A DNA stretch of 57,631 bases from Candidatus Kuenenia stuttgartensis (lineage in GTDB: Bacteria; Planctomycetota; Planctomycetia; Planctomycetales; Planctomycetaceae): positions 1 through 57,631 of the forward strand of contig CAMAVB010000011.1 of NCBI GenBank assembly GCA_945861465.1. Direction: 5' to 3'. A program made the translations under genes and the position numbers. The notes beneath the pieces are model-generated. The model did no database searches and was not told where the DNA came from. It saw only the letters and a program-made list of their open reading frames with translations. The first letter of the stretch is position 1; every line of letters begins with the position of its first letter. Shown here one piece after another: positions 1 through 57,631 of this stretch.

Positions 1-81
1 AGCGCGTCTGAGTTCAATCAGCTGACCGAATCCACAACTCTGCAACGCCGTGTGCTCGACCTGCTTTCAACCCATGCGTAG
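1..81 (+). CDS. C-terminal end of an unknown protein (5' truncated)
   Basis: Frame 1 is open from the first base to a TAG at 79-81 and gives 26 residues ending in LQRRVLDLLSTHA. The amphipathic, Leu/Arg-rich end looks like the C-terminal helix of a normal protein. Its upstream part is outside the window, so no family can be named. The next 248 bases (82-329) hold no gene I can support; they contain an eight-T run near 209-216 but no clear hairpin before it. It could still be chance reading frame. Confidence 0.4.
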   Translation, partial: SASEFNQLTESTTLQRRVLDLLSTHA

Positions 82-329
82 CCAGAGATCGCATTTTCTT
101 TTCAAGGATGTTTGACGACTTTTCATTGAAAAACACTGGGTTCCGCTGCGGATCTTTATTTGAATGGCGGTTCAAGTTCAGGCTAAAGTGCAGTTGTATT
201 GCGACAGGCTTTTTTTTGCGAGAGATCGACAGGCTTTCCGGGCAGCAGATTGATTCAGCCACCCGCCTCGTCGATGCGGCCCTCGCTGACGCTTCGGGTT
301 AATGTCACTTTCGTCGGCGTGTAGTAGAA

Positions 330-1502
330 CTACGTCTCAAACGTCCGGTCGAGAAATGGTCCGACCATCCGAGCGAGGGGTTCAAGGTCGATCAGAAACG
401 AATCGTGGCCGTAGGGACATGGCAATTCGACAAATGAAACGTGTTTGCGAACTCGCAGCAGTTCGGAAACCAGTTCGCGACTCTGACTGGTCGGAAACAA
501 CCAGTCGGTATCATACGAAGCCACCAGAAAACGCGCCTGAGCCTGATTCAGCGCATCGGCAAGAGACGCGAAACCGTCGGACAGGTCGTAATAGTCCATC
601 ATCCGTGTCAGATACAGATAACTGTTCGCATCGAAGCGCTGTACGAATCGCTTGCCTTGATAGTGCAGGTAACTCTCAATCTGGAACTCGGTTTCCTTCT
701 GCATGCTGAATGCGAAGCGATCGCTGTCCTGCAATCGACGACCGAATTTCAGCTCAATCGAGTCTTCCGACAAATACGTAATGTGGGCCACCATGCGAGC
801 CAGCGCTAAGCCATAGCGCGGGCCTTCGGAATCGTAGTACTCTCCGTTCATAAATCCGGGGTCTGCATAGATGGCTCGACGGCCGACCGCGTTGAACGCA
901 ATTCCCTGAGCCGACAGTTTTGGGGAGGAAGCCAGCACGATGGCGGCTCGGACCTGTTCCGGAAATCGAACAGCCCATTCAAGGACCTGCATCCCGCCCA
1001 GACTGCCTCCGACCACACCCAGCAGTTGCCGGATCCCGAGATGTCGGACCAGTTCGGCGTGAACAGCCACGACATCGCGAATCGTCAGGAAAGGAAAACT
1101 GAGACAGTACCGTTTTCCGGTAGTTGGATTGACCGATCCCGGCCCAGTTGTTCCTTGACAGCCGCCGAGCACATTGGCACAGATGACGAAATACTTATTT
1201 GTATCGAGCCCTTTTCCAGGGCCGATAAATCCGTCCCACCACCCCGGTTTGCTGTCATCTGGGGAGTGCAGGCCGGCTGCATGCGCGTCACCGGTCAGGG
1301 CGTGGCAAACAAAGACAGCGTTGCTGGCATTGGCATTGAGCGCTCCGTAGGTTTCATAGGCAACGGTGATCGAGCCCAATTCCTGACCGCTCGCAAACCG
1401 CAGGGGCTTCAACGGGTGAAACAACTGGACAGATTGAGTGCTGACAACTCCGACGGAACCGGCACTCTGCGCGACAACATCTTCTGGATTTTCGACCGGC
1501 AT
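330..1502 (-). CDS. metX: Homoserine O-acetyltransferase MetX
   Basis: A 390-aa alpha/beta-hydrolase-fold acyltransferase that transfers the acetyl group of acetyl-CoA to homoserine, the committing step of methionine synthesis in the cytoplasm. The nucleophile elbow GGSLGGMQ puts the catalytic Ser at residue 167. The acid is probably Asp333 in the DTDWLFP stretch and the base His366 in YGHDSFL, so the triad is complete. The family's N-terminal GDAHAAG and CANVLGGCQGTTGP blocks are present, and length is normal. No activity-modifying MetW-like partner is visible beside it. Its start lies 121 bp below the end of the next minus-strand gene, and the spacer shows no terminator, so co-transcription is possible. 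Some MetX-family enzymes use succinyl-CoA; sequence alone does not settle that. Confidence 0.93.
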   Translation of the reverse strand: MPVENPEDVVAQSAGSVGVVSTQSVQLFHPLKPLRFASGQELGSITVAYETYGALNANASNAVFVCHALTGDAHAAGLHSPDDSKPGWWDGFIGPGKGLDTNKYFVICANVLGGCQGTTGPGSVNPTTGKRYCLSFPFLTIRDVVAVHAELVRHLGIRQLLGVVGGSLGGMQVLEWAVRFPEQVRAAIVLASSPKLSAQGIAFNAVGRRAIYADPGFMNGEYYDSEGPRYGLALARMVAHITYLSEDSIELKFGRRLQDSDRFAFSMQKETEFQIESYLHYQGKRFVQRFDANSYLYLTRMMDYYDLSDGFASLADALNQAQARFLVASYDTDWLFPTSQSRELVSELLRVRKHVSFVELPCPYGHDSFLIDLEPLARMVGPFLDRTFET

Positions 1503-1623
1503 TCCATCACTTCAGCAGGCGGGGAACAGGAGCTTTGCGATTGACACAGGATCGGGATCGTATCCGAAGTTGATGACGATGTCAGTCCAGACGCGGAGGG
1601 CACAGTTGGCCGCACAGGTAGCC

Positions 1624-2610
1624 TCACGGCTTTTCTGGCTCATCGTCAATCAATGTCCTCACTTGGCCGAACGTCAATGTAATCTCCTGTTCTTCGCGGA
1701 GGCGGCGGGAACGGATCTTGATATGGTCCTTGACCAGATTTCGAGCCCCTGGCACGAGGATGATGATCTGCACGCGGTTCTTGATCACATCAATAATGCT
1801 GGAGGATTTGAGGACGACTTCCCTGCCGTTTTCCGCCGGAGTCCGGGTGGCGGATGCCATCAGTGCGTCATAAGGCAGACGTTGTTTATAGCCGTCGGTG
1901 CCGATGACTTCGCCCTTCAAGTCACTGACGCGATACTTTTTCAGGTCATCCGGCAATCGCACTTCGATCACGATCCGGTAGGGCTTCAATGGTTCCGGTG
2001 TGGCCGGAACTGTAAAGGCTGTAAAGCTGCCTTTCGTGACTGCAAAGCCCGCTTCCGGAACCTTTAGCAGAATCCCGCCGCCGTCACTGGCTTCGCCTTG
2101 AGAATCCGCCGACGACAGACTCAAGGCTTCGTCGCTGACGGACTTCAACCATGCAGAATCGGATTCCTGCAGGTGCTGAGTCAATTGTTGCTGACTGCTC
2201 TGTTGCTTTTCCACTTCCGTAGCAACGCTTCCGACGACTTCAAATTTCGGCAAATCGTCGAGGATGTCGTCATCGCCGAGCGAAGCAGCAATCGGCTCCT
2301 GTTCGACTTGTAAAAGTTCCGACCAGTCGATCCCGAACATCGGCAACAGAATCAGCGCGGTTCCCCAGACCAGCAGATGAAACAGGGCCGACGAAAAAAA
2401 ACTCATCGACGCCAGTGATGTCAGTAAAGCAGCAACCCGGCCCAGGGGGGGAACTGAAGATTCTGCTTCTGCGACCTCCGGCAGATCCAAAAATGCTGGA
2501 ACCGTGTCGAAGGAACCCTGCTCATCTACGGCGCGAGGCGGCAGCGGAGGTGGCGACAGTTTATGTCGGCCAACTTGCAATGCATCCTGCTCCGCAGCAG
2601 ACTCCGGCAT
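1624..2610 (-). CDS. Single-pass membrane protein of unknown function
   Basis: 328 aa from the ATG at 2610, whose upstream minus-strand sequence has a GAGAA about 9 nt before it. The frame is open to 2664, but the terminator at 2713-2743 leaves little room for a promoter before that earlier ATG. Residues 1-65 are polar and proline-rich, one hydrophobic segment lies at about 68-92, then comes an acidic, Gln/Ser-rich linker (DDDILDDL, QQSSQQQ). A C-terminal soluble domain ends in a mixed strand pattern (VQIIILVPGARNLVKDHIKIRS). This layout suggests a membrane-anchored periplasmic domain. No named family is recognised. It sits between metX and a lipoprotein-like gene, which gives no functional clue. 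Confidence 0.7.
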   Translation of the reverse strand: MPESAAEQDALQVGRHKLSPPPLPPRAVDEQGSFDTVPAFLDLPEVAEAESSVPPLGRVAALLTSLASMSFFSSALFHLLVWGTALILLPMFGIDWSELLQVEQEPIAASLGDDDILDDLPKFEVVGSVATEVEKQQSSQQQLTQHLQESDSAWLKSVSDEALSLSSADSQGEASDGGGILLKVPEAGFAVTKGSFTAFTVPATPEPLKPYRIVIEVRLPDDLKKYRVSDLKGEVIGTDGYKQRLPYDALMASATRTPAENGREVVLKSSSIIDVIKNRVQIIILVPGARNLVKDHIKIRSRRLREEQEITLTFGQVRTLIDDEPEKP

Positions 2611-2712
2611 GGAAATGTTCTCGAACTGCACAATGTAGAAGGTTCGCCCGTGGAATGATCGCACATCGCACGCATTTGTGTAAGTGTGACGGGCTGCGGC
2701 AGTTTGTCACAC

Positions 2713-2743
2713 GAAAAAAGCCCAACCATCTCTGGTCGGGCTT
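2713..2743 (-). terminator. Rho-independent terminator for the 2774-3385 gene
   Basis: Read on the minus strand: stem AAGCCCGACC, loop AGAGAT, stem GGTTGGGCTT, then a run of T. One G-T pair interrupts an otherwise perfect stem. It lies 31 bp past the stop of the lipoprotein-like gene and before the next minus-strand gene, so the latter must have its own promoter between about 2712 and 2611. Confidence 0.85.
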
Positions 2744-2773
2744 GAAATTGATTGAAGCGATTTTTTCAGGTTT

Positions 2774-3385
2774 CTACTGTACAGTCGGGCCAGCACAGCG
2801 AATCAGATGGTCTTTGTCGATATACACGACTTCCACGGACTGATCAGTGTGGCTGAACGGCACCGGCCAGTAGGCCCGGATGGTCTTGTCGTAGTAAACT
2901 GTACATTTGTAGTGACAGTGATGCAGGCGGCAAGGGCCAACCAAGGGATAGACTTTGCATTCGTCCAGGCGGTCGACCATCGGTTCGACCACGATTTTGA
3001 CGTTGTTGAACTGAGTTTCCTCCAGGAACGCAAATCCTCCAGCCGGTAAATTGGGCAATGATCGCATCACCTGATCTTCACTTGGAGGATCGACGCAGAA
3101 CACGTCGCCTTCTACCGGATCAAGCACGGGCGTGCGATCGTAGCGTTCCTGAGTCCATAGTTTGTCCTCGATGAGCTGACTTTTGTAAGCTGAAACCGGA
3201 ACAGCAGGCAACGTTTTCCAGAACGTCATGCCAGTCCAGATGACGTCAATGAATCCGCCAGTCAGCAGACAACCGCTGTTCGTCATAGTTGACAGGCAGA
3301 TGACTGCCACCACTGCGTTGCGTCGCAATTTACTGCCGAGCGTCTGCATGGGTTTGTTCCCGGTTTTCATCGTAGGCGAGTTCAT
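2774..3385 (-). CDS. Exported or lipid-anchored protein, planctomycete-type, function unknown
   Basis: 203 aa. A basic stretch (SKLRRN) followed by a hydrophobic core (AVVAVICLSTMT) and NSGC at Cys39 looks like a signal sequence with a poor lipobox; Asn in place of a small hydrophobic residue makes lipidation uncertain. The mature part has a Cys pair region (CRLHHCHYKC) and strand-rich segments ending VEVVYIDKDHLIRCAG. No catalytic motif is seen. Met6 and Met13 are alternative starts that leave the signal intact. The gene is monocistronic on the evidence of the strong terminator behind it. Confidence 0.72.
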   Translation of the reverse strand: MNSPTMKTGNKPMQTLGSKLRRNAVVAVICLSTMTNSGCLLTGGFIDVIWTGMTFWKTLPAVPVSAYKSQLIEDKLWTQERYDRTPVLDPVEGDVFCVDPPSEDQVMRSLPNLPAGGFAFLEETQFNNVKIVVEPMVDRLDECKVYPLVGPCRLHHCHYKCTVYYDKTIRAYWPVPFSHTDQSVEVVYIDKDHLIRCAGPTVQ

Positions 3386-3656
3386 GAATCAAATCCTGGC
3401 TTGCGGGCCTGCTGCCGCCGATCTGCGACTGGCAAACCCAAAGACTGCACGCCAAAACTCAGGCGTCTTTCCTGATATCGAACGATCCTTTCCGCAGACT
3501 TGTGAAAATGTTTCGATTTTGCGGATCAAGTTGTAAGAATCGAACGTATCGATCCTGCCGGTCTTTCGGTGCGTCGCTGCCGCCAGGCGAAACACTGCGT
3601 CCGGACGCGACTGCGGCAGGATCTGCCATTGTACGATTCTGCACTGCGGGCGAATC

Positions 3657-4985
3657 TCAAACACCATTCGGTTCAAAGATCCCCGCGCCACGATATCGGA
3701 TCTCTTCACCGCGAACGGCATCGATCACTTTGCCATCGGCAAATACGGTCTGGCCCATCACCCAGGTGCGGATGGGCCAGCCGGTCAGGGTTTCCCCATG
3801 CCACGGCGACCAGCCGCATTTTGACAACTGGTTCTCATTCAGAATGGTCTGCGTCTTGTTCAGATCGACAAGGACAAGATCCGCATCATAGCCTTCACAG
3901 ATTTGTCCCTTTCCCTCAATGTTCCAGATGCGAGCCGGAGCAGCGGAAGTCCACGAAGCGATTTGGCCGAGCGTGCAGCGGCCACGATTCACTTCATTTA
4001 ACAGGAGTGCCAGATAGTTCTCGACGGCTGGCAGACCGCTGGGCGACTGCGGATAAGGCTGTCGCTTTTCTGCCAGCGTATGCGGGGCGTGATCGGTGGC
4101 AACGACTTCCAGTGTCCCGTCAAGCAATCCGCGCCAGACCGCTTCATTATCGGCACGTGACTTGACGGATGGATTCATCTGAATGAGCGTACCGAGTCGG
4201 GCGTAGTCATCGACGTTGAAGAACAGGTGGTGGGGACACGCCTCGGCGGTAATCAGATCACTGGTATCCCGCAGGAACGCCACTTCTTCTGCGGTCGATA
4301 CATGCAGAACATGGAACCGGTGTCGGTGCCGTTCGGCCAGTTCCACTGCCCGTTTCGTAGCGATCAATGCGGCCTGATGATCGCGGATCAGGCTGTGATC
4401 AGACACATGGTGTCCGCCATTCAGGCGTGCGGCATTTGCTTTTACCGTCGCTTCATCTTCGCAATGCGCACAGATCGGGAGCGTCGTTTCGGCGAAGATT
4501 CGTTCCAGCGCTGCCTGGTTATCAACCAACAGATCCCCCGTGCTGGAACCAATGAAGATCTTGATGCCAGGCGTGCGCGTGGCGGATTGAAGCACGTCCA
4601 GATTGTCGGGGGTTGCTCCAATGTAGAAACCGAAATTCACATGACACTTTTGCGCGGCGACTGCCAGTTTTTCGTCCAGCGCCTGCAGCGTGGTCGTGGT
4701 CGGTTTCGTGTTGGGCATTTCCAGAAACGAAGTGACGCCGCCCTTTGCACAGGCCCGCGTGGCATGATGCAGGTCTTCCTTGTGTGTCAGTCCCGGTTCA
4801 CGAAAATGAACCTGATCGTCGATCAAACCGGGCAACAGATGCAGACCGTTGGCGTCGATCACATCATCCGCTGTGGCAGAATCGGGCGCGCCGATTGACG
4901 CGATGCGATGACCATCGATCAGGACATTGATTCGTTCTACAGCGTTGGGAAGCACAACCTTCGCGTTCCGAATAAGCGTCTTCAT
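3657..4985 (-). CDS. pyrC: Dihydroorotase
   Basis: 442-aa amidohydrolase that closes carbamoyl-aspartate to dihydroorotate in pyrimidine synthesis. Visible family landmarks are [14 protein letters not shown] (residues 58-71), the substrate-binding [14 protein letters not shown] where the bridging Lys region lies, CAHCED, ACPHHLF and the catalytic Asp in VATDHAPHT. The first His of the usual HxH metal motif is Gln58, as I recall from Bacteroidetes-type dihydroorotases. The C-terminal [11 protein letters not shown] strand closes the small composite domain. It starts 7 bp after the stop of pgm, so the two are probably one transcript. The resemblance to allantoinase/hydantoinase relatives is weaker than to this class. 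Confidence 0.88.
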
Positions 4986-4992
4986 GCCTCGT

Positions 4993-6813
4993 TCAACCTT
5001 TTAACTGTTGCTGAGCCCAGTTACCAATCGCCTGCTGCACATCCTTCATTGCCTTGTCGCCTGCAACGCGCGCGGCTTCGAGATTACCGTTGACCACATC
5101 TGACTGACAGAAGAGATAAAACTTGATTTTCGGCTCCGTCCCTGATGGACGTCCCGCGATCTGAACTCTGATTGACAGCGACGCATCTGACTTGTAGACC
5201 AGCAGATCGCCGCGTGGATGAGTGATCTCCGGCAGCGGGGTGCCGGACGGAATTGAAATGCATTTCCCTGTGCTGTAGTCAAGTGCTTCCGTGAATCGCA
5301 CCGATCCAAATCGATCTGGCGGCGTCTGGCGGAGGGTCTGCATTAAGCCATCGATTTTTGCCTTGCCCGTCGGCCCTTCGCAGTAGATCGACTTCTGGCC
5401 TTCGCAGTGGTAGCCGCAATCCCTGTAAAGCTGATCGAGTTGATGCAGCAGCGATTTGCCTTGAGCCTTAAGTTCCCCGGCCAATTCCAGAATGTACAAT
5501 GCTGCAATACTTGCATCTTTGTCGCGGCAGTAGGAACCCGCAAGGAAGCCGATGGATTCTTCTGTGCCGAACACAAAATGTTCGGTGCCCTGTTCTTCCA
5601 TTGTCTGAGCGATGTACTTGAACCCGACGAGCAGCTCGTAAAAGCAGCGGGCACCGTGATGCGCAGCGACTGCTCTCGTCAGCGGCGTGGTGACCAATGT
5701 CTCAACCACGTAATCCTGGGATGAAAATCTGCCGGAGGCTTTTCGTTTGCGAAACAGAAAATCCGTAATCAGTGCCCCGACCTGATTGCCGCTCAGTGCC
5801 GTGAATTCGCCAGCCGAATTTCGCACCATGACCCCGAGTCGGTCGGCATCCGGGTCAGACGCAAGGATCAGTTCCGCCGGGTTGTTCGTCGCCCTGATCC
5901 AGTCCACGACGGGACTGAACACTTCAAGGTTCTCCGGGTTCGGGAAATGATTCGGCACATTCGGGAAATTGCCGTCCGCCGCGCGATGTGGTTCAAAGAT
6001 CGAGACGTTTTGAAATCCGGCCGCTTTGATCACCGCGTAAACGTTCGTTTCACCCACTCCGTGCAGAGGTGTGTACACGGCACTGATCGAACGTCCGGGA
6101 GATTCGGAGAGCTTCACAACCTCCGCCACGTAGTCCTTGTCGATGTCAGAACCAACGATCTGAATTCGTCCATCTGCGACCGCTGAAGCAAAGTCTACGG
6201 TGGGAATCACATCGGCTTTTTCGACTTCTTTCACAATGCCTTTGTCATGCGGAGGAATCACCTGGGCTCCATTATCCCAGTACGCCTTGAAGCCGTTGTC
6301 GGCAGGTGGGTTGTGGGAGGCGGAGATCACGACACCGACGTTACAGCCAAGTTTGCGGACGGCATAGGACAGCTCCGGCGTTGAACGATGACCGTCAAAC
6401 AGGAACACTTTCAGGCCATGGGCAGCCATCGTGCAGGCAGTAATCCTGGCGAAGTGTGGTGAATTGTTTCGCGTGTCATGAGCGATGACGGCGGAACCGC
6501 CGGTATGGCATCCGGTCGTGCGCAGATAGACGGCCATGCCATGCGCCGACTCGGCGATCGTACGATCGTTGATCGTCGCTGGCCCCATTTCGCCCATACA
6601 GCCGCGACGACCACCAGTGCCGAACGGGATGGACGTCCAGAACATTGCATCCAGCTTTTGCCATTCGCCTGCGTTGATCAGTTCGGCGATACGTGGCCGA
6701 TACTGGGCGAAACATTCTCGGGTCAGCCAGGATCGCAGATTTTGCGGAGAATTTGCGGTCAACTGCCCATCTTTCGCGGCCTGATCGATCAAAGACTGCA
6801 CGTCGCTGGTCAT
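4993..6813 (-). CDS. Phosphoglucomutase/phosphomannomutase (alpha-D-phosphohexomutase)
   Basis: 606 aa from the ATG at 6813, chosen because AGGAG lies 9 nt upstream; the open frame runs on to 7251 but the extra 146 codons look non-coding and match no family part. Phosphohexomutases interconvert the 1- and 6-phosphates of glucose or mannose. The phosphoserine is Ser166 in [11 protein letters not shown], the metal loop is DPDADRLG, the sugar-binding loop is GTEESIGF, and the phosphate loop near the C-terminus is [12 protein letters not shown]. Length fits the PGM2-like long subfamily, which includes phosphopentomutase-type enzymes, so the preferred sugar is open. It leads a pair with pyrC. Confidence 0.88.
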
Positions 6814-7323
6814 TGTGGAAAGCTCCTGTGAATCCATGAAAAGGGTTGCCAATGGCTTGTGAAATGTTGATGCCAAATGCGTGAACGGTGCGTGCGTGAT
6901 TGATGAAACGCCAACATCGATCAATCTGAGCGTCGCATTCTGGCATCGACACCTCTGCGGCGACACGCGAATGCTCGCACGGCGCACGGTCCTGAACCAG
7001 TCCGACGGCATGAAAACTAGAACTTCCGGAAAGGATTTCCCGCGAACAGAAGTGATGAAAAAGCGGTAGAGACGATTGACTATCATTTGACAACGCACAC
7101 TTGTTCGAGCAACATAACGACGTAAAATGAGTGTCGTTGGAGAAATCGAAACTGATTTTGCTCCGATCAGCCGAAAGTTGGCGCGGCAAGCTCCGCGAAA
7201 ACAGCATTCGGAATCTCCCGAACCGGTTTGTGCAGGGCGAAGGAACGCCACAGGTCCGGCTGAACTACCCCATCTAAAATAGCTCGCACCTGCGGGTCAC
7301 ATCAAACTCATCGATTTCCTCAG
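6814..7323. other. 510-bp divergent intergenic region between pgm and coaE
   Basis: Holds the starts of the two transcripts. Several reading frames are open but none shows codon bias or recognisable protein. I see no convincing hairpin, repeat or riboswitch. A good ribosome binding site for pgm (AGGAG) lies at its left edge. Confidence 0.5.
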
Positions 7324-7995
7324 TTGCCCACTGTTTTATCAGATCCTGCAGAGTTCGCGAACATTCCGGTTGTCGGCATTGTCGGAGGCATTAGCGCTGG
7401 CAAGAGTTCGGTCGTTCAGAATGTTTCTGACCTTCGATTGTGGGTGATTGATGCTGACCGCGTTGGCCATGAATTGCTTCTGACAAACGACATTCGTGAA
7501 AAACTCAGTCATGCCTTTGGACCAGGGATCTTCGCCAACTCGGGGTTGGTCCTGCGATCGCGGCTGGCGGAAATAGTTTTCGGGGATTCCGATGAGCAGA
7601 AAAACAATCGAAGCCAGCTGAATAAAATTCTTCATCCGGCGATTCGGAATGAGATTCATCGTTTGATCAGACAGGCTCCGCAGGACGCGGATGCCATTAT
7701 CCTGGATGCTGCCCTGCTGCTGGAAGCTGGCTGGGCAGTAGAATGTGACGCGGTGATCTTTGTTGACACTCCGGATGAGCTGCGGTACCAGCGTGCTGCA
7801 GCAAATCGCGGCTGGTCGATGGAAGAATTACAGCGTCGCGAAGCATCGCAATGGAGTCTGTTGCAAAAGCGTCAGAACTCTCAGTTTGTCGTCAATAATT
7901 CCGGTTCAATGGAAGAGGCGGCTGAGCAGATGAAGTTAATTCTGGAGAAGATCATTAAGCGGCATTCCGCCCGTGAAGTGTTGAACCATCCGTAG
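7324..7995 (+). CDS. coaE: Dephospho-CoA kinase
   Basis: 223 aa. Phosphorylates the ribose 3'-OH of dephospho-CoA, last step of coenzyme A synthesis. The P-loop GGISAGKS spans residues 21-28, followed by the IDADRVGHELL substrate loop, LHPAIR and a lid region with RAAANRGWS. The start is a TTG: an in-frame TGA at 7261 and the lack of any ATG or GTG before the P-loop leave it as the only usual start, and no Shine-Dalgarno sequence is seen. The N-terminus is about 12 residues longer than in many CoaE proteins. Rho follows 245 bp downstream on the same strand. Confidence 0.88.
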   Translation: MPTVLSDPAEFANIPVVGIVGGISAGKSSVVQNVSDLRLWVIDADRVGHELLLTNDIREKLSHAFGPGIFANSGLVLRSRLAEIVFGDSDEQKNNRSQLNKILHPAIRNEIHRLIRQAPQDADAIILDAALLLEAGWAVECDAVIFVDTPDELRYQRAAANRGWSMEELQRREASQWSLLQKRQNSQFVVNNSGSMEEAAEQMKLILEKIIKRHSAREVLNHP

Positions 7996-8022
7996 GGTGC
8001 GTGAAGCGGAGCGCAACGCACC
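7996..8022. repeat. Short hairpin repeat after coaE
   Basis: GGTGCGT and ACGCACC form a 7-bp stem one base after the coaE stop, with a 13-nt GC-rich loop. There is no T run, so it is not a standard terminator. It could protect the coaE mRNA end or be a REP-like sequence. Confidence 0.5.
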
Positions 8023-8240
8023 ACTTGCAAAAGCTATCGAAATGGTGTGTTCCGCTGTCGCTGCACACGCGCTACCTGAATGCACTGGCGGTCGGTGACT
8101 GTTGAACTCTGACCACATTGAAACAACCATTTTTAGAACACACCAGTCGGATCGTGACCACATGCGATTCGACGTCAAATCCTGTCTTGATTCTGCTGGT
8201 AAACCTGCCACAAATTCCTTTCTGGAGGCCCGACGCGGCC

Positions 8241-9641
8241 ATGTCAACACGCAGTACACGCCCTGATGATCCTCGCCCTGGCGGTGCCCACCGTCTGCTG
8301 CGCCGACCGGAGACACGTCCAGAGCCGGGCGACATCAACAAACCGGTTGAAGAGACGTTCGCGCCGCCTGAAGGCACCGAAATCAACATCGCTGAACTTC
8401 AGCGAATGTCAATGAAAGAGCTGATTGCCATTGCGGAGCAGGAGGAACTCACAGAATACCACGGTCTGAAAAAGCAGGATCTGATTTTCAAGATCCTCAA
8501 AGAACGGACGCGCATGAATGGACTCATGTTTGGCGAAGGGACATTGGAAATTCTGCCGGACGGATTCGGATTTCTGCGCAGCCCGGATTATCACTATTTG
8601 CCATGTCCGGATGACATCTACGTCAGCCCCAGCCAGATTCGGCGTTTTGGATTGCGCACCGGGGCAACCGTCGCGGGTCAGATTCGTCCGCCGAAAGAAA
8701 ACGAACGCTACTTCGCGCTGTTGCGCGTCGAAGCGATCAATGGAGAAGACCCGAATGAACTGACGAACAAAGTGTTTTTTGACGACTTGACGCCGCTGCA
8801 TCCGGAACGTCGCCTGCGACTTGCCGACAACGCTGAATTCCTGAGTACACGCATCGTGGATCTGATCGCACCGATCGGACTTGGCCAGCGTGGCCTGATC
8901 GTGTCACCGCCGCGGGCCGGAAAGACGATCCTGCTGCAACAGTTGGCGAAAGCGACGCAGCAGAATCACCCGGATGCCTACGTGATCGTGCTGTTGATTG
9001 ACGAACGTCCGGAAGAAGTGACGGATATGGAGCGGAAGCTGAAAGGCGTGAATTGCGAAGTCGTCAGCAGTACGTTTGACGAACCGACAGCGCGGCATAT
9101 TCAGGTGGCCGAAATGGTCATCGAAAAAGCCAAACGGATGGTCGAATACGGCCAGGATGTCATAATCTTCCTCGACAGCATCACCCGCCTTGCCCGCGCA
9201 TGGAACACGGAAATCCCGAATTCCGGCAAGACGCTCTCTGGTGGCATTGATGCCGGTGCGCTGCAGCATCCGAAACGATTCTTCGGAGCAGCTCGCTGCG
9301 TGGAAGAGGGCGGCAGCCTGACGATCATCGCGACCGCATTGGTGGATACCGGCAGCCGGATGGATGAAGTCATTTTTGAAGAGTTCAAAGGCACGGGCAA
9401 TACAGAGTTGCATCTGGATCGTCGCATGGTTGAGAAACGCATCTGGCCGGCAATCGACGTCAATCGTTCCGGAACCCGCCGCGAAGAATTGCTGATGAAT
9501 GAGGAAGAGTTGAAACTTGTCTGGGTACTTCGCCGTGTACTGAATGACATGAATCCGGTGGACGCGATTGAACTGCTGGTGAACCGTCTGAAACGGACGA
9601 AGTCGAACGAAGAATTTTTGCTGTCGATGAATCTTGGATAG
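8241..9641 (+). CDS. rho: Transcription termination factor Rho
   Basis: 466 aa from the ATG at 8241, with GGAGG about 12 nt upstream; the frame extends back to a TTG at 8118 that has no support. Hexameric RNA-dependent ATPase that ends transcription. Order: a basic, proline-rich tail (1-45), the Rho N-terminal helical domain ([18 protein letters not shown]), the RNA-binding cold-shock-like domain ([18 protein letters not shown]) and the ATPase core. Walker A is SPPRAGKT (222-229), Walker [15 protein letters not shown], and the Q/R loops and arginine finger region ([10 protein letters not shown]) are present. The extended N-terminal tail is common in deep-branching bacteria. ribH starts 5 bp downstream. 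Confidence 0.95.
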
Positions 9642-9646
9642 GTCGA

Positions 9647-10117
9647 ATGTTTATGCCAACCGAACTCCACGGACAACTCACCGCTGCCGACTCATCGTTC
9701 GCGATCGTGGTGTCGCGATTCAATGATCTCATTACAAAGCGATTGCTTGAGGGCGCGATCGAGACGGTCGTGCGGCATGGTGGCAGCGCCGACAGGATTA
9801 CCATTGCCTGGGTGCCGGGTTCGTTTGAAATCCCGCTCGCCGCATCAAAGTTCGCAAAGTCCGGTAAGTACGCGGCCGTGATTTGTCTGGGAGCCGTAAT
9901 TCAAGGGTCGACAACGCATCACGAATACATCAACAGCCAGGTCGCATCCGGCATCATGGGTATTACTCGGGAAACGGGAATTCCGGTGACGTTCGGCGTC
10001 ATTACCTGCGAATCGATGGATCAAGCTCTCGACCGTGCAGGCGGGAAAGTCGGGAACAAAGGCCGTGAAGCGACACTGGCCGCAATTGAGATGATCAACC
10101 TGCTGAAGATGATCTGA
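9647..10117 (+). CDS. ribH: 6,7-dimethyl-8-ribityllumazine synthase
   Basis: 156 aa (154 if the second ATG at 9653 is used). Condenses the ribityl-pyrimidine with dihydroxybutanone phosphate, the penultimate riboflavin step; family members assemble as pentamers or 60-mers. Seen: VSRFND near the N-terminus, WVPGSFEIP, the conserved [16 protein letters not shown] with the catalytic His, and the C-terminal [14 protein letters not shown]. It starts 5 bp after rho, so the two are very likely co-transcribed. Other riboflavin genes are not in the window. In many bacteria ribH is followed by nusB, as here. Confidence 0.94.
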
Positions 10118-10123
10118 CCTGAA

Positions 10124-10226
10124 GGCGAGCGGCTGGGCGTCAGCCCCCCGTGTGTCTCTAGTTGAGTCAATCGTGTCAGCAAAACAGCTAAAACATACTC
10201 GGAGGGCTGACGCCCTGCCGCTCGCC
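10124..10226. repeat. Long imperfect inverted repeat between ribH and nusB
   Basis: Arms at 10124-10149 and 10201-10226 pair almost fully (GGCGAGCGG.TGGGCGTCAGCCC against GGGCTGACGCCC.GCCGCTCGCC) around a 51-nt AT-richer loop. A half copy of the same arm lies at 19764-19790. It has no T run and sits inside a likely transcript, so it reads as a dispersed repeat that could slow or process the RNA. Confidence 0.75.
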
Positions 10227-10289
10227 AGAATAATCTGCGCATCGTGCGCAGTTCCAAATTGTTAAACTCGAAGCTGATTCAAACTAAAA

Positions 10290-10700
10290 ATGGCCGGACG
10301 TTCAGAAGCTCGTCGATTTGTTCTGCAAATGCTCTATTTGTTTGACCAGAATCCGGAAGCCGATCAGGATCGCGTGCAGGCAGAACTCCGTCGGCAATTC
10401 ACCGACGCTGCGCTGCGGGATTTTGGATGGTCCCTCATCACCGGCGTCATCGCGGCGCGGGAGGAACTGGATGCCGCGATCTGCCGCACTGCGACGAACT
10501 GGCGTCTGGACCGGATGGCTCCTACAGATCGCAACGTGCTCCGGATGGGCCTTTACGAAATGACACGGATGGGCACGCCAGCGGCTGTCGTCATCGACGA
10601 GTCGATCGAAATCGCCCGCGAGTTCGGCACGGAGCACTCCAGCAGCTTCGTCAACGGCATTCTGGATAAGCTTATCCCCGCTTCCCCCGCGGTCGAATGA
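10290..10700 (+). CDS. nusB: Transcription antitermination factor NusB
   Basis: 136 aa. RNA-binding all-helical protein that with NusE binds boxA in rRNA operon leaders. Seen: the N-terminal RSEARRFVLQMLYLFDQN helix with the conserved Arg pair, the central RMAPTDRNVLRMGLYEM and the C-terminal VVIDESIEIAREFGTEHSSSFVNGILDKL. Length is normal. It ends the coaE-rho-ribH-nusB run, with the long hairpin between ribH and nusB. Its last 29 bases overlap the 3' end of a minus-strand gene. Confidence 0.94.
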   Translation: MAGRSEARRFVLQMLYLFDQNPEADQDRVQAELRRQFTDAALRDFGWSLITGVIAAREELDAAICRTATNWRLDRMAPTDRNVLRMGLYEMTRMGTPAAVVIDESIEIAREFGTEHSSSFVNGILDKLIPASPAVE

Positions 10701-11007
10701 ACCAGAGCACGATTCCTGCGATCGCCAGAAAGGGCAATGCGTATTTGATCCGGCTCCAGAACAGGGCCCCGATCACAATCGCTACCAATCGCCCTTGAGT
10801 CAGCACAGCCCAGGCGGCAGGGCGAGTTTTCGTGGGAAAGCAAAGCCAGAGTGCTCCCAATACAAATCCGATCCGCATCGCGGCGGCCGCCCAGACGCAC
10901 TCTTTTCCTTCAGTCGCGAAACCGACAACGGCCACACAAACACAAACCAGCGCGGCCCATCCGACTCGGCGGCGGCGATCAAAGAATGGTGGTTGGGGGG
11001 TATTCAT
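10672..11007 (-). CDS. Small integral membrane protein, unknown
   Basis: 111 aa from the ATG at 11007 (MNTPQPPFFDRRRR); the frame is open further upstream but that part has no hydrophobic pattern or start signal. After a proline-rich, basic start come hydrophobic segments at about 15-31, 37-56, 72-84 and 89-104, and a basic tail (RPRGKRG), so three or four membrane helices with the start and end both cytoplasmic are likely. It overlaps the end of nusB by 29 bp tail to tail. No family is recognised. Confidence 0.65.
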   Translation of the reverse strand: MNTPQPPFFDRRRRVGWAALVCVCVAVVGFATEGKECVWAAAAMRIGFVLGALWLCFPTKTRPAAWAVLTQGRLVAIVIGALFWSRIKYALPFLAIAGIVLWFIRPRGKRG

Positions 11008-11648
11008 CTGGGCAACAACTTCGTAAATGGACGGGCTTTCTACGAGAATTACGTCAAGTCTAGCAGAAGGACGCCCAGGTTTTCCCTGATCCGGCAGAAG
11101 AGGCGGCCAATAGCTTGTCTTCCAGCCAAAAGCCTGACACAATTTGTTTCAGAAAACCGCTTGAAGACCGTGAACCATTGCTCCCACACAATGGTCATGA
11201 ATCAGGCAGGAATATTTGTCCAGCTGTCCCAAACGCAACAGCATGACCGCTACCGATCTGTCCGAAATATGCTGAATTCGCTTCGAGCCCTGACTACTAC
11301 AGCCTCCCGGTCAAAAACCGTGGAGATTGCGGTCGCTTGCTCGCGATTCGCGACGGATAGCCTGTGCGAAGTGGTCACATCAAGGATCAACGTGGGATCG
11401 AAATGCGCGGCCGCATCCAAACGGGCCATTTTGCCACCACGCTGAACTACTCATAAAACAGTGTGTCAGCGAATTCCTGGTGGCGAACTCGATGCGCACT
11501 CAAATTGGAGGTTGGACATTCCTGTCCGATTGTAAGTTTAAGCCGGACATTCGTGTCCGATTGTAATTGGAAGCCGGACATTTTGCCCGACAGAAGAGCA
11601 CCGGGCAGAAATGCCCATCGTACATCAGCAGACATAAGGCACGAATCC
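11008..11648. other. 641-bp divergent intergenic region upstream of gltB
   Basis: Contains the 31-bp repeats listed separately. The remaining 500 bp has open frames on both strands without codon bias. The gltB promoter and that of the small membrane protein must lie here; no box could be assigned safely. Confidence 0.5.
11514..11585. repeat. Tandem 31-bp repeats, each with a small hairpin
   Basis: GGACA starts at 11514, 11545 and 11576, an exact 31-bp spacing. The first two units read GGACATTCNTGTCCGATTGTAA, where GGACA pairs with TGTCC; the third is diverged (TTTTGCCC). The block ends 64 bp before the gltB start, so it lies in the leader or promoter of that gene. Confidence 0.75.
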
Positions 11649-14600
11649 ATGGAAGACACCCGCGGCAATCAATACCCAGTTCCGTTTCGCCCGTCGTATG
11701 GCGCGCCGGAAGCGAGTGGGTTGTATGACCCTCGCAACGAACATGACAATTGTGGAGTCGGCTTCGTCGCGCACATCAAGGGTGTCCGAAGTCGTCAGAT
11801 CGTGGATGACGCTGACCGTATTCTGCGGCACATGGATCATCGCGGTGCGTGCGGATGCGAATCCAACACAGGCGACGGTGCCGGAATGCTGACCTCGCTG
11901 CCGCACAACTTTTTGGTACGAGTGGCCAAAGAAGATATTGACGTCGATCTTCCGGAGGTCGGGCGTTACGGTGCGGGCATCGTCTTCCTGCCGCAGGATG
12001 CAGAGCAGCGCGCCACCTGTAAAAAGACCGTTGAGGAATTCATCGCTCAACAGGGTCAATCACTGCTCGGGTGGCGCACACTGCCAGTGGACTACGACTC
12101 CGCAGACATCGGCAAGGCGGCGCGAGCCTGTGCGCCGCACATGGAGATGCTGTTCGTCGGCGGCGCAAGTGGACTGGATCAGGACGCACTGGAGCGTCAA
12201 TTGTTCATCATCCGGAAGTTGTCCAGCCACAAGCTGCGGAACAGCGAGATGTCTCAGGCATTGCTGTTCTATGTTTGTTCATTATCGACCAAGTTGATTA
12301 TCTACAAGGGAATGCTCACGTCGCATCAGGTCGTGCCGTTTTTTAAGGACCTGCAGGCGCAGGACTATGACACGCATCTGGCCATGGTTCACTCGCGATT
12401 TGCCACGAATACGTTTCCCAGCTGGGACCGTGCTCAACCGCTTCGATTCATGTCACACAACGGAGAAATCAACACGGTCAAGGGCAACTCCAACTGGATG
12501 TTTGCCCGCCAGGGTATGATGAAGAGCGAACTCTTCGGTGCCGAAATTGAAAAACTGTTTCCCATCGTCGAACCGCATACGTCCGACTCCGGCTGTTTCG
12601 ACAACGCCCTGGAAATGCTGTACCACTCCGGTCGCACGCTGCAGGAAGTGGTCATGATGATGGTGCCGGAAGCATGGCAGAACCATCAAACGATGCCCGA
12701 GCACAAGCGTGCATTCTACGAGTATTATTCGGCATTGCAGGAACCGTGGGACGGGCCGGCATCGATCTCCTTTACTGACGGTCGGTTCATCGGAGCCACG
12801 CTGGATCGCAATGGTCTGCGGCCAAGTCGTTACTACGTCACAAAGGACGACAGGGTTGTCATGGCCAGCGAAGTCGGCGTGCTGGACATTGAGCCCGCCA
12901 ACATCGCATATAAGGGGCGTCTGCAGCCAGGTCGGATGTTTCTGGTGGATTTCGAACAGGGCCGGATTATCGACGATGAAGAACTCAAAACCGAAGTTGC
13001 GGCGCGGAGACCTTATCAGCAGTGGATTCAGGCACAACGGATCCGCCTTGAGGAACTGCCAAAGAAGACTCCGCCGGAACGACTCACTGGTCAGGATCTG
13101 CTGAACCGGATGCAGGCGTTTGGATACACATCCGAAACGATGAACTTCATGTTGTTGCCGCTGATCAAGGCTGACAAGGATCCGATCGGCTCAATGGGCA
13201 ACGACGCCGCGTTGGCGTGCCTCAGTGATCAGCCTCGAATGCTCTACGATTACTTCCATCAGCTCTTCGCGCAGGTGACAAATCCGCCGATCGATTCGAT
13301 CCGCGAGGAAGTCATTATGTCGCTCGAATGCTACATTGGTCCGGAGGGCAATCTGCTCGATACAAAACAGGAAAGCTGTCACCGTCTGGCCGTGCCGCAT
13401 CCGATCCTGACAAACCATCAGATGGCCAATTTGAAGGGAATCAAACATCGTGGCTGGAAGGCAAAAGTCCTTGATATCACCTATCCGAAATCAGAAGGCA
13501 TCGGTGGATTGAGACCGGCTCTGGATCGCATCTGTAAAGAAGCGCGAGACGCCATTCGCAATGGCTTCAGCCTGATCGTGCTGTCCGATCGTAAGATCAG
13601 CGCGGATCGTGTTCCCGTGAGTTCGCTCATGGCAACCGGTGCGGTGCATCATCACCTGGTGCGGCATGAAGAGCGAACGCAGATCGGTCTGCTGGTCGAA
13701 TCCGGCGAAGCCCGCGAAGTGCATCACTTCTGCCTGCTGATCGGTTTTGGTGCCGACGCGGTCAATCCATACCTCGCGCTTTATGCTCTGCGTCAGTCGC
13801 GTTTGGACGGAAAGCTGACCGATGACTGGGACGACGATCGCATTGTCGCGGCCTATCGTTCGGGGGTCGCCAACGGCGTGTTGAAGGTTATGGCCAAGAT
13901 GGGGATCTCCACACTGCAAAGCTACAAAGGGGCTCAGATCTTTGAAGCACTGGGATTGGCCGATGACGTCGTAAATCTGTGTTTTGCGGGAACGTCGAGC
14001 CGTATTAAGGGCGTGAACTTCGACGTGCTGGCTCAGGAATCGCTGCTGCGGCATCACATCGGTTTCCCGGAAAACCCCGACAGCGTTGCGCACGAACTGC
14101 CGAATGCCGGTCTGTTCGCCTGGCGTCGTCAGGGTGAAAAGCACGCCTGGAATCCGCACACGATCGGACGTATTCAGCAGGCGGCCCGGACCGGCGACAA
14201 GTCCGCGTACAAGGACTTTTCAAAACTCGTGAACGCAGAAACAACGCGCGCCTGTCACCTGCGAGGACTACTGAAGTTCCGCAAGGGCGACCCGGTCCCT
14301 TTGGCTGAAGTGGACTCCGTCGCCGACATCGTCAAGCGATTCTGCACGGGCGCGATGAGCTACGGCTCAATCTCGACCGAAGCGCACGAAACCCTGGCGA
14401 TTGCCATGAATCGCATGGGCGGCAGGAGCAACACCGGTGAAGGCGGCGAGCGCTATGATCGCTTTGAACCGATGGACAACGGCGATTCGCGTCGTTCGGC
14501 AATTAAGCAGGTGGCGTCAGGACGTTTCGGTGTGACCTCATGGTATCTCACGAACGCCGATGAACTGCAGATCAAGATGGCACAGGGGGCTAAGCCCGGT

Positions 14601-16226
14601 GAAGGCGGTGAGTTGCCGGGTCATAAGGTCGATAAGACGATTGCAGCGACTCGACTTTCAACGCCTGGAGTGGGTTTGATCAGTCCTCCGCCACATCACG
14701 ACATTTATTCGATCGAAGATCTGTCGCAGTTGATCTTTGACCTGAAAAACGCGAATCGCCGCGCGCGCATCAGCGTCAAGCTGGTGTCAGAAGTCGGCGT
14801 CGGCACAATTGCATCCGGAGTTGCCAAGGGACACGCCGACAACATCCTGATTTCGGGTTTCGAAGGAGGTACAGGGGCATCGCCGCTGACCAGCATCAAA
14901 CACGCCGGACTGCCGTGGGAACTGGGTATCGCCGAGACGCATCAGACGCTGGTCATGAATGACCTGCGCAGTCGAGTTCGATTGCAGACCGACGGACAAC
15001 TTAAGACAGGCCGCGACGTCGTAGTCGCCGCGATGCTGGGGGCTGAGGAGTTCGGTTTCGCCACCGCGCCGCTGATTACGCTTGGCTGCATCATGATGCG
15101 GAAGTGTCACTTGAATACGTGTCCGGTCGGCATTGCGACTCAGGATCCCGTGCTTCGTAAGAAGTTCCAGGGCAAGCCCGAGCACGTCGTTAACTATCTG
15201 TTCATGGTGGCTGAGGAAACTCGGGAGATCATGGCCGAACTCGGTTTCCGCACTGTGAACGAGATGGTCGGTCGTGTGGACATGCTGGAACTGGACAGCA
15301 CCGTGACTCACTGGAAGGCGCATCTGCTCGATCTGTCCCCGATTCTGACTCCGGCACAGAAGCCGCATCCCGATGTGCAGACATATTGTACGATCGATCA
15401 GGATCATTCTCTCGACGCCGTACGCGATATGGAATTGCTGCAGAAATGTGAACCTGCCCTGAAAGAGAAGAAGCACGTCCGCTTCGATACGACGATTCAG
15501 AACATCGACCGCGCATTCGGAACGATTCTCAGCAATGAAGTCAGCCGTGCTCACGGAGCCAACGGGCTGCCGTCGGACACGATTCATATCAAGGCGAAGG
15601 GTTCCGCCGGACAGAGCGTTGGTGCCTGGCTCGCACATGGTGTGACGATCGAAATCGAAGGCGACACCAATGACTACGCGGGCAAGGGATTGTCGGGGGG
15701 GCGGTTGATTGTCTATCCGCCAAAGGAAGCGAGTTTTGTCGCCGACCAGAATATCATCATCGGCAACGTGGCGTTGTACGGAGCGACATCGGGCGAAGCC
15801 TACTTCTGCGGTATCGCGGCCGAACGGTTCTGCGTTAGAAATTCAGGAGCCACCGCAGTGGTTGAAGGCTGCGGCGATCACGGTCTGGAATACATGACCG
15901 GAGGTCGTGCTGTCGTCCTGGGGCCCACAGGACGCAACTTCGCTGCCGGGATGTCCGGCGGAGTCGCGTACGTTTATGATCCGGATGGGAAGTTCCTGGT
16001 GAACTGCAATCTGGAAATGGTGGAACTGGAAGAAATGACCAATGAGGCGGACATTCAGGAGTTGGAAACTCTGATTTCAAACCATTATCACCATACCGGT
16101 TCGGCGGTCGCCAGGCACATTCTCGACCACTGGAAGAAATCACTCCGGCAATTCCACAAAATCATGCCGGTGGACTACAAGCGTGCGTTGCAGGAATTGG
16201 CGGCGGAGCAATTGGTGAAAGCCTGA
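11649..16226 (+). CDS. gltB: Glutamate synthase, large (alpha) subunit
   Basis: 1525 aa from the ATG at 11649; the open frame starts earlier but that part runs through intergenic repeats. It moves the amide of glutamine to 2-oxoglutarate. Domain order: a 34-residue propeptide, then the class-II glutamine amidotransferase whose nucleophile would be Cys35 (DNCGVGF), a central domain, the FMN synthase domain (GAMSYGSISTEAHETLA and GEGGERYDRFE), the [3Fe-4S] loop with Cys1147, Cys1153 and Cys1158, and the C-terminal GxGxG beta-helix (YAGKGLSGGRLIVYPP). Length is typical for NADPH-type alpha subunits. The beta subunit gltD is not next to it; an unrelated gene follows, so the partner must be elsewhere. 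Confidence 0.96.
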   Translation: MEDTRGNQYPVPFRPSYGAPEASGLYDPRNEHDNCGVGFVAHIKGVRSRQIVDDADRILRHMDHRGACGCESNTGDGAGMLTSLPHNFLVRVAKEDIDVDLPEVGRYGAGIVFLPQDAEQRATCKKTVEEFIAQQGQSLLGWRTLPVDYDSADIGKAARACAPHMEMLFVGGASGLDQDALERQLFIIRKLSSHKLRNSEMSQALLFYVCSLSTKLIIYKGMLTSHQVVPFFKDLQAQDYDTHLAMVHSRFATNTFPSWDRAQPLRFMSHNGEINTVKGNSNWMFARQGMMKSELFGAEIEKLFPIVEPHTSDSGCFDNALEMLYHSGRTLQEVVMMMVPEAWQNHQTMPEHKRAFYEYYSALQEPWDGPASISFTDGRFIGATLDRNGLRPSRYYVTKDDRVVMASEVGVLDIEPANIAYKGRLQPGRMFLVDFEQGRIIDDEELKTEVAARRPYQQWIQAQRIRLEELPKKTPPERLTGQDLLNRMQAFGYTSETMNFMLLPLIKADKDPIGSMGNDAALACLSDQPRMLYDYFHQLFAQVTNPPIDSIREEVIMSLECYIGPEGNLLDTKQESCHRLAVPHPILTNHQMANLKGIKHRGWKAKVLDITYPKSEGIGGLRPALDRICKEARDAIRNGFSLIVLSDRKISADRVPVSSLMATGAVHHHLVRHEERTQIGLLVESGEAREVHHFCLLIGFGADAVNPYLALYALRQSRLDGKLTDDWDDDRIVAAYRSGVANGVLKVMAKMGISTLQSYKGAQIFEALGLADDVVNLCFAGTSSRIKGVNFDVLAQESLLRHHIGFPENPDSVAHELPNAGLFAWRRQGEKHAWNPHTIGRIQQAARTGDKSAYKDFSKLVNAETTRACHLRGLLKFRKGDPVPLAEVDSVADIVKRFCTGAMSYGSISTEAHETLAIAMNRMGGRSNTGEGGERYDRFEPMDNGDSRRSAIKQVASGRFGVTSWYLTNADELQIKMAQGAKPGEGGELPGHKVDKTIAATRLSTPGVGLISPPPHHDIYSIEDLSQLIFDLKNANRRARISVKLVSEVGVGTIASGVAKGHADNILISGFEGGTGASPLTSIKHAGLPWELGIAETHQTLVMNDLRSRVRLQTDGQLKTGRDVVVAAMLGAEEFGFATAPLITLGCIMMRKCHLNTCPVGIATQDPVLRKKFQGKPEHVVNYLFMVAEETREIMAELGFRTVNEMVGRVDMLELDSTVTHWKAHLLDLSPILTPAQKPHPDVQTYCTIDQDHSLDAVRDMELLQKCEPALKEKKHVRFDTTIQNIDRAFGTILSNEVSRAHGANGLPSDTIHIKAKGSAGQSVGAWLAHGVTIEIEGDTNDYAGKGLSGGRLIVYPPKEASFVADQNIIIGNVALYGATSGEAYFCGIAAERFCVRNSGATAVVEGCGDHGLEYMTGGRAVVLGPTGRNFAAGMSGGVAYVYDPDGKFLVNCNLEMVELEEMTNEADIQELETLISNHYHHTGSAVARHILDHWKKSLRQFHKIMPVDYKRALQELAAEQLVKA

Positions 16227-16547
16227 TGTGAACCTGAGGCAGACTCAAAACGCTGGGCAAGCCGTTCTTTTGTCGCAGTCTGGCTTCGCCGCAGGATCAA
16301 GCACAACCCTGGTGAATTAATCGGATTGCACATTGCACATTGCGCATCGCACATCGCGGTGACGAAGCCCTGGCGGAATGAGAGAGCCAGCCGGTGGTAA
16401 GTGCCGTTTAGGGCTTGAGAATCGCGGCTGACGGATGTAACCTCCATGTCTGCGCCGACAATCCGTCGTGGACTGCCTCCTGAAATTCTCAGGACTCCAG
16501 TCCTGCCACGATCTCTCCTCAAAACTCCGGAACGAAAGCAGGAACTG
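16227..16547. other. 321-bp intergenic region with 7-bp tandem repeats
   Basis: Between gltB and the DUF1592 gene. A period-7 array at 16324-16356 (ATTGCAC, ATTGCAC, ATTGCGC, ATCGCAC, ATCGC) is the only structure seen. AGGA at the right edge, 6 nt before the ATG at 16548, sets the next start. Confidence 0.55.
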
Positions 16548-19500
16548 ATGCCTGTCGATCCGCAATGTTCATTCCTGTGCCATGCTGTCATCGCGACGGT
16601 GATTGCCGCCTGGCAGAGTGCTGGCGTGACTGTCGCTCAGACGGCTTCCGCACCGGAACAGAATTCTGCGGATCTCGCCGTTGCAGAATCCTTCGCTGAA
16701 CAAGTTCAGCCGTTACTGCAGAAGCATTGCCTGCGATGTCACAACGCGGACACCATGAAGTCGGGTATTCGAGTGGATCAGTTGGATGGTTCCGTTCAGG
16801 ATCGGCATTTGTTTCTGTGGCGAGACATTCGCAAACAAGTCGATGACGGAGCGATGCCGCCGGGCGACGAGGAGCAGTTGACGACAAAGGAGCGGGAGTT
16901 CCTGTCGAGTTGGATCGCACAGGCGATGAACGTCGCAAAGTCCCGCGACACGCAGAAGAATGGTGGCGTGCGTCGGCTGACCGTATCGCAGTATCGAAAC
17001 ACGATGCGAGATCTGCTGAAGCTGGAAGAAAACTTGTCGGAAGTGCTCCCGCCGGATGGCGTATCGAAGGAGGGTTTTGCCAACAACGGGCAAGTGCTGG
17101 GGCTGTCGCCGCTCCAGCTGGAATACTATTTTGACATCGCTGAGAAGTCACTCGATCTGTGCATTGTGGATGAAGACTCCAAGCCGGTGATTCAGAATTT
17201 TCGCATGGATCTGGGCGAAGGCATCAATCCCATTCCATGCCCTGATGTTCTGATCCTTGGCGCCAACAATTTGCTGCTCGACAATCGTGATTTCCTTGTG
17301 ACCGAACTGCAGCCGAAGAAACCGTTTGCGTTTGCTCCGTTTGCGATGCAGACAGAGTTTGATTTTATCGAAGGCTATGTCGGCAACGACACAATTCGGC
17401 AGTGGAAGCACTTTGACAGTCTCAATCACGCGGTCTTCGCCTGCGTGCGCGGCACCGAAGGCTATCCGCTGGGCGAACCGTATCAGTCCGTTTCGGGCGG
17501 ATTGCTGCTGCGGCCTGCAATCCCGAGTCCTGAAATCTTTGGTGAGTCCAATACCTATGGCCCGATGGCAAATTTCAAGATCTCGCTGCGTGAGCTTCCG
17601 GACCACGGCGATTTTCGTGTGACCGTCGCAGCGTCTCGGTACCGCGATGGGATGCTGATGGAAGCTGGAGTTCCGATTCAGAATCCGGAGGAGTCTGCCA
17701 GGATCAGGATCGCTGCCCTGTCTGAATCGAACGACGCTGACATGAATATCGAGCAGCCGGGAATTTACCAGGTCGATGTCACTTGTGTGATGAATGAGCC
17801 GTCGCACTTACTTCGGCTGAAGATTGGTGATCGGAATTTTTCCCGATTGATCAACAGCATGCATTCGAAGGATGCCGCTCCCGAAGTTGCCGGGGTCGAA
17901 CAACAGCATGCGATCGTTCTTGTGCGACTGAACGACGGACCACTCAAAATCACCGCGTCGCACAGTGACAAGACGAACATTCACCGGGTGGTGCTTTCGA
18001 AAGTAACCGAAGACAGTGACCACGGCATGAGCTTCCTTGCGTTTGAAAAGCGATCGCCGCTGGTCGGCGTACACGTTGGTCTGCGACGCCACTGTGGCAG
18101 TACGTTGAATCCTGTCGGCAAGCCACAGAGCGTGTCGTCGATCGAGCGCGAGGAATTTACCTTCACGGGAGCCATTAACGATTTCCCGTACCCCGCGGTG
18201 GAAAAGAATAACGTGAATTATCTGGCCGGTATTCGCGAGATCGGGATTCGCAGCGAATACACCGATGGCCGACCGATGCCGCGTCTGAAGATCCATTCGG
18301 TGGAGTTCGAAGGCCCGTTTTATGAAGACTGGCCACCAGCAACTCACCGCAGCATTTTCATCGAATCGCCTCATCGCGGTGACAAACCAGTCTATGCTCG
18401 CGAGGTCATACGATCGTTCATGACACGAGCCTGGCGCAGACCTGTGACTGACAGCGAAGTGGCTTCCGTGGTCAATGTGTGGGAAGATTCGTACTCAGAT
18501 GGCGGAGACTTTCAACAGAGCATCAAGGACGCGCTGTTAGTGGTGCTGACGTCACCGCAGTTTCTGTTTCTGATCGAAAACAGCGCTGGCCCGCAAGCGG
18601 AAGATCTGACCGAGTGGGAACTTGCCTCCAAACTTTCGTACTTCCTCTGGAACACGGCGCCCGATCAGGAACTACTTGACGCCGCAGCCGCTGGGACGCT
18701 GCATCCAATGCGGTGCGAACAAACAGACCGACTGACGAAGGATCCTCGCTTTGAACAGTTCCTCCATGAGTTTACCACGCAGTGGCTGAGTCTCGACAAG
18801 TTCGACGTGCTCGAAATTGATCGTGGCAGGTATCCTTTGCTGACCCGAGACACTCGGACGCAGCTTCGCGAAGAACCTGTGCAGTTTCTGCGATATCTGA
18901 TCGATCAGAATCTTCCATTGGCAAGCCTTGTGCAATCGGATTTCGTCGTCGCCAACGACACCGTGGCGAAGTACTATGACCTTGCCGATCGGTCTGAAAG
19001 CGGGCTGCAGTTTGTGGCGATCAGGCACGAGTCGCCAAATCTCGGCGGCCTGCTGTCTCAAGCGGGTATCCTCGCCGGTTTGTCCGACGGTCGCGAGTCG
19101 AATCCGGTCAAACGAGGCGCCTGGCTGGCTCGCAGGATCATTGCCGAACCACCGGAAGATCCGCCTCCCAATGTGCCTCAGCTCAAAGACGATGGTACGA
19201 AACGCACGTTGCGTGAAAAGCTGGAGCGGCATCGTAATCAGGAAGGTTGTGCGAAATGCCACGCGGGAATCGATCCGTGGGGAATCGCATTTGAGCAATA
19301 CGATGCCGGTGGCCGATTCAAGAAAGAACCCACTGACGCCATTTCAACGCTACCCGACGGGACGGAGGTGGCAGACCTGACAGCTCTCAAAACCTATCTG
19401 GCAAATGACCGCATCGATCAGGTAGCGTTCAGCTTCCTGAAGCATCTTAGCTGTTACGCGACCGGCCGCAGTCTGACTTACAATGAACTGGAATGGCTGA

Positions 19501-19592
19501 AGGAAGAGGGAAAACGGCTGAAACCAAACGGCTACCGCATGCAGGATCTGATCCGATTTGTTATACAGAGTGATTTGTTCTTAAAGAAGTGA
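16548..19592 (+). CDS. Planctomycete cytochrome c-type protein (DUF1587/1592/1588/1585 family)
   Basis: 1014 aa from the ATG at 16548, which has AGGA 6 nt upstream and is followed by a signal peptide ([22 protein letters not shown]); the open frame begins 34 codons earlier. After the signal comes a PSCyt1-type heme motif CLRCH (Cys61, Cys64, His65), then the DUF1587 helix ([16 protein letters not shown]), a lectin-like middle part, the DUF1592/DUF1595 block ([25 protein letters not shown]), DUF1588 ([22 protein letters not shown]) and DUF1585. A second CAKCH with [13 protein letters not shown] lies near the end. Substrate is unknown; these multi-domain proteins are expanded in planctomycetes and sit with a DUF1552 partner, as here. 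Confidence 0.9.
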
Positions 19593-19627
19593 TGTGCCAA
19601 TTGCCCTTGTTCCGAGGCTCCAGCCTT

Positions 19628-19751
19628 ACCCTTGTTCCGAGGCTCCAGCCTCGGAACACACTGCTTTGGAGGCTCCTGCCTCCGGTGTCATCCCCGAGGC
19701 AAGAGCCTCTGGGCAGTGCGTTCCAGGGCTGGAGCCCCGGAACGAGATTGA
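19628..19751. repeat. Palindromic 124-bp block, copy 1
   Basis: Begins ACCCTTGTTCCGAGGCT and ends GGAACGAGATTGA. It contains the perfect palindrome GTTCCGAGGCT-CC-AGCCTCGGAAC, a middle GGAGGCTCCTGCCTCC arm and the closing GTTCC.GGGCTGGAGCCCCGGAAC. A 24-bp partial duplicate of its start precedes it. Copy 2 lies 232 bp downstream. Confidence 0.85.
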
Positions 19752-19763
19752 AGAAGTAGTCAC

Positions 19764-19790
19764 GGCGAGCGGCAGGGCGTCAGCCCACCG
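19764..19790. repeat. Half copy of the 10124-10226 hairpin repeat
   Basis: GGCGAGCGGCAGGGCGTCAG followed by CCCACCG matches the left arm of the hairpin between ribH and nusB with one internal mismatch near the middle. No pairing arm is found nearby, so this is a solitary half. Confidence 0.65.
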
Positions 19791-19859
19791 AGTTGTGTTC
19801 GCGGACGTTTGGGAACTCAGAATTGGCGTCCAAAAGCCGTAATGTGAACCATTCTCTTT

Positions 19860-19983
19860 ACCCTTGTTCCGAGGCTCCAGCCTCGGAACACGCTGCTTTG
19901 GAGGCTCCTGCCTCCGGTGTCATCCCCGAGGCAGGAGCCTCGGGGCAGTGCGTTCCAGGGCTGGAGCCCCGGAACGAGATTGA
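19860..19983. repeat. Palindromic 124-bp block, copy 2
   Basis: Same length as copy 1 with only a few substitutions (CGCTGC for CACTGC, GGCAGGAGCCTCGG for GGCAAGAGCCTCTG). It ends 26 bp before the GTG start of the DUF1552 gene, so transcripts from upstream carry two large hairpins just before that ribosome binding site. Confidence 0.85.
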
Positions 19984-20009
19984 CCGAATCGAACACGAGG
20001 AGTCGAACA

Positions 20010-21368
<1,359 letters not shown>

Positions 21369-21480
21369 TGCAGTGCCCTGCTCCATTGCTGCCAGAGCAC
21401 TCGATCGCAGGATCGCAGCCCCGACCGAGCACGAGCGACCCGGGAATGTTGCCCCCGGATCGATTTTCATTTCCCCCCCG

Positions 21481-22425
21481 CTACCCGCATTCCAGAATCC
21501 ATACTGGCAGGCGGCAGGAATCTTTGAGCTGATCGGCAACCGACTGCGCATCAGGGCGGCTTGTGGCAACCACATACACCGTTGATCCGCTGCCTGACAT
21601 GAACGCGGGGCGGTGTACGGAGTAGGGGATTTGCCTTAACAGCGCGGCCATGGCTGGATTGAGTTTTGACGCGGCGTCCGTCAGGCGATTGAAGATCAGC
21701 GACTGCAGATTCCCGATGCCGTGCGCGACAGAATCGGCCAGTGGCTTCGATGAACGCGGCACCGCTGGAATCATTGACTGTCCAAACACGGCAGCGGTCG
21801 AATTTCCTGCGCGTGGTCGGAGTGCGACAAAGTACAGTTTCCGGGCCAGCTGGATCGGTTCAATGATTTCACCTCGACCGCGACAGACGGCGGCGATCGC
21901 ACCGCTGAGCAGAAAATTGATGTCGCTGCCCAGCGTGGCGGCGATCGCGTGCAATTGGTCGTCGGAAACGTCTACGTTCCACAGTTGACGGCATCCGAGC
22001 AACGCCGTTGCCGCGTTGCTCGATCCGCCGCCGAGTCCCGATTCGGGCGGTATGCGTTTGTGCAGAATGATGTGGGCACCGCAGACTCTGCCGACAGATT
22101 TCTGCAACGCTCGGGCGGCTCGCAGAATGAGATTTGTTTCGTCAAGCGGGATACCGGAACGCAGGCCAGCGGGTGTCGCTGCACTCAGGCTCAACGTCAA
22201 TTCGGACGAAGACGTTTGCTGAAAAGTCAACTGATCGCAGAATTGAGTGCGTAACATTACAGTTTCCAGTTCGTGAAAACCATCCGTGCGCTGGCCCTGT
22301 ACTTCCAAAAAGATGTTGAGCTTAGCGGGACTGCTAAGCGTCAGCTGCGTCGCGAGGCGCACGGGAGAACCGTCGCAATTCGCGCCGTAACCATGGTGGC
22401 AGGATCCCTGTGGATTTGGCTTCAC
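21481..22425 (-). CDS. ispE: 4-diphosphocytidyl-2-C-methyl-D-erythritol kinase
   Basis: About 314 aa. GHMP-family kinase that phosphorylates CDP-methylerythritol in the MEP isoprenoid pathway. Seen: SSPAKLNIFLEVQGQRTDGFHEL at the N-terminus, the ATP loop PPESGLGGGSSNAATALL, LGSDINFLL with the catalytic Asp, and the C-terminal FMSGSGSTVYVV. The start is not certain: the GTG at 22425 has AGGA 6 nt before it and is my choice; a GTG at 22362 would give 293 aa, closer to the family core, and the ATG at 22479 lies at the edge of an intergenic repeat. The gene faces the DUF1552 gene tail to tail. Confidence 0.88.
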   Translation of the reverse strand: MKPNPQGSCHHGYGANCDGSPVRLATQLTLSSPAKLNIFLEVQGQRTDGFHELETVMLRTQFCDQLTFQQTSSSELTLSLSAATPAGLRSGIPLDETNLILRAARALQKSVGRVCGAHIILHKRIPPESGLGGGSSNAATALLGCRQLWNVDVSDDQLHAIAATLGSDINFLLSGAIAAVCRGRGEIIEPIQLARKLYFVALRPRAGNSTAAVFGQSMIPAVPRSSKPLADSVAHGIGNLQSLIFNRLTDAASKLNPAMAALLRQIPYSVHRPAFMSGSGSTVYVVATSRPDAQSVADQLKDSCRLPVWILECG

Positions 22426-22474
22426 TGCAATTCCTGCGCAATCAGCGTTTCGACTGAAATAGAAGACAAGTTTG

Positions 22475-22601
22475 ACCATAGAGGGCACAGAGTACCACAG
22501 AGAAATCGTAGTTGGCACATCTGCACAATTTTCAATTGCGGGTGACTCACTGCTCTGGTATCTCCTCTGTGTTCCTCCGTGTCCTCCGTGTCCTCCGTGG
22601 T
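22475..22601. repeat. Inverted 9-bp-unit repeat block upstream of ispE
   Basis: The right part (22561-22601) carries GTCCTCCGT three times in a CTCTGTGTTCCTCCGTG setting; the left part (22475-22504) is its rough inverse (ACCATAGAGGGCACAGAG). Similar strings are scattered in many bacterial genomes as non-coding repeats. It occupies most of the 306-bp space between ispE and the next gene. Confidence 0.65.
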
Positions 22602-22731
22602 AAAAAATGCACTACGAATTCTCCCGTTCTGACTTGCTCGCTCAGAGCGGTGCGAGCCGTGGCCCAGAGTGAAGTTGCGTTGCATCCGGGGCGGCCGTTG
22701 ACAGAAATGCGAGTCGGCGGAGCGACCTCGC

Positions 22732-23835
22732 CTACGTCAGCAGCCCGGTGTCGGGCGAGGATGATCGTGCGTAGTCCTGCATCTCCTGCAACGCTTCGTG
22801 GACTGTTCGGACTTCGATGTCATCAAAGGTGGCTCGCACTGGCAGCGTCGTCAGTTGATGGGTTCGAGTCTCTCGAAATCGGCTGTCGGCAATCTGAAAC
22901 TGCCCTACCAAAAGCAAGATCCCGCAGCAGACGCCGATCCCGATCCATGTCATCCAGGGAGTCATTTCTGCCGCGCGGGAGATAAATTCCCGAGGTGGCA
23001 GGTATTGAATGCGACCGGCAAGAAACAACGCCGTCAACCCAAGTTCGCCTTCACCCGTTTTTCCAGCCGCTGCGTATCCTTCACGTTTGAAAAAATATCC
23101 TGTCATTTCGACGTCCGGCGATTCGACACCCTCCAGTTCCGGATTTGGAAGACCAGCATCCGCGGAAACTGCGACAACATGCACTAATTGGTTGCCAGAA
23201 TCGCGGGTTGAAATCCAGGCGTCGTACGCCGACTTGATTCCGAATGACTCCGATGACTGATCGACCGCAAACGGCGTTAGGCGACGTAACCGCCCTCGCA
23301 ACGTGAAAGCCCGGCCACGACATGACTGCGGTGAATCCATAAACAGTGTGAACTGCGCTTCGGGCAGCTTCTGCAAATCACTCTTCTTCAGCTTCTGCGA
23401 CATCCGGAGAGTACCAAACCACGCAGGCATCTCGGAGGTCAAAACGCCGAGCACATCGTCGCGAATCGTGCGCGTCAACACCTGCGGAATCACGGCAGTC
23501 CCAGTGACATCCGTCTGCAATTCGGATTCCATTTCTGCAATGCCTTCGCGATCGAGCAGTGACGAATACTGACTGGCAATTTCACTGACTTCGGTCGGCA
23601 CGACCAGGAATTCATCGGAACGCAGCGTGTTCTTTGCCAGCAGACTTTCGCTGATGGCAGGTGGCTTCGGGACGCTAACGCGCGTGTTCGAAAACATGTC
23701 TGATACGAAACTCGACTTGCCCGTGACCGCGAGTAACAACACAACCAGCCCGATGCCAACCACGACCAGAGTCATTCGACGTTGACTGCGCCCAAGCGAC
23801 TCTACGCCGGATTTTCCTCTTGATCGAAATCTCAC
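22732..23835 (-). CDS. Membrane protein with two helices and a large exported domain, unknown
   Basis: 367 aa. A basic start (RFRSRGKSG, GRSQRRM) leads into a helix at about 21-39, then some 250 residues predicted outside the cytoplasm, a second helix at about 295-315 (MTWIGIGVCCGILLLVGQF) and a short cytoplasmic tail ending in acidic and Ser-rich sequence. The outer part contains FTLRGRLRRLTPF and DVEMTGYFFKREGY, strand-like segments of an OB- or beta-barrel-like look, without catalytic motifs. No family is recognised. It stands alone between ispE and the DHH protein, all on the minus strand. Confidence 0.72.
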   Translation of the reverse strand: MRFRSRGKSGVESLGRSQRRMTLVVVGIGLVVLLLAVTGKSSFVSDMFSNTRVSVPKPPAISESLLAKNTLRSDEFLVVPTEVSEIASQYSSLLDREGIAEMESELQTDVTGTAVIPQVLTRTIRDDVLGVLTSEMPAWFGTLRMSQKLKKSDLQKLPEAQFTLFMDSPQSCRGRAFTLRGRLRRLTPFAVDQSSESFGIKSAYDAWISTRDSGNQLVHVVAVSADAGLPNPELEGVESPDVEMTGYFFKREGYAAAGKTGEGELGLTALFLAGRIQYLPPREFISRAAEMTPWMTWIGIGVCCGILLLVGQFQIADSRFRETRTHQLTTLPVRATFDDIEVRTVHEALQEMQDYARSSSPDTGLLT

Positions 23836-24025
23836 GGCATGACTCCTGTTGATGAATTACTGCTGGACTGCGACTACTCCGTTTTGCGGCAAGGCAAAAT
23901 TATAGGCTGATTTCGGTAGCAGACTCAATCCAATCTCCCCATTGTGATGATTTGCGGCAGCAAATAAACTCAGACTGGCCAGGAATGTACGAACCTGAAC
24001 CCGAAGTTGATGGTCGGACAGAGTA

Positions 24026-25036
24026 CTAGAGAACGGACGTCTGCGCCTTGGCACCGAGCCGATCCAGGAAGACCGCTTTCATGCGTTCAATGGCGGCGGG
24101 TAGGGGCCCGGGCAAAGTGGCACCAGATGCCAGCTTGTGGCCACCTCCGCCGAATTGTTCCGCCACTGCGGCGACGTTGTGTGGTATTCGACTTCGAAGA
24201 CTGAATTTGATTTGTCCCGTCTGGAGCTCGACGGCCACAAAGGCCGCTTCAGCGCCGCCCACCGTCAGACAGACATTGACCAGTCCTTCAGTATCAGACG
24301 GGACTGCACCCGTTTCGGCCATATCTTTGCTGTCTGCGTAGATCCATGCAAGGCGCCCTTCGGCTTCCAACTGCGTTCGTGCCAGTACACGGCCTCCCAG
24401 TCGCACTCGAGCCAGTGAAGACTGTTCGTGGACAAACTTGTAGACATCGTGCGGAACGGCTCCGCATTCCATGAGCCGCGCAGCAATCTTCATCGTCCTT
24501 GCACTGGTGGAAGGGAATCGGAACCAGCCCGTATCGGTGGCAATTGCGGCGTACAACCAGTTGGCCACTTCCGCATCAAACGTCACTCCGAACTCTTCAC
24601 CAATCTCACAAATCAGTTCGCCGGTCGCGGCTGATTCGATGTCCTTCAGTTCCAGTGCCTGCAGATCATCGGAACTGACGTGATGATCAATCACAATCCG
24701 TTTGGCGGCAGACGCCTGAATGACATCGGCCATCGATCCTAGTTGCTGCCAGGCGCTCGTATCGACGATAATGACGACATCGTGCTGCGGAATCGCGGCC
24801 CTGGTGACAGTGTCATTGAGCTTCAGAATCACGCCGGGCGGATTCATGAATTGCAGATTTGCCGGGGGCGCAGAGGCGTTGACGATGGTCACTTTTTTGC
24901 CCATCGCCAGCAGGATTGCCCTCATACCTAACTCGGAACCCAGGGCATCCGCATCGGGCCGCACATGACTCGAAATCAGAAACGATTCGTTCTCGTTCAA
25001 CACTGTTTTTAATAGTGTCCAGTCCATCGCCGACAC
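24026..25036 (-). CDS. DHH-family phosphoesterase, NrnA-like
   Basis: 336 aa from a GTG at 25036, which has GGAG 6 nt upstream; the ATG at 25027 is the alternative. The DHH domain shows SSHVRPDADALGSELG, a metal-binding VDTSAWQQLG and IDHHVSSDDL; the DHHA1 domain ends in EQFGGGGHKLASGATLPG, the substrate-end pocket of this family. NrnA-type enzymes degrade short RNA oligonucleotides and often also remove the 3'-phosphate from pAp. It stands next to, and divergent from, a nucleotide kinase. Full conservation of the motifs argues for an active enzyme; which substrate dominates cannot be told. Confidence 0.88.
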   Translation of the reverse strand: MSAMDWTLLKTVLNENESFLISSHVRPDADALGSELGMRAILLAMGKKVTIVNASAPPANLQFMNPPGVILKLNDTVTRAAIPQHDVVIIVDTSAWQQLGSMADVIQASAAKRIVIDHHVSSDDLQALELKDIESAATGELICEIGEEFGVTFDAEVANWLYAAIATDTGWFRFPSTSARTMKIAARLMECGAVPHDVYKFVHEQSSLARVRLGGRVLARTQLEAEGRLAWIYADSKDMAETGAVPSDTEGLVNVCLTVGGAEAAFVAVELQTGQIKFSLRSRIPHNVAAVAEQFGGGGHKLASGATLPGPLPAAIERMKAVFLDRLGAKAQTSVL

Positions 25037-25247
25037 AAATCACTCCACTTTTCAAACTGAATTGAGTTAAATCAGCGGATCCGGTTTCATGGCTCGTCTT
25101 TCCGCGTTGAATACACTCCGAACTCTCATGGTCGGTGAATCCGGTCAAAGTTGCAAGTGCTCCTGATTGCTTTGCGCTGCAACAATCAGTCAAATGCGTT
25201 TGAAACATACGGTACGGTTTAAGTTTTTTTAATGAGGGAGATCAGCG

Positions 25248-25286
25248 ATGACCCCTCGCTGGATCATCAATGGGCAAGCAACCTGA
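25248..25286 (+). CDS. 12-codon leader ORF overlapping the kinase start
   Basis: ATG at 25248 follows AGGGAGATCAGCG, the best ribosome binding site in this area, and reads MTPRWIINGQAT before a TGA at 25284-25286. It spans the ATG of the kinase at 25270, which has no site of its own. This could be a coupling peptide that delivers ribosomes to the kinase start, or chance. Confidence 0.3.
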   Translation: MTPRWIINGQAT

Positions 25287-26481
25287 CACATTACCGAGCA
25301 CCGCCAAATCCGTCGAGAACCTCGAAGTTAAGGATGCTCAGGTGATTTTCACAAACGTGTGGAATGAACTTGAAGCTGAGTTTGGACACGAGAATCTGAG
25401 ATTTTCAAAAGAACTGATTTTGCTTGGTGGTGCCCCCGGAGCCGGCAAGGGAACGAACACAAGATTTATCATGCAGGCGCGCGATCTGACCTGCGAACCG
25501 ATTGTGGTGAGTTCTCTCCTGAGTACTCCGCAGGCGTGTCGCATCAAGCAGGCGGGTGGCATGGTGGGTGACCGGGAAGTCGTGGAACTGGTCTTCCGCA
25601 AATTGCTTGAAAAGGAGTACCGCGACGGCTGCGTACTCGATGGTTTTCCACGCACGCGAGTCCAGGTGGAATGCCTCAATCTTTTGGTCCTCAAGATGAA
25701 CCAGCTCAGCCGCGAGTATCGCGAAACACCGCTGGCGATCAATTTCCGGAAGCCGACCATTCATGTGATGGTGCTTTTTGTGGACGAGAAGACAAGCATT
25801 GATCGTCAGTTAAGTCGGGGCCGCGAAATCGCAGAATTGAACGCCAAAGCAATTGCGGAAGGAACCGAACTCCGGGAAGAAAGAGCTACTGACATGGATC
25901 CGGAGGCCGCACGACGGCGTTACCGCGTCTTCAAGGAGGAAACATGGGAGGCGCTGCAGTCGCTTAAGGAACTCTATCACTATCACTTCGTGAACGCGCA
26001 GGGGTCCATCGACAGCGTTGAACGAAATATTCGGAACGAACTGGACTACCAGTCTTCTCTGGAACTTGATCCGGAGACGCACGATGCCGTCAGGCACCTG
26101 CCCCTCGCGAGCGACCTCATTACACACGCACGCCAGGAACTTGTTCGTCGCATGGACAGCTACCAGTTCGAGCACCGCAATTTGTTTCAAAACGTGATCC
26201 GATTGATCGAAGATCGCTTCATTCCGATTGTCATTCGGCATGCAATCCCCGGAATGGCGTTCGTAAATTCAGAAGACCCCCTGTTCGACGATCCGCTGGC
26301 TCTGGCGATGGTCATCGACATTTTCGCCGAACGTGGATATCGAGCAGTGGCAAACGTGAATCGCGCTGACGTTCCGCTGAGCGTGAATCTCGAAACAGGA
26401 CGCATCTCCTGTTCGACCAAGCGAATTTACCGCTTCGAAATCCGATTTTCCGGTTCAGAAATCCGACGCGGCGGCGGTTAG
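25270..26481 (+). CDS. Nucleoside monophosphate kinase (adenylate kinase-like) with a long C-terminal extension
   Basis: 403 aa, nearly twice the size of ordinary adenylate kinase. Residues 1-45 are an added polar tail. The kinase part has the P-loop GGAPGAGKGT (53-62), the NMP-binding SSLLSTPQA region, DGFPRTR (124-130) and a lid-like segment with REIAELNAKAIAEGTELREERATD, where the arginines of the lid would fall. From about 235 to 403 there is a separate alpha-helical and mixed domain (LPLASDLITHARQELVRRMDSYQFEHRN) that I do not recognise. It probably converts NMP plus ATP to NDP; base preference is open. The MITE-like repeat begins at its stop codon. Confidence 0.8.
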   Translation: MGKQPDTLPSTAKSVENLEVKDAQVIFTNVWNELEAEFGHENLRFSKELILLGGAPGAGKGTNTRFIMQARDLTCEPIVVSSLLSTPQACRIKQAGGMVGDREVVELVFRKLLEKEYRDGCVLDGFPRTRVQVECLNLLVLKMNQLSREYRETPLAINFRKPTIHVMVLFVDEKTSIDRQLSRGREIAELNAKAIAEGTELREERATDMDPEAARRRYRVFKEETWEALQSLKELYHYHFVNAQGSIDSVERNIRNELDYQSSLELDPETHDAVRHLPLASDLITHARQELVRRMDSYQFEHRNLFQNVIRLIEDRFIPIVIRHAIPGMAFVNSEDPLFDDPLALAMVIDIFAERGYRAVANVNRADVPLSVNLETGRISCSTKRIYRFEIRFSGSEIRRGGG

Positions 26482-26530
26482 GACCGGCGCAGAAATAACT
26501 GTCGTCTTTTGGACGTGGGGCACGTTGATA
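26481..26530 (-). repeat. MITE-like repeat, partial copy A
   Basis: Inverse of the right end of the elements at 40325 and 44324: GGACCGGCGCAGAAATAACT, then GTCGTCTTTTGGACGTGGGG. Only this end is well preserved; the rest fades after CACGTT. It abuts the kinase stop codon. Confidence 0.7.
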
Positions 26531-26562
26531 AGCACTGGTGCATAAGTAAGTTGGCACAAATC

Positions 26563-26633
26563 GTTTAACGGCGAGCCGTAGGCGTAGGCGAGTCCAGCGT
26601 GCTTCCGCCTACGCCTACGGCTCGCCGTTAAAC
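26563..26633. repeat. Perfect 28-bp inverted repeat
   Basis: Arms 26563-26590 and 26606-26633 are exact reverse complements (GTTTAACGGCGAGCCGTAGG then CGTAGGCG) with a 15-nt loop. The run after the right arm is A-rich on the plus strand and no T run follows on either side, so it is not a standard terminator, though it lies between two convergent genes. Confidence 0.85.
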
Positions 26634-26765
26634 TAAAAAATTTCTGCACCAATGCTTAAGGTGCCCGGCAAGCGGAACGCAGTTGAACCCACACGCTCGT
26701 TCCATAAATACTTTTCCCCCTGCCGTTTTGTGTTCCGCTCGAATGCGTGAGGAATGAACAAAGTC

Positions 26766-27197
26766 TTACGGATCTCGCCTGTCGCACAACGGCACACTGG
26801 GGTTTTCGTCGCGCAGTAAGTCACTCAGGGTCGTCGCGCGAAAGGCGTCCTCCATGGATTGCAGCGCTTGATCCATGCGGAAATGCAATGCACATAATCG
26901 AGTGCCGTGCGACTTCAGGTCCAGCGGGCATTGGTTGATGCGTTGGATCGGATCGACTGCGTTGACCACGTCGAAAATCGTCAATTCATCCGGTGTCCGA
27001 GCGAGTGAAACACCGCCGCCGATTCCTCGTTGAAGTCGGACGATGTTCTTTTCTTTCAGTCCCTGCAGCACTTTCGACAGATACGCAAGCGGCACCTGCG
27101 TTACTTCGGCAATCGCGGCCGTCGTCTGTGGTTCGGGAGCCCGCATGGCCAGATGCACAACGGCTCGCAACGCATATTCAACAGTCTGAGAGAGCAT
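26766..27197 (-). CDS. Rrf2-family transcriptional regulator
   Basis: 143 aa from the ATG at 27197 (MLSQTVEYALRAVVHLA), the canonical Rrf2 start; the frame upstream is non-coding. A winged-helix DNA-binding part has TTAAIAEVTQVPLAYLSKVLQGL as helix-turn-helix and RGIGGGVSLAR as the wing. The ligand region has only two Cys (NQCPLDLKSHGTRLCALH) where NsrR/IscR/RirA use three, so a classical Fe-S sensor is doubtful; a thiol switch or another ligand is possible. It is divergent from tpx with 386 bp between, which makes tpx or itself plausible targets. Confidence 0.87.
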   Translation of the reverse strand: MLSQTVEYALRAVVHLAMRAPEPQTTAAIAEVTQVPLAYLSKVLQGLKEKNIVRLQRGIGGGVSLARTPDELTIFDVVNAVDPIQRINQCPLDLKSHGTRLCALHFRMDQALQSMEDAFRATTLSDLLRDENPSVPLCDRRDP

Positions 27198-27583
27198 GAT
27201 GACTTTCGACAAAACAACCTGGCCTGCAACCACGGCCAGGCAATCATGGAACGGGCTTCGCCCGCAACCGAATTGGTCGCAGGGCGTTAGATCCGGTTTG
27301 TTGTGCCGGAACCGGGGCTCGCAGTCTGCAGCCAATGGGCAGGAATCTTCTCACGAAAACCAGATTTCCAACGCTTGCTGAGCAGCGCCCCCGACCGCCA
27401 TTGTGAACTATTCCCGCCAGGACTTGAAGTTTGGAATTCCGCAATGAAAAAAAAATGCCGGATATCACACTCACAGCAGATCGCCAGGCCCTTGGGTTGC
27501 AAGTCGGTAACTTGGGTCGGTAATCTCCGTGGTTGTTTGTCGAAATTGTGGACATGAAGCTATCACGCGAAGGAATCAAATCC
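27198..27583. other. 386-bp divergent region between the Rrf2 gene and tpx
   Basis: The only marked feature is an A run (AATGAAAAAAAAATG-like) near 27440-27455 and a good AAGGA 9 nt before the tpx ATG. Rrf2 operators are short imperfect palindromes that I could not place with confidence. Confidence 0.4.
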
Positions 27584-28099
27584 ATGTCGGACGTTCGAAA
27601 AGGTGCAGTCACATTGAAGGGCAATCCCGTAGACCTTGCTGGCAAGGCACTTGCTGTCGGCTCGCAGGCACCGGAATTTTCGCTGCAGAACAGCGCACTT
27701 GAAGAAGTGACGCTTGCCAGCAGCAACGGCAGGATTCGGATCATCGCCACCATCCCGTCGCTCGACACACCCGTCTGTCACGCGGAAACAAAGAAATTCA
27801 ACGACCAGGCAGCCACGCTGTCCAACGTCGAAGTTCTCGTTGTGAGCATGGACCTGCCGTTCGGCCAAAAGCGATGGTGTGGTGCTGAGAACGTTGACAA
27901 AGTAAAGACTCTGAGCGCTCATCGCTGCACAAAGTTTGGTGAAGATTATGGAGTACTGATCCGCGGCGGCAAGCTCGACCGCTGCCTCTCCCGCGCCGTG
28001 TTTGTGATCAGTGCTGAAGGAAACGTGAAGTACGCCGAGTACTGCGGCGAAATCTCCGAACATCCGAATTACGACGCAGCCCTCGCAGCCGCGAAGTAG
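27584..28099 (+). CDS. tpx: Thiol peroxidase Tpx
   Basis: 171 aa from the ATG at 27584, with AAGGA 9 nt upstream. Atypical 2-Cys peroxiredoxin that reduces H2O2 and alkyl peroxides with thioredoxin. The peroxidatic Cys is Cys65 in SLDTPVCHAETKKFN, the resolving Cys is Cys99 in RWCGAENVDKVKTLSAHR; both are present and the spacing fits Tpx. The VTLKGNPVDLAG start is also typical. Two additional Cys occur (HRCTKFGEDYG, LDRCLSR). pepP starts 35 bp downstream, so it may lead the operon that continues into accBC. Confidence 0.94.
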   Translation: MSDVRKGAVTLKGNPVDLAGKALAVGSQAPEFSLQNSALEEVTLASSNGRIRIIATIPSLDTPVCHAETKKFNDQAATLSNVEVLVVSMDLPFGQKRWCGAENVDKVKTLSAHRCTKFGEDYGVLIRGGKLDRCLSRAVFVISAEGNVKYAEYCGEISEHPNYDAALAAAK

Positions 28100-28134
28100 T
28101 CGTTTGCCTGCCAGAGATACGCCTCGGGAATTCC

Positions 28135-29247
28135 ATGACTCCAAACTATCAGGCACGCCGCACGAAGTTGCGACGAGCATTAAAAAAGGCTGAATTGAAA
28201 GTTGATGGCCTGATCATCAGCGGTTTGGCGAACGTGCGCTATTTAACGGGGTTCACCGGGGATTCTTCGTGGTTGTTTCTGAGTTTGACCAATTGTGTTT
28301 TGCTCAGCGATACTCGTTACGAAACGCAGTTGGCGGATGAGTGCCCTGACCTGGACGTCGAAATTCGTGACTCTGGCAGCACGATCAATGACCTTGCAGG
28401 AAAGGTGATCGCGAAAGCCAGATCGAAGCGAGTGGGCTTCGAAGCGGATCATACAACCGTTGCTCAGCACGGCTCGTTGTCGGAAAAGATAACGCAGGCC
28501 ACGCTGGTCGCCACAAGTGGTCTCGTGGAATTGCTGCGCGAAGTGAAAGACCAGTGGGAACTGACACAGATTCGTGCTGCGATTGAGTATGCTCAGCGTG
28601 GCATCGGAGTCGTGCGGAGTTCCCTTCGGTCTGATCAGACTGAGACGGAGATTCGCTATTTGCTCGAAGCCGCCATGCGGAGTTTCGGCGCGGCCGGCAC
28701 AGGATTCGAACCGATCGTGGGTGTTGGTCCAACGTCCGCATTGCCGCACGCACACGCAGGGACGCGACGCGTCGCTGAACACCCAGTGCTGCTGATCGAC
28801 TGGGGCGCGTCCACAGATTCGGGATACCGAAGTGATTTGACCCGCGTGTTCATCACGGGCAAGCCGACGAAGCAGATGGAGCTGGTTTACAAGACTGTAC
28901 TTGCCGCCCAGCAAGCCGCGATTCAAGCAATTCGACCTGGCGCGAAGTGTGCGGACGTCGATAAGATTGCCCGGGGCCTGATTGAACGGGCGGGCTTTGG
29001 GAAATATTTCGGACATGGTTTAGGCCACGGGTTCGGACTTGAGATTCATGAATCCGTGCGTGTGAGTCCCATTTCGGAGCGGAAATTCGAAGCAGGAATG
29101 GTCGTCACAATGGAACCGGGCGTCTACTGGCCGGGCAAATTCGGCGTGCGAATTGAAGATGATATTCTGGTCACAGACGATGGAAGCGAAGTTTTGTCGA
29201 ATCTTGAGCGGGAATTCGAACAGGTATTCGTCCCAATCCTTGCATAA
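28135..29247 (+). CDS. Xaa-Pro aminopeptidase/dipeptidase, M24 family
   Basis: 370 aa. An N-terminal creatinase-like domain (VDGLIISGLANVRYLTGFTGDSS) precedes a pita-bread metallopeptidase domain. The five metal ligands are visible: Asp222 in LLIDWGA, Asp234 in RSDLTR, His in FGHGLGHGFGLEIHE, Glu in TMEPGVYWPG and Glu in VRIEDD. These cut next to proline in short peptides, in the cytoplasm. One residue is inserted between the two metal aspartates relative to common PepP/PepQ. It follows tpx and precedes accB, an arrangement also known for pepP-like genes next to acetyl-CoA carboxylase genes. Confidence 0.92.
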   Translation: MTPNYQARRTKLRRALKKAELKVDGLIISGLANVRYLTGFTGDSSWLFLSLTNCVLLSDTRYETQLADECPDLDVEIRDSGSTINDLAGKVIAKARSKRVGFEADHTTVAQHGSLSEKITQATLVATSGLVELLREVKDQWELTQIRAAIEYAQRGIGVVRSSLRSDQTETEIRYLLEAAMRSFGAAGTGFEPIVGVGPTSALPHAHAGTRRVAEHPVLLIDWGASTDSGYRSDLTRVFITGKPTKQMELVYKTVLAAQQAAIQAIRPGAKCADVDKIARGLIERAGFGKYFGHGLGHGFGLEIHESVRVSPISERKFEAGMVVTMEPGVYWPGKFGVRIEDDILVTDDGSEVLSNLEREFEQVFVPILA

Positions 29248-29330
29248 ATCGCAGCATTCCACGATCCTGCATCCATTTTTGTTTGATCCGTAACGGATGT
29301 TGCAGGAAACGTCTGGAGGGAAATTTTGAA

Positions 29331-29831
29331 ATGGCAAGACCTGTGGAAAACGAAGAAAAAAGCGATTCTTTCGATTTGGACCGGATTCGAAAACTGCTTC
29401 AGTTGATGGAGAAATTCGACGTTTCTGAAATCAATCTTCAGAACGATGACGAATCCTGGAAAATCCGCCGCGGCCCGCGCGTCGCCTATGCTCAGCCTGC
29501 ATCGCCACAGGGTTATGCCACGCCGCCGACGGCAGCACAAGTGGCTCCAGCAGTCGTGCCGATAGCTGTTCCTGCGGCAGCAGCTCCAGTCGGCGTGACC
29601 ATCAACGCACCAACGGTGGGGACGTTCTACTCTGCGGCCAGCCCTGAAGACGCGCCATTTGTTTCCGTCGGTACAGTGGTCAAACCGGATACGGTCATTT
29701 GCATGATCGAAGCGATGAAGGTGTTCAATCAGATTCTGGCGGAACAGTCCGGACGCATTGTCGAGATCCTTGTGGAGAACGGGGACGCTGTAGGTTTCGG
29801 TCAGCCGCTGTTTCGAATTGAACCAGGGTAA
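29331..29831 (+). CDS. accB: Biotin carboxyl carrier protein of acetyl-CoA carboxylase
   Basis: 166 aa from the ATG at 29331, preceded by GGAGGGAAATTTTGAA. Carries the biotin that shuttles CO2 between the carboxylase and the transferase in fatty acid synthesis. Order: an N-terminal helical segment ([23 protein letters not shown]), a Pro/Ala-rich flexible linker (about 60-95), and the biotinyl domain with the target Lys130 in EAMKVFN. The usual EAMKLMN has become EAMKVFN, which is a common variant. accC starts 47 bp downstream; the transferase genes accA and accD are not in the window. Confidence 0.94.
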
Positions 29832-29878
29832 TTGGACAGCGTCAGTTTCACGTTTACAGGCTTCACAACGGTTATCAC

Positions 29879-31216
<1,338 letters not shown>

Positions 31217-31295
31217 ATAGTCTGCGACCACGGCTTTAACGTTTCAAATTTCAAATCTGAAATTTCAAATTCGAGATCTTCAAGGAACCCTGATC

Positions 31296-32555
31296 ATGTC
31301 CCACGGTATCAAACGCGTCGCATTGTTGTTTGCCGGCGGTCCGGCTCCGGGAGCCAATGCGGTCATTTCCACCTGTGCCATTTCCTTTATTCGTCACGGA
31401 ATTGAAGTCGTCGGAATTCGGTACGGCTATTCAAATCTGATGGAGTATTCACCCGCCACTCCGCTGGTCGAAGGCATACATTACAAGAATCTGACAGAGC
31501 CGTCCCTGCGCCGCACGCGCAGTAAAGAGGGAATTATCATCGGCACGGCACGAGCTAATCCGGGCAAGCATATCACGGCTCCGGAACATCTGGATGATCC
31601 GGAAAAGGCCGCTCCCATGAAGCGTGTTTACGACGCGCTCCGATCCATTGACGTGGATGCGCTGGTCTCCATAGGTGGCGACGACACGCTCAAGACCGCA
31701 AACAAGCTCAAGATGTATCAGGATCGTCTGCCGGGCGAGCTCAGACGCATGCCAGTGGTGCATGTCCCGAAGACGATCGACAACGATTACATGGGTATCG
31801 ACTTCACGTTCGGATACTTTACGGCAGTCGAAACACTTGGCACCGAGATCCGCAATCTGCACGCCGATGCGGAAGCAGCTCGGTCCTACTTCATTGTCGA
31901 AAGCATGGGCCGCAGCGCGGGGTGGCTGGCTTACGGTGCTGCGATCGCGGGCGAAGCGAACATGGTGTTGAGTGTCGAAGATATTCACGGGAAATATCTG
32001 TCGTCTGAATCAACGCCAAAACGCAAGGTCATGGACACCGAAATGGTGATCCAGAAGATTGTACGAATGATGCGGCATCGGCAGGAGAAAGAGGGCAAAG
32101 AGTACGGCGTTGTCGTCCTGGCCGAAGGCTTGGCAGAGTTTCTCTCCGACGACATTCTGAAGGACGTTCCACGCGATGACCATGGGCACATTTCCGTCGC
32201 TAACGTGGATCTGGGAAAGATGTTTGCGAAAAAGGTGTCTGCAGAATTCCAGAAACAGACTGGCCTGAAGCGGAAAGTAATTGGACTTCAACTGGGTTAC
32301 GAATGCCGCTGTGCCCGACCTCACGCTTTCGACGTGATGCTGGGCAGTCAACTGGGCGTCGGGGCCTACCGAGCGTTGTGCGAAAAGAATCATAATGGCG
32401 TCATGGTATCGGTATCTGGCCAGTTGGATCTGCATTTCGTGCCATTCGAAAATCTTGTGGATCCCAAGACACTGGTGACCGTGGTGCGTTTCATTCCGCC
32501 GGGCAGCGATTTTCATCAGCTTGCCAGGTTTCTTGAATCGAGCGCCACCGAGTAA
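31296..32555 (+). CDS. 6-phosphofructokinase, PPi-dependent type
   Basis: 419 aa. Phosphorylates fructose 6-phosphate at carbon 1. The signature positions are Asp130 in GGDDTL, where ATP enzymes have Gly, and Lys159 in PKTIDND, which binds the leaving phosphate in PPi enzymes; the catalytic base is Asp162. Together they argue for pyrophosphate as donor and a reversible reaction. Other landmarks are the N-terminal LLFAGGPAPGANAVIS and VESMGRSAGWLA. The C-terminal part is longer than in the E. coli enzyme, as in the PfpB-like and mid-size clades. A hydrolase starts 9 bp downstream. Confidence 0.9.
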   Translation: MSHGIKRVALLFAGGPAPGANAVISTCAISFIRHGIEVVGIRYGYSNLMEYSPATPLVEGIHYKNLTEPSLRRTRSKEGIIIGTARANPGKHITAPEHLDDPEKAAPMKRVYDALRSIDVDALVSIGGDDTLKTANKLKMYQDRLPGELRRMPVVHVPKTIDNDYMGIDFTFGYFTAVETLGTEIRNLHADAEAARSYFIVESMGRSAGWLAYGAAIAGEANMVLSVEDIHGKYLSSESTPKRKVMDTEMVIQKIVRMMRHRQEKEGKEYGVVVLAEGLAEFLSDDILKDVPRDDHGHISVANVDLGKMFAKKVSAEFQKQTGLKRKVIGLQLGYECRCARPHAFDVMLGSQLGVGAYRALCEKNHNGVMVSVSGQLDLHFVPFENLVDPKTLVTVVRFIPPGSDFHQLARFLESSATE

Positions 32556-32564
32556 CAGGATGCG

Positions 32565-33473
32565 ATGCCGAAATTACTTCACTGGCGAGACCGCATCATG
32601 CATTTTGCAAAAAACTTCCTGCTGTTTTATCTGGCGGTGATCGCCTTGTCCATATGGTTTCAGCGAACGTTGATGTATCCTGCCGGGCGCGCGGTGCAAT
32701 TGGCTGTGGCTGAGTTTCCTGTGACGACAGGGAAATTTTCAAAAGCGGTGGATGTGGAGATTGTGTCCGGCGATAATGAAAAAATCCGAGGTTGGTTTCT
32801 GCAGGCAGAGAAGAATCGCGGCGATCGGCTAGTGCTCTTTTTCCACGGCAATGGCAGTCATCGCGCGCGACGGCTGTCATGGTACGAACTTTTCCGTTCT
32901 ATCAACGTCGATGTCCTGGCAATCGACTATCGCGGCTATGCAGATTCCGAAGGGCAGCCGTCTGAGAATGCTCTGACGGAAGATGCGGCTGCCACATGGA
33001 AGTACGCCACGCAGACATTGGGGTACAGACCGGATCAGATCGTGATCGCTGGTGAATCGCTGGGAGGTGGCGTGGGAGTCAAACTCGCGTCAACGGTTTG
33101 CCAACACGGTGAACAGCCAGCAGGGCTGATTCTGGTCTCCACGTTTTCATCCATGCTGGATACGGCTCGCAATCGATTCTGGTGGCTGCCTGTCAGGTTT
33201 CTGTTGATCGATCGCTATCGTTCGGATCTGGAAATTCCTTACGTCACGTGTCCGGTGCTGCAGTTTCACGGTACGACCGATTCCATTGTTCCACTGCCAC
33301 TCGCCCAGCGTTTACAGGAGGTGACTCCGGCGAAATCAAAGAGCGGAGTCGCAAAGAAACTTGTGCTCTTCCGAGGCACGGGGCACAACGACGCGATGAA
33401 TCGAAATGGAAAGGAACTCCAGGAAGAGATTCATCAGTGGATTCAGGCGGGGAAGTCCATCGTGAAACCGTGA
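32565..33473 (+). CDS. Membrane-anchored alpha/beta hydrolase
   Basis: 302 aa. An N-terminal hydrophobic segment (about 16-33) is followed by an alpha/beta hydrolase domain of the BEM46/ABHD13-like type: oxyanion loop FFHGNGSHRARRL, AIDYRGYADSEG, nucleophile Ser165 in GESLGGG, acid Asp in HGTTDSIVP and base His in GTGHNDAM. A complete triad suggests activity on ester or acyl groups at the membrane. It starts 9 bp after pfp and ends the operon, followed by a strong palindrome. The substrate cannot be named. Confidence 0.85.
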   Translation: MPKLLHWRDRIMHFAKNFLLFYLAVIALSIWFQRTLMYPAGRAVQLAVAEFPVTTGKFSKAVDVEIVSGDNEKIRGWFLQAEKNRGDRLVLFFHGNGSHRARRLSWYELFRSINVDVLAIDYRGYADSEGQPSENALTEDAAATWKYATQTLGYRPDQIVIAGESLGGGVGVKLASTVCQHGEQPAGLILVSTFSSMLDTARNRFWWLPVRFLLIDRYRSDLEIPYVTCPVLQFHGTTDSIVPLPLAQRLQEVTPAKSKSGVAKKLVLFRGTGHNDAMNRNGKELQEEIHQWIQAGKSIVKP

Positions 33474-33518
33474 TGGTGTCTGGAAGCCTACTGAACGGTC
33501 ATGCATTCATCAATGGGT

Positions 33519-33584
33519 TGTGTGCCACTGGCTTTGCCAGTGCTGCCCATTTGCACGAAACACTGGCAGAGCCAGTGGCACACA
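33519..33584. repeat. 24-bp near-perfect inverted repeat
   Basis: TGTGTGCCACTGGCTTTGCC AGTG at 33519-33542 pairs with CACTGGCAGAGCCAGTGGCACACA at 33561-33584 with a single mismatch. An 18-nt loop separates the arms and no T run follows. Just after it, CTCGGACTGA-type 10-bp repeats run at about 33594-33620. Confidence 0.75.
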
Positions 33585-33666
33585 TCAATTATCGGACTGA
33601 CTCGGACTGACTCGGACTTACACAGTACTACGTTGCGTCAACCACTCCAACGAAGGAAGATTGAGA

Positions 33667-35886
33667 ATGCAATTCGTCTTATTCCTCAACATGGTGTTCT
33701 TCGTCAGCGCTGTCAGTGCGGATGACAAGACGATTGATCTGCCGTTGATTACAAAGCCAGAAACATTTCCGACGCTGGTGAATCCGAACTGTTCGCACTG
33801 CCGCGACGAAGCGACGCTGCGAGCCGGGGATTTGCAGGATGATGATCGTGTTCTGTGCTGGATTCGAGGTTATTCGAACGGGGGCGCGATCCCGCATCGC
33901 TTCTTCCTCAACAAGTGGCGCGTCATCAGCGACAGTTACGGCGTTTTTGTCTACGACTCCGATGCCGGATTTGTGCGTGGCTACGCACCGTCGTACGAAT
34001 TCAGCTTTCATGGTTGGCGCAATGGCGTGATGGTCATGGAGCGGATGGACGGGACGCTCTTTTCCTGCCTCAGCGGGGAAGCATTCGCGGGTCCAGGCAA
34101 GGGAACCCGCCTGGAACCTGTGCCGACGTTGCCCAGCGATTGGGGATTCTGGCTCAAGCATTATCCGGACGCTGTCGCGTACAGAATGTTTGATAAATAT
34201 CAATCCGTTCCGTTGCCCTCCGATCCAAATCAGGATTCAGTGAGCACTCGAGGCCCGTTTGATGCACGGCTCACTGCCGATGAAGTTGTGCTGGGTGTCT
34301 GGACCGGAAAGTCGGCAAAAGCTTATCCGTTATCCGTCCTGGCAAAGCAAGGATTCGTGGTTGATCAGATCGATGGCGAACCAATCGTCGTAGTCTGGGA
34401 GCCGATGTCGAATTCTGCGGCTGCGTATCGTCCCGTTGCTAATCAGCCACGCAAGTTTCGGGCTCCGCAGCCCGACAAGCACGGCGTGTCACCGCCGGAC
34501 GTCGGAATCCCGTTACCTGCTGGTGCGGCGGAACTTCCATCGCGGCCCGTGACACTGAAGCGCAGCGAGAAATCGGACGGGCGAATCACCGACACCGAAA
34601 GTGGTTCGCAGTGGGACGTGGCGGGCCGGGCAATTGACGGAGAACTGACGGGATGGACCCTGACATGGCTGGACAGTACGCAGGTTAAGTGGTTTGCGTG
34701 GTCTTCCGAGTATCCAAAGACGGAACTTTACGAAGCTGGCCATGGCGTCGCCGACTATCAGCCACTCACGGATAAAGTATCCGAGCCCGCCGGTCCGCTT
34801 GGCAATCTGGATGTCTCCGTTCGTCACTTCGCCATACTGACAGGAATCGATCTCGAAAATCAGCAGGTCACGTTGCAGGTTGAAGGCGAAACTACACCCG
34901 CAGTGCGAACACTTGAGCCCGGGGCCGAAGTGTGGTGTTCCGGTTGGTGGGGGCGACTGGACCAGTTTCTTGTTGGCGATCGAGTCTGGGTCTGGTACAG
35001 CAAAAGTGACGATGGGAAGTCAATTTCGTTGCTGGCGGATGAGTTGAGTGAACAGGAATTGTATGGACCATCAAGCGTCAGCATGATTGATCGCCAGTCA
35101 GACGATTCTGCTTCAGTGACTCTGACAATGGCACGTGGCGGTAAGCCCTTAAGTCGTACGATCGGACTGCCAGATGCCGACTCACTTGCAAGCCTGAAAG
35201 TGCGAGATTTCCTGTACTATCAGACGACCGAAACCGCCACACGATTGGCCTTGACATCTGCTGAATTTGAGCACCGTCGCGAGACTCAAATGGCCGGACT
35301 CGTGGAACGCTGGACGAACGATGGCCTGCCAGGAACATTGGTATTTCAGCACGAGGATCCGCAACGGATCGAACTCATGCTGGACCATGAGTCCATGCTC
35401 TGGGGTCGAGCGTTGCGCGGCGGGGATACGTTGACGCTGACACTGGCCGACAACATGTCAGTGATTGCGGTTGTCAGGCAATTGCGACCGTGGAGGGAGC
35501 GAACTCAGGTGCTCCTGCAAGTTGAGAGCGAGATGCCTCCAGACTTCCGAATCGGCCAGCGCGTGCTGGTCAAACTTTCCACAGTGCCGACCCGCATCGC
35601 TCCTCGCGATCTGCCAGGCATTGACCAGTCGCGGACGTCAGCAGAACGCATGGACTGGCTGATGTCCGTGATCTACTGCACTTGTGGCATGCACGACATG
35701 TGCGCCGGGCATTTCTACACACTTGCCGCCTGCGATGCCGCAGGAAAAACTCCATGTGGACTGGCCAAACGCACGCGCACTGAGATCGCCGAACAGATCG
35801 CACAGGGGCGGACCGACCGGCAGATTCTTGAGCAGCTCGTCAAGGAACGCGGCACAAAACTACTTCGGCCGCACATGTCACCTTAA
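33667..35886 (+). CDS. Exported DUF3179 protein with a C-terminal CcmH-like domain
   Basis: 739 aa from the ATG at 33667, with AAGGA 9 nt upstream. A signal peptide (MQFVLFLNMVFFVSAVSADD) precedes CSHC (Cys42-Cys45), then a DUF3179-type region (GVFVYDSDAGFVRGYAP, VLGVWTGKSAKAYPLSVLAKQGFV, PIVVVWEP). A long beta-rich middle contains strands with Trp (VWCSGWWGRLDQFLVGDRVWVWYS). The end (about 660-739) has CTC...C at Cys671, Cys673 and Cys679, followed by EIAEQIAQGRTDRQILEQLV and LLRP, which resembles CcmH/NrfF proteins of cytochrome c maturation. Thiol redox or heme-related work outside the cytoplasm is a guess. Some relatives are annotated as selenoproteins; no in-frame TGA is seen here. Confidence 0.72.
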   Translation: MQFVLFLNMVFFVSAVSADDKTIDLPLITKPETFPTLVNPNCSHCRDEATLRAGDLQDDDRVLCWIRGYSNGGAIPHRFFLNKWRVISDSYGVFVYDSDAGFVRGYAPSYEFSFHGWRNGVMVMERMDGTLFSCLSGEAFAGPGKGTRLEPVPTLPSDWGFWLKHYPDAVAYRMFDKYQSVPLPSDPNQDSVSTRGPFDARLTADEVVLGVWTGKSAKAYPLSVLAKQGFVVDQIDGEPIVVVWEPMSNSAAAYRPVANQPRKFRAPQPDKHGVSPPDVGIPLPAGAAELPSRPVTLKRSEKSDGRITDTESGSQWDVAGRAIDGELTGWTLTWLDSTQVKWFAWSSEYPKTELYEAGHGVADYQPLTDKVSEPAGPLGNLDVSVRHFAILTGIDLENQQVTLQVEGETTPAVRTLEPGAEVWCSGWWGRLDQFLVGDRVWVWYSKSDDGKSISLLADELSEQELYGPSSVSMIDRQSDDSASVTLTMARGGKPLSRTIGLPDADSLASLKVRDFLYYQTTETATRLALTSAEFEHRRETQMAGLVERWTNDGLPGTLVFQHEDPQRIELMLDHESMLWGRALRGGDTLTLTLADNMSVIAVVRQLRPWRERTQVLLQVESEMPPDFRIGQRVLVKLSTVPTRIAPRDLPGIDQSRTSAERMDWLMSVIYCTCGMHDMCAGHFYTLAACDAAGKTPCGLAKRTRTEIAEQIAQGRTDRQILEQLVKERGTKLLRPHMSP

Positions 35887-36055
35887 AACCAATGGCCAGC
35901 AACTGCCAAGGTGGAAGCGAATCTGGCTGCCGGGCAGGTTGTTGAACCAAACGCAGCTACCACCGAGGCAAGTCCAGACACGGCCACCCAATCCATCCAA
36001 GCAAGAGTGACGTAGCACGAGGGCCATTCCGTTGCCCGCTGGGAATGGCACACAT

Positions 36056-37060
36056 TCAGCGGATTTGGCCACTGACCGTACACCGGTACGTCTCTTCGCG
36101 GCCCTTGATCTTTACGACGAGTTCCTCGACAAACTTTCCGGGAGTGTTGGGAGCCGTAAATTCAAGTTCAACAATCTGCAATTTCTTCTCTGTCGAATCC
36201 AGCTTGACTTTGAAGCAGTCCTGCATTTTGGGACAATCCACGTCCTCCACGACGAATGGTTTCGTGCCCTGCACGACAACTTTCACGGTCGTCACTTCGC
36301 CAGGTTTCAGATCGCGAATCCTGACATTGTCGTTCGCCAGCGTGATGTCCGACTTCACAATTCCTTCAACCATCAATGGGACATTCGGGCTGGCCGCATC
36401 GTCCGTCACAATCGTGATGATTTCACGGAATCTGCCTGGCCGAGCCCCCGGTGCCAGGGTCATTGTCAACTCAAAATCCGCAGTTCCAAGGCCAGGATTT
36501 CGCTCCACCTCTTTGAGACTGGCATTGAGGTCTTTGTTCGTGTATTTGACGTCGAGAATCTTCCAGTCCGCGCGGCCAGCGTAGGCAATCCTGCAGGTCA
36601 CTTCGCCGCCGGTACCCACCTCGGTTGAACCGAAATCGATCTTGCCTGGCGTAAATACCACGTCGGTTCGAATGTACGCGGATACTGGGATCCGAACGAT
36701 CTCAAACCGGGGAGCGTCAAATGTGACGTTCAGGAATGTATCACGCTGGTGCCTGTACGATCGAGTATTCATGCGGACTTCGATCGTTGACTTTTCACCC
36801 GGTTGCAGGAGGTGCTGCGAAGGTTCACCTGGCATCACACACTGGCACCCAGGAGTCGCTCCCACAATATGCACCACAGAGTTTGTGGTGTTTTCGATGG
36901 TCAGCACTCTGAGTGATTCAGAACCTGCGGCTATGACGCCAAAGTCCAGTTTCTGCGGTTGAACGAGTTGCTGCGCCCACGAATTTTGACCTACAGCAGT
37001 CGAATTCCCCGTACAGATCGCAAAGGTAACCAGACCGAAAGCAAAAAGTTTCCCCAGCAT
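36056..37060 (-). CDS. Exported DUF1573 protein
   Basis: 334 aa. A signal sequence (LFAFGLVTFAICTGNSTAVG) leads to two or three Ig-like repeats: QKLDFGVIAAGSESLRVLTIENTTNS with CQC and QHLLQPGEKSTIEVRMNTR is the classical DUF1573 pattern; similar strands recur at about 140-230 and 245-334. Planctomycetes have many such proteins in the periplasm; their role is unknown. The Cys pair in TPGCQCV near residue 72 is conserved in this type. It faces the DUF3179 gene tail to tail with 169 bp between, which holds short open frames but no gene I can support. Confidence 0.85.
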   Translation of the reverse strand: MLGKLFAFGLVTFAICTGNSTAVGQNSWAQQLVQPQKLDFGVIAAGSESLRVLTIENTTNSVVHIVGATPGCQCVMPGEPSQHLLQPGEKSTIEVRMNTRSYRHQRDTFLNVTFDAPRFEIVRIPVSAYIRTDVVFTPGKIDFGSTEVGTGGEVTCRIAYAGRADWKILDVKYTNKDLNASLKEVERNPGLGTADFELTMTLAPGARPGRFREIITIVTDDAASPNVPLMVEGIVKSDITLANDNVRIRDLKPGEVTTVKVVVQGTKPFVVEDVDCPKMQDCFKVKLDSTEKKLQIVELEFTAPNTPGKFVEELVVKIKGREETYRCTVSGQIR

Positions 37061-37788
37061 GATATCGCACCCATTGAAGTCAGATTTTCAATTCGAACAG
37101 GGAGAATCAGTCATCCGATCTCATCCTGCCTAAACAGACAAAAGCGACCAGGATTGACAACAACCCGATCGAAACGCCTTCGATTGACGTGGAAATTTCG
37201 AATTCGCAGGCAATCCCAGCTAACCCAAGCCCGAATTCACCCACCGCAGATTCATGATAACAGGCGCACGGCAGCTGCTGTAGTCCGGAACAGAATTCCT
37301 AAACTACGCCATTGTGTTCCCAAAAGAATACAACGTTCCCATTCTAGCCTTCCTCGAGTCTCCAAACTATCGCAACGTTCATTCATGATTGAGGATTTCG
37401 AATGCCCCAGATTGGTAGAAGTATCGAGAATTCAGAAGACACGACCGGGAATTTTGGAGAACATGGGTTGATTCGTCCAGATCAAATTTGGCTTACCCTG
37501 AGTCGTGTTCCGCCCGAGAATCGTCAAAAATGGCTGCTGAACATCAAGTGGGAATTTGAAATGTGTCAAGTATCAGGATTTTTTCGGCGGCTGTCCCGCA
37601 ATGAAGTTGCAGCAGTTTTTGCCGGAAAATCCAATGGATGATCCATTGTTCTGAATGAAACGTATAAGTCAGGGGACTTCGGCGACCTTCCGCCATTGTT
37701 GCAGAGTGCGATGCGATTCGCCAAACTTCGGAGAGTCCATCATCTTTGCGTCGCGGATCAAGAACTCAACAGGCTTCAACATTTTCAA
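37061..37788. other. 728-bp region upstream of hemE with one doubtful small ORF
   Basis: Holds the divergent starts of the DUF1573 and hemE transcripts. Apart from the 79-codon frame at 37402-37641, listed separately, nothing recognisable is seen; no hairpin with a T run and no known leader RNA. Confidence 0.5.
37402..37641 (+). CDS. Possible small protein, unknown
   Basis: 79 aa. The second half (IWLTLSRVPPENRQKWLLNIKWEFEMC and FFRRLSRNEVAAVFAG) looks like real amphipathic helices with aromatic residues, unlike most chance frames nearby. There is no ribosome binding site worth the name before the ATG and no neighbour that could share its transcript except hemE, 148 bp downstream. Its reality is undecided. 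Confidence 0.3.
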   Translation: MPQIGRSIENSEDTTGNFGEHGLIRPDQIWLTLSRVPPENRQKWLLNIKWEFEMCQVSGFFRRLSRNEVAAVFAGKSNG

Positions 37789-38838
37789 ATGACAATCACT
37801 GACGCGCTTCACAACAGCCGCTTTCTGAAAGCAGTTCGCCGCGAGCAGGTCGATACGACTCCGCTGTGGATTATGCGCCAAGCCGGGCGATACTTGCCCG
37901 AATACATGGCAATCCGCAGCAAAGTCACATTCATGGAATTGTGCAAGACGCCTGAACTGTCATGCGAAGTGACAGTGACTGCGCAGCAGGTGTTGGGGGT
38001 GGATGCGGCGATTTTGTTTGCCGATCTGTTGCCGATCCTGGAGCCCATGGGGATGGAACTGGAATACCAGAAAGGCGAAGGACCCGTCATTCACAATCCG
38101 CTTCATACCGGACGAGATGTCGATCGACTCCATGCACTTGATTCGATGGAGAGCGTGGATTACGTCTTTCAGGCCATTCGCCTGATTCGTCGCGCGCTGC
38201 CGAGCGATATTCCGCTCATCGGTTTTGCCGGAGCACCGTTTACGCTGGCTTCATATTGCATCGAAGGCGGAGGTTCGAAGAATTATGTCCGGACGAAGTC
38301 GCTGATGTACAACGATGAAAGTGCCTGGAATGTGCTGATGAGCCGTCTGGTCGATACCGTCATCCTTTATCTGCAACAACAGATTTCGGCGGGTTGTCAG
38401 TGCGTCCAGGTCTTCGACAGTTGGGCGGGGTGTTTATCACCATCCGATTATCGCCGTTACGTACTGCCGCACACAAAGCGGCTGATTCAATCGGTCAAAG
38501 ACCACGCGCCGGTGATCAACTTTCTCAACGGAAACCCTGCGTTGCTTCCGCTGCAGCGTGCTGCGGGAGGGAATGTGATGGGAATCGACTGGCGGTCTCA
38601 GCTGGACGAGGCATGGCAGACACTGGGACACGATGTTGCCATCCAGGGAAACCTCGATCCGGTTTCCATCTATGCCGATCTTCCCGTGCTGAAGCAGCGT
38701 GTGGCAGATGTCTTGAATCTGGCCGCCGGACGACCAGGGCATATTTTCAATCTGGGCCACGGGGTGATGCCTGACATGAATCCGGATCATGTCCGGGCCG
38801 TGGTTGATTTTGTGCATGACCTCGGGGGCAGGCGGTGA
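37789..38838 (+). CDS. hemE: Uroporphyrinogen decarboxylase
   Basis: 349 aa from the ATG at 37789 ([18 protein letters not shown]), the usual HemE start; the frame extends upstream without support. Removes four acetate carboxyls from uroporphyrinogen III to give coproporphyrinogen III. Seen: the signature [60 protein letters not shown] and [16 protein letters not shown]. All expected substrate-binding Arg/Asp/His residues are there. The stop overlaps the GTG of the next gene by four bases, so heme steps are translated together. Confidence 0.95.
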
Positions 38839-40307
38839 CGGAATCTGCGTCGAACACGACCGAGTCAAAGACGTTCAGAGTCGCAGTGATCGGCGGCGGA
38901 ATTACCGGACTGGCGGCTGCTCAGAGACTGGTGTCACGTTCGAACAACGTGCAGGTTGTGTTGCTGGAATCTTCGCGACGACTGGGCGGTATTATCCGCA
39001 CCGAGGCCGCCGATGGATACCTGATGGAACTCGGTCCGGATTCCTTCATCACGAACAAACCTGCCGCGCTTCAACTTTGTGAAGAGATCGGCTTCACAGA
39101 TCAATTGATCCCGACGGATGCTGGATTTCGTCGATCGCTGGTGCTGCGAAACGGAAAACCGTTGCCGGTACCTGACGGATTCATGTTGATGGCTCCCTCA
39201 AATCCATGGGCCATTCTGACCACTCCGGTGCTGTCCATCGCGGGCCGACTGCGATTGCTCAGTGAAGCTTGGATTGCACGCCGCACAACCGACGAAGACG
39301 AAAGCCTCGCCAGCTTCGTGCGGCGACGATTCGGCCAACAGGCTTTGGAACGACTCGTGCAACCCCTGGTCGGCGGAATCTACACTGCCGATCCGGAGAA
39401 GCTGAGTCTGAAAGCCACCTTGCCCCGTTTTCCTGAGATGGAGCAGTCTCACGGCAGCGTTATCCGTGCGACAATGGCACAGCAGAGAATCGACCGAAAT
39501 CGTTCCCCACAATCACATAGTGTCGTTAACGAATCCTCCGGCAGTGGAGCCCGCTACGGATTGTTTGCGTCGGCTGCCGGTGGTCTGAGCGATATGGTCA
39601 CGGCGATTGAGCGGACATTGCGAAAGTCGCGACAGGTCGAAATACAACTGGGTGTGGAAGTCACTGCTCTCGAACGGCTGCCAGCGTCCGCTTCGCAGTG
39701 GGGCGTTCAATTGCGGGATCAGCGTCCGATGGCATTCGACGCCGTGATCATGACGCTGCCAACTCATGCTGCCGCCCGAATTCTCAGCGCGGCCATCAGT
39801 CCTGAACTACAAGCCGCATTGCAGGAGATTGAATACGCATCCAGTGCGATTGTGGTGAGTGGCCATCGGTTGTCAGACTTCGATCATCCCCTGGACGCAT
39901 TCGGGCTCGTCGTACCGGCGATTGAAAAGCGCAAGATTATGGCAGTGAGTTTTTCCAGTCGTAAGTTCCCGGATCGAGCACCCGCTGGACAGATTCTCCT
40001 GCGGACATTTGTGGGGGGCGCGTTGCAGCCTGAGCTGCTGCACAACGACGACGAGATGATCTCCGGATTTGTGAACGATGAATTGCGGTCGATCTTCGGG
40101 ATGAAAGCCGAGCCGATGTTCAGCGAAGTGATTCGTTACAACAACGCCATGCCGCAGTATCACGTCGGACATCTCGATCGCGTGGCCCGCATAGAATCAC
40201 TGTTGAAGAACACGCCCGGACTGTACCTGGCCGGCAGTGCCTACACGGGCGTCGGAATCCCTGACAGCATCGCCAGTGGCTGGTTGGCCGCTGAACACGC
40301 ACTGTGA
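38835..40307 (+). CDS. Protoporphyrinogen (or coproporphyrinogen) oxidase, HemY type
   Basis: 490 aa with a GTG start overlapping the hemE stop as GTGA. FAD-dependent flavoprotein of the amine oxidase fold. The dinucleotide motif [16 protein letters not shown] starts near residue 18, followed by [20 protein letters not shown] and [10 protein letters not shown], the substrate channel [21 protein letters not shown] and a C-terminal [21 protein letters not shown]. The family contains classical PPO and the coproporphyrin-pathway CgoX; which product forms depends on the rest of the pathway, which is outside the window. Closely coupled to hemE. Confidence 0.9.
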
Positions 40308-40324
40308 ACCTGAGTGCGCCGCTT

Positions 40325-40425
40325 AGGACTGAGACAGAAATAAGTGGGGCACGATTCCATCGTGCCGGGCACGTTATAAACGTGCCCCACGTCCAAAAGA
40401 CCACAGTTATTTCTGCGCCGGTCCT
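40325..40425. repeat. MITE-like repeat, copy B
   Basis: 101 bp with imperfect terminal inverted repeats: AGGACTGAGACAGAAATAA at the left against TTATTTCTGCGCCGGTCCT at the right. Inside are two nested palindromes, GTGGGGCACG with CGTGCCCCAC and GGGCACG(TT) with AACGTGCCC. It fills most of the space between hemG and the CopZ-like gene. Confidence 0.8.
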
Positions 40426-40458
40426 TAATCCTGTAGTTTTGCTTATGGAACTTTGGCC

Positions 40459-40905
40459 ATGAACAAAGCATTCGTGCGTGAACCCGATGCAGATGGGCGC
40501 GTGTTGTGTCCTCGCTGCGGGACGCCGGGGACGCCGGTGGGAACAGGTCCACTCGATACACACATCCAGGCATCGGTACGATCCCGAATGGCGGATTCGG
40601 CATGGTATTGCAGTCAACCCGTCTGCGAAGTTGCGTACTTCAATATGTTCGAACAGTCGGTTCTGGTGAATGAGCTGCGATCGCCCGTTTATCCTTACGA
40701 TATCGACGCGCCGATTTGTGCCTGTTTCGGACTGACGTGGGACGACGTCGATGCAGATTCGCGGGATTCGGCGCCATTGCGAATTCGGGGGTTGCTCGCG
40801 AAGTCGAAGTCACCGGAGGCCCGCTGTCAACTTCTCGCCGTCGATGGACAGTGCTGCATCCGTGAAGTTCAGCAGCTCTACATGAAACTGCACAAAACCC
40901 CATGA
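40459..40905 (+). CDS. CopZ-like zinc and [2Fe-2S] protein
   Basis: 148 aa from the ATG at 40459. The first half has two Cys pairs (Cys17/Cys20 in CPRC; Cys51/Cys56 in CSQPVC) in the pattern of the N-terminal zinc domain of archaeal CopZ, with VAYFN after it. The second half is a BFD-like domain: CAC at Cys87/Cys89, then Cys123 and Cys132/Cys133, spaced as the [2Fe-2S] ligands of CopZ. The HMA copper-binding domain that follows in full CopZ is missing. A role in copper or iron-sulfur handling is likely but the partner is not visible. It ends 3 bp before the tail of htrA. Confidence 0.75.
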   Translation: MNKAFVREPDADGRVLCPRCGTPGTPVGTGPLDTHIQASVRSRMADSAWYCSQPVCEVAYFNMFEQSVLVNELRSPVYPYDIDAPICACFGLTWDDVDADSRDSAPLRIRGLLAKSKSPEARCQLLAVDGQCCIREVQQLYMKLHKTP

Positions 40906-40908
40906 CTC

Positions 40909-42072
40909 CTACCGGGTCATGAACGTCTCTGCAGCCTGTCCTGCGGTGCGATAGTCATCGCGGTCAGTCAACAGCACGGTGTGCTGAACCTTCTGACGCT
41001 GACGATAAACTTCCATCTTGACGGATGAGCCGATATCTGAAAGGCTCACAAGGTTGATCAGATGATTTTCGTCGATCACACTGACGCCGTTGAATGAGAC
41101 AATCACGTCATCCGGACGTAGCCCGGCGAGGATCGCTGGACTCGTTTTGTGTGAGTAGACTCGGACAATTCTTGCACCCAGAGCTCGGGACAGTCCAAGT
41201 CGCTGAGCTGCCGTATCAGTGAAGTTGTTATCAAGTTCGACCCCCAGATAGGCTCGACGAACTTTGCCGTGTTGTACCATTTGATCAAACACGTGTCGCA
41301 CAAGGTTGCTCGGGATACTGAACCCGATCCCTTCATTGCCGCCGCTGTTGGACGCGATTGCCGTATTGATACCGACAACGCTGCCGTAGATATCGATGAG
41401 CGGGCCGCCACTGTTGCCTGGATTAATGGCGGCGTCGGTCTGAATAAAGTCCTGATTCGTAACTGACTGATCGGATGTCAGTGAAAGGTCACGCCGACCT
41501 TTAGCACTCACGATGCCCATTGTCACTGACTGGCTGAGTCCAAAGGGACTTCCAACGGCCAGAACAAAGTGCCCTATTTTCACAGAGCTGCTGTCGCCCC
41601 AGCGCGCGGTCGGTTGGCCACTGTCTGAAATCTGAATAATGGCAACATCGCTTTCGACGTCACGGTAAACTTTTTGCGGATGAACCGTGGAACCATCGGC
41701 AAGGACAATATCGATGGCTGGATTCTCTGCATCACGAATCACGTGGTTGTTGGTGATCACGAACAATCCGCGAACAGACTTGCTTCGCATCAACACGCCG
41801 GAACCGGTCTCTTCGACCTTGCGTTCCGCTTCGACGCGAATTGCCTGAATATGCACGGTCGATGGCATGACAGCGTCGGCAATGTCGGCAAGGTGATTGC
41901 CGCTGTCCACCAGCGTCGCAGCGCTGGCCGGAACACGGGTTTCGTAGTTTCCTTCCTCATTGACCGCTCGCGCAGACTGCGTCAGCCGAATCGATTCCAG
42001 GTGCCCACCGATCGCCAGACCGATGGATAACATGCCGATTGAAGACAGAACAGATGTATAACGTCGCGCCAT
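40909..42072 (-). CDS. HtrA/DegP-type serine protease with one PDZ domain
   Basis: 387 aa from the ATG at 42072, which has GGAG 9 nt upstream; the frame runs back to 42312 without support. An N-terminal anchor (SSIGMLSIGLAIGGHLE) leads to a trypsin-like domain with a full triad: His110 in VITNNHV, Asp142 in SDVAIIQI and Ser221 in NPGNSGGPL. One PDZ domain follows (LGVELDNNF, AGLRPDDVIVSFNGVSV) and ends in a strand-rich tail. This is the DegS/HhoA layout: a membrane-tethered periplasmic protease that senses or removes misfolded proteins. No sigma factor or anti-sigma gene adjoins it. Confidence 0.92.
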   Translation of the reverse strand: MARRYTSVLSSIGMLSIGLAIGGHLESIRLTQSARAVNEEGNYETRVPASAATLVDSGNHLADIADAVMPSTVHIQAIRVEAERKVEETGSGVLMRSKSVRGLFVITNNHVIRDAENPAIDIVLADGSTVHPQKVYRDVESDVAIIQISDSGQPTARWGDSSSVKIGHFVLAVGSPFGLSQSVTMGIVSAKGRRDLSLTSDQSVTNQDFIQTDAAINPGNSGGPLIDIYGSVVGINTAIASNSGGNEGIGFSIPSNLVRHVFDQMVQHGKVRRAYLGVELDNNFTDTAAQRLGLSRALGARIVRVYSHKTSPAILAGLRPDDVIVSFNGVSVIDENHLINLVSLSDIGSSVKMEVYRQRQKVQHTVLLTDRDDYRTAGQAAETFMTR

Positions 42073-42517
42073 CAACCGACTCTCCGGGGAAAGTTTTACA
42101 TCTAGTGGCACGGATCCTTCCGTATCGAACTGAATTGATATCTCCGAATTCACAACAAATTCAATTGCGAAATACTGCTTGCGAATTCCGAGTTCAGGCG
42201 GCTTGTCTTCCATGAGCCACCGCTGGCGATCTCTGAGAGTCTGTGATCGTACGCAGCGCCAGACGGAGAGATCTCCACACGGGGTATCGATCTGCGGTTT
42301 AAGCCAATGCAAATCGAATTCCGTAGAATCCGCCGATCATCAACGGACATCGGGCGCAGTGCCGTGAAGATGGGAGAATCGTTACAGTTGAACCGGCCGG
42401 CAAAGCGGAAAAGGCCCGGCATCCGGGACAGATGTCAGGGCGTGAGTCGCCTGAATCGCCAGCAAAGCCACAGGAGGTCCCAAACAGGCAGCTTAAGGAA
42501 TGCGTGCTCCGTGCCGC
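42073..42517. other. 445-bp intergenic region between htrA and the esterase
   Basis: Both flanking genes are on the minus strand, so the htrA promoter lies here. Short open frames occur on both strands without codon bias. No terminator or repeat stands out after the esterase stop. Confidence 0.45.
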
Positions 42518-43408
42518 TCACAGCACGATGAAGCCGCGTAACTGCAGCCAGTCAGCCGCACGATTCTGCCAGTCACGTGTACCCGGTGCGCCAGCGCGGG
42601 GGCGCATGCCAAATCCGTGACCTCCTGTTTCATACGCATGAAACTCCACAGGGACGTTCAACGTTGTCAGGTTCAGAAAGATGCGGGCGTTCCCGGCGGC
42701 GGACGATGATTTGTCATCGACCGCCTGCGCGATGAACGCGGGAGGAAACGAAGCGTCCAGAGTTGCCGCTCCATGCACTGCGTTGCGTTCGTCGTCCCAG
42801 ATCCTCCACGGATAGATCAACAGCACCGCGTTGGGCTTCGATGACTCAGCGATACCCGACCCTGCTTCGGCATCCGTCGGCTGGCTGGCCGCAGCCACGA
42901 ATGCCGCCTGACCTCCCGCTGAAAATCCAATCACACCGATGCGGTCGGGATCCAACTGAAACTCTGCCGCACGCAGCCTTACAAGTCTGATGGCGCGGTG
43001 CAGATCCTGCACGGGTCCTGCTTCAGGTTGAGATTGTTTATTCGTTGGCGTACGATACGCCAGTTGAAAGGCGACAATCCCGTGGCTATTCAGCCACCGA
43101 CACACATCACTGCCTTCATGTTCGTCCGCCAGTCTCGCGAATCCGCCGCCTGGCACAACGATCACCGCTGCACGACGCGTGACTTCAGTCTTCTCCGGTA
43201 CGTGGACAAACAACCGAGGACTCGACACATTAAATCGTCGTGTCAACCCGTCTGATCCCGTCACCGTCTGTTCAGCCGGATCCTTCTGCACGACGGGTTC
43301 TGGCACGCCGTCTGGCCACAGAAATATCTCCGGAGGATCAGCCAGCGCAACGGAGTGCGAAAAACAAATAAGACCCGAAACAACGAACACGATGGAAGCT
43401 GGTTTCAT
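42518..43408 (-). CDS. Exported alpha/beta hydrolase (acetyl esterase/xylanase-deacetylase type)
   Basis: 296 aa from the ATG at 43408, where a signal peptide begins (MKPASIVFVVSGLICFSHSV); the upstream open frame crosses an 8-bp repeat array and is not coding. The hydrolase has the oxyanion motif VVPGGGFARLADEHEG, nucleophile Ser163 in GFSAGGQAA, acid Asp in AQAVDD and base His in YETGGHGFG. Many such secreted esterases in planctomycetes take acetyl groups off plant or algal polysaccharides; substrate is inferred from family only. It follows the STAS gene on the same strand after 222 bp. Confidence 0.85.
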   Translation of the reverse strand: MKPASIVFVVSGLICFSHSVALADPPEIFLWPDGVPEPVVQKDPAEQTVTGSDGLTRRFNVSSPRLFVHVPEKTEVTRRAAVIVVPGGGFARLADEHEGSDVCRWLNSHGIVAFQLAYRTPTNKQSQPEAGPVQDLHRAIRLVRLRAAEFQLDPDRIGVIGFSAGGQAAFVAAASQPTDAEAGSGIAESSKPNAVLLIYPWRIWDDERNAVHGAATLDASFPPAFIAQAVDDKSSSAAGNARIFLNLTTLNVPVEFHAYETGGHGFGMRPRAGAPGTRDWQNRAADWLQLRGFIVL

Positions 43409-43572
43409 AATCGTGATTTTATCGGTTGGTCTTCGGTGTTTCCATCCGGACAGGAGAAATTCTCCGCTGTCCGCCAGCCCCATGGCGGAAACTCTGTGAG
43501 TGGAATGGCGCTGGCAGAGAAAGTTCTTAAGCCCACGCCATTGGGCTTCGGAGCTGTCGAGTTTGGCGATCA

Positions 43573-43604
43573 GACACTCCGACACTCCGACATTCCGACA
43601 CTCG
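43573..43604. repeat. 8-bp tandem repeat
   Basis: Four units GACACTCC, GACACTCC, GACATTCC, GACACTCG in a row, in the spacer between the STAS gene and the esterase. It is non-coding on the minus strand if the signal-peptide start of the esterase is right. Confidence 0.8.
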
Positions 43605-43630
43605 ACAACCTTGCAACACATTTTGCGAGC

Positions 43631-44032
43631 TCATGAGACATGAGGTTTGCTGATTTCTGCCAGTCGTTCAAGTGCGGCTTCGCGGGTCGGAAAGGACGTA
43701 AATGCGAAGTCGATCTTTGAGTTTTCGAGCAGCATGAGTGTCTTCATCATGTCTCGCATGTTGCTGGACAGATGACACAATGCAGCCTCACCCTGATTAC
43801 TGCGTGCTTTTCTGGCGAGACGAACCAGAATGCCGACAAAGGTCGAACCAAAATAGTCCAACTGAGAGAAATCCATTAACAAATGGCGCATTCCGGGCTC
43901 GTTCAAAAGTCTGTAAGATTCATTGTAGGCATTGCGGATGTCGTTGTCCCTGAACTCCATGAAAGGACCGTGGGGAGTGATAATGACAACGTCGGCGGTG
44001 AGTTCGAATTCGAACACTTGTTTGCTGGTCAT
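43631..44032 (-). CDS. STAS-domain protein (anti-sigma factor antagonist type)
   Basis: 133 aa, a single STAS domain. Strand-helix order fits SpoIIAA/RsbV: VVIITPHGPFMEF, then RHLLMDFSQLDYFGSTFVGILVRLARKAR with Ser63 at the position phosphorylated by switch kinases, then the EAALCHLSSNMRDMMKTLML strand-helix. Such proteins release sigma factors by binding a serine kinase/anti-sigma. No kinase, phosphatase or sigma gene is next to it, so it may work with partners elsewhere. It ends 222 bp before the start of the esterase gene. Confidence 0.87.
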   Translation of the reverse strand: MTSKQVFEFELTADVVIITPHGPFMEFRDNDIRNAYNESYRLLNEPGMRHLLMDFSQLDYFGSTFVGILVRLARKARSNQGEAALCHLSSNMRDMMKTLMLLENSKIDFAFTSFPTREAALERLAEISKPHVS

Positions 44033-44494
44033 GAAAATTCAATGCCTCAAATTGAAGGTGAATGCCGACTCGCCACACCGAAATTCGGCTCAGGCTACAT
44101 CATCGGTTCTTCGGAAGACAGTTTCTATTCTGAATCTCCTCTACTTGGCTTTTCCTCGCGGATAAATGGTTCGCCAGCAAGACGCAATGGTCGAGTCACC
44201 GTGATACAAAGTCGCCGTATTGCTCGGCCGAGACGAGTCTTCAATGTCGGCATTTTCGTCTCACGGCGAGCCGCTTAATCGATCAGGACGACAGTTATTG
44301 AATTGCATGGTATAAGACAGCACTAACGACTGGGACAGAAGTAAGTGGGGCACGATTTCATCGTGCCAAAACGATTCCATCGTGCTGGGCACGTTAAAAA
44401 CGTGCCCCACGTCCGGAAGACGACAGTTATTTCTGCGCCGGTCCTCATTCGTGCCGCTGAATCTCAATCTACCCCCAAAGTGTGGCTTCACCAA
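44033..44494. other. 462-bp divergent region upstream of nnrD
   Basis: Contains MITE-like copy C at its right end and a short AACGACAGTTATT-like fragment of the same family near 44287. The left 290 bp has open frames but no supported gene. Confidence 0.45.
44324..44445. repeat. MITE-like repeat, copy C
   Basis: 122 bp, same plan as copy B: AACGACTGGGACAGAAGTAA at the left and TTATTTCTGCGCCGGTCCT at the right, with GTGGGGCACG and CGTGCCCCAC inside. It has an extra inner block (ACGATTCCATCGTGC) that looks like a duplicated stem. It ends 49 bp before the nnrD ATG. Confidence 0.8.
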
Positions 44495-45400
44495 ATGTCA
44501 AAACAATTCTGCATCGAACAGGTCCCACAGTTGCCGGAACGACCGCAGGATGGACACAAAGGTACGTTCGGCAGAGTGCTGATCATCGGCGGTTCGATCG
44601 GGATGAGCGGAGCCGTGTGTCTGTCGTCCGTGTCTGCGCTCCGATCGGGGTCGGGGCTGGTCACCGCCGCAGTCCCGCGGTTCGTGCAGATGACTGTCGC
44701 AGCGTACGAACCGTGTGTGATGACGATTGGTCTTGATACGGATTCCGACGGGCAACTCGCCTCAGTGTCGCGGGAGCGCATTGAGGAACTTCTTGCCGGG
44801 CAAGATGCGGTCGCAATTGGACCTGGACTTGGCCAGAGCGCGGAAGTGACTGAACTGGTGTCACTGGTGCTGGAATATTGTCGCGTGCCGCTGGTGCTGG
44901 ATGCGGATGCGCTGAATGCGGCAGCGATCGGTGGTCTGTTGGCGAAGCGGAACAAGGGCTCGGCCTGCATCATTACGCCGCATCCTGGCGAGTTTGCTCG
45001 TCTGACACGACTTTCGATCCCGGAAGACGAAGACTCACGGATTGCAATGTCCGTTGATTTCGCGCGGACTCACGAACTGACGGTGGTATTGAAGGGGCCG
45101 CGGACGGTGGTCACGAATGGTGTGCGGCTGTTTGTGAACGCCACGGGAAATTCCGGAATGGCCACCGCTGGCAGCGGTGATGTGCTGACCGGAATTGTCA
45201 CTTCGCTGCTGGGCCAGAAAATGAATGCGTTTGAAGCTGCAGCTCTGGCTGTCAATGCTCACGGTCGAGCCGGAAATTATGCAGCCTTTGAACGTGGCCA
45301 GCGCGGGATGATTGCTTCAGATCTGCTAATGACATTGCCGAAGGCATGGGAACAGATGGAATCGCATCAGGACGTGACAAGGCCAGACGACGCATCATGA
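44495..45400 (+). CDS. nnrD: ADP-dependent (S)-NAD(P)H-hydrate dehydratase
   Basis: 301 aa from the ATG at 44495; the longer frame runs through a repeat and is rejected. Ribokinase-like enzyme that repairs hydrated NAD(P)H. Landmarks: HKGTFGRVLIIGGSIGMSGA, AVAIGPGLGQS, ITPHPGEFARL, LKGPRTVVTNG and the catalytic loop GNSGMATAGSGDVLTGI. The epimerase half (NnrE), fused in E. coli, is absent, so this is the stand-alone dehydratase. Its last 34 bases overlap the end of the glutaredoxin-like gene tail to tail. Confidence 0.9.
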   Translation: MSKQFCIEQVPQLPERPQDGHKGTFGRVLIIGGSIGMSGAVCLSSVSALRSGSGLVTAAVPRFVQMTVAAYEPCVMTIGLDTDSDGQLASVSRERIEELLAGQDAVAIGPGLGQSAEVTELVSLVLEYCRVPLVLDADALNAAAIGGLLAKRNKGSACIITPHPGEFARLTRLSIPEDEDSRIAMSVDFARTHELTVVLKGPRTVVTNGVRLFVNATGNSGMATAGSGDVLTGIVTSLLGQKMNAFEAAALAVNAHGRAGNYAAFERGQRGMIASDLLMTLPKAWEQMESHQDVTRPDDAS

Positions 45401-45939
45401 TGTTCGTTGGCCGCGTCGCGCGCGTGCTGCTGTCGTGTGTGGGCGGCATCGACAATTCGCTGCATCAACAGCGGATCCACGCCACCTCGAAAACAAACCC
45501 GACCATCCAGCAGGACCACCGGGATTGATTCGCCAAACTGTCGCGTCAACTGCGGATCATTTGTGATATCGATGGTTGTGATGGCAGGCAGCGCATTTCT
45601 AAATTCGATCAACACCCCCATCGCCTCGTCGCACAATTCGCATCCCGGTCGAGTCAGCAGTTCGCAGGTTTGAAACAGAGGCGTCGTTGATTCAGGCTCT
45701 GATGGTTGCGGCGGCGATCTGAGCAGAATTGCAGCGAACAAAAACATGCCGCAGCACAGGAACAGGTGCATTCCTCGGCTCGTGTCCCAGACGGCAGGCA
45801 TCGAAAACATTCCGAATTCCATGCGGTCACAGAAAATCAGCACGGCGAATATCGACGCGGTGATCATCATCGCCGTTCCCAGCCATGCCTGAAAGCGATC
45901 GTTGAGTTCCTGTTCTCTTGATCCTGAACCACGAGCCAT
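45367..45939 (-). CDS. Membrane-anchored glutaredoxin-like protein
   Basis: 190 aa from the ATG at 45939, fixed by GGGAGG 6 nt upstream. Two hydrophobic segments at about 19-38 and 57-74 are followed by a thioredoxin-fold domain with CELC (Cys100-Cys103) in LLTRPGCELCDEA and cis-Pro IPVVLLDGRVCFRGGV; the layout is that of DUF836-type glutaredoxins. The redox domain should lie on one face of the membrane; the two helices put both ends on the same side. It follows the SGNH-Dabb gene by 26 bp on the same strand and probably shares its transcript. Confidence 0.78.
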   Translation of the reverse strand: MARGSGSREQELNDRFQAWLGTAMMITASIFAVLIFCDRMEFGMFSMPAVWDTSRGMHLFLCCGMFLFAAILLRSPPQPSEPESTTPLFQTCELLTRPGCELCDEAMGVLIEFRNALPAITTIDITNDPQLTRQFGESIPVVLLDGRVCFRGGVDPLLMQRIVDAAHTRQQHARDAANEHHDASSGLVTS

Positions 45940-45965
45940 GCCCAACCTCCCTTGTGGCAACATCC

Positions 45966-46958
45966 TTATTCTACCGTCCAATAGTCAAACACAAACGGTT
46001 CATCCAGCTTTCCGCCCAACAGTTCCACGAATTTTTTATGAGCTGGATGTGGCAGATAGGCTTCGCGATCGGCTTCCGAGGCGAAAGTGATGAGATAGCC
46101 GTGCGTGAATCCCTTGTTCAGTCCTTCCGGGCTGTTGTTGATGCCTCGTTCAAAATCCTGAACCTGCGGAATCGCGATCTTCAGGTTCTGAAACGCAAGG
46201 TTGATTTCATCCAGCTGGGCCGGTGTGACTTCCGGTTTGAATTTGAAAATCACGACGTGCCGCAAGACACGCTTTCGAGCGGGAATTTCGCCGACTGCTT
46301 CCAACATCCTCACTGCGACGAAGCGATTTCCCGCATCGTTCAGATGAACTCCATCGCTCGTGAGTATACCCTTTGGTTCGTTTGCTGTGTTGTACTCTTT
46401 CAGATGTGCGACAAAGGCGGCTCGCAGATCCAGCAGCGACGTGCCTGTTTCCATCGCCACCTGGCGGCTGACGGCGGAGTATTCGTCCAGTAGTTTATCC
46501 AGTGCATTTGATCCATCGTGCTTTTCGTCGATCACACTTGGAGTCGACAGGATAACTCGGGCACCGACGTCGGTGCAGCGTTTGATGAGACTTCGCAGCC
46601 CGGTTTCAAACGCACCGATTTCCGTTCCTTGTCCGCGCGTCGAATGCCAGACGTCGTTGATGCCGATATATATCACGACCACGTTTGGCTTGTGAGTCAG
46701 CACATCCTTGTCCAGCCGAGCTTCCAGATTTGGCACTTTGTTTCCGCCGATACCAGCCCCGATGACTTTGATGCCGGAGGCCGGGCGAGATTTTTCAATC
46801 GCCTGCCGGAACAGAGTCACGTACCCTTTCTCGCCCGCACCTTGCTGCGTGATGGAGTCACCCAGAAACACGATCGTCTCACCATCTTTCAACTGTGCCG
46901 ACGCGCTGGCCCCGGAAAACAAAGTCGCCATCGCCAGAATTGCCCTTGCCCTGAACAT
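45966..46958 (-). CDS. Exported SGNH hydrolase fused to a Dabb domain
   Basis: 330 aa from the ATG at 46958, with AGGAG 10 nt upstream and a signal peptide (MFRARAILAMATLFSGASAS). The SGNH part has block I with the nucleophile Ser35 (FLGDSITQQG), block II Gly (GAGIGGNKVPNLEARLD), block III GIND and block V DGVHLN carrying the Asp and His. A second domain from about 220 to the end (RHVVIFKFKPEV, INLAFQNLK, DFERGIN, HGYLITFASEADREAYLPHPAHKKFV) is a stress-response A/B barrel (Dabb). Ester hydrolysis of a carbohydrate is a fair guess; the Dabb part could bind or modify the product. The two parts join in one reading frame with no break. Confidence 0.82.
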   Translation of the reverse strand: MFRARAILAMATLFSGASASAQLKDGETIVFLGDSITQQGAGEKGYVTLFRQAIEKSRPASGIKVIGAGIGGNKVPNLEARLDKDVLTHKPNVVVIYIGINDVWHSTRGQGTEIGAFETGLRSLIKRCTDVGARVILSTPSVIDEKHDGSNALDKLLDEYSAVSRQVAMETGTSLLDLRAAFVAHLKEYNTANEPKGILTSDGVHLNDAGNRFVAVRMLEAVGEIPARKRVLRHVVIFKFKPEVTPAQLDEINLAFQNLKIAIPQVQDFERGINNSPEGLNKGFTHGYLITFASEADREAYLPHPAHKKFVELLGGKLDEPFVFDYWTVE

Positions 46959-47374
46959 GTCCGAAAATCTCCTGAAGCGGCAAAGCCGCGATACCCGCAG
47001 AAAACGCCTGAGACTCAAAGATTGGCAGAGCGAGGATCGTCCGTCAAGCGGTTGACAAATTTGACCTGCGTTTGGGTGCAATCGCCGATTTCTGCAGATT
47101 TTGCCTGCCGGGCTGGACTTCGCGGCTTGCCGCGACCTGCGATGAGGGGAGCTTCTACCGTGTCTGGAGGGAAGCTTCTACCGTGTCTGGCACCGCCATC
47201 TCTCTTGAGACGACCATGAGCTTCTAAGTCGCCATCACAGCCAAAGACACAATGTCCGAAGCAGGCGGCATCTGAAGAAACACGGGAATCCGAATTCGCA
47301 GAAAGAGGTGACGAGGACGCCAGAAACGAAACAGGGGAAACCAGTTTAACCCGGTTTCCCCTGTGTTTTCAGCA
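46959..47374. other. 416-bp core-side spacer before the tRNA fragment
   Basis: AGCTTCTACCGTGTCTGG occurs twice, at 47150-47167 and 47173-47190, a 23-bp period. The terminator of the interrupted tRNA lies at its right end. No gene is supported. Confidence 0.5.
47331..47364 (-). terminator. Terminator of the interrupted tRNA gene
   Basis: A perfect 12-bp stem, ACAGGGGAAACC with GGTTTCCCCTGT, and a 10-nt loop; on the minus strand it is followed by TTCGTTTC. It lies 10 bp beyond the tRNA 3' end on the core side, as expected for the terminator of the original tRNA. Confidence 0.75.
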
Positions 47375-47416
47375 AGCCGCCGAAAGGACTTGAACCTTCG
47401 ACCTACGCTTTACGAA
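47375..47416 (-). tRNA. 3' fragment of tRNA-Thr(CGT); element attachment site
   Basis: Minus strand, tRNA positions 32 to 73. The anticodon loop reads TT-CGT-AA with T33, then the 3' half of the anticodon stem, variable loop AGGTC, a complete T arm (GAAGG, loop TTCAAGT, CCTTT) and the acceptor strand CGGCGGC with T73. The 5' half (acceptor GCCGCCG and D arm) is missing: sequence beyond the loop is unrelated. This is the scar left by integration into a tRNA gene, with crossover near the anticodon loop. The intact copy should be at the other end. The CGT assignment rests on loop register. Confidence 0.8.
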
Positions 47417-47490
47417 TGCCGCGAGTGTGTTCAACCAATGTCGAAACAGCGTAAAAACACTGGACAAACAGCACTTCTGAAAATACGATC

Positions 47491-47542
47491 CATTCACCTC
47501 GGTGCCTGTTTTTGATCAAAAAGGTGAATGGCGAGGTGAATG
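47491..47542. promoter_or_regulatory. Candidate integrase arm sites or operator
   Basis: Three copies of AGGTGAATG: one inverted at 47491-47499 (CATTCACCT) and two direct at 47522-47530 and 47534-47542, enclosing the 14-bp palindrome TTTTTGATCAAAAA at 47509-47522. The cluster lies 75-125 bp inside the tRNA scar, the usual distance of arm-type integrase sites from the core. A regulator operator for the gene at 47648 is the other reading. Confidence 0.45.
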
Positions 47543-47647
47543 AAACGAAATCAAATCGGGGATAGACCGGCCAGTCGATAAAGCAGCTTCCGAACTGCCT
47601 TCCCCGTTTGTTTACTTTCGGACTCGACTTACGGAAAGTCGAACGCG

Positions 47648-48490
47648 ATGGATACCTTTTGCGACGAAACTGATTACGCCTTCACTATTGGCGGTGAACC
47701 ATCCGCAAACATGTGTGAGTGGTGGTTAAGTCAAGAGCCGTTCAAGTGGCGACCGATGGATACTTCATCGCCACATTCTTTAGAACTGCTGTATTTCTCT
47801 GAACATGGGCTTATCAGGGTTCAGTCAGAAATCCAGGCATTCAACGCGAATGCTGCGAAAAGCGCTTTGCGGCTTACGATCACACAGCAAGGGCCGTTTC
47901 GAAAGCAACGCCTGATTCGTTCATTGGCACCGGATGCTGCCTACTCGCGATTCATCCCAGACGATTGGCGAGTTCATCCGTGGACGTTGGACTATCAAGA
48001 GTCATCGACACACTTTTGGATTCCGAAGCAATCTCAACTGCTACGAAAGCATCAGGCATCAGTAAAGGGTGTTACGAAGTTCATGCACGCAATTGAGAAC
48101 GCGCCGGATGAGTTTCCCCTTGCTTCACATCTTTCACTCGTCCGGGCCCAATTGAGCGACGAGATACTTTTCGAAGATCGTGAACATGCGGAGAAGATTG
48201 CAGTTGCCGAAGAATGGAACATCAAGTTCTTTACTGACGATGTTCGCCCTGCCATCGAATGGTGTGTGATTTTTGGACATGAACGGAAAGATAAGAAACC
48301 GATCACCCCTCGCACATTTCACAATCGAATCAACGGGCTGAAGGGCAAGTCGATTCGTTGCAAATTCTCTGGAAGCGAAGGTTATCGAATCTACGTTGAT
48401 CACCTTCCACCGGGCACAAAGACACGTGCGAGCCGTGATGAGATAGTTCTCAATGCTGGTTTGCAAGGCCGTCGAAATCGTGGTTCGTGA
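47648..48490 (+). CDS. Element protein of unknown function
   Basis: 280 aa. No family recognised. The first third is rich in aromatic residues (MCEWWLSQEPFKWRP, HPWTLDYQESSTHFWIPK); the middle is helical and charged (EHAEKIAVAEEWNIKFF), and the end has TPRTFHNRINGLKGKSIRC, which could be a winged DNA-binding hairpin. No signal or membrane helix. It is the first gene inside the element and is followed by a good terminator, so it is its own unit. The ATG at 47648 follows GGAAAG. Confidence 0.65.
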   Translation: MDTFCDETDYAFTIGGEPSANMCEWWLSQEPFKWRPMDTSSPHSLELLYFSEHGLIRVQSEIQAFNANAAKSALRLTITQQGPFRKQRLIRSLAPDAAYSRFIPDDWRVHPWTLDYQESSTHFWIPKQSQLLRKHQASVKGVTKFMHAIENAPDEFPLASHLSLVRAQLSDEILFEDREHAEKIAVAEEWNIKFFTDDVRPAIEWCVIFGHERKDKKPITPRTFHNRINGLKGKSIRCKFSGSEGYRIYVDHLPPGTKTRASRDEIVLNAGLQGRRNRGS

Positions 48491-48520
48491 ACCAAGCGTG
48501 AACCAAGCGTGAACCGAAGC

Positions 48521-48558
48521 AAAAAGGCGTCAGACAAGTTCTGGACGCCTTTGTTTTT
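48521..48558 (+). terminator. Terminator after the first element gene
   Basis: Stem AAAGGCGTC with GACGCCTTT, loop AGACAAGTTCTG (which adds three inner pairs AGA/TCT), then TTTGTTTTT. It is preceded by 11-bp direct repeats (CGTGAACCAAG twice, then CGTGAACCGAAG) at about 48486-48520. Confidence 0.85.
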
Positions 48559-48626
48559 GCCTGTAACGTGCATTGATCAGCAGTCAATTCGACTGCGTTT
48601 TCATCACTCAATTGTGAGATGGATCA

Positions 48627-48854
48627 ATGCGACAGAAACAGGATACGGCAGACACGCTACAGCCCATTGACGACGGCAGCGTATACCCGATGGCAGCATT
48701 CATGCGGGCAACTGGCTGGGGACGTCATGCACTCAAGCACGCTCGGCAGCAGGGGCTGAGAGTCGTCAAAGTTTCGGGACGGTGCTTTGTTCGGGGGAAG
48801 GACTTCAGCGAGTTCCTCGGGACACTGGCAGCGGATAGCGAGGTGTCGCGATGA
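48627..48854 (+). CDS. Small helix-turn-helix protein, excisionase-like
   Basis: 75 aa. After a short tail, YPMAAFMRATGWGRHALKHARQQGLRVVKVSGRCFVRGKDFSEFL reads as a winged-helix domain of the excisionase/AlpA type: helix-turn-helix followed by a wing with VRGKDF. These bind near att sites or early promoters in mobile elements. It starts a chain of three genes in which each start overlaps the previous stop (ATGA at 48851, TTGA at 49060). Confidence 0.7.
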   Translation: MRQKQDTADTLQPIDDGSVYPMAAFMRATGWGRHALKHARQQGLRVVKVSGRCFVRGKDFSEFLGTLAADSEVSR

Positions 48855-49063
48855 GTGGAGTCAATTATCTCGACGGCGACACTCTCGACTTATGCCACCA
48901 GGCCCTGCGTGACGGCAGGACGCTCGAAGACATCGCAGGCAAGCTGCATTTCGACTGCGAGTATCTCGGGAGACTGCTGCAACTGCCGACGACGACCGGC
49001 AACATGGTTGAACAGCCAGCGGATTATTTGTGGTCCTGCGATCGTCTGGATGGTGTCCTTTGA
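48851..49063 (+). CDS. Small element protein, unknown
   Basis: 70 aa, starting at an ATGA overlap with the gene before. The sequence LCHQALRDGRTLEDIAGKLHFDCEYLGRLLQL looks like a helix-turn-helix of the kind that reads 'DIAGKL...YLGRLL', so DNA binding is plausible. The tail is Trp/Cys-containing and not recognisable. Translationally coupled on both sides. Confidence 0.6.
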   Translation: MSGVNYLDGDTLDLCHQALRDGRTLEDIAGKLHFDCEYLGRLLQLPTTTGNMVEQPADYLWSCDRLDGVL

Positions 49064-49254
49064 CGCCTGAACAAATCGCAGATATCAGGCAGATGCGAGG
49101 CTTCAATGTCTCGTGGCACATTATCGCCAGACGACTCGGGAAGACTGTCCAGGAGTGTCGCGCGGCAATCAACATGCCGGAATATGACAAGCCGACAGAG
49201 CGGCAATCAATGCCCTGGGACAAGTCACAGCAGACGTTGCCTTTTGGGCAATAA
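49060..49254 (+). CDS. Small helix-turn-helix protein, unknown
   Basis: 64 aa from a TTG at 49060 that overlaps the previous stop (TTGA); a GTG at 49030 is the alternative and would overlap by 34 bases. LTPEQIADIRQMRGFNVSWHIIARRLGKTVQECRAAI is a plausible homeodomain-like or sigma region-4-like helix-turn-helix. The terminator 3-40 bp downstream closes this three-gene unit. Confidence 0.6.
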   Translation: MTPEQIADIRQMRGFNVSWHIIARRLGKTVQECRAAINMPEYDKPTERQSMPWDKSQQTLPFGQ

Positions 49255-49292
49255 AAAAGCCGTCACGTACTAACGCAACGGCTTCTCTTTTT
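49255..49292 (+). terminator. Terminator closing the three-gene regulator unit
   Basis: AAGCCGT and ACGGCTT form a 7-bp stem around a 14-nt loop, preceded by an A run and followed by CTCTTTTT. It separates the small regulators from the primase-helicase gene. Confidence 0.75.
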
Positions 49293-49347
49293 CAATTCGC
49301 TTGGCGGCGAATCAACAGCACTCAATGGTCTAAAGTGAATCATACCG

Positions 49348-51993
49348 ATGGTTGAAAAACATTCAATAGTTTCCGCGCTGAGTCTGCGCGGATGCGATCC
49401 ACATCAGGACGGTGAAGGATGGCGTGCAAAGTGTCCCTGCCACGAAGGAACTACAGCAAACAGTCTTGCCATTTCCGCAGATGGGAAGATGTTCTGTCAT
49501 GGATGCCAGGCCAATACGGGCGACATCCTGAAGGAACTTGGTCTGGCTGAAAACTCGTCATCCTACAAGCCGAAGCCAAAAGTGACGATTGACGGAAAAA
49601 CAACCACACTTCACGACAGCGAGGAAGCGGCGATTGATGGCGTGAAGTGGTCTGTCTTTGAGAAACAGAAAGACATTGCACCGCGTCCACCAGACCGAGT
49701 TCACCGATACCACGACAAGGATGGAAACCACATCTTCACGGTTGTCGTCTGGAAGTTCTCGCCTGAAAAGAAAGAGGCTCGGCAGATTCGAAAGCACGAA
49801 GGCGGCTGGATCTGCAAAGCAATGAAGGCGGCGCGTCCACTGTATCATCTGCCGGAGGTGATTGAAGCCAGTAGCGTTGTCGTCTGCGAGGGTGAGAAAA
49901 CTACCGACGCGCTACGGTCAATTGGACTGGTCGCCACAACGCCAAGTCAGGGTGCGATGTCACCGAAGAAAACCGACTGGTCTGTTTTGGCTGACAAGTG
50001 TGTGACGATCACCGTGGATAACGACGACGCTGGACGTGAATTCGGAAAACTGGTGATTGATCTGCTACCCGAATCCGTTGTGTCGGTCAAAGTCGTTGAA
50101 TTGAAAGACGACTGGCCAGAACTTCCAGTCAAAGGCGATGCAGCGGACTGGATAGAACATTTTGCCGACGTCGATCACTCGACGCTTCGCAATCGGTTCA
50201 AGTCGCTACCCGATCACTTCGAGACAATCAACGCGATTGTGCCAAAGAAAAAACGGACGCAGCGAGAATCAAAGGAATCAGAATCCGGACGTCCGGAAAT
50301 CGAATTGACGCTGGATGAGAGAGCGGTCAATGATCTGGTGATTGAGGCGCTCGCCAAGCGTACTGATATTTTTGATCACAACGGAAGTCTGGCGGTTATC
50401 GTCGATGAACATGTTGACGGCGAAGAATCCCGCAAAATTATTCAGCATCTCAGCCTTGCCACACTTCGAGAACTGATCAGCGAGACATGCAAGTTCTACG
50501 TGCTGAAATTGGACAAAGAGACCGGCGAAGAAACCGAGTCGTTTCAGCGCACTCCGAAATGGTGTTACGACGCTGTTTTGGCGCGTGGTACCTGGTCAGG
50601 CATCCGACCGATACGCGGGATCGTCACCAGTCCTGTCTTGCGTGCGGATGGCAGTATTCTCCAGTCTGCTGGCTACGATGCTGACAGCGCCTTGTATGTC
50701 GATCTGACTGAAGTATTCCCGGAGATCACTTCGGCACCGTCAACAGATGATGTCAAGCGAGCTGTGGAGATGCTGTTTGACTTGGTTGCTGACTTTCCTT
50801 TCCGCGATGGTGGAAGCAAGTCTGCATGGCTCGCCAGTCTGTTTACGCCATTGGCGCGGGAAGCGTATCGCGGTTGCACAGGTCCGGTGTTTCTATTCGA
50901 TGCGAACATTCCAGGCAGCGGCAAGTCACTTCTGGCAGATATCAACGCTCTGATTGTGACCGGACGTGAGGCGACGCGACTGACGGCACCGCAGAATGAT
51001 GAGGAAGCCAGAAAGAGAATCACGGCTCTTGTGAGTGATTCCGACCGTATCGTTTTGATTGACAATATCGCTGGTCGTTTCGGCTGCGCGTCACTTGATG
51101 CAGCTTTGACTGGGACAGTATGGAAGGATCGTCGGCTCGGTCACACTGAATTGATTGAGGCACCGCTACGGATGACGTGGTATGCGTCCGGCAATAATGT
51201 GATTCTGGCGGCGGATACTTCCCGGCGAGTCTGCCACATCCGTCTGGAATCGAAGTTGGAAAATCCTGAAGACCGTGAAGGCTTCAAATATCCGGACATC
51301 CGAAAACACGTCCGGCAGAATCGACCAGCACTGTTGACGGCGGCTTTGACGATCCTGCGCGGTTACATCGCTGCCGGACGTCCCGACAAGAAACTCAAGC
51401 CGTGGGGATCGTTTGAGGGCTGGTCTGATTTGGTCCGCGCCACAATCGTCTGGTGTGGCCTGACGGATCCAGGTGAAACCCGGACGGAACTTCGGGCGAC
51501 ATCCGATAGCGAGGCCGGAGCACTCCGCCAGATGCTGATGGCGGTTAACCATGTTGATCAGGATGCACATGGACTGCGAACATCTGACATGCTCAAGATT
51601 GCGACGGGCAAAAGTAAAGACTACGGCACCGACGATGCAGATGTTCTACGTGAAGGAATCGAAGTGTTCTGCGAAAGCAATATCGATCGCGTCAACAATC
51701 GGCGGCTCGGCGTTCGTCTCAGTCACTTCCGGAATCGCGTTGTTGATCAAATGGCGTTTGACTGCACTCTCAAAGGCGGCACGAACTATTGGTTTGTTCA
51801 GTCCCTTGGTGGATCTGGTGGATCTGGTGTATCTCATACGGCCAATCTCAGTGTGTGTAAAAAAACAGATGTTCAGGCAATTCATAGCGATATAGCGCTA
51901 CCGTCATCCGGCGAAAACAGATCCACCACATCCACCACATCCACCACATCCACCAATCCGAACCTCGACTGGCTGGAAGGATCGCACTTATGA
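49348..51993 (+). CDS. Primase-helicase of the element
   Basis: 881 aa. Order: a CHC2-type zinc finger with Cys29, His32, Cys50 and Cys53; a TOPRIM-like primase core with Glu181/Glu183 in VCEGEKT and Asp224/Asp226 in TVDNDDAG; a linker rich in basic residues; and a C-terminal AAA+ helicase with Walker A IPGSGKS (near 521-527), Walker B-like RIVLIDN, sensor SGNN and arginine-finger region DTSRRV. The last 60 residues contain Gly/Ser and Thr/Ser triplet repeats encoded by 9-bp DNA repeats. It should open and prime the element's origin. Bifunctional proteins of this plan are typical of satellites and phages. A 52-aa gene starts within its stop codon. Confidence 0.85.
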   Translation: MVEKHSIVSALSLRGCDPHQDGEGWRAKCPCHEGTTANSLAISADGKMFCHGCQANTGDILKELGLAENSSSYKPKPKVTIDGKTTTLHDSEEAAIDGVKWSVFEKQKDIAPRPPDRVHRYHDKDGNHIFTVVVWKFSPEKKEARQIRKHEGGWICKAMKAARPLYHLPEVIEASSVVVCEGEKTTDALRSIGLVATTPSQGAMSPKKTDWSVLADKCVTITVDNDDAGREFGKLVIDLLPESVVSVKVVELKDDWPELPVKGDAADWIEHFADVDHSTLRNRFKSLPDHFETINAIVPKKKRTQRESKESESGRPEIELTLDERAVNDLVIEALAKRTDIFDHNGSLAVIVDEHVDGEESRKIIQHLSLATLRELISETCKFYVLKLDKETGEETESFQRTPKWCYDAVLARGTWSGIRPIRGIVTSPVLRADGSILQSAGYDADSALYVDLTEVFPEITSAPSTDDVKRAVEMLFDLVADFPFRDGGSKSAWLASLFTPLAREAYRGCTGPVFLFDANIPGSGKSLLADINALIVTGREATRLTAPQNDEEARKRITALVSDSDRIVLIDNIAGRFGCASLDAALTGTVWKDRRLGHTELIEAPLRMTWYASGNNVILAADTSRRVCHIRLESKLENPEDREGFKYPDIRKHVRQNRPALLTAALTILRGYIAAGRPDKKLKPWGSFEGWSDLVRATIVWCGLTDPGETRTELRATSDSEAGALRQMLMAVNHVDQDAHGLRTSDMLKIATGKSKDYGTDDADVLREGIEVFCESNIDRVNNRRLGVRLSHFRNRVVDQMAFDCTLKGGTNYWFVQSLGGSGGSGVSHTANLSVCKKTDVQAIHSDIALPSSGENRSTTSTTSTTSTNPNLDWLEGSHL
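51808..51955. repeat. 9-bp iteron-like repeats in the 3' end of the primase gene
   Basis: GGATCTGGT-type units at 51808-51829 and ATCCACCAC three and a half times at 51921-51955. The two clusters share the inverted heptamer GGTGGAT/ATCCACC and flank about 90 bp. They encode GGSGGSG and TTSTTSTTST in the protein. Repeats of this size next to the replication gene are a plausible origin. Confidence 0.6.
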
Positions 51994-52148
51994 AACCAAC
52001 CGCAACATTTGGCGTGTTCGCATACCCGACGAATCGCGACATGTGCCGTGGGTGCTTTCTTGGCGCTCGGTACGCGGTGACGTTCCTGAGATGCCAGCCG
52101 AACAACTGGAAGCAAACCCGACCGGCTTTCGATGCGAGGAACAACTAA
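51990..52148 (+). CDS. Small 52-aa element protein
   Basis: ATG at 51990 overlaps the primase stop as ATGA, and its TAA at 52146-52148 overlaps the next ATG as TAATG. The frame reads MKPTATFGVFAYPTNRDMCRG and continues to DARNN. A Cys-rich spot (MCRGCFLG) could bind metal. No family is recognised. Exact overlap at both ends is the argument that it is a real gene despite its length. Confidence 0.6.
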   Translation: MKPTATFGVFAYPTNRDMCRGCFLGARYAVTFLRCQPNNWKQTRPAFDARNN

Positions 52149-52405
52149 TGCCGACCAAACTTCTCGACGTTCATCAGGTGGCGGAGCTGCTGAACATCAG
52201 CAAGCGAACCGCAGAGTATTGGCAGGCATCCGGGCGGCTTCCGGGGTTCGTGCGAGTCTACGGCCATCGTCGGTGGCGTAGCGATGCGATTGAAGCGTGG
52301 TTTGCTGCCGGGTGTCCAGAATTAAGACTTGGGTGTGCAGATCAACGCAATCCGGACAAGCCGATATCGACCGGCGAAAACAATCAGAGAGAATCAGAAA
52401 CATGA
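52148..52405 (+). CDS. Excisionase/MerR-type helix-turn-helix protein
   Basis: 85 aa from the ATG at 52148. LLDVHQVAELLNISKRTAEYWQASGRLPGFVRVYGHRRWRSDAIEAWFAAG is the helix_turn_helix_17/AlpA pattern: winged helix with the typical 'RW..DAIEAW' end. Such small proteins act as recombination directionality factors or early activators of integrated elements. Its start shares one base with the preceding stop and its stop overlaps the next start as ATGA. The C-terminal tail is polar and probably disordered. Confidence 0.8.
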   Translation: MPTKLLDVHQVAELLNISKRTAEYWQASGRLPGFVRVYGHRRWRSDAIEAWFAAGCPELRLGCADQRNPDKPISTGENNQRESET

Positions 52406-52596
52406 TCACGCAAGCTATCAATCTTGACGACCCGCAGACCCGCCAATTTGTTGGCGAGTACCTGGACGCTCGGCGCGATGGGCTGCTGAAAGACTGGACG
52501 CCAGGCGAATACGTTCGGCAGCGTCAACGTGATGAAGAGAACAAACAACTCGGCGGATTGTCTGCCGATGATGATGACGACACTTTGGAGAACTGA
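52402..52596 (+). CDS. Small acidic element protein, unknown
   Basis: 64 aa starting at an ATGA overlap. It begins MITQAINLDDPQTRQFVGEYL and ends in a highly acidic stretch (SADDDDDTLEN), with a basic middle (RQRQRDEENKQ). One long helix is likely. No family recognised. Its stop is 2 bp before the next start. Confidence 0.6.
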   Translation: MITQAINLDDPQTRQFVGEYLDARRDGLLKDWTPGEYVRQRQRDEENKQLGGLSADDDDDTLEN

Positions 52597-52598
52597 AA

Positions 52599-53315
52599 AT
52601 GCCGGTACTGACTGAGGCTGAATTGGAAAAAGAAAAACAGGCGACACATCGGAAACGTCGTGCCGCATTGCAGGCTCGCCTGAAGAATCGAGACGAAGCA
52701 AAAAAGCGATTGGATCGCGCAGGTGAAGAATTGAAGATGGCTCAAAGTCTGGTCGCCGCGCACACACGAACACCGGGCTACGTCCGGGCGTTTGAGGCGG
52801 CGTTTGCCGAGGTGGCGAAAGCCTACAACGACATCAACAACGAGATTCCGAACGAACTTCGGAACACGTGCCAGGATCCAGCCCTACGCGATGAATTCGA
52901 AGAGCGCGGCGAATCTCGGCGACAGATGATTCGTGAGATTCAGTCAGCGCGTGAGGCGGTTAAGCGTGAAGATCAGAATTTGGCGTCTGTCGTTTCGAGT
53001 ATCAGTCAGCAACGAGGCGAACCCGCACGCTTACAGCCTGGCGAGCAATTGCCCTGGGCAACGAGTCTTGTCGGTCGCGTACTCGGTGCAATGTCCGGCA
53101 ACGACTCACCGACATGGGCTATCTGTGGCGAAGATATCGCGTTCCATCCAAGCGTGAACAAGTCAAATGTTGAGCACTACGCGCGAGTCTGGCGGGAAGC
53201 GAACAAGGATGTCCGACTTTCAAAACGTACGCTCGCTGATGTTGAGCGGCGGCTGGCAGAAGTCGAATCGGATTTTTCTGAAATCAAGCAACGCATGACT
53301 GCGAGTGTAGTGTGA
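52599..53315 (+). CDS. Coiled-coil element protein, unknown
   Basis: 238 aa. Residues 5-60 and 110-140 and 205-235 have heptad-like patterns of Glu/Lys/Arg and Leu/Ala (ELEKEKQATHRKRRAALQARLKNRDEAKKRL), so a long coiled coil is probable; the middle (PGEQLPWATSLVGRVLGAMSGN) is less helical. Such proteins act as scaffolds or regulators in phages but nothing here says which. It is fused tightly to the neighbours: its TGA overlaps the next ATG by one base. Confidence 0.6.
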   Translation: MPVLTEAELEKEKQATHRKRRAALQARLKNRDEAKKRLDRAGEELKMAQSLVAAHTRTPGYVRAFEAAFAEVAKAYNDINNEIPNELRNTCQDPALRDEFEERGESRRQMIREIQSAREAVKREDQNLASVVSSISQQRGEPARLQPGEQLPWATSLVGRVLGAMSGNDSPTWAICGEDIAFHPSVNKSNVEHYARVWREANKDVRLSKRTLADVERRLAEVESDFSEIKQRMTASVV

Positions 53316-53656
53316 TGCCTGGAGGACCGTTCATTTCGCCAGGCGATTTAGTTTCTGATTCAAATTTTTTGGAGAATGTTTCGATGAGTTCAAGCACATT
53401 GGATGCACAGTTCCGGGCTGAGTTTAAGGCGGCAGAATACAACATGAGTGAGGCGGAATTCGTTTCGCTCCGCAGAGCTGAAATGGGGCTCGAACCCTTC
53501 ATTCCTGCCAAGACAACGGGCGATCCTGAAATCGTTATCGGGACGGACGATGTTCCTTATCAACGTGAGTACGAAGCTGGCAGTTTCAGCATGACGCTGA
53601 ATCAGTATGTGAGCCTGCGACGTGCCGAGGATGGCAAGGAAGCTTTCCTTCCGTGA
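53315..53656 (+). CDS. Small element protein with two 30-residue repeats
   Basis: 113 aa from the ATG at 53315; an ATG at 53384 with GGAG 9 nt upstream would give 90 aa and is an equal choice. The end is a duplication: EYNMSEAEFVSLRRAEMGLEPFIP and SFSMTLNQYVSLRRAEDGKEAFLP align over about 30 residues with a shared VSLRRAE core. No membrane helix or signal. The repeat type is not one I know. It closes the run of overlapping genes that began with the primase. Confidence 0.6.
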   Translation: MPGGPFISPGDLVSDSNFLENVSMSSSTLDAQFRAEFKAAEYNMSEAEFVSLRRAEMGLEPFIPAKTTGDPEIVIGTDDVPYQREYEAGSFSMTLNQYVSLRRAEDGKEAFLP

Positions 53657-53980
53657 TGAGCTAAACGGCGGTACTGCAATGATGCGGCGCTGTGTCGCAG
53701 TTCGCTTCTGTCACCTGAAATGGTGGCCCTTTACGGCGGTGCAAACCCGCTACCCGCGTGAGGCAACGGCGCGACTTCGGTCAGTAGCGCGGGCTTGTTT
53801 TTGTGCGGAAAACGCTGGTGTTTTTCGTTTGGGACGGCGTGAAAACATTGGTGTTTTTGACCCTAGGGGGGGGTGTTAGGTACTTTCCCGGTCCCCGGAC
53901 GGGGCGCGCAGAGGACGTTTCGTACGAAATTCGTCTAAAGGATTTTTTGGGACCGACATACTACCTCGAAAGGAAAAAAA
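53657..53980. other. 324-bp gap in the element with no supported gene
   Basis: Open frames exist but have poor codon use. A weak hairpin (CCCGCG with CGCGGG, near 53752-53795) followed by CTTGTTTTT could be a terminator for the upstream run. A G run (CCTAGGGGGGGG) lies near 53862-53875. A very good ribosome binding site (AAAGGA, then an A run) ends the gap. Confidence 0.45.
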
Positions 53981-54346
53981 ATGAGCACCGTAGCAACGGA
54001 CACGAACGGACGCCTGCCTGATGGAACATTCGGGCCGGGCAACAGAGCAGCCAGCGGCCACAAGCGGCGGCAACGCATGGCGGAACTGCGAGCGGCATTC
54101 GTCCAGGCGGTCACCCCGGAGGCCGTTCAGGAAATTGTGGCGACACTTGTACGCCAGGCTAAAGACGGTTGTCCGCAATCCGCAAAGTTGGTTCTCGATC
54201 GTGCCTTGGGAAAGGTGACGGTATTGGATTCTGAAGACCCGCCACCAGATGAGCAACGAACGCTCACTGTGGCCGAACTTGGTCCGATCACTCCGGAAAA
54301 CATTGAACAGCATCGCGCGGCAAGGCTCGCTGCGCTGAGTCGATAG
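53981..54346 (+). CDS. DUF5681-like small protein, possibly terminase-small-like
   Basis: 121 aa. GRLPDGTFGPGNRAASGHKRRQRMAELRAAFVQAVT is a pattern shared with DUF5681 and related phage-borne proteins: a 'GxF.xGN' loop followed by a basic helix. The middle (VQEIVATLVRQAKDGCPQSAKLVLDRALGKV) is helical. These proteins often lie next to terminase large subunits; none is found here. The ribosome binding site (AAAGGAAAAAAA) is the strongest in the element. Function is open. Confidence 0.65.
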   Translation: MSTVATDTNGRLPDGTFGPGNRAASGHKRRQRMAELRAAFVQAVTPEAVQEIVATLVRQAKDGCPQSAKLVLDRALGKVTVLDSEDPPPDEQRTLTVAELGPITPENIEQHRAARLAALSR

Positions 54347-54357
54347 GAATCCCGACG

Positions 54358-54447
54358 ATGATACGACTGGTTTTCACGAAGAATGCGGCGGTCGATGCTG
54401 TCTGGCATACGATGCTGGCGGCGGCGGTGGCGTTGTTGTTCGGTTGA
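54358..54447 (+). CDS. Possible 29-codon membrane peptide
   Basis: ATG at 54358 reads MIRLVFTKNAAVDAVWHTML and ends AAAVALLFG before TGA. The hydrophobic second half could sit in a membrane. There is no clear ribosome binding site. It lies between the DUF5681-like gene and the pentapeptide-repeat gene. Confidence 0.25.
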   Translation: MIRLVFTKNAAVDAVWHTMLAAAVALLFG

Positions 54448-54533
54448 TCATTCCGCTACACTCGGAGTCAGACACCATCGCCACAATCGACCGGTGGTGG
54501 TAGCAGACTGCTTGTTAAAGAAAGGCGAGGCAC

Positions 54534-55748
54534 ATGGCGAACCCGGAACATGTTCAGATTGTGCGGCAGGGCGCTGCGGCAATCGAAGAGTTTCTGGAGA
54601 AGTACCCGGACGTCCGTTTTGACCTGACCGGTGCCAGCCTGATGGGTGCCGGCTCGCGTGGTGCCAACCTGAGAGATGCCAACCTGACCGGTGCCAACCT
54701 GTACGGTGCCGACCTGAGCCATGCCAACCTGATCGGTGCCAACCTGAGAGATGCCAACCTGACCGGTGCCAACCTGATCGGTGCCAACCTGAGGGATGCC
54801 AAGCTGAGCGGTGCCGACCTGAGTTTCGCCAGCCTGAGCCTCGCCGACCTGAGCGGTGCCGACCTGAGTTTCGCCAACCTGAGCGGTGCCGACCTGAGTT
54901 TCGCCAACCTGAGCCTCGCCGACCTGAGCGGTGCCGACCTGTTCCGTGCCGACCTCAACGGTGCCAACCTTAACGCTGCCACCCTCAACGGTGCCGACTT
55001 GTCAGGTACCAGAGTTCGTTCAACAGTAGTATTTGAAGGAGTTACGTGCTACCAAACCAGGGTCGATCGTTCAACTGCAGAATACATGCGAGACCACTTA
55101 ACGCATGGGCAAATGATGGATCTCATAATCGCCGATGATTTGGCCACGCTTCGAGGAGAGTTTAGCGGACTTTGGGGTGCGATTCACTTGATTAGCATTC
55201 TCGTGTTTTTATTGCCCTATGCGTGGTTTTTGGTCCAGCAATCATTGGCATCAAGAGTCCGTGACAACACAGAATCTGCAATCTACTCAATTGAAGCGTG
55301 GGCAAAGAGTCAATCGGATCACATCACGATAGTGTCTTCTGAATCATTCAAGACAGCTGTCGAAAGTAAGATTCAGCAAACTGCAAAGGAATGGCGAGAA
55401 CAATTGAAACTCGAACAGCCGCAAGAGATTTCAATCCTTGCCGCTTTGTTTCGTTATATTTGGAATGGGGGCAATCGATGGCGTGAGGGGTACTATTTCA
55501 ACGGATCGTCGTTTGTTCCGTTTGTGTGTGTCGCCCTTTACAACGCGCTTCGACTGACATTGATGATCAAAACAATAAAGTTGGAGACACTTGAGTCGGT
55601 TCGAAAATTACCGGTGGTTTTCAGTATGGGTACTGGATGGAAAAGTTGGCGAGCGGTCTACAAGTTGAATCAGATCGGCTACTGGGTGGCTCTTGGGTTG
55701 ATTCTGAAGAGCACAGTGTATTTTCTGAGCACATCCATTCAACTCTGA
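54534..55748 (+). CDS. Pentapeptide-repeat protein with three membrane helices
   Basis: 404 aa. Residues 29-160 are about 26 uninterrupted A(N/D)LxG pentapeptides that should form one right-handed quadrilateral beta-helix. Then follow a soluble stretch and hydrophobic segments at 214-234, 327-345 and 382-402, with a helical, charged part (243-300) between the first two. The repeat DNA is nearly uniform (GGTGCCAACCTGA and GGTGCCGACCTGA units), pointing to recent expansion. Pentapeptide proteins can mimic DNA or act as scaffolds; with membrane helices, a membrane-acting effector or a receptor-like role is possible. It stands apart from the replication genes, so cargo is likely. Confidence 0.85.
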   Translation: MANPEHVQIVRQGAAAIEEFLEKYPDVRFDLTGASLMGAGSRGANLRDANLTGANLYGADLSHANLIGANLRDANLTGANLIGANLRDAKLSGADLSFASLSLADLSGADLSFANLSGADLSFANLSLADLSGADLFRADLNGANLNAATLNGADLSGTRVRSTVVFEGVTCYQTRVDRSTAEYMRDHLTHGQMMDLIIADDLATLRGEFSGLWGAIHLISILVFLLPYAWFLVQQSLASRVRDNTESAIYSIEAWAKSQSDHITIVSSESFKTAVESKIQQTAKEWREQLKLEQPQEISILAALFRYIWNGGNRWREGYYFNGSSFVPFVCVALYNALRLTLMIKTIKLETLESVRKLPVVFSMGTGWKSWRAVYKLNQIGYWVALGLILKSTVYFLSTSIQL

Positions 55749-55792
55749 TCAATTACAGCAAGTGGTCGCGGGGATGCTGTGGCTAGCGATGG

Positions 55793-55829
55793 CAGCGGGT
55801 TGATTGAGTTCTGCCGACAGCGATGGCAA
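55793..55829. repeat. 37-bp direct repeat flanking the two-gene cassette, left copy
   Basis: Begins CAGCGGGTTGATTGAGTTC, identical over 19 bases to the right copy at 56916, then diverges in the middle and matches again at GCGATGGCA. It lies 11 bp before the small membrane gene. Confidence 0.7.
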
Positions 55830-55839
55830 AATCCCTCGC

Positions 55840-56001
55840 ATGAATCCGTATGCTCCGCCAACAACGCCACCAGAACCCCGAAAGGCACGTAGGCCGTTGA
55901 CGCCTGCAATGTGGGCGTTGATAGTGTGTCGGGGTGCTGTTGCTGCTGCGATTGCTTGGAGTCACATGAACAATCTCGCCAACATGAAATGTCCAACATG
56001 A
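55840..56001 (+). CDS. Small single-pass membrane protein
   Basis: 53 aa from the ATG at 55840. A proline-rich, polar start (MNPYAPPTTPPEPRKARRP) leads to one hydrophobic segment (MWALIVCRGAVAAAIAWSHM) and a short tail. The last codons overlap the next start as ATGA at 55998-56001, so translation is coupled to the zinc-ribbon gene. No family recognised; a membrane partner for that gene is likely. Confidence 0.55.
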   Translation: MNPYAPPTTPPEPRKARRPLTPAMWALIVCRGAVAAAIAWSHMNNLANMKCPT

Positions 56002-56909
56002 CTTCCCGAATCGTAGTGACGTGTCCACATTGCAATGGGAAACTCTCGACTGCGCGAGCGAACGCGGGCAAGCGTTTGCGATGTCCAAAATGCCAATCGA
56101 GTGTTCACGTGCCGGACGTTGAAAACGAAGTTGTTCCACCGCCACAAGGAACGACGATTGCGGAAGTAGTCGATGCCCAAAAAATCCCGACCACGACTTT
56201 CGTATGCGACAGTGAGCCTGAACGATTGCCTCAAATCCGACCATCAACTGGAAACACAAGCCGGCATCGGGCCAGGAATAATAATCGCCTCGGGTATCTG
56301 TTCGGCGGATGCATTGTTACTGGATGCATGATCGTGATGATCGTGTTTAACAGGAGCCGATCACAGAGTGACCCCCGTGTGGAGCAACTCCGCAGCGATT
56401 TTGCGGCCACGGGGCAGATTGTTTCTGACGGTGAACTAAAGGAACTGATCAGGCAAACGGAAGAAAGGCACGGCGTAGCCACCCATGACCAACGTGGATA
56501 TCCGCTGTACGAATTACTTCCGTGGGAGAAAGCAGAGCAACCTTGGTCGTGGAACCAAACCAACCGACCGTTTGTCGTGAGGCCGGCAACGATTACCGAA
56601 TCTCATATTAAGACCGCTCCCGGAGTCGAACACCGCTACGTTGACGTTGAATACACGAACACATCGGACCCAGCCATAGTAGAAGCTGCTGCCACCGAAG
56701 TCTGGCGACACTTTGCCAAAGAGATCAACGAACGACATCCGCAGGCGGAGTACAAAATGGTGTCTGTGTATATTTATGTTGACGATCAGGAAAAAATGGA
56801 GAACCCGGTCGGGCGTGTGTGGAACCACGCTTCTGCGAAGTTGCCAGACCAGCCAGAAACCGAATGGTTCTACAATAAATCCCGACTCATATTTGAGCCG
56901 ACGAAATGA
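55998..56909 (+). CDS. Zinc-ribbon membrane protein, unknown
   Basis: 303 aa from the ATG at 55998, chosen for its ATGA overlap; ATG 55989 is nearby. It opens with a four-Cys zinc ribbon (Cys9, Cys12, Cys29, Cys32; VVTCPHCNGKL and RLRCPKCQ), then a polar linker, one membrane helix at about 98-117, and a 185-residue domain outside or inside the cell, ending in VEYTNTSDPAIVEAAATEVW and a YIYVDDQEKM strand. The ribbon is of the MJ0042 type often seen in planctomycetes. The distal domain is not recognised. Together with the small membrane gene it forms a cassette between two copies of the 37-bp repeat. Confidence 0.65.
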   Translation: MTSRIVVTCPHCNGKLSTARANAGKRLRCPKCQSSVHVPDVENEVVPPPQGTTIAEVVDAQKIPTTTFVCDSEPERLPQIRPSTGNTSRHRARNNNRLGYLFGGCIVTGCMIVMIVFNRSRSQSDPRVEQLRSDFAATGQIVSDGELKELIRQTEERHGVATHDQRGYPLYELLPWEKAEQPWSWNQTNRPFVVRPATITESHIKTAPGVEHRYVDVEYTNTSDPAIVEAAATEVWRHFAKEINERHPQAEYKMVSVYIYVDDQEKMENPVGRVWNHASAKLPDQPETEWFYNKSRLIFEPTK

Positions 56910-56915
56910 TGCTCG

Positions 56916-56952
56916 CAGCGGGTTGATTGAGTTCCGTTGTCGGCGATGGCAT
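56916..56952. repeat. 37-bp direct repeat flanking the two-gene cassette, right copy
   Basis: CAGCGGGTTGATTGAGTTC, then CGTTGTCGGCGATGGCA. It sits 7 bp after the zinc-ribbon stop codon, mirroring the left copy 11 bp before the small gene. Confidence 0.7.
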
Positions 56953-57062
56953 ACTGTGTTCTGCGGGATAGGCCGGGAGTAATTGCCCTGGCCGACAAGC
57001 TGGTTCGCACAATCAGTTTCCCGACTTTCATTTGTGCGGTCACTTAGTGCGGAGTGAATTCA

Positions 57063-57631
57063 ATGTCTGACGAAATCAACGTCATTGTGGTGAAACGCAA
57101 GGGGCTGAATCTGTACCTGCGTTACATCGACCCGATTGATGGCAAGCGCCGTGAAAAGAACAGCGGCACAACCAGCATGAAAGCGGCTCAGCGAGCTGCA
57201 GGCGAATGGCAAGCCGAACTCAACGCCAGTGGCACTGCATCGCCGGGGTTGATGCGGTGGGACCAATTCCGAGAGGACTTCTCTGAAAACTACCTGGCTC
57301 ACTACAGTCAGGGATACATCACGAACGTCGAAGGTAGTCTGAACGTCATTGAGGAACTGATGAACCCTGACACGTTGGCGAGGATCACAGAAAAGTGGAT
57401 CACTCGTTTTCATTCACTGGCCAGAAAACGCAAAGTTGCGAATGCGACGGTTCGGAAATACTTTCAGCATCTGAACACGGCGATGAAGTGGGCGAAGGAT
57501 CAGGGGTATATCAAAGCCGTCCCGACATTCCCGAAACAGAGTCGCCAGACGAAGAAAGGCGGCAAGCTGATGAAGGGGCGTCCGATCACTGGCGAGGAAT
57601 TCGACCGGATGATTGAAGCCGCCGACAATGA
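57063..57631 (+). CDS. Tyrosine recombinase (integrase), N-terminal part
   Basis: Open to the window edge: at least 189 codons from the ATG at 57063, with GGAG 8 nt before it. The start (INVIVVKRKGLNLYLRYIDP) fits an arm-binding domain, and WDQFREDFSENYLAHYS with ATVRKYFQHLNTAMKWAKDQGYI is the SAM-like core-binding domain of phage-type integrases. The catalytic domain with the R-K-H-R-H-Y residues is beyond the edge; the last residues (GRPITGEEFDRMIEAADN) mark its beginning. It is the natural enzyme for the tRNA-Thr site at 47375, though it lies at the far end of the element. Confidence 0.85.
   Translation, partial: MSDEINVIVVKRKGLNLYLRYIDPIDGKRREKNSGTTSMKAAQRAAGEWQAELNASGTASPGLMRWDQFREDFSENYLAHYSQGYITNVEGSLNVIEELMNPDTLARITEKWITRFHSLARKRKVANATVRKYFQHLNTAMKWAKDQGYIKAVPTFPKQSRQTKKGGKLMKGRPITGEEFDRMIEAADN

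Follow-up and report, generated by a model that had tools for sequence, protein, structure and literature searches.

A probable phage satellite at a tRNA-Thr gene, of a family found in Planctomycetota

Gene content of the element

The window (the whole stretch of DNA analysed, 57,631 nucleotides) ends in an element inserted at a tRNA-Thr gene (Table 1). All element genes are open frames on the plus strand with overlapping starts and stops, and the integrase comes last. The 881-aa primase-helicase matches PHROG primase families, its Toprim match lying slightly below the Pfam cut-off. In its structure model, residues 159-298 match DnaG and residues 307-812 match D5/SaPI5 primase-helicase; the best solved folds include the SaPI5 primase-helicase. 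The HTH protein matches HTH_17 in Pfam (E = 8.3e-11) and phrog_66 (7.5e-10), and the integrase matches Phage_int_SAM_5 (4.1e-10) and phrog_1 (1.6e-16). Its match to the sibling integrases is 75% for G081 and 71% for G053, a genome of the same genus.

Table 1. Features of the element and its left flank
Feature	Position	Strand	Description or basis
Decayed C-terminal integrase end, left of scar	47201..47260	+	tblastn with G081 integrase
Terminator-like hairpin of original tRNA-Thr	47331..47364	-	14-pair stem with T tail, adjoins scar
Left attachment site (scar)	47374..47419	-	45 nt of tRNA-Thr(CGT) 3' part plus one base
Promoter-like site, weak	47461..47489	+	TGGACA-17-TACGAT
Three AGGTGAATG repeats, one inverted and two direct	47490..47542		Repeat reading
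Structured RNA, Rfam int-alpA (RF02996)	47555..47610	+	Rfam match, relatives, covariation
Gene 1, 280 aa, no known family	47648..48490	+	Pfam/PHROG scans
Small protein g75, 75 aa	48627..48854	+	Homologues in relatives; no family match
70-aa protein	48851..49063	+	Weak relatives in G053, G081, G113
74-aa overlapping ORF	49030..49254	+	ORF list, Pfam scan
881-aa primase-helicase	49348..51993	+	Weak CHC2 zinc finger, Toprim, D5/SaPI-type AAA+ helicase
HTH_17 excisionase/regulator	52148..52405	+	Pfam, phrog_66; start codon read
64-aa protein	52402..52596	+	Overlaps HTH gene
238-aa coiled-coil-like protein	52599..53315	+	Position of capsid gene in G053
114-aa protein, internal repeat by eye	53312..53656	+	Pfam/PHROG scans
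121-aa protein	53981..54346	+	7 relatives in 6 other genomes
Cargo: pentapeptide-repeat protein	54534..55748	+	Pfam 1.3e-35
Cargo: protein with Cys-rich N-terminus	55989..56909	+	Sub-threshold RNHCP match
Tyrosine integrase, cut by contig end	57063..57631	+	Pfam, PHROG, sibling identity

The small protein g75, which is AlpA/Xis-like by position and size, is 97% identical to its G081 counterpart and has homologues in 16 of the 45 regions searched, including all eight bounded elements of that set. At the position of gene 1, several relatives have genes of 220-300 aa that share no common family. The 238-aa protein has weak matches to tape-measure families (best E = 0.0026) of a kind frequent for coiled coils; it has no phage match, and none at E 0.001 among the 5,067 ORFs of the 45 regions, which include a 267-aa protein of G081. 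The 121-aa protein is found again in other phage-like regions, and a small-terminase-like role is possible; it has no PHROG match and no phage match, and its single-sequence structure model (pLDDT 60.8) is too poor to use.

No capsid, portal, large terminase or relaxase was matched in the window proteins scanned (13 element proteins against Pfam, 10 against PHROGs), nor was any transfer family in Pfam. Models for capsid (PF05065), small terminase (PF05119) and TerL (phrog_2) found no match in the entire genome. Two weak matches could speak for phage structural or packaging genes: that of the 238-aa protein to tape-measure families, given above, and one of the HTH protein to the small-terminase family phrog_57 (E = 0.0021). 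The scar, the overlapping plus-strand genes, the primase-helicase, the HTH protein and the integrase thus bear out an earlier note on this DNA, which had described a single unit, integrated at tRNA-Thr and equipped for its own replication.

Attachment site and left flank

The scar contains the 3' part of tRNA-Thr, including the CGT anticodon loop, and its 46 nt differ by one mismatch from the 46-nt repeat flanking the G053 element. ARAGORN detected no intact tRNA in the window. To the left of the scar, 17 of 20 residues are identical to the G081 integrase (tblastn, E = 3.6e-4), with an internal stop; this stretch was probably left behind by an element that had previously occupied the same tRNA. 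The search that yielded the hairpin found three terminator-like hairpins, against 2.5 expected in shuffles, and that for promoter-like sites found two, against 1.3 expected by chance. By eye, a block resembling the hairpin lies beside intact tRNA-Thr in G101, G143, G155 and G156, and one resembling the promoter-like site is present in G101, G053 and G081. The three AGGTGAATG repeats are candidate integrase arm sites. AGGTGACACTT repeats occupy the same position in G053, G081 and G113, and in G053 and G081 they also occur 3' of the integrase.

The right end and the contig edge

The window ends where the contig ends, which cuts the integrase after about 189 residues, and the right junction is absent from the assembly. 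We searched the element's own genome with a 39-nt att pattern, a pattern for the tRNA 5' part, a tRNA model and PF00589 integrases, and found no second att repeat copy and no intact tRNA-Thr(CGT) at up to three mismatches. Two contigs were considered as the missing end and rejected: the C-terminal integrase fragment at the end of contig C102 looks integron-like by eye, and tblastn did not match it to the sibling integrases, and the tRNA with which C195 begins is a tRNA-Arg.

The same-genus sibling G053 has an element of 9.84 kb between exact 46-nt repeats, and the intact tRNA-Thr follows its integrase at a distance of about 95 nt. The tRNA repeat predicted for the right end was therefore recovered in this sibling, but not in the element's own genome. 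As for empty sites in related genomes, a near-empty one exists in a third genome, G143. The stretch from the point equivalent to the cut to the intact tRNA holds, in both G053 and G081, just the rest of the integrase and about 95 nt, and so we expect no hidden capsid or tail block beyond the edge. The element would then measure about 11 kb. The view that its visible part is no self-sufficient phage stands; no virion or transfer gene was recognised in it.

A structured RNA inside the left end

The window RNA scores 29.5 bits over 47555-47622, below the RF02996 gathering score of 35.8, which is passed by G101 (37.9), G113 (37.3), G053 (37.1) and G158a (38.8). G110 scores 31.3, below gathering, and G081 and G070 have no RF02996 match at E 0.1. 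The consensus shape and core are those of the Rfam family. The base-pairing is held by compensatory changes: in a MAFFT alignment of five RNA sequences, 50 of 50 cells are paired and both sides change in 4 of 13 pairs; a fit of eight sequences (seven distinct) to the model gives pairing in 84 of 84 cells, with change on both sides in 7 of 12 pairs.

The sequences of the window, G053, G081, G101 and G113 went into our model R1 and so necessarily match it. Beyond these, it matched L135 (44.8 bits), L116 (41.9), L112 (30.6) and L253 (27.3). Matches scoring under 27 bits were set aside (L136, 25.9; L062, 25.1; L067, 22.7; L064, 20.0 and 17.8; a second L086 match, 20.0; L114, 18.8; L069, 18.1; L051, 15.4). 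In one set of 43 sources R1 matched once, and in another of 26 it did not match. Of the 12 bounded relatives searched for the RNA (L201 being outside this set), G053, G158a, G018 and, below the Rfam threshold, G110 have it; it was not found in G070, G158b, G131, G136, L158, L164, L178 or L186.

The integrated form differs from RF02996 in that the RNA lies at the end opposite to int. Being at the left end, where it heads the left operon, it comes to lie downstream of the integrase only in the excised circle. We know of no function for the int-alpA RNA family; in this position the RNA could report or regulate the excised state.

Related elements

We read thirteen att-bounded elements with related integrases (G053, G158a, G018, G110, G070, G158b, G131, G136, L158, L164, L178, L186 and L201), and 10 of the 13 span 9.2-10.3 kb; one of the scans behind this count had a size ceiling of about 11.4 kb, set by its 10 kb flank. 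The size count leaves out the short repeats of L179 (2,272 bp) and L218 (2,827 bp), taken as remnants, and the elements of G001, G007, G050 and G109 (16.7-25.3 kb, with att repeats and a related helicase), because their integrases are not placed in this clade. A tRNA lies within 600 bp of the integrase at 62 of 77 integrase loci, and the two are convergent at 56. Cultured relatives have integrase loci as well, namely L159 of Blastopirellula marina DSM 3645 and L194 of Botrimarina hoheduenensis.

Seven of the 13 bounded relatives have isolated capsid, terminase or tape-measure genes. A capsid, a small terminase or both are present in five, a tape measure in one, and a large terminase in one of the five elements scanned together (L158, L164, L178, L186 and L201), which by eye is L164 (6400-7836). 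A protease is also among the isolated phage genes of relatives. Capsids occur in G053, G110, G158a and, as a fusion, G070, and the HK97 capsids are 421-470 aa long. An HK97 capsid and a small terminase were recognised in the G053 element, but no portal, large terminase or tail. All matches to the TerL model phrog_2 in the genomes searched lay outside the eight elements. Among the matches listed for G131, G136 and four of the five L elements, no head or packaging family appears; the tallies comprise the best 25 of 99, 25 of 34 and 25 of 40 families, so single further matches are possible. Frames were picked greedily by length, which missed at least one real gene (the small terminase of G158b, detected solely by PF05119), and absences are therefore not firm. 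The earlier note's description of an element with no virion genes thus fits the window copy but fails as a family trait, because capsid, small terminase, protease or tape-measure genes and, in one case, a large terminase gene occur in relatives.

In IMG/VR, a scan with the window primase alone gave no matches, and one with a primase alignment did. The circular contigs L226, L253, L294 and L327 (8.5-10.6 kb) have related layouts. Relatives of the integrase (32-64%) also occur in larger viral contigs, with 23 of 30 IMG/VR loci on contigs >20 kb and the closest relative, L223, on a contig of 48 kb. The integrase alone is therefore no satellite marker.

Comparison with known satellites

Like satellites in general, the assembled part of the element lacks a full virion gene set. 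Its integrase and primase/replication module without structural genes are those of a PICI, and it shares with PICIs and SaPIs an excisionase-type regulator, small size and cargo; among solved structures, its helicase fold is closest to SaPI5 Pri-Rep and poxvirus D5. It differs from them in its DnaG-type Toprim primase domain and in the direction of its operon, all genes being on the plus strand with the integrase last, so that no regulator divides int from an opposite replication operon. P4-like satellites resemble it in size (about 10 kb), in having their own primase-helicase and in an alpA/vis-type gene, and their gene order differs from that of the window element. Tycheposons and VEIMEs use tRNA sites and carry replication modules, in host groups other than planctomycetes. 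They are mobile islands of marine bacteria, some perhaps satellites, as described in PMC10803314, and in this they are similar.

PMC6092414 gives phage-dependent induction and specific packaging as PICI features, and a divergent regulator-int arrangement for Gram-positive PICIs. The PICMIs of Vibrionaceae are similarly reduced, to int, an alpA-type gene, a primase and defence cargo, and integrate at fis (PMC10803314), whereas the present site is tRNA-Thr. cf-PICIs are likewise small integrated elements with their own primase, and some siblings have an HK97 capsid and small terminase and no tail. Unlike cf-PICIs, these siblings have one or two head or packaging genes, with portal and large terminase unrecognised, and the window copy has no capsid gene or other such gene; the host groups also differ from those given in PMC10803314, and the tRNA sites and the int-alpA RNA are further differences. 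Psu and Sid have no Pfam or PHROG match in the window, and these proteins are said to lack sequence homologues (PMC11389934).

Interpretation

We consider it likely that this is a phage satellite whose family occurs in Planctomycetota, and that it belongs to a widespread and apparently undescribed group of elements, which probably travel in the shells of other viruses. This reading is favoured by the att scar and the sibling repeats, the near-empty site in G143, the tRNA beside most of the integrases, the size class of the bounded relatives, the isolated packaging genes in some of them, the TerL matches lying outside elements, the SaPI5-like fold, the circular contigs and the RNA covariation. 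For the window copy, packaging and helper dependence are inferred. Against the satellite reading count the lack of a recognised capsid, terminase or other hijack gene in this copy, its unassembled right end, the six bounded relatives with no listed head or packaging family, the larger viral contigs that also hold integrase relatives, and the eight bounded relatives in which the RNA was not found. The lack of a recognised packaging gene would suit a genomic island able to replicate, integrate and excise, whose transfer depends on plasmids, ICEs or general transduction and on no dedicated phage helper, as would several siblings that combine replication genes with defence-type cargo (SEFIR/TIR; methylase with type III restriction) and have no listed head gene. 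We regard such an island as improbable: siblings with a related integrase and g75 hold capsid and small terminase, many bounded relatives fall into one size class of about 10 kb, and no relaxase or transfer family was matched in the window.

The 238-, 114- and 121-aa proteins sit between the HTH_17 gene and the integrase, as do capsid and small terminase in G053, and the 121-aa protein recurs in phage-like regions, as expected if this were a capsid-forming satellite whose capsid and terminase genes are too diverged to recognise. Yet the three proteins have no accepted family match and no usable model, the 238- and 121-aa proteins have no phage match, and all three are shorter than the sibling HK97 capsids, which makes this quite unlikely. 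A decayed prophage that has lost its virion genes is slightly less probable still. In its favour, integrase relatives occur in larger viral contigs, the left flank has the decayed integrase end, and siblings keep single phage genes such as the tape measure. Against it, the genes of the window copy are open frames, different genera share the attachment habit, g75 and, in a subset, the RNA, and circular contigs of related layout exist.

If the satellite reading is right, a helper phage entering the cell would cause the Xis/AlpA-like proteins to switch on the operon and excision, the excised circle would replicate by its own primase-helicase, and its DNA would be packed into helper particles. Some siblings would bias packaging by means of a capsid, a terminase or both of their own; the window copy, in which no head gene is recognisable, would depend on the capsids of its helper, perhaps via the 238-, 114- and 121-aa proteins. 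A wider proposal, which we put forward tentatively and at somewhat less than even chances, is a phylum-wide satellite family of Planctomycetota. Its members would share a tRNA site, an integrase that is usually convergent, g75 and, in a subset, an int-alpA-type RNA spanning att. Their replication modules would be interchangeable, and different members would own different isolated packaging parts (a capsid, a small or large terminase, a protease or a tape measure) or none; the RNA would be a circle switch or immunity RNA.

Phage satellites are mainly known from Proteobacteria and Firmicutes, as PMC10803314 also has it, and among the papers searched none named phage satellites together with Planctomycetota. 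The new planctomycete satellite family that had been thought possible fits the 13 att-bounded relatives. A family across many planctomycete genera would widen the host range of satellites, and members seemingly with just capsid and small terminase would be simple cases for asking which packaging parts satellites must own. The position of the int-alpA RNA gives that RNA family a concrete, testable setting.

As to the cargo, the pentapeptide-repeat protein has a relative in the G136 element, and imperfect direct repeats (55792-55828 and 56915-56951, 86%) adjoin the Cys-rich cargo gene.

Gene content of the element

The draft genome comprises 8.2 Mb in 474 contigs, and the window is the whole of one of them, C11. 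A single element occupies the window from position 47374 onward, and all genes assigned to it lie on the plus strand (see table). The earlier note had seen no virion gene in this element, and we also recognise none, having discounted the weak similarity of the 238-aa protein with tape-measure families (best E 0.0026) and that of the HTH protein with a small-terminase family (E 0.0021). Imperfect direct repeats (86%) flank the Cys-rich cargo gene, and a similar block stands in front of the integrase of G081, another copy from the same genus, which suggests cassette-like exchange of cargo. An interspersed repeat at 47070-47146 has very many copies across genomes of this genus.

Features of the window element and of related regions
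Feature	Sequence	Position	Strand	Remark
Interspersed repeat	window	47070-47146		~75 nt
tRNA-Thr(CGT) 3' part	window	element start	minus	46-nt piece; adjoins terminator-like hairpin
280-aa protein; g75 (75 aa); small overlapping genes	window	first genes	plus	280-aa protein without known family
881-aa primase-helicase; HTH_17 excisionase-type protein; 64-aa protein	window	next	plus	
Proteins of 238, 114 and 121 aa	window	then	plus	no assigned family
Pentapeptide-repeat protein; protein with Cys-rich N-terminus; tyrosine integrase	window	last	plus	integrase cut by contig end
Cargo-flanking repeats	window	55792-55828 / 56915-56951		
Integrase	L223	9243-10493		
Large protein	L116	15558-17033		upstream of integrase
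Large protein	L119	15451-16704		upstream of integrase
c4-2 RNA match	L116	15636-15713		between capsid and integrase of G158a element
Second capsid and small terminase pair	G053:C72	154382-156792		different contig of sibling genome

A search at E 1e-8 found relatives of the 881-aa protein in 51 of the 150 family genomes, the own genome counted; many cover one part alone. Between about residues 166 and 821 the structure of the window protein is predicted with confidence, save 290-308. Residues 159-298 of the model superimpose onto DnaG (5guj; Z 12.1, 2.6 Å, 119 aligned), and residues 307-812 onto the SaPI5 primase-helicase (7ola; Z 14.6, 6.4 Å, 374 aligned), with poxvirus D5 on a par. The model thus supports a Toprim primase fused to a D5/SaPI-type AAA+ helicase.

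Attachment site and right end

The intact tRNA and matching repeat anticipated at the right end were not found in the window's own assembly, where the attachment pattern and the tRNA 5' part are absent elsewhere (up to 3 mismatches allowed) and none of the integrase fragments found fits the missing integrase end. They are present, however, in the same-genus sibling element G053. Its integrase is a sister of the window integrase (71% identical to the visible part), an intact tRNA-Thr follows after 95 nt, and an exact 46-nt repeat lies at the opposite end, 9,840 bp away. The tRNA side recurs in G081, which has a 75% identical integrase in the same right-hand arrangement; its left end, on a separate contig, encodes a small protein 97% identical to g75, a window protein that is AlpA/Xis-like in position and size.

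An empty site was recovered in part. Genome G143 has the lactonase flank, the tRNA-Thr and one repeat copy, and lacks the element; its flanks match those of G053 at the left junction (94% over 125 nt) and on the right (91% over 1.8 kb). We call this site near-empty rather than pristine, because about 1.5 kb of extra sequence has no match in G053 and the right-hand match continues beyond the repeat by about 210 nt to the left, reaching the final codons of the G053 integrase and probably marking an integrase remnant. The window scar is itself preceded by 20 codons from the end of a decayed integrase; the tRNA-Thr has therefore probably been used more than once.

Distribution of the family

When named genomes were scanned with the integrase alignment, the best 80 of 87 matches gave 79 loci. 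Their titles point to Planctomycetota in all but one, an Emcibacter MAG; some of the genera named we take to be planctomycetes. Of these loci, 77 extend for 250 bp or more downstream; in 62 of the 77 a tRNA lies no more than 600 bp from the integrase end, and it is convergent in 56 of the 62. We read 13 att-bounded elements with related integrases (G053, G070, G110, G158a, G158b, G131, G136, G018, L158, L164, L178, L186 and L201). Ten measure 9.2-10.3 kb, the search being unable to show sizes above ~11.4 kb for the five L loci; the others are G136 (13.9 kb), G131 (14.6 kb) and G018 (18.1 kb). Relatives of g75 were found in 16 of 45 regions searched; these include each of the eight bounded elements in the set.

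The integrase is not exclusive to these elements, since 30 IMG/VR loci also contain relatives, 23 of them on contigs >20 kb. One such integrase, on the 48-kb IMG/VR contig L223 near tRNA-Glu and tRNA-Met, is 64% identical to the satellite integrase; this contig is possibly a phage relative or helper. L134 and L135, both from G135, are similar phage-like regions with relatives of the 121-aa protein. A large protein is common to L116 and L119, with similar frames in L115 and L123; the two tested had no PHROG match.

Virion and packaging genes among relatives

At least one capsid-, terminase- or tape-measure-type gene is present in seven of the 13 bounded elements; the remaining six had none among the families listed, a result that leaves room for single unseen matches. 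The genes of G053 include those for an HK97 major capsid protein (phrog_10, 8.5e-40), a small terminase (phrog_83, 8.5e-6), a DnaB helicase and an initiator. Capsid and small terminase also occur together in G110 (capsid 2.6e-39, small terminase 2.5e-32) and G158a (3.7e-39, 4.9e-31). G070 has a capsid-protease fusion (3.1e-65); in G158b a small terminase was recognised (PF05119, 6.1e-18), and in G018 a tape measure (9.4e-71). A large terminase was found in one of the five L loci (phrog_9 7.7e-36, PF03354 7.2e-8); phrog_2, used as the sole large-terminase model, had no match within the eight elements whose genomes were searched. Among the unassigned frames listed for G053 and G110 none is longer than 249 aa, which is too short for either a portal or a large terminase. 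Outside the 13, G071 combines a capsid (7.5e-38) with a 143-aa protein that has a major-tail-type match (8.4e-8), and G081 has a head-maturation protease (3.2e-34). Defence-type cargo in the family includes SEFIR/TIR proteins and a methylase accompanied by a type III restriction protein. The sibling genome, G053, holds a second capsid and small terminase pair elsewhere (see table).

The family looks like satellites whose members own different individual components of the phage packaging machinery, of which the window member has no recognisable part. Judged from its sequence, the window element integrates at a tRNA, has its own replication protein and carries a conserved left-end RNA. Upon helper entry, Xis/AlpA-like proteins would drive excision, the excised element would replicate as a circle, and its DNA may be packed into helper particles. 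Following comparison with PICI and PICMI features given in PMC6092414, PMC10803314 and PMC11389934, we rank the family as a variant within phage satellites, not a separate kind. The suggestion of a new planctomycete satellite family fits the 13 bounded relatives; none of the papers searched mentions phage satellites together with Planctomycetota.

A structured RNA at the left end

The window has a sub-threshold match to the int-alpA RNA (Rfam RF02996; 29.5 bits, E 0.0076). The gathering score is passed by the same-genus copies G101, G113 and G053 and by G158a; G110 falls below it, and G081 and G070 had no match in this search. When five same-genus copies (four distinct) are aligned with MAFFT, 50 of 50 cells are paired and both sides have changed in 4 of 13 pairs, a number reached in 28 of 500 shuffles; the covariation score was reached in 0 of 500. 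Eight copies (seven distinct) fitted to the model gave 84 of 84 cells paired and two-sided changes in 7 of 12 pairs, which none of 500 shuffles reached (slid controls, at most 1). A model from the five copies had further matches in L135 (44.8 bits, upstream of a gene), G158a, G018 and L253. The RNA was not found in 8 of the 12 bounded relatives searched.

In those same-genus elements that show it, and likewise in G158a and G018, the RNA lies between the attachment site and the first gene; the left end of G101 is at the scar of a different tRNA. Integration separates the RNA from the integrase by about 10 kb; in an excised circle the RNA would directly follow the integrase, as in L253. It may act as a leader, an immunity RNA or an excision sensor. 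Among the papers searched, int-alpA was found together with integrases in a single one, which deals with E. coli vesicle RNAs. L116 contains a sub-threshold c4-2 match (36.3 bits; gathering score, 41); RNAs of the C4 type act in phage immunity.

Circular relatives

Among 32 IMG/VR contigs taken whole (12 + 20), four have terminal direct repeats of 125-144 nt, as in circular assemblies; circularity is no proof of packaging. L226 (8,486 bp) encodes a family integrase (38%); it also matches an initiator weakly (E 0.007) and, by eye, has a DnaB-like frame. L253 (9,625 bp) encodes a serine integrase, a primase, a small terminase (8.1e-10), an HTH protein and a capsid (1.9e-38), with an int-alpA-like RNA (27.3 bits) between the integrase and the next gene. 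The window helicase has relatives in L294 and L327 (10.5 and 10.6 kb), at 36% and 31%; by eye rather than by family search, these contigs also show capsid-, protease- and terminase-like frames, with a portal-like frame in L327 too.
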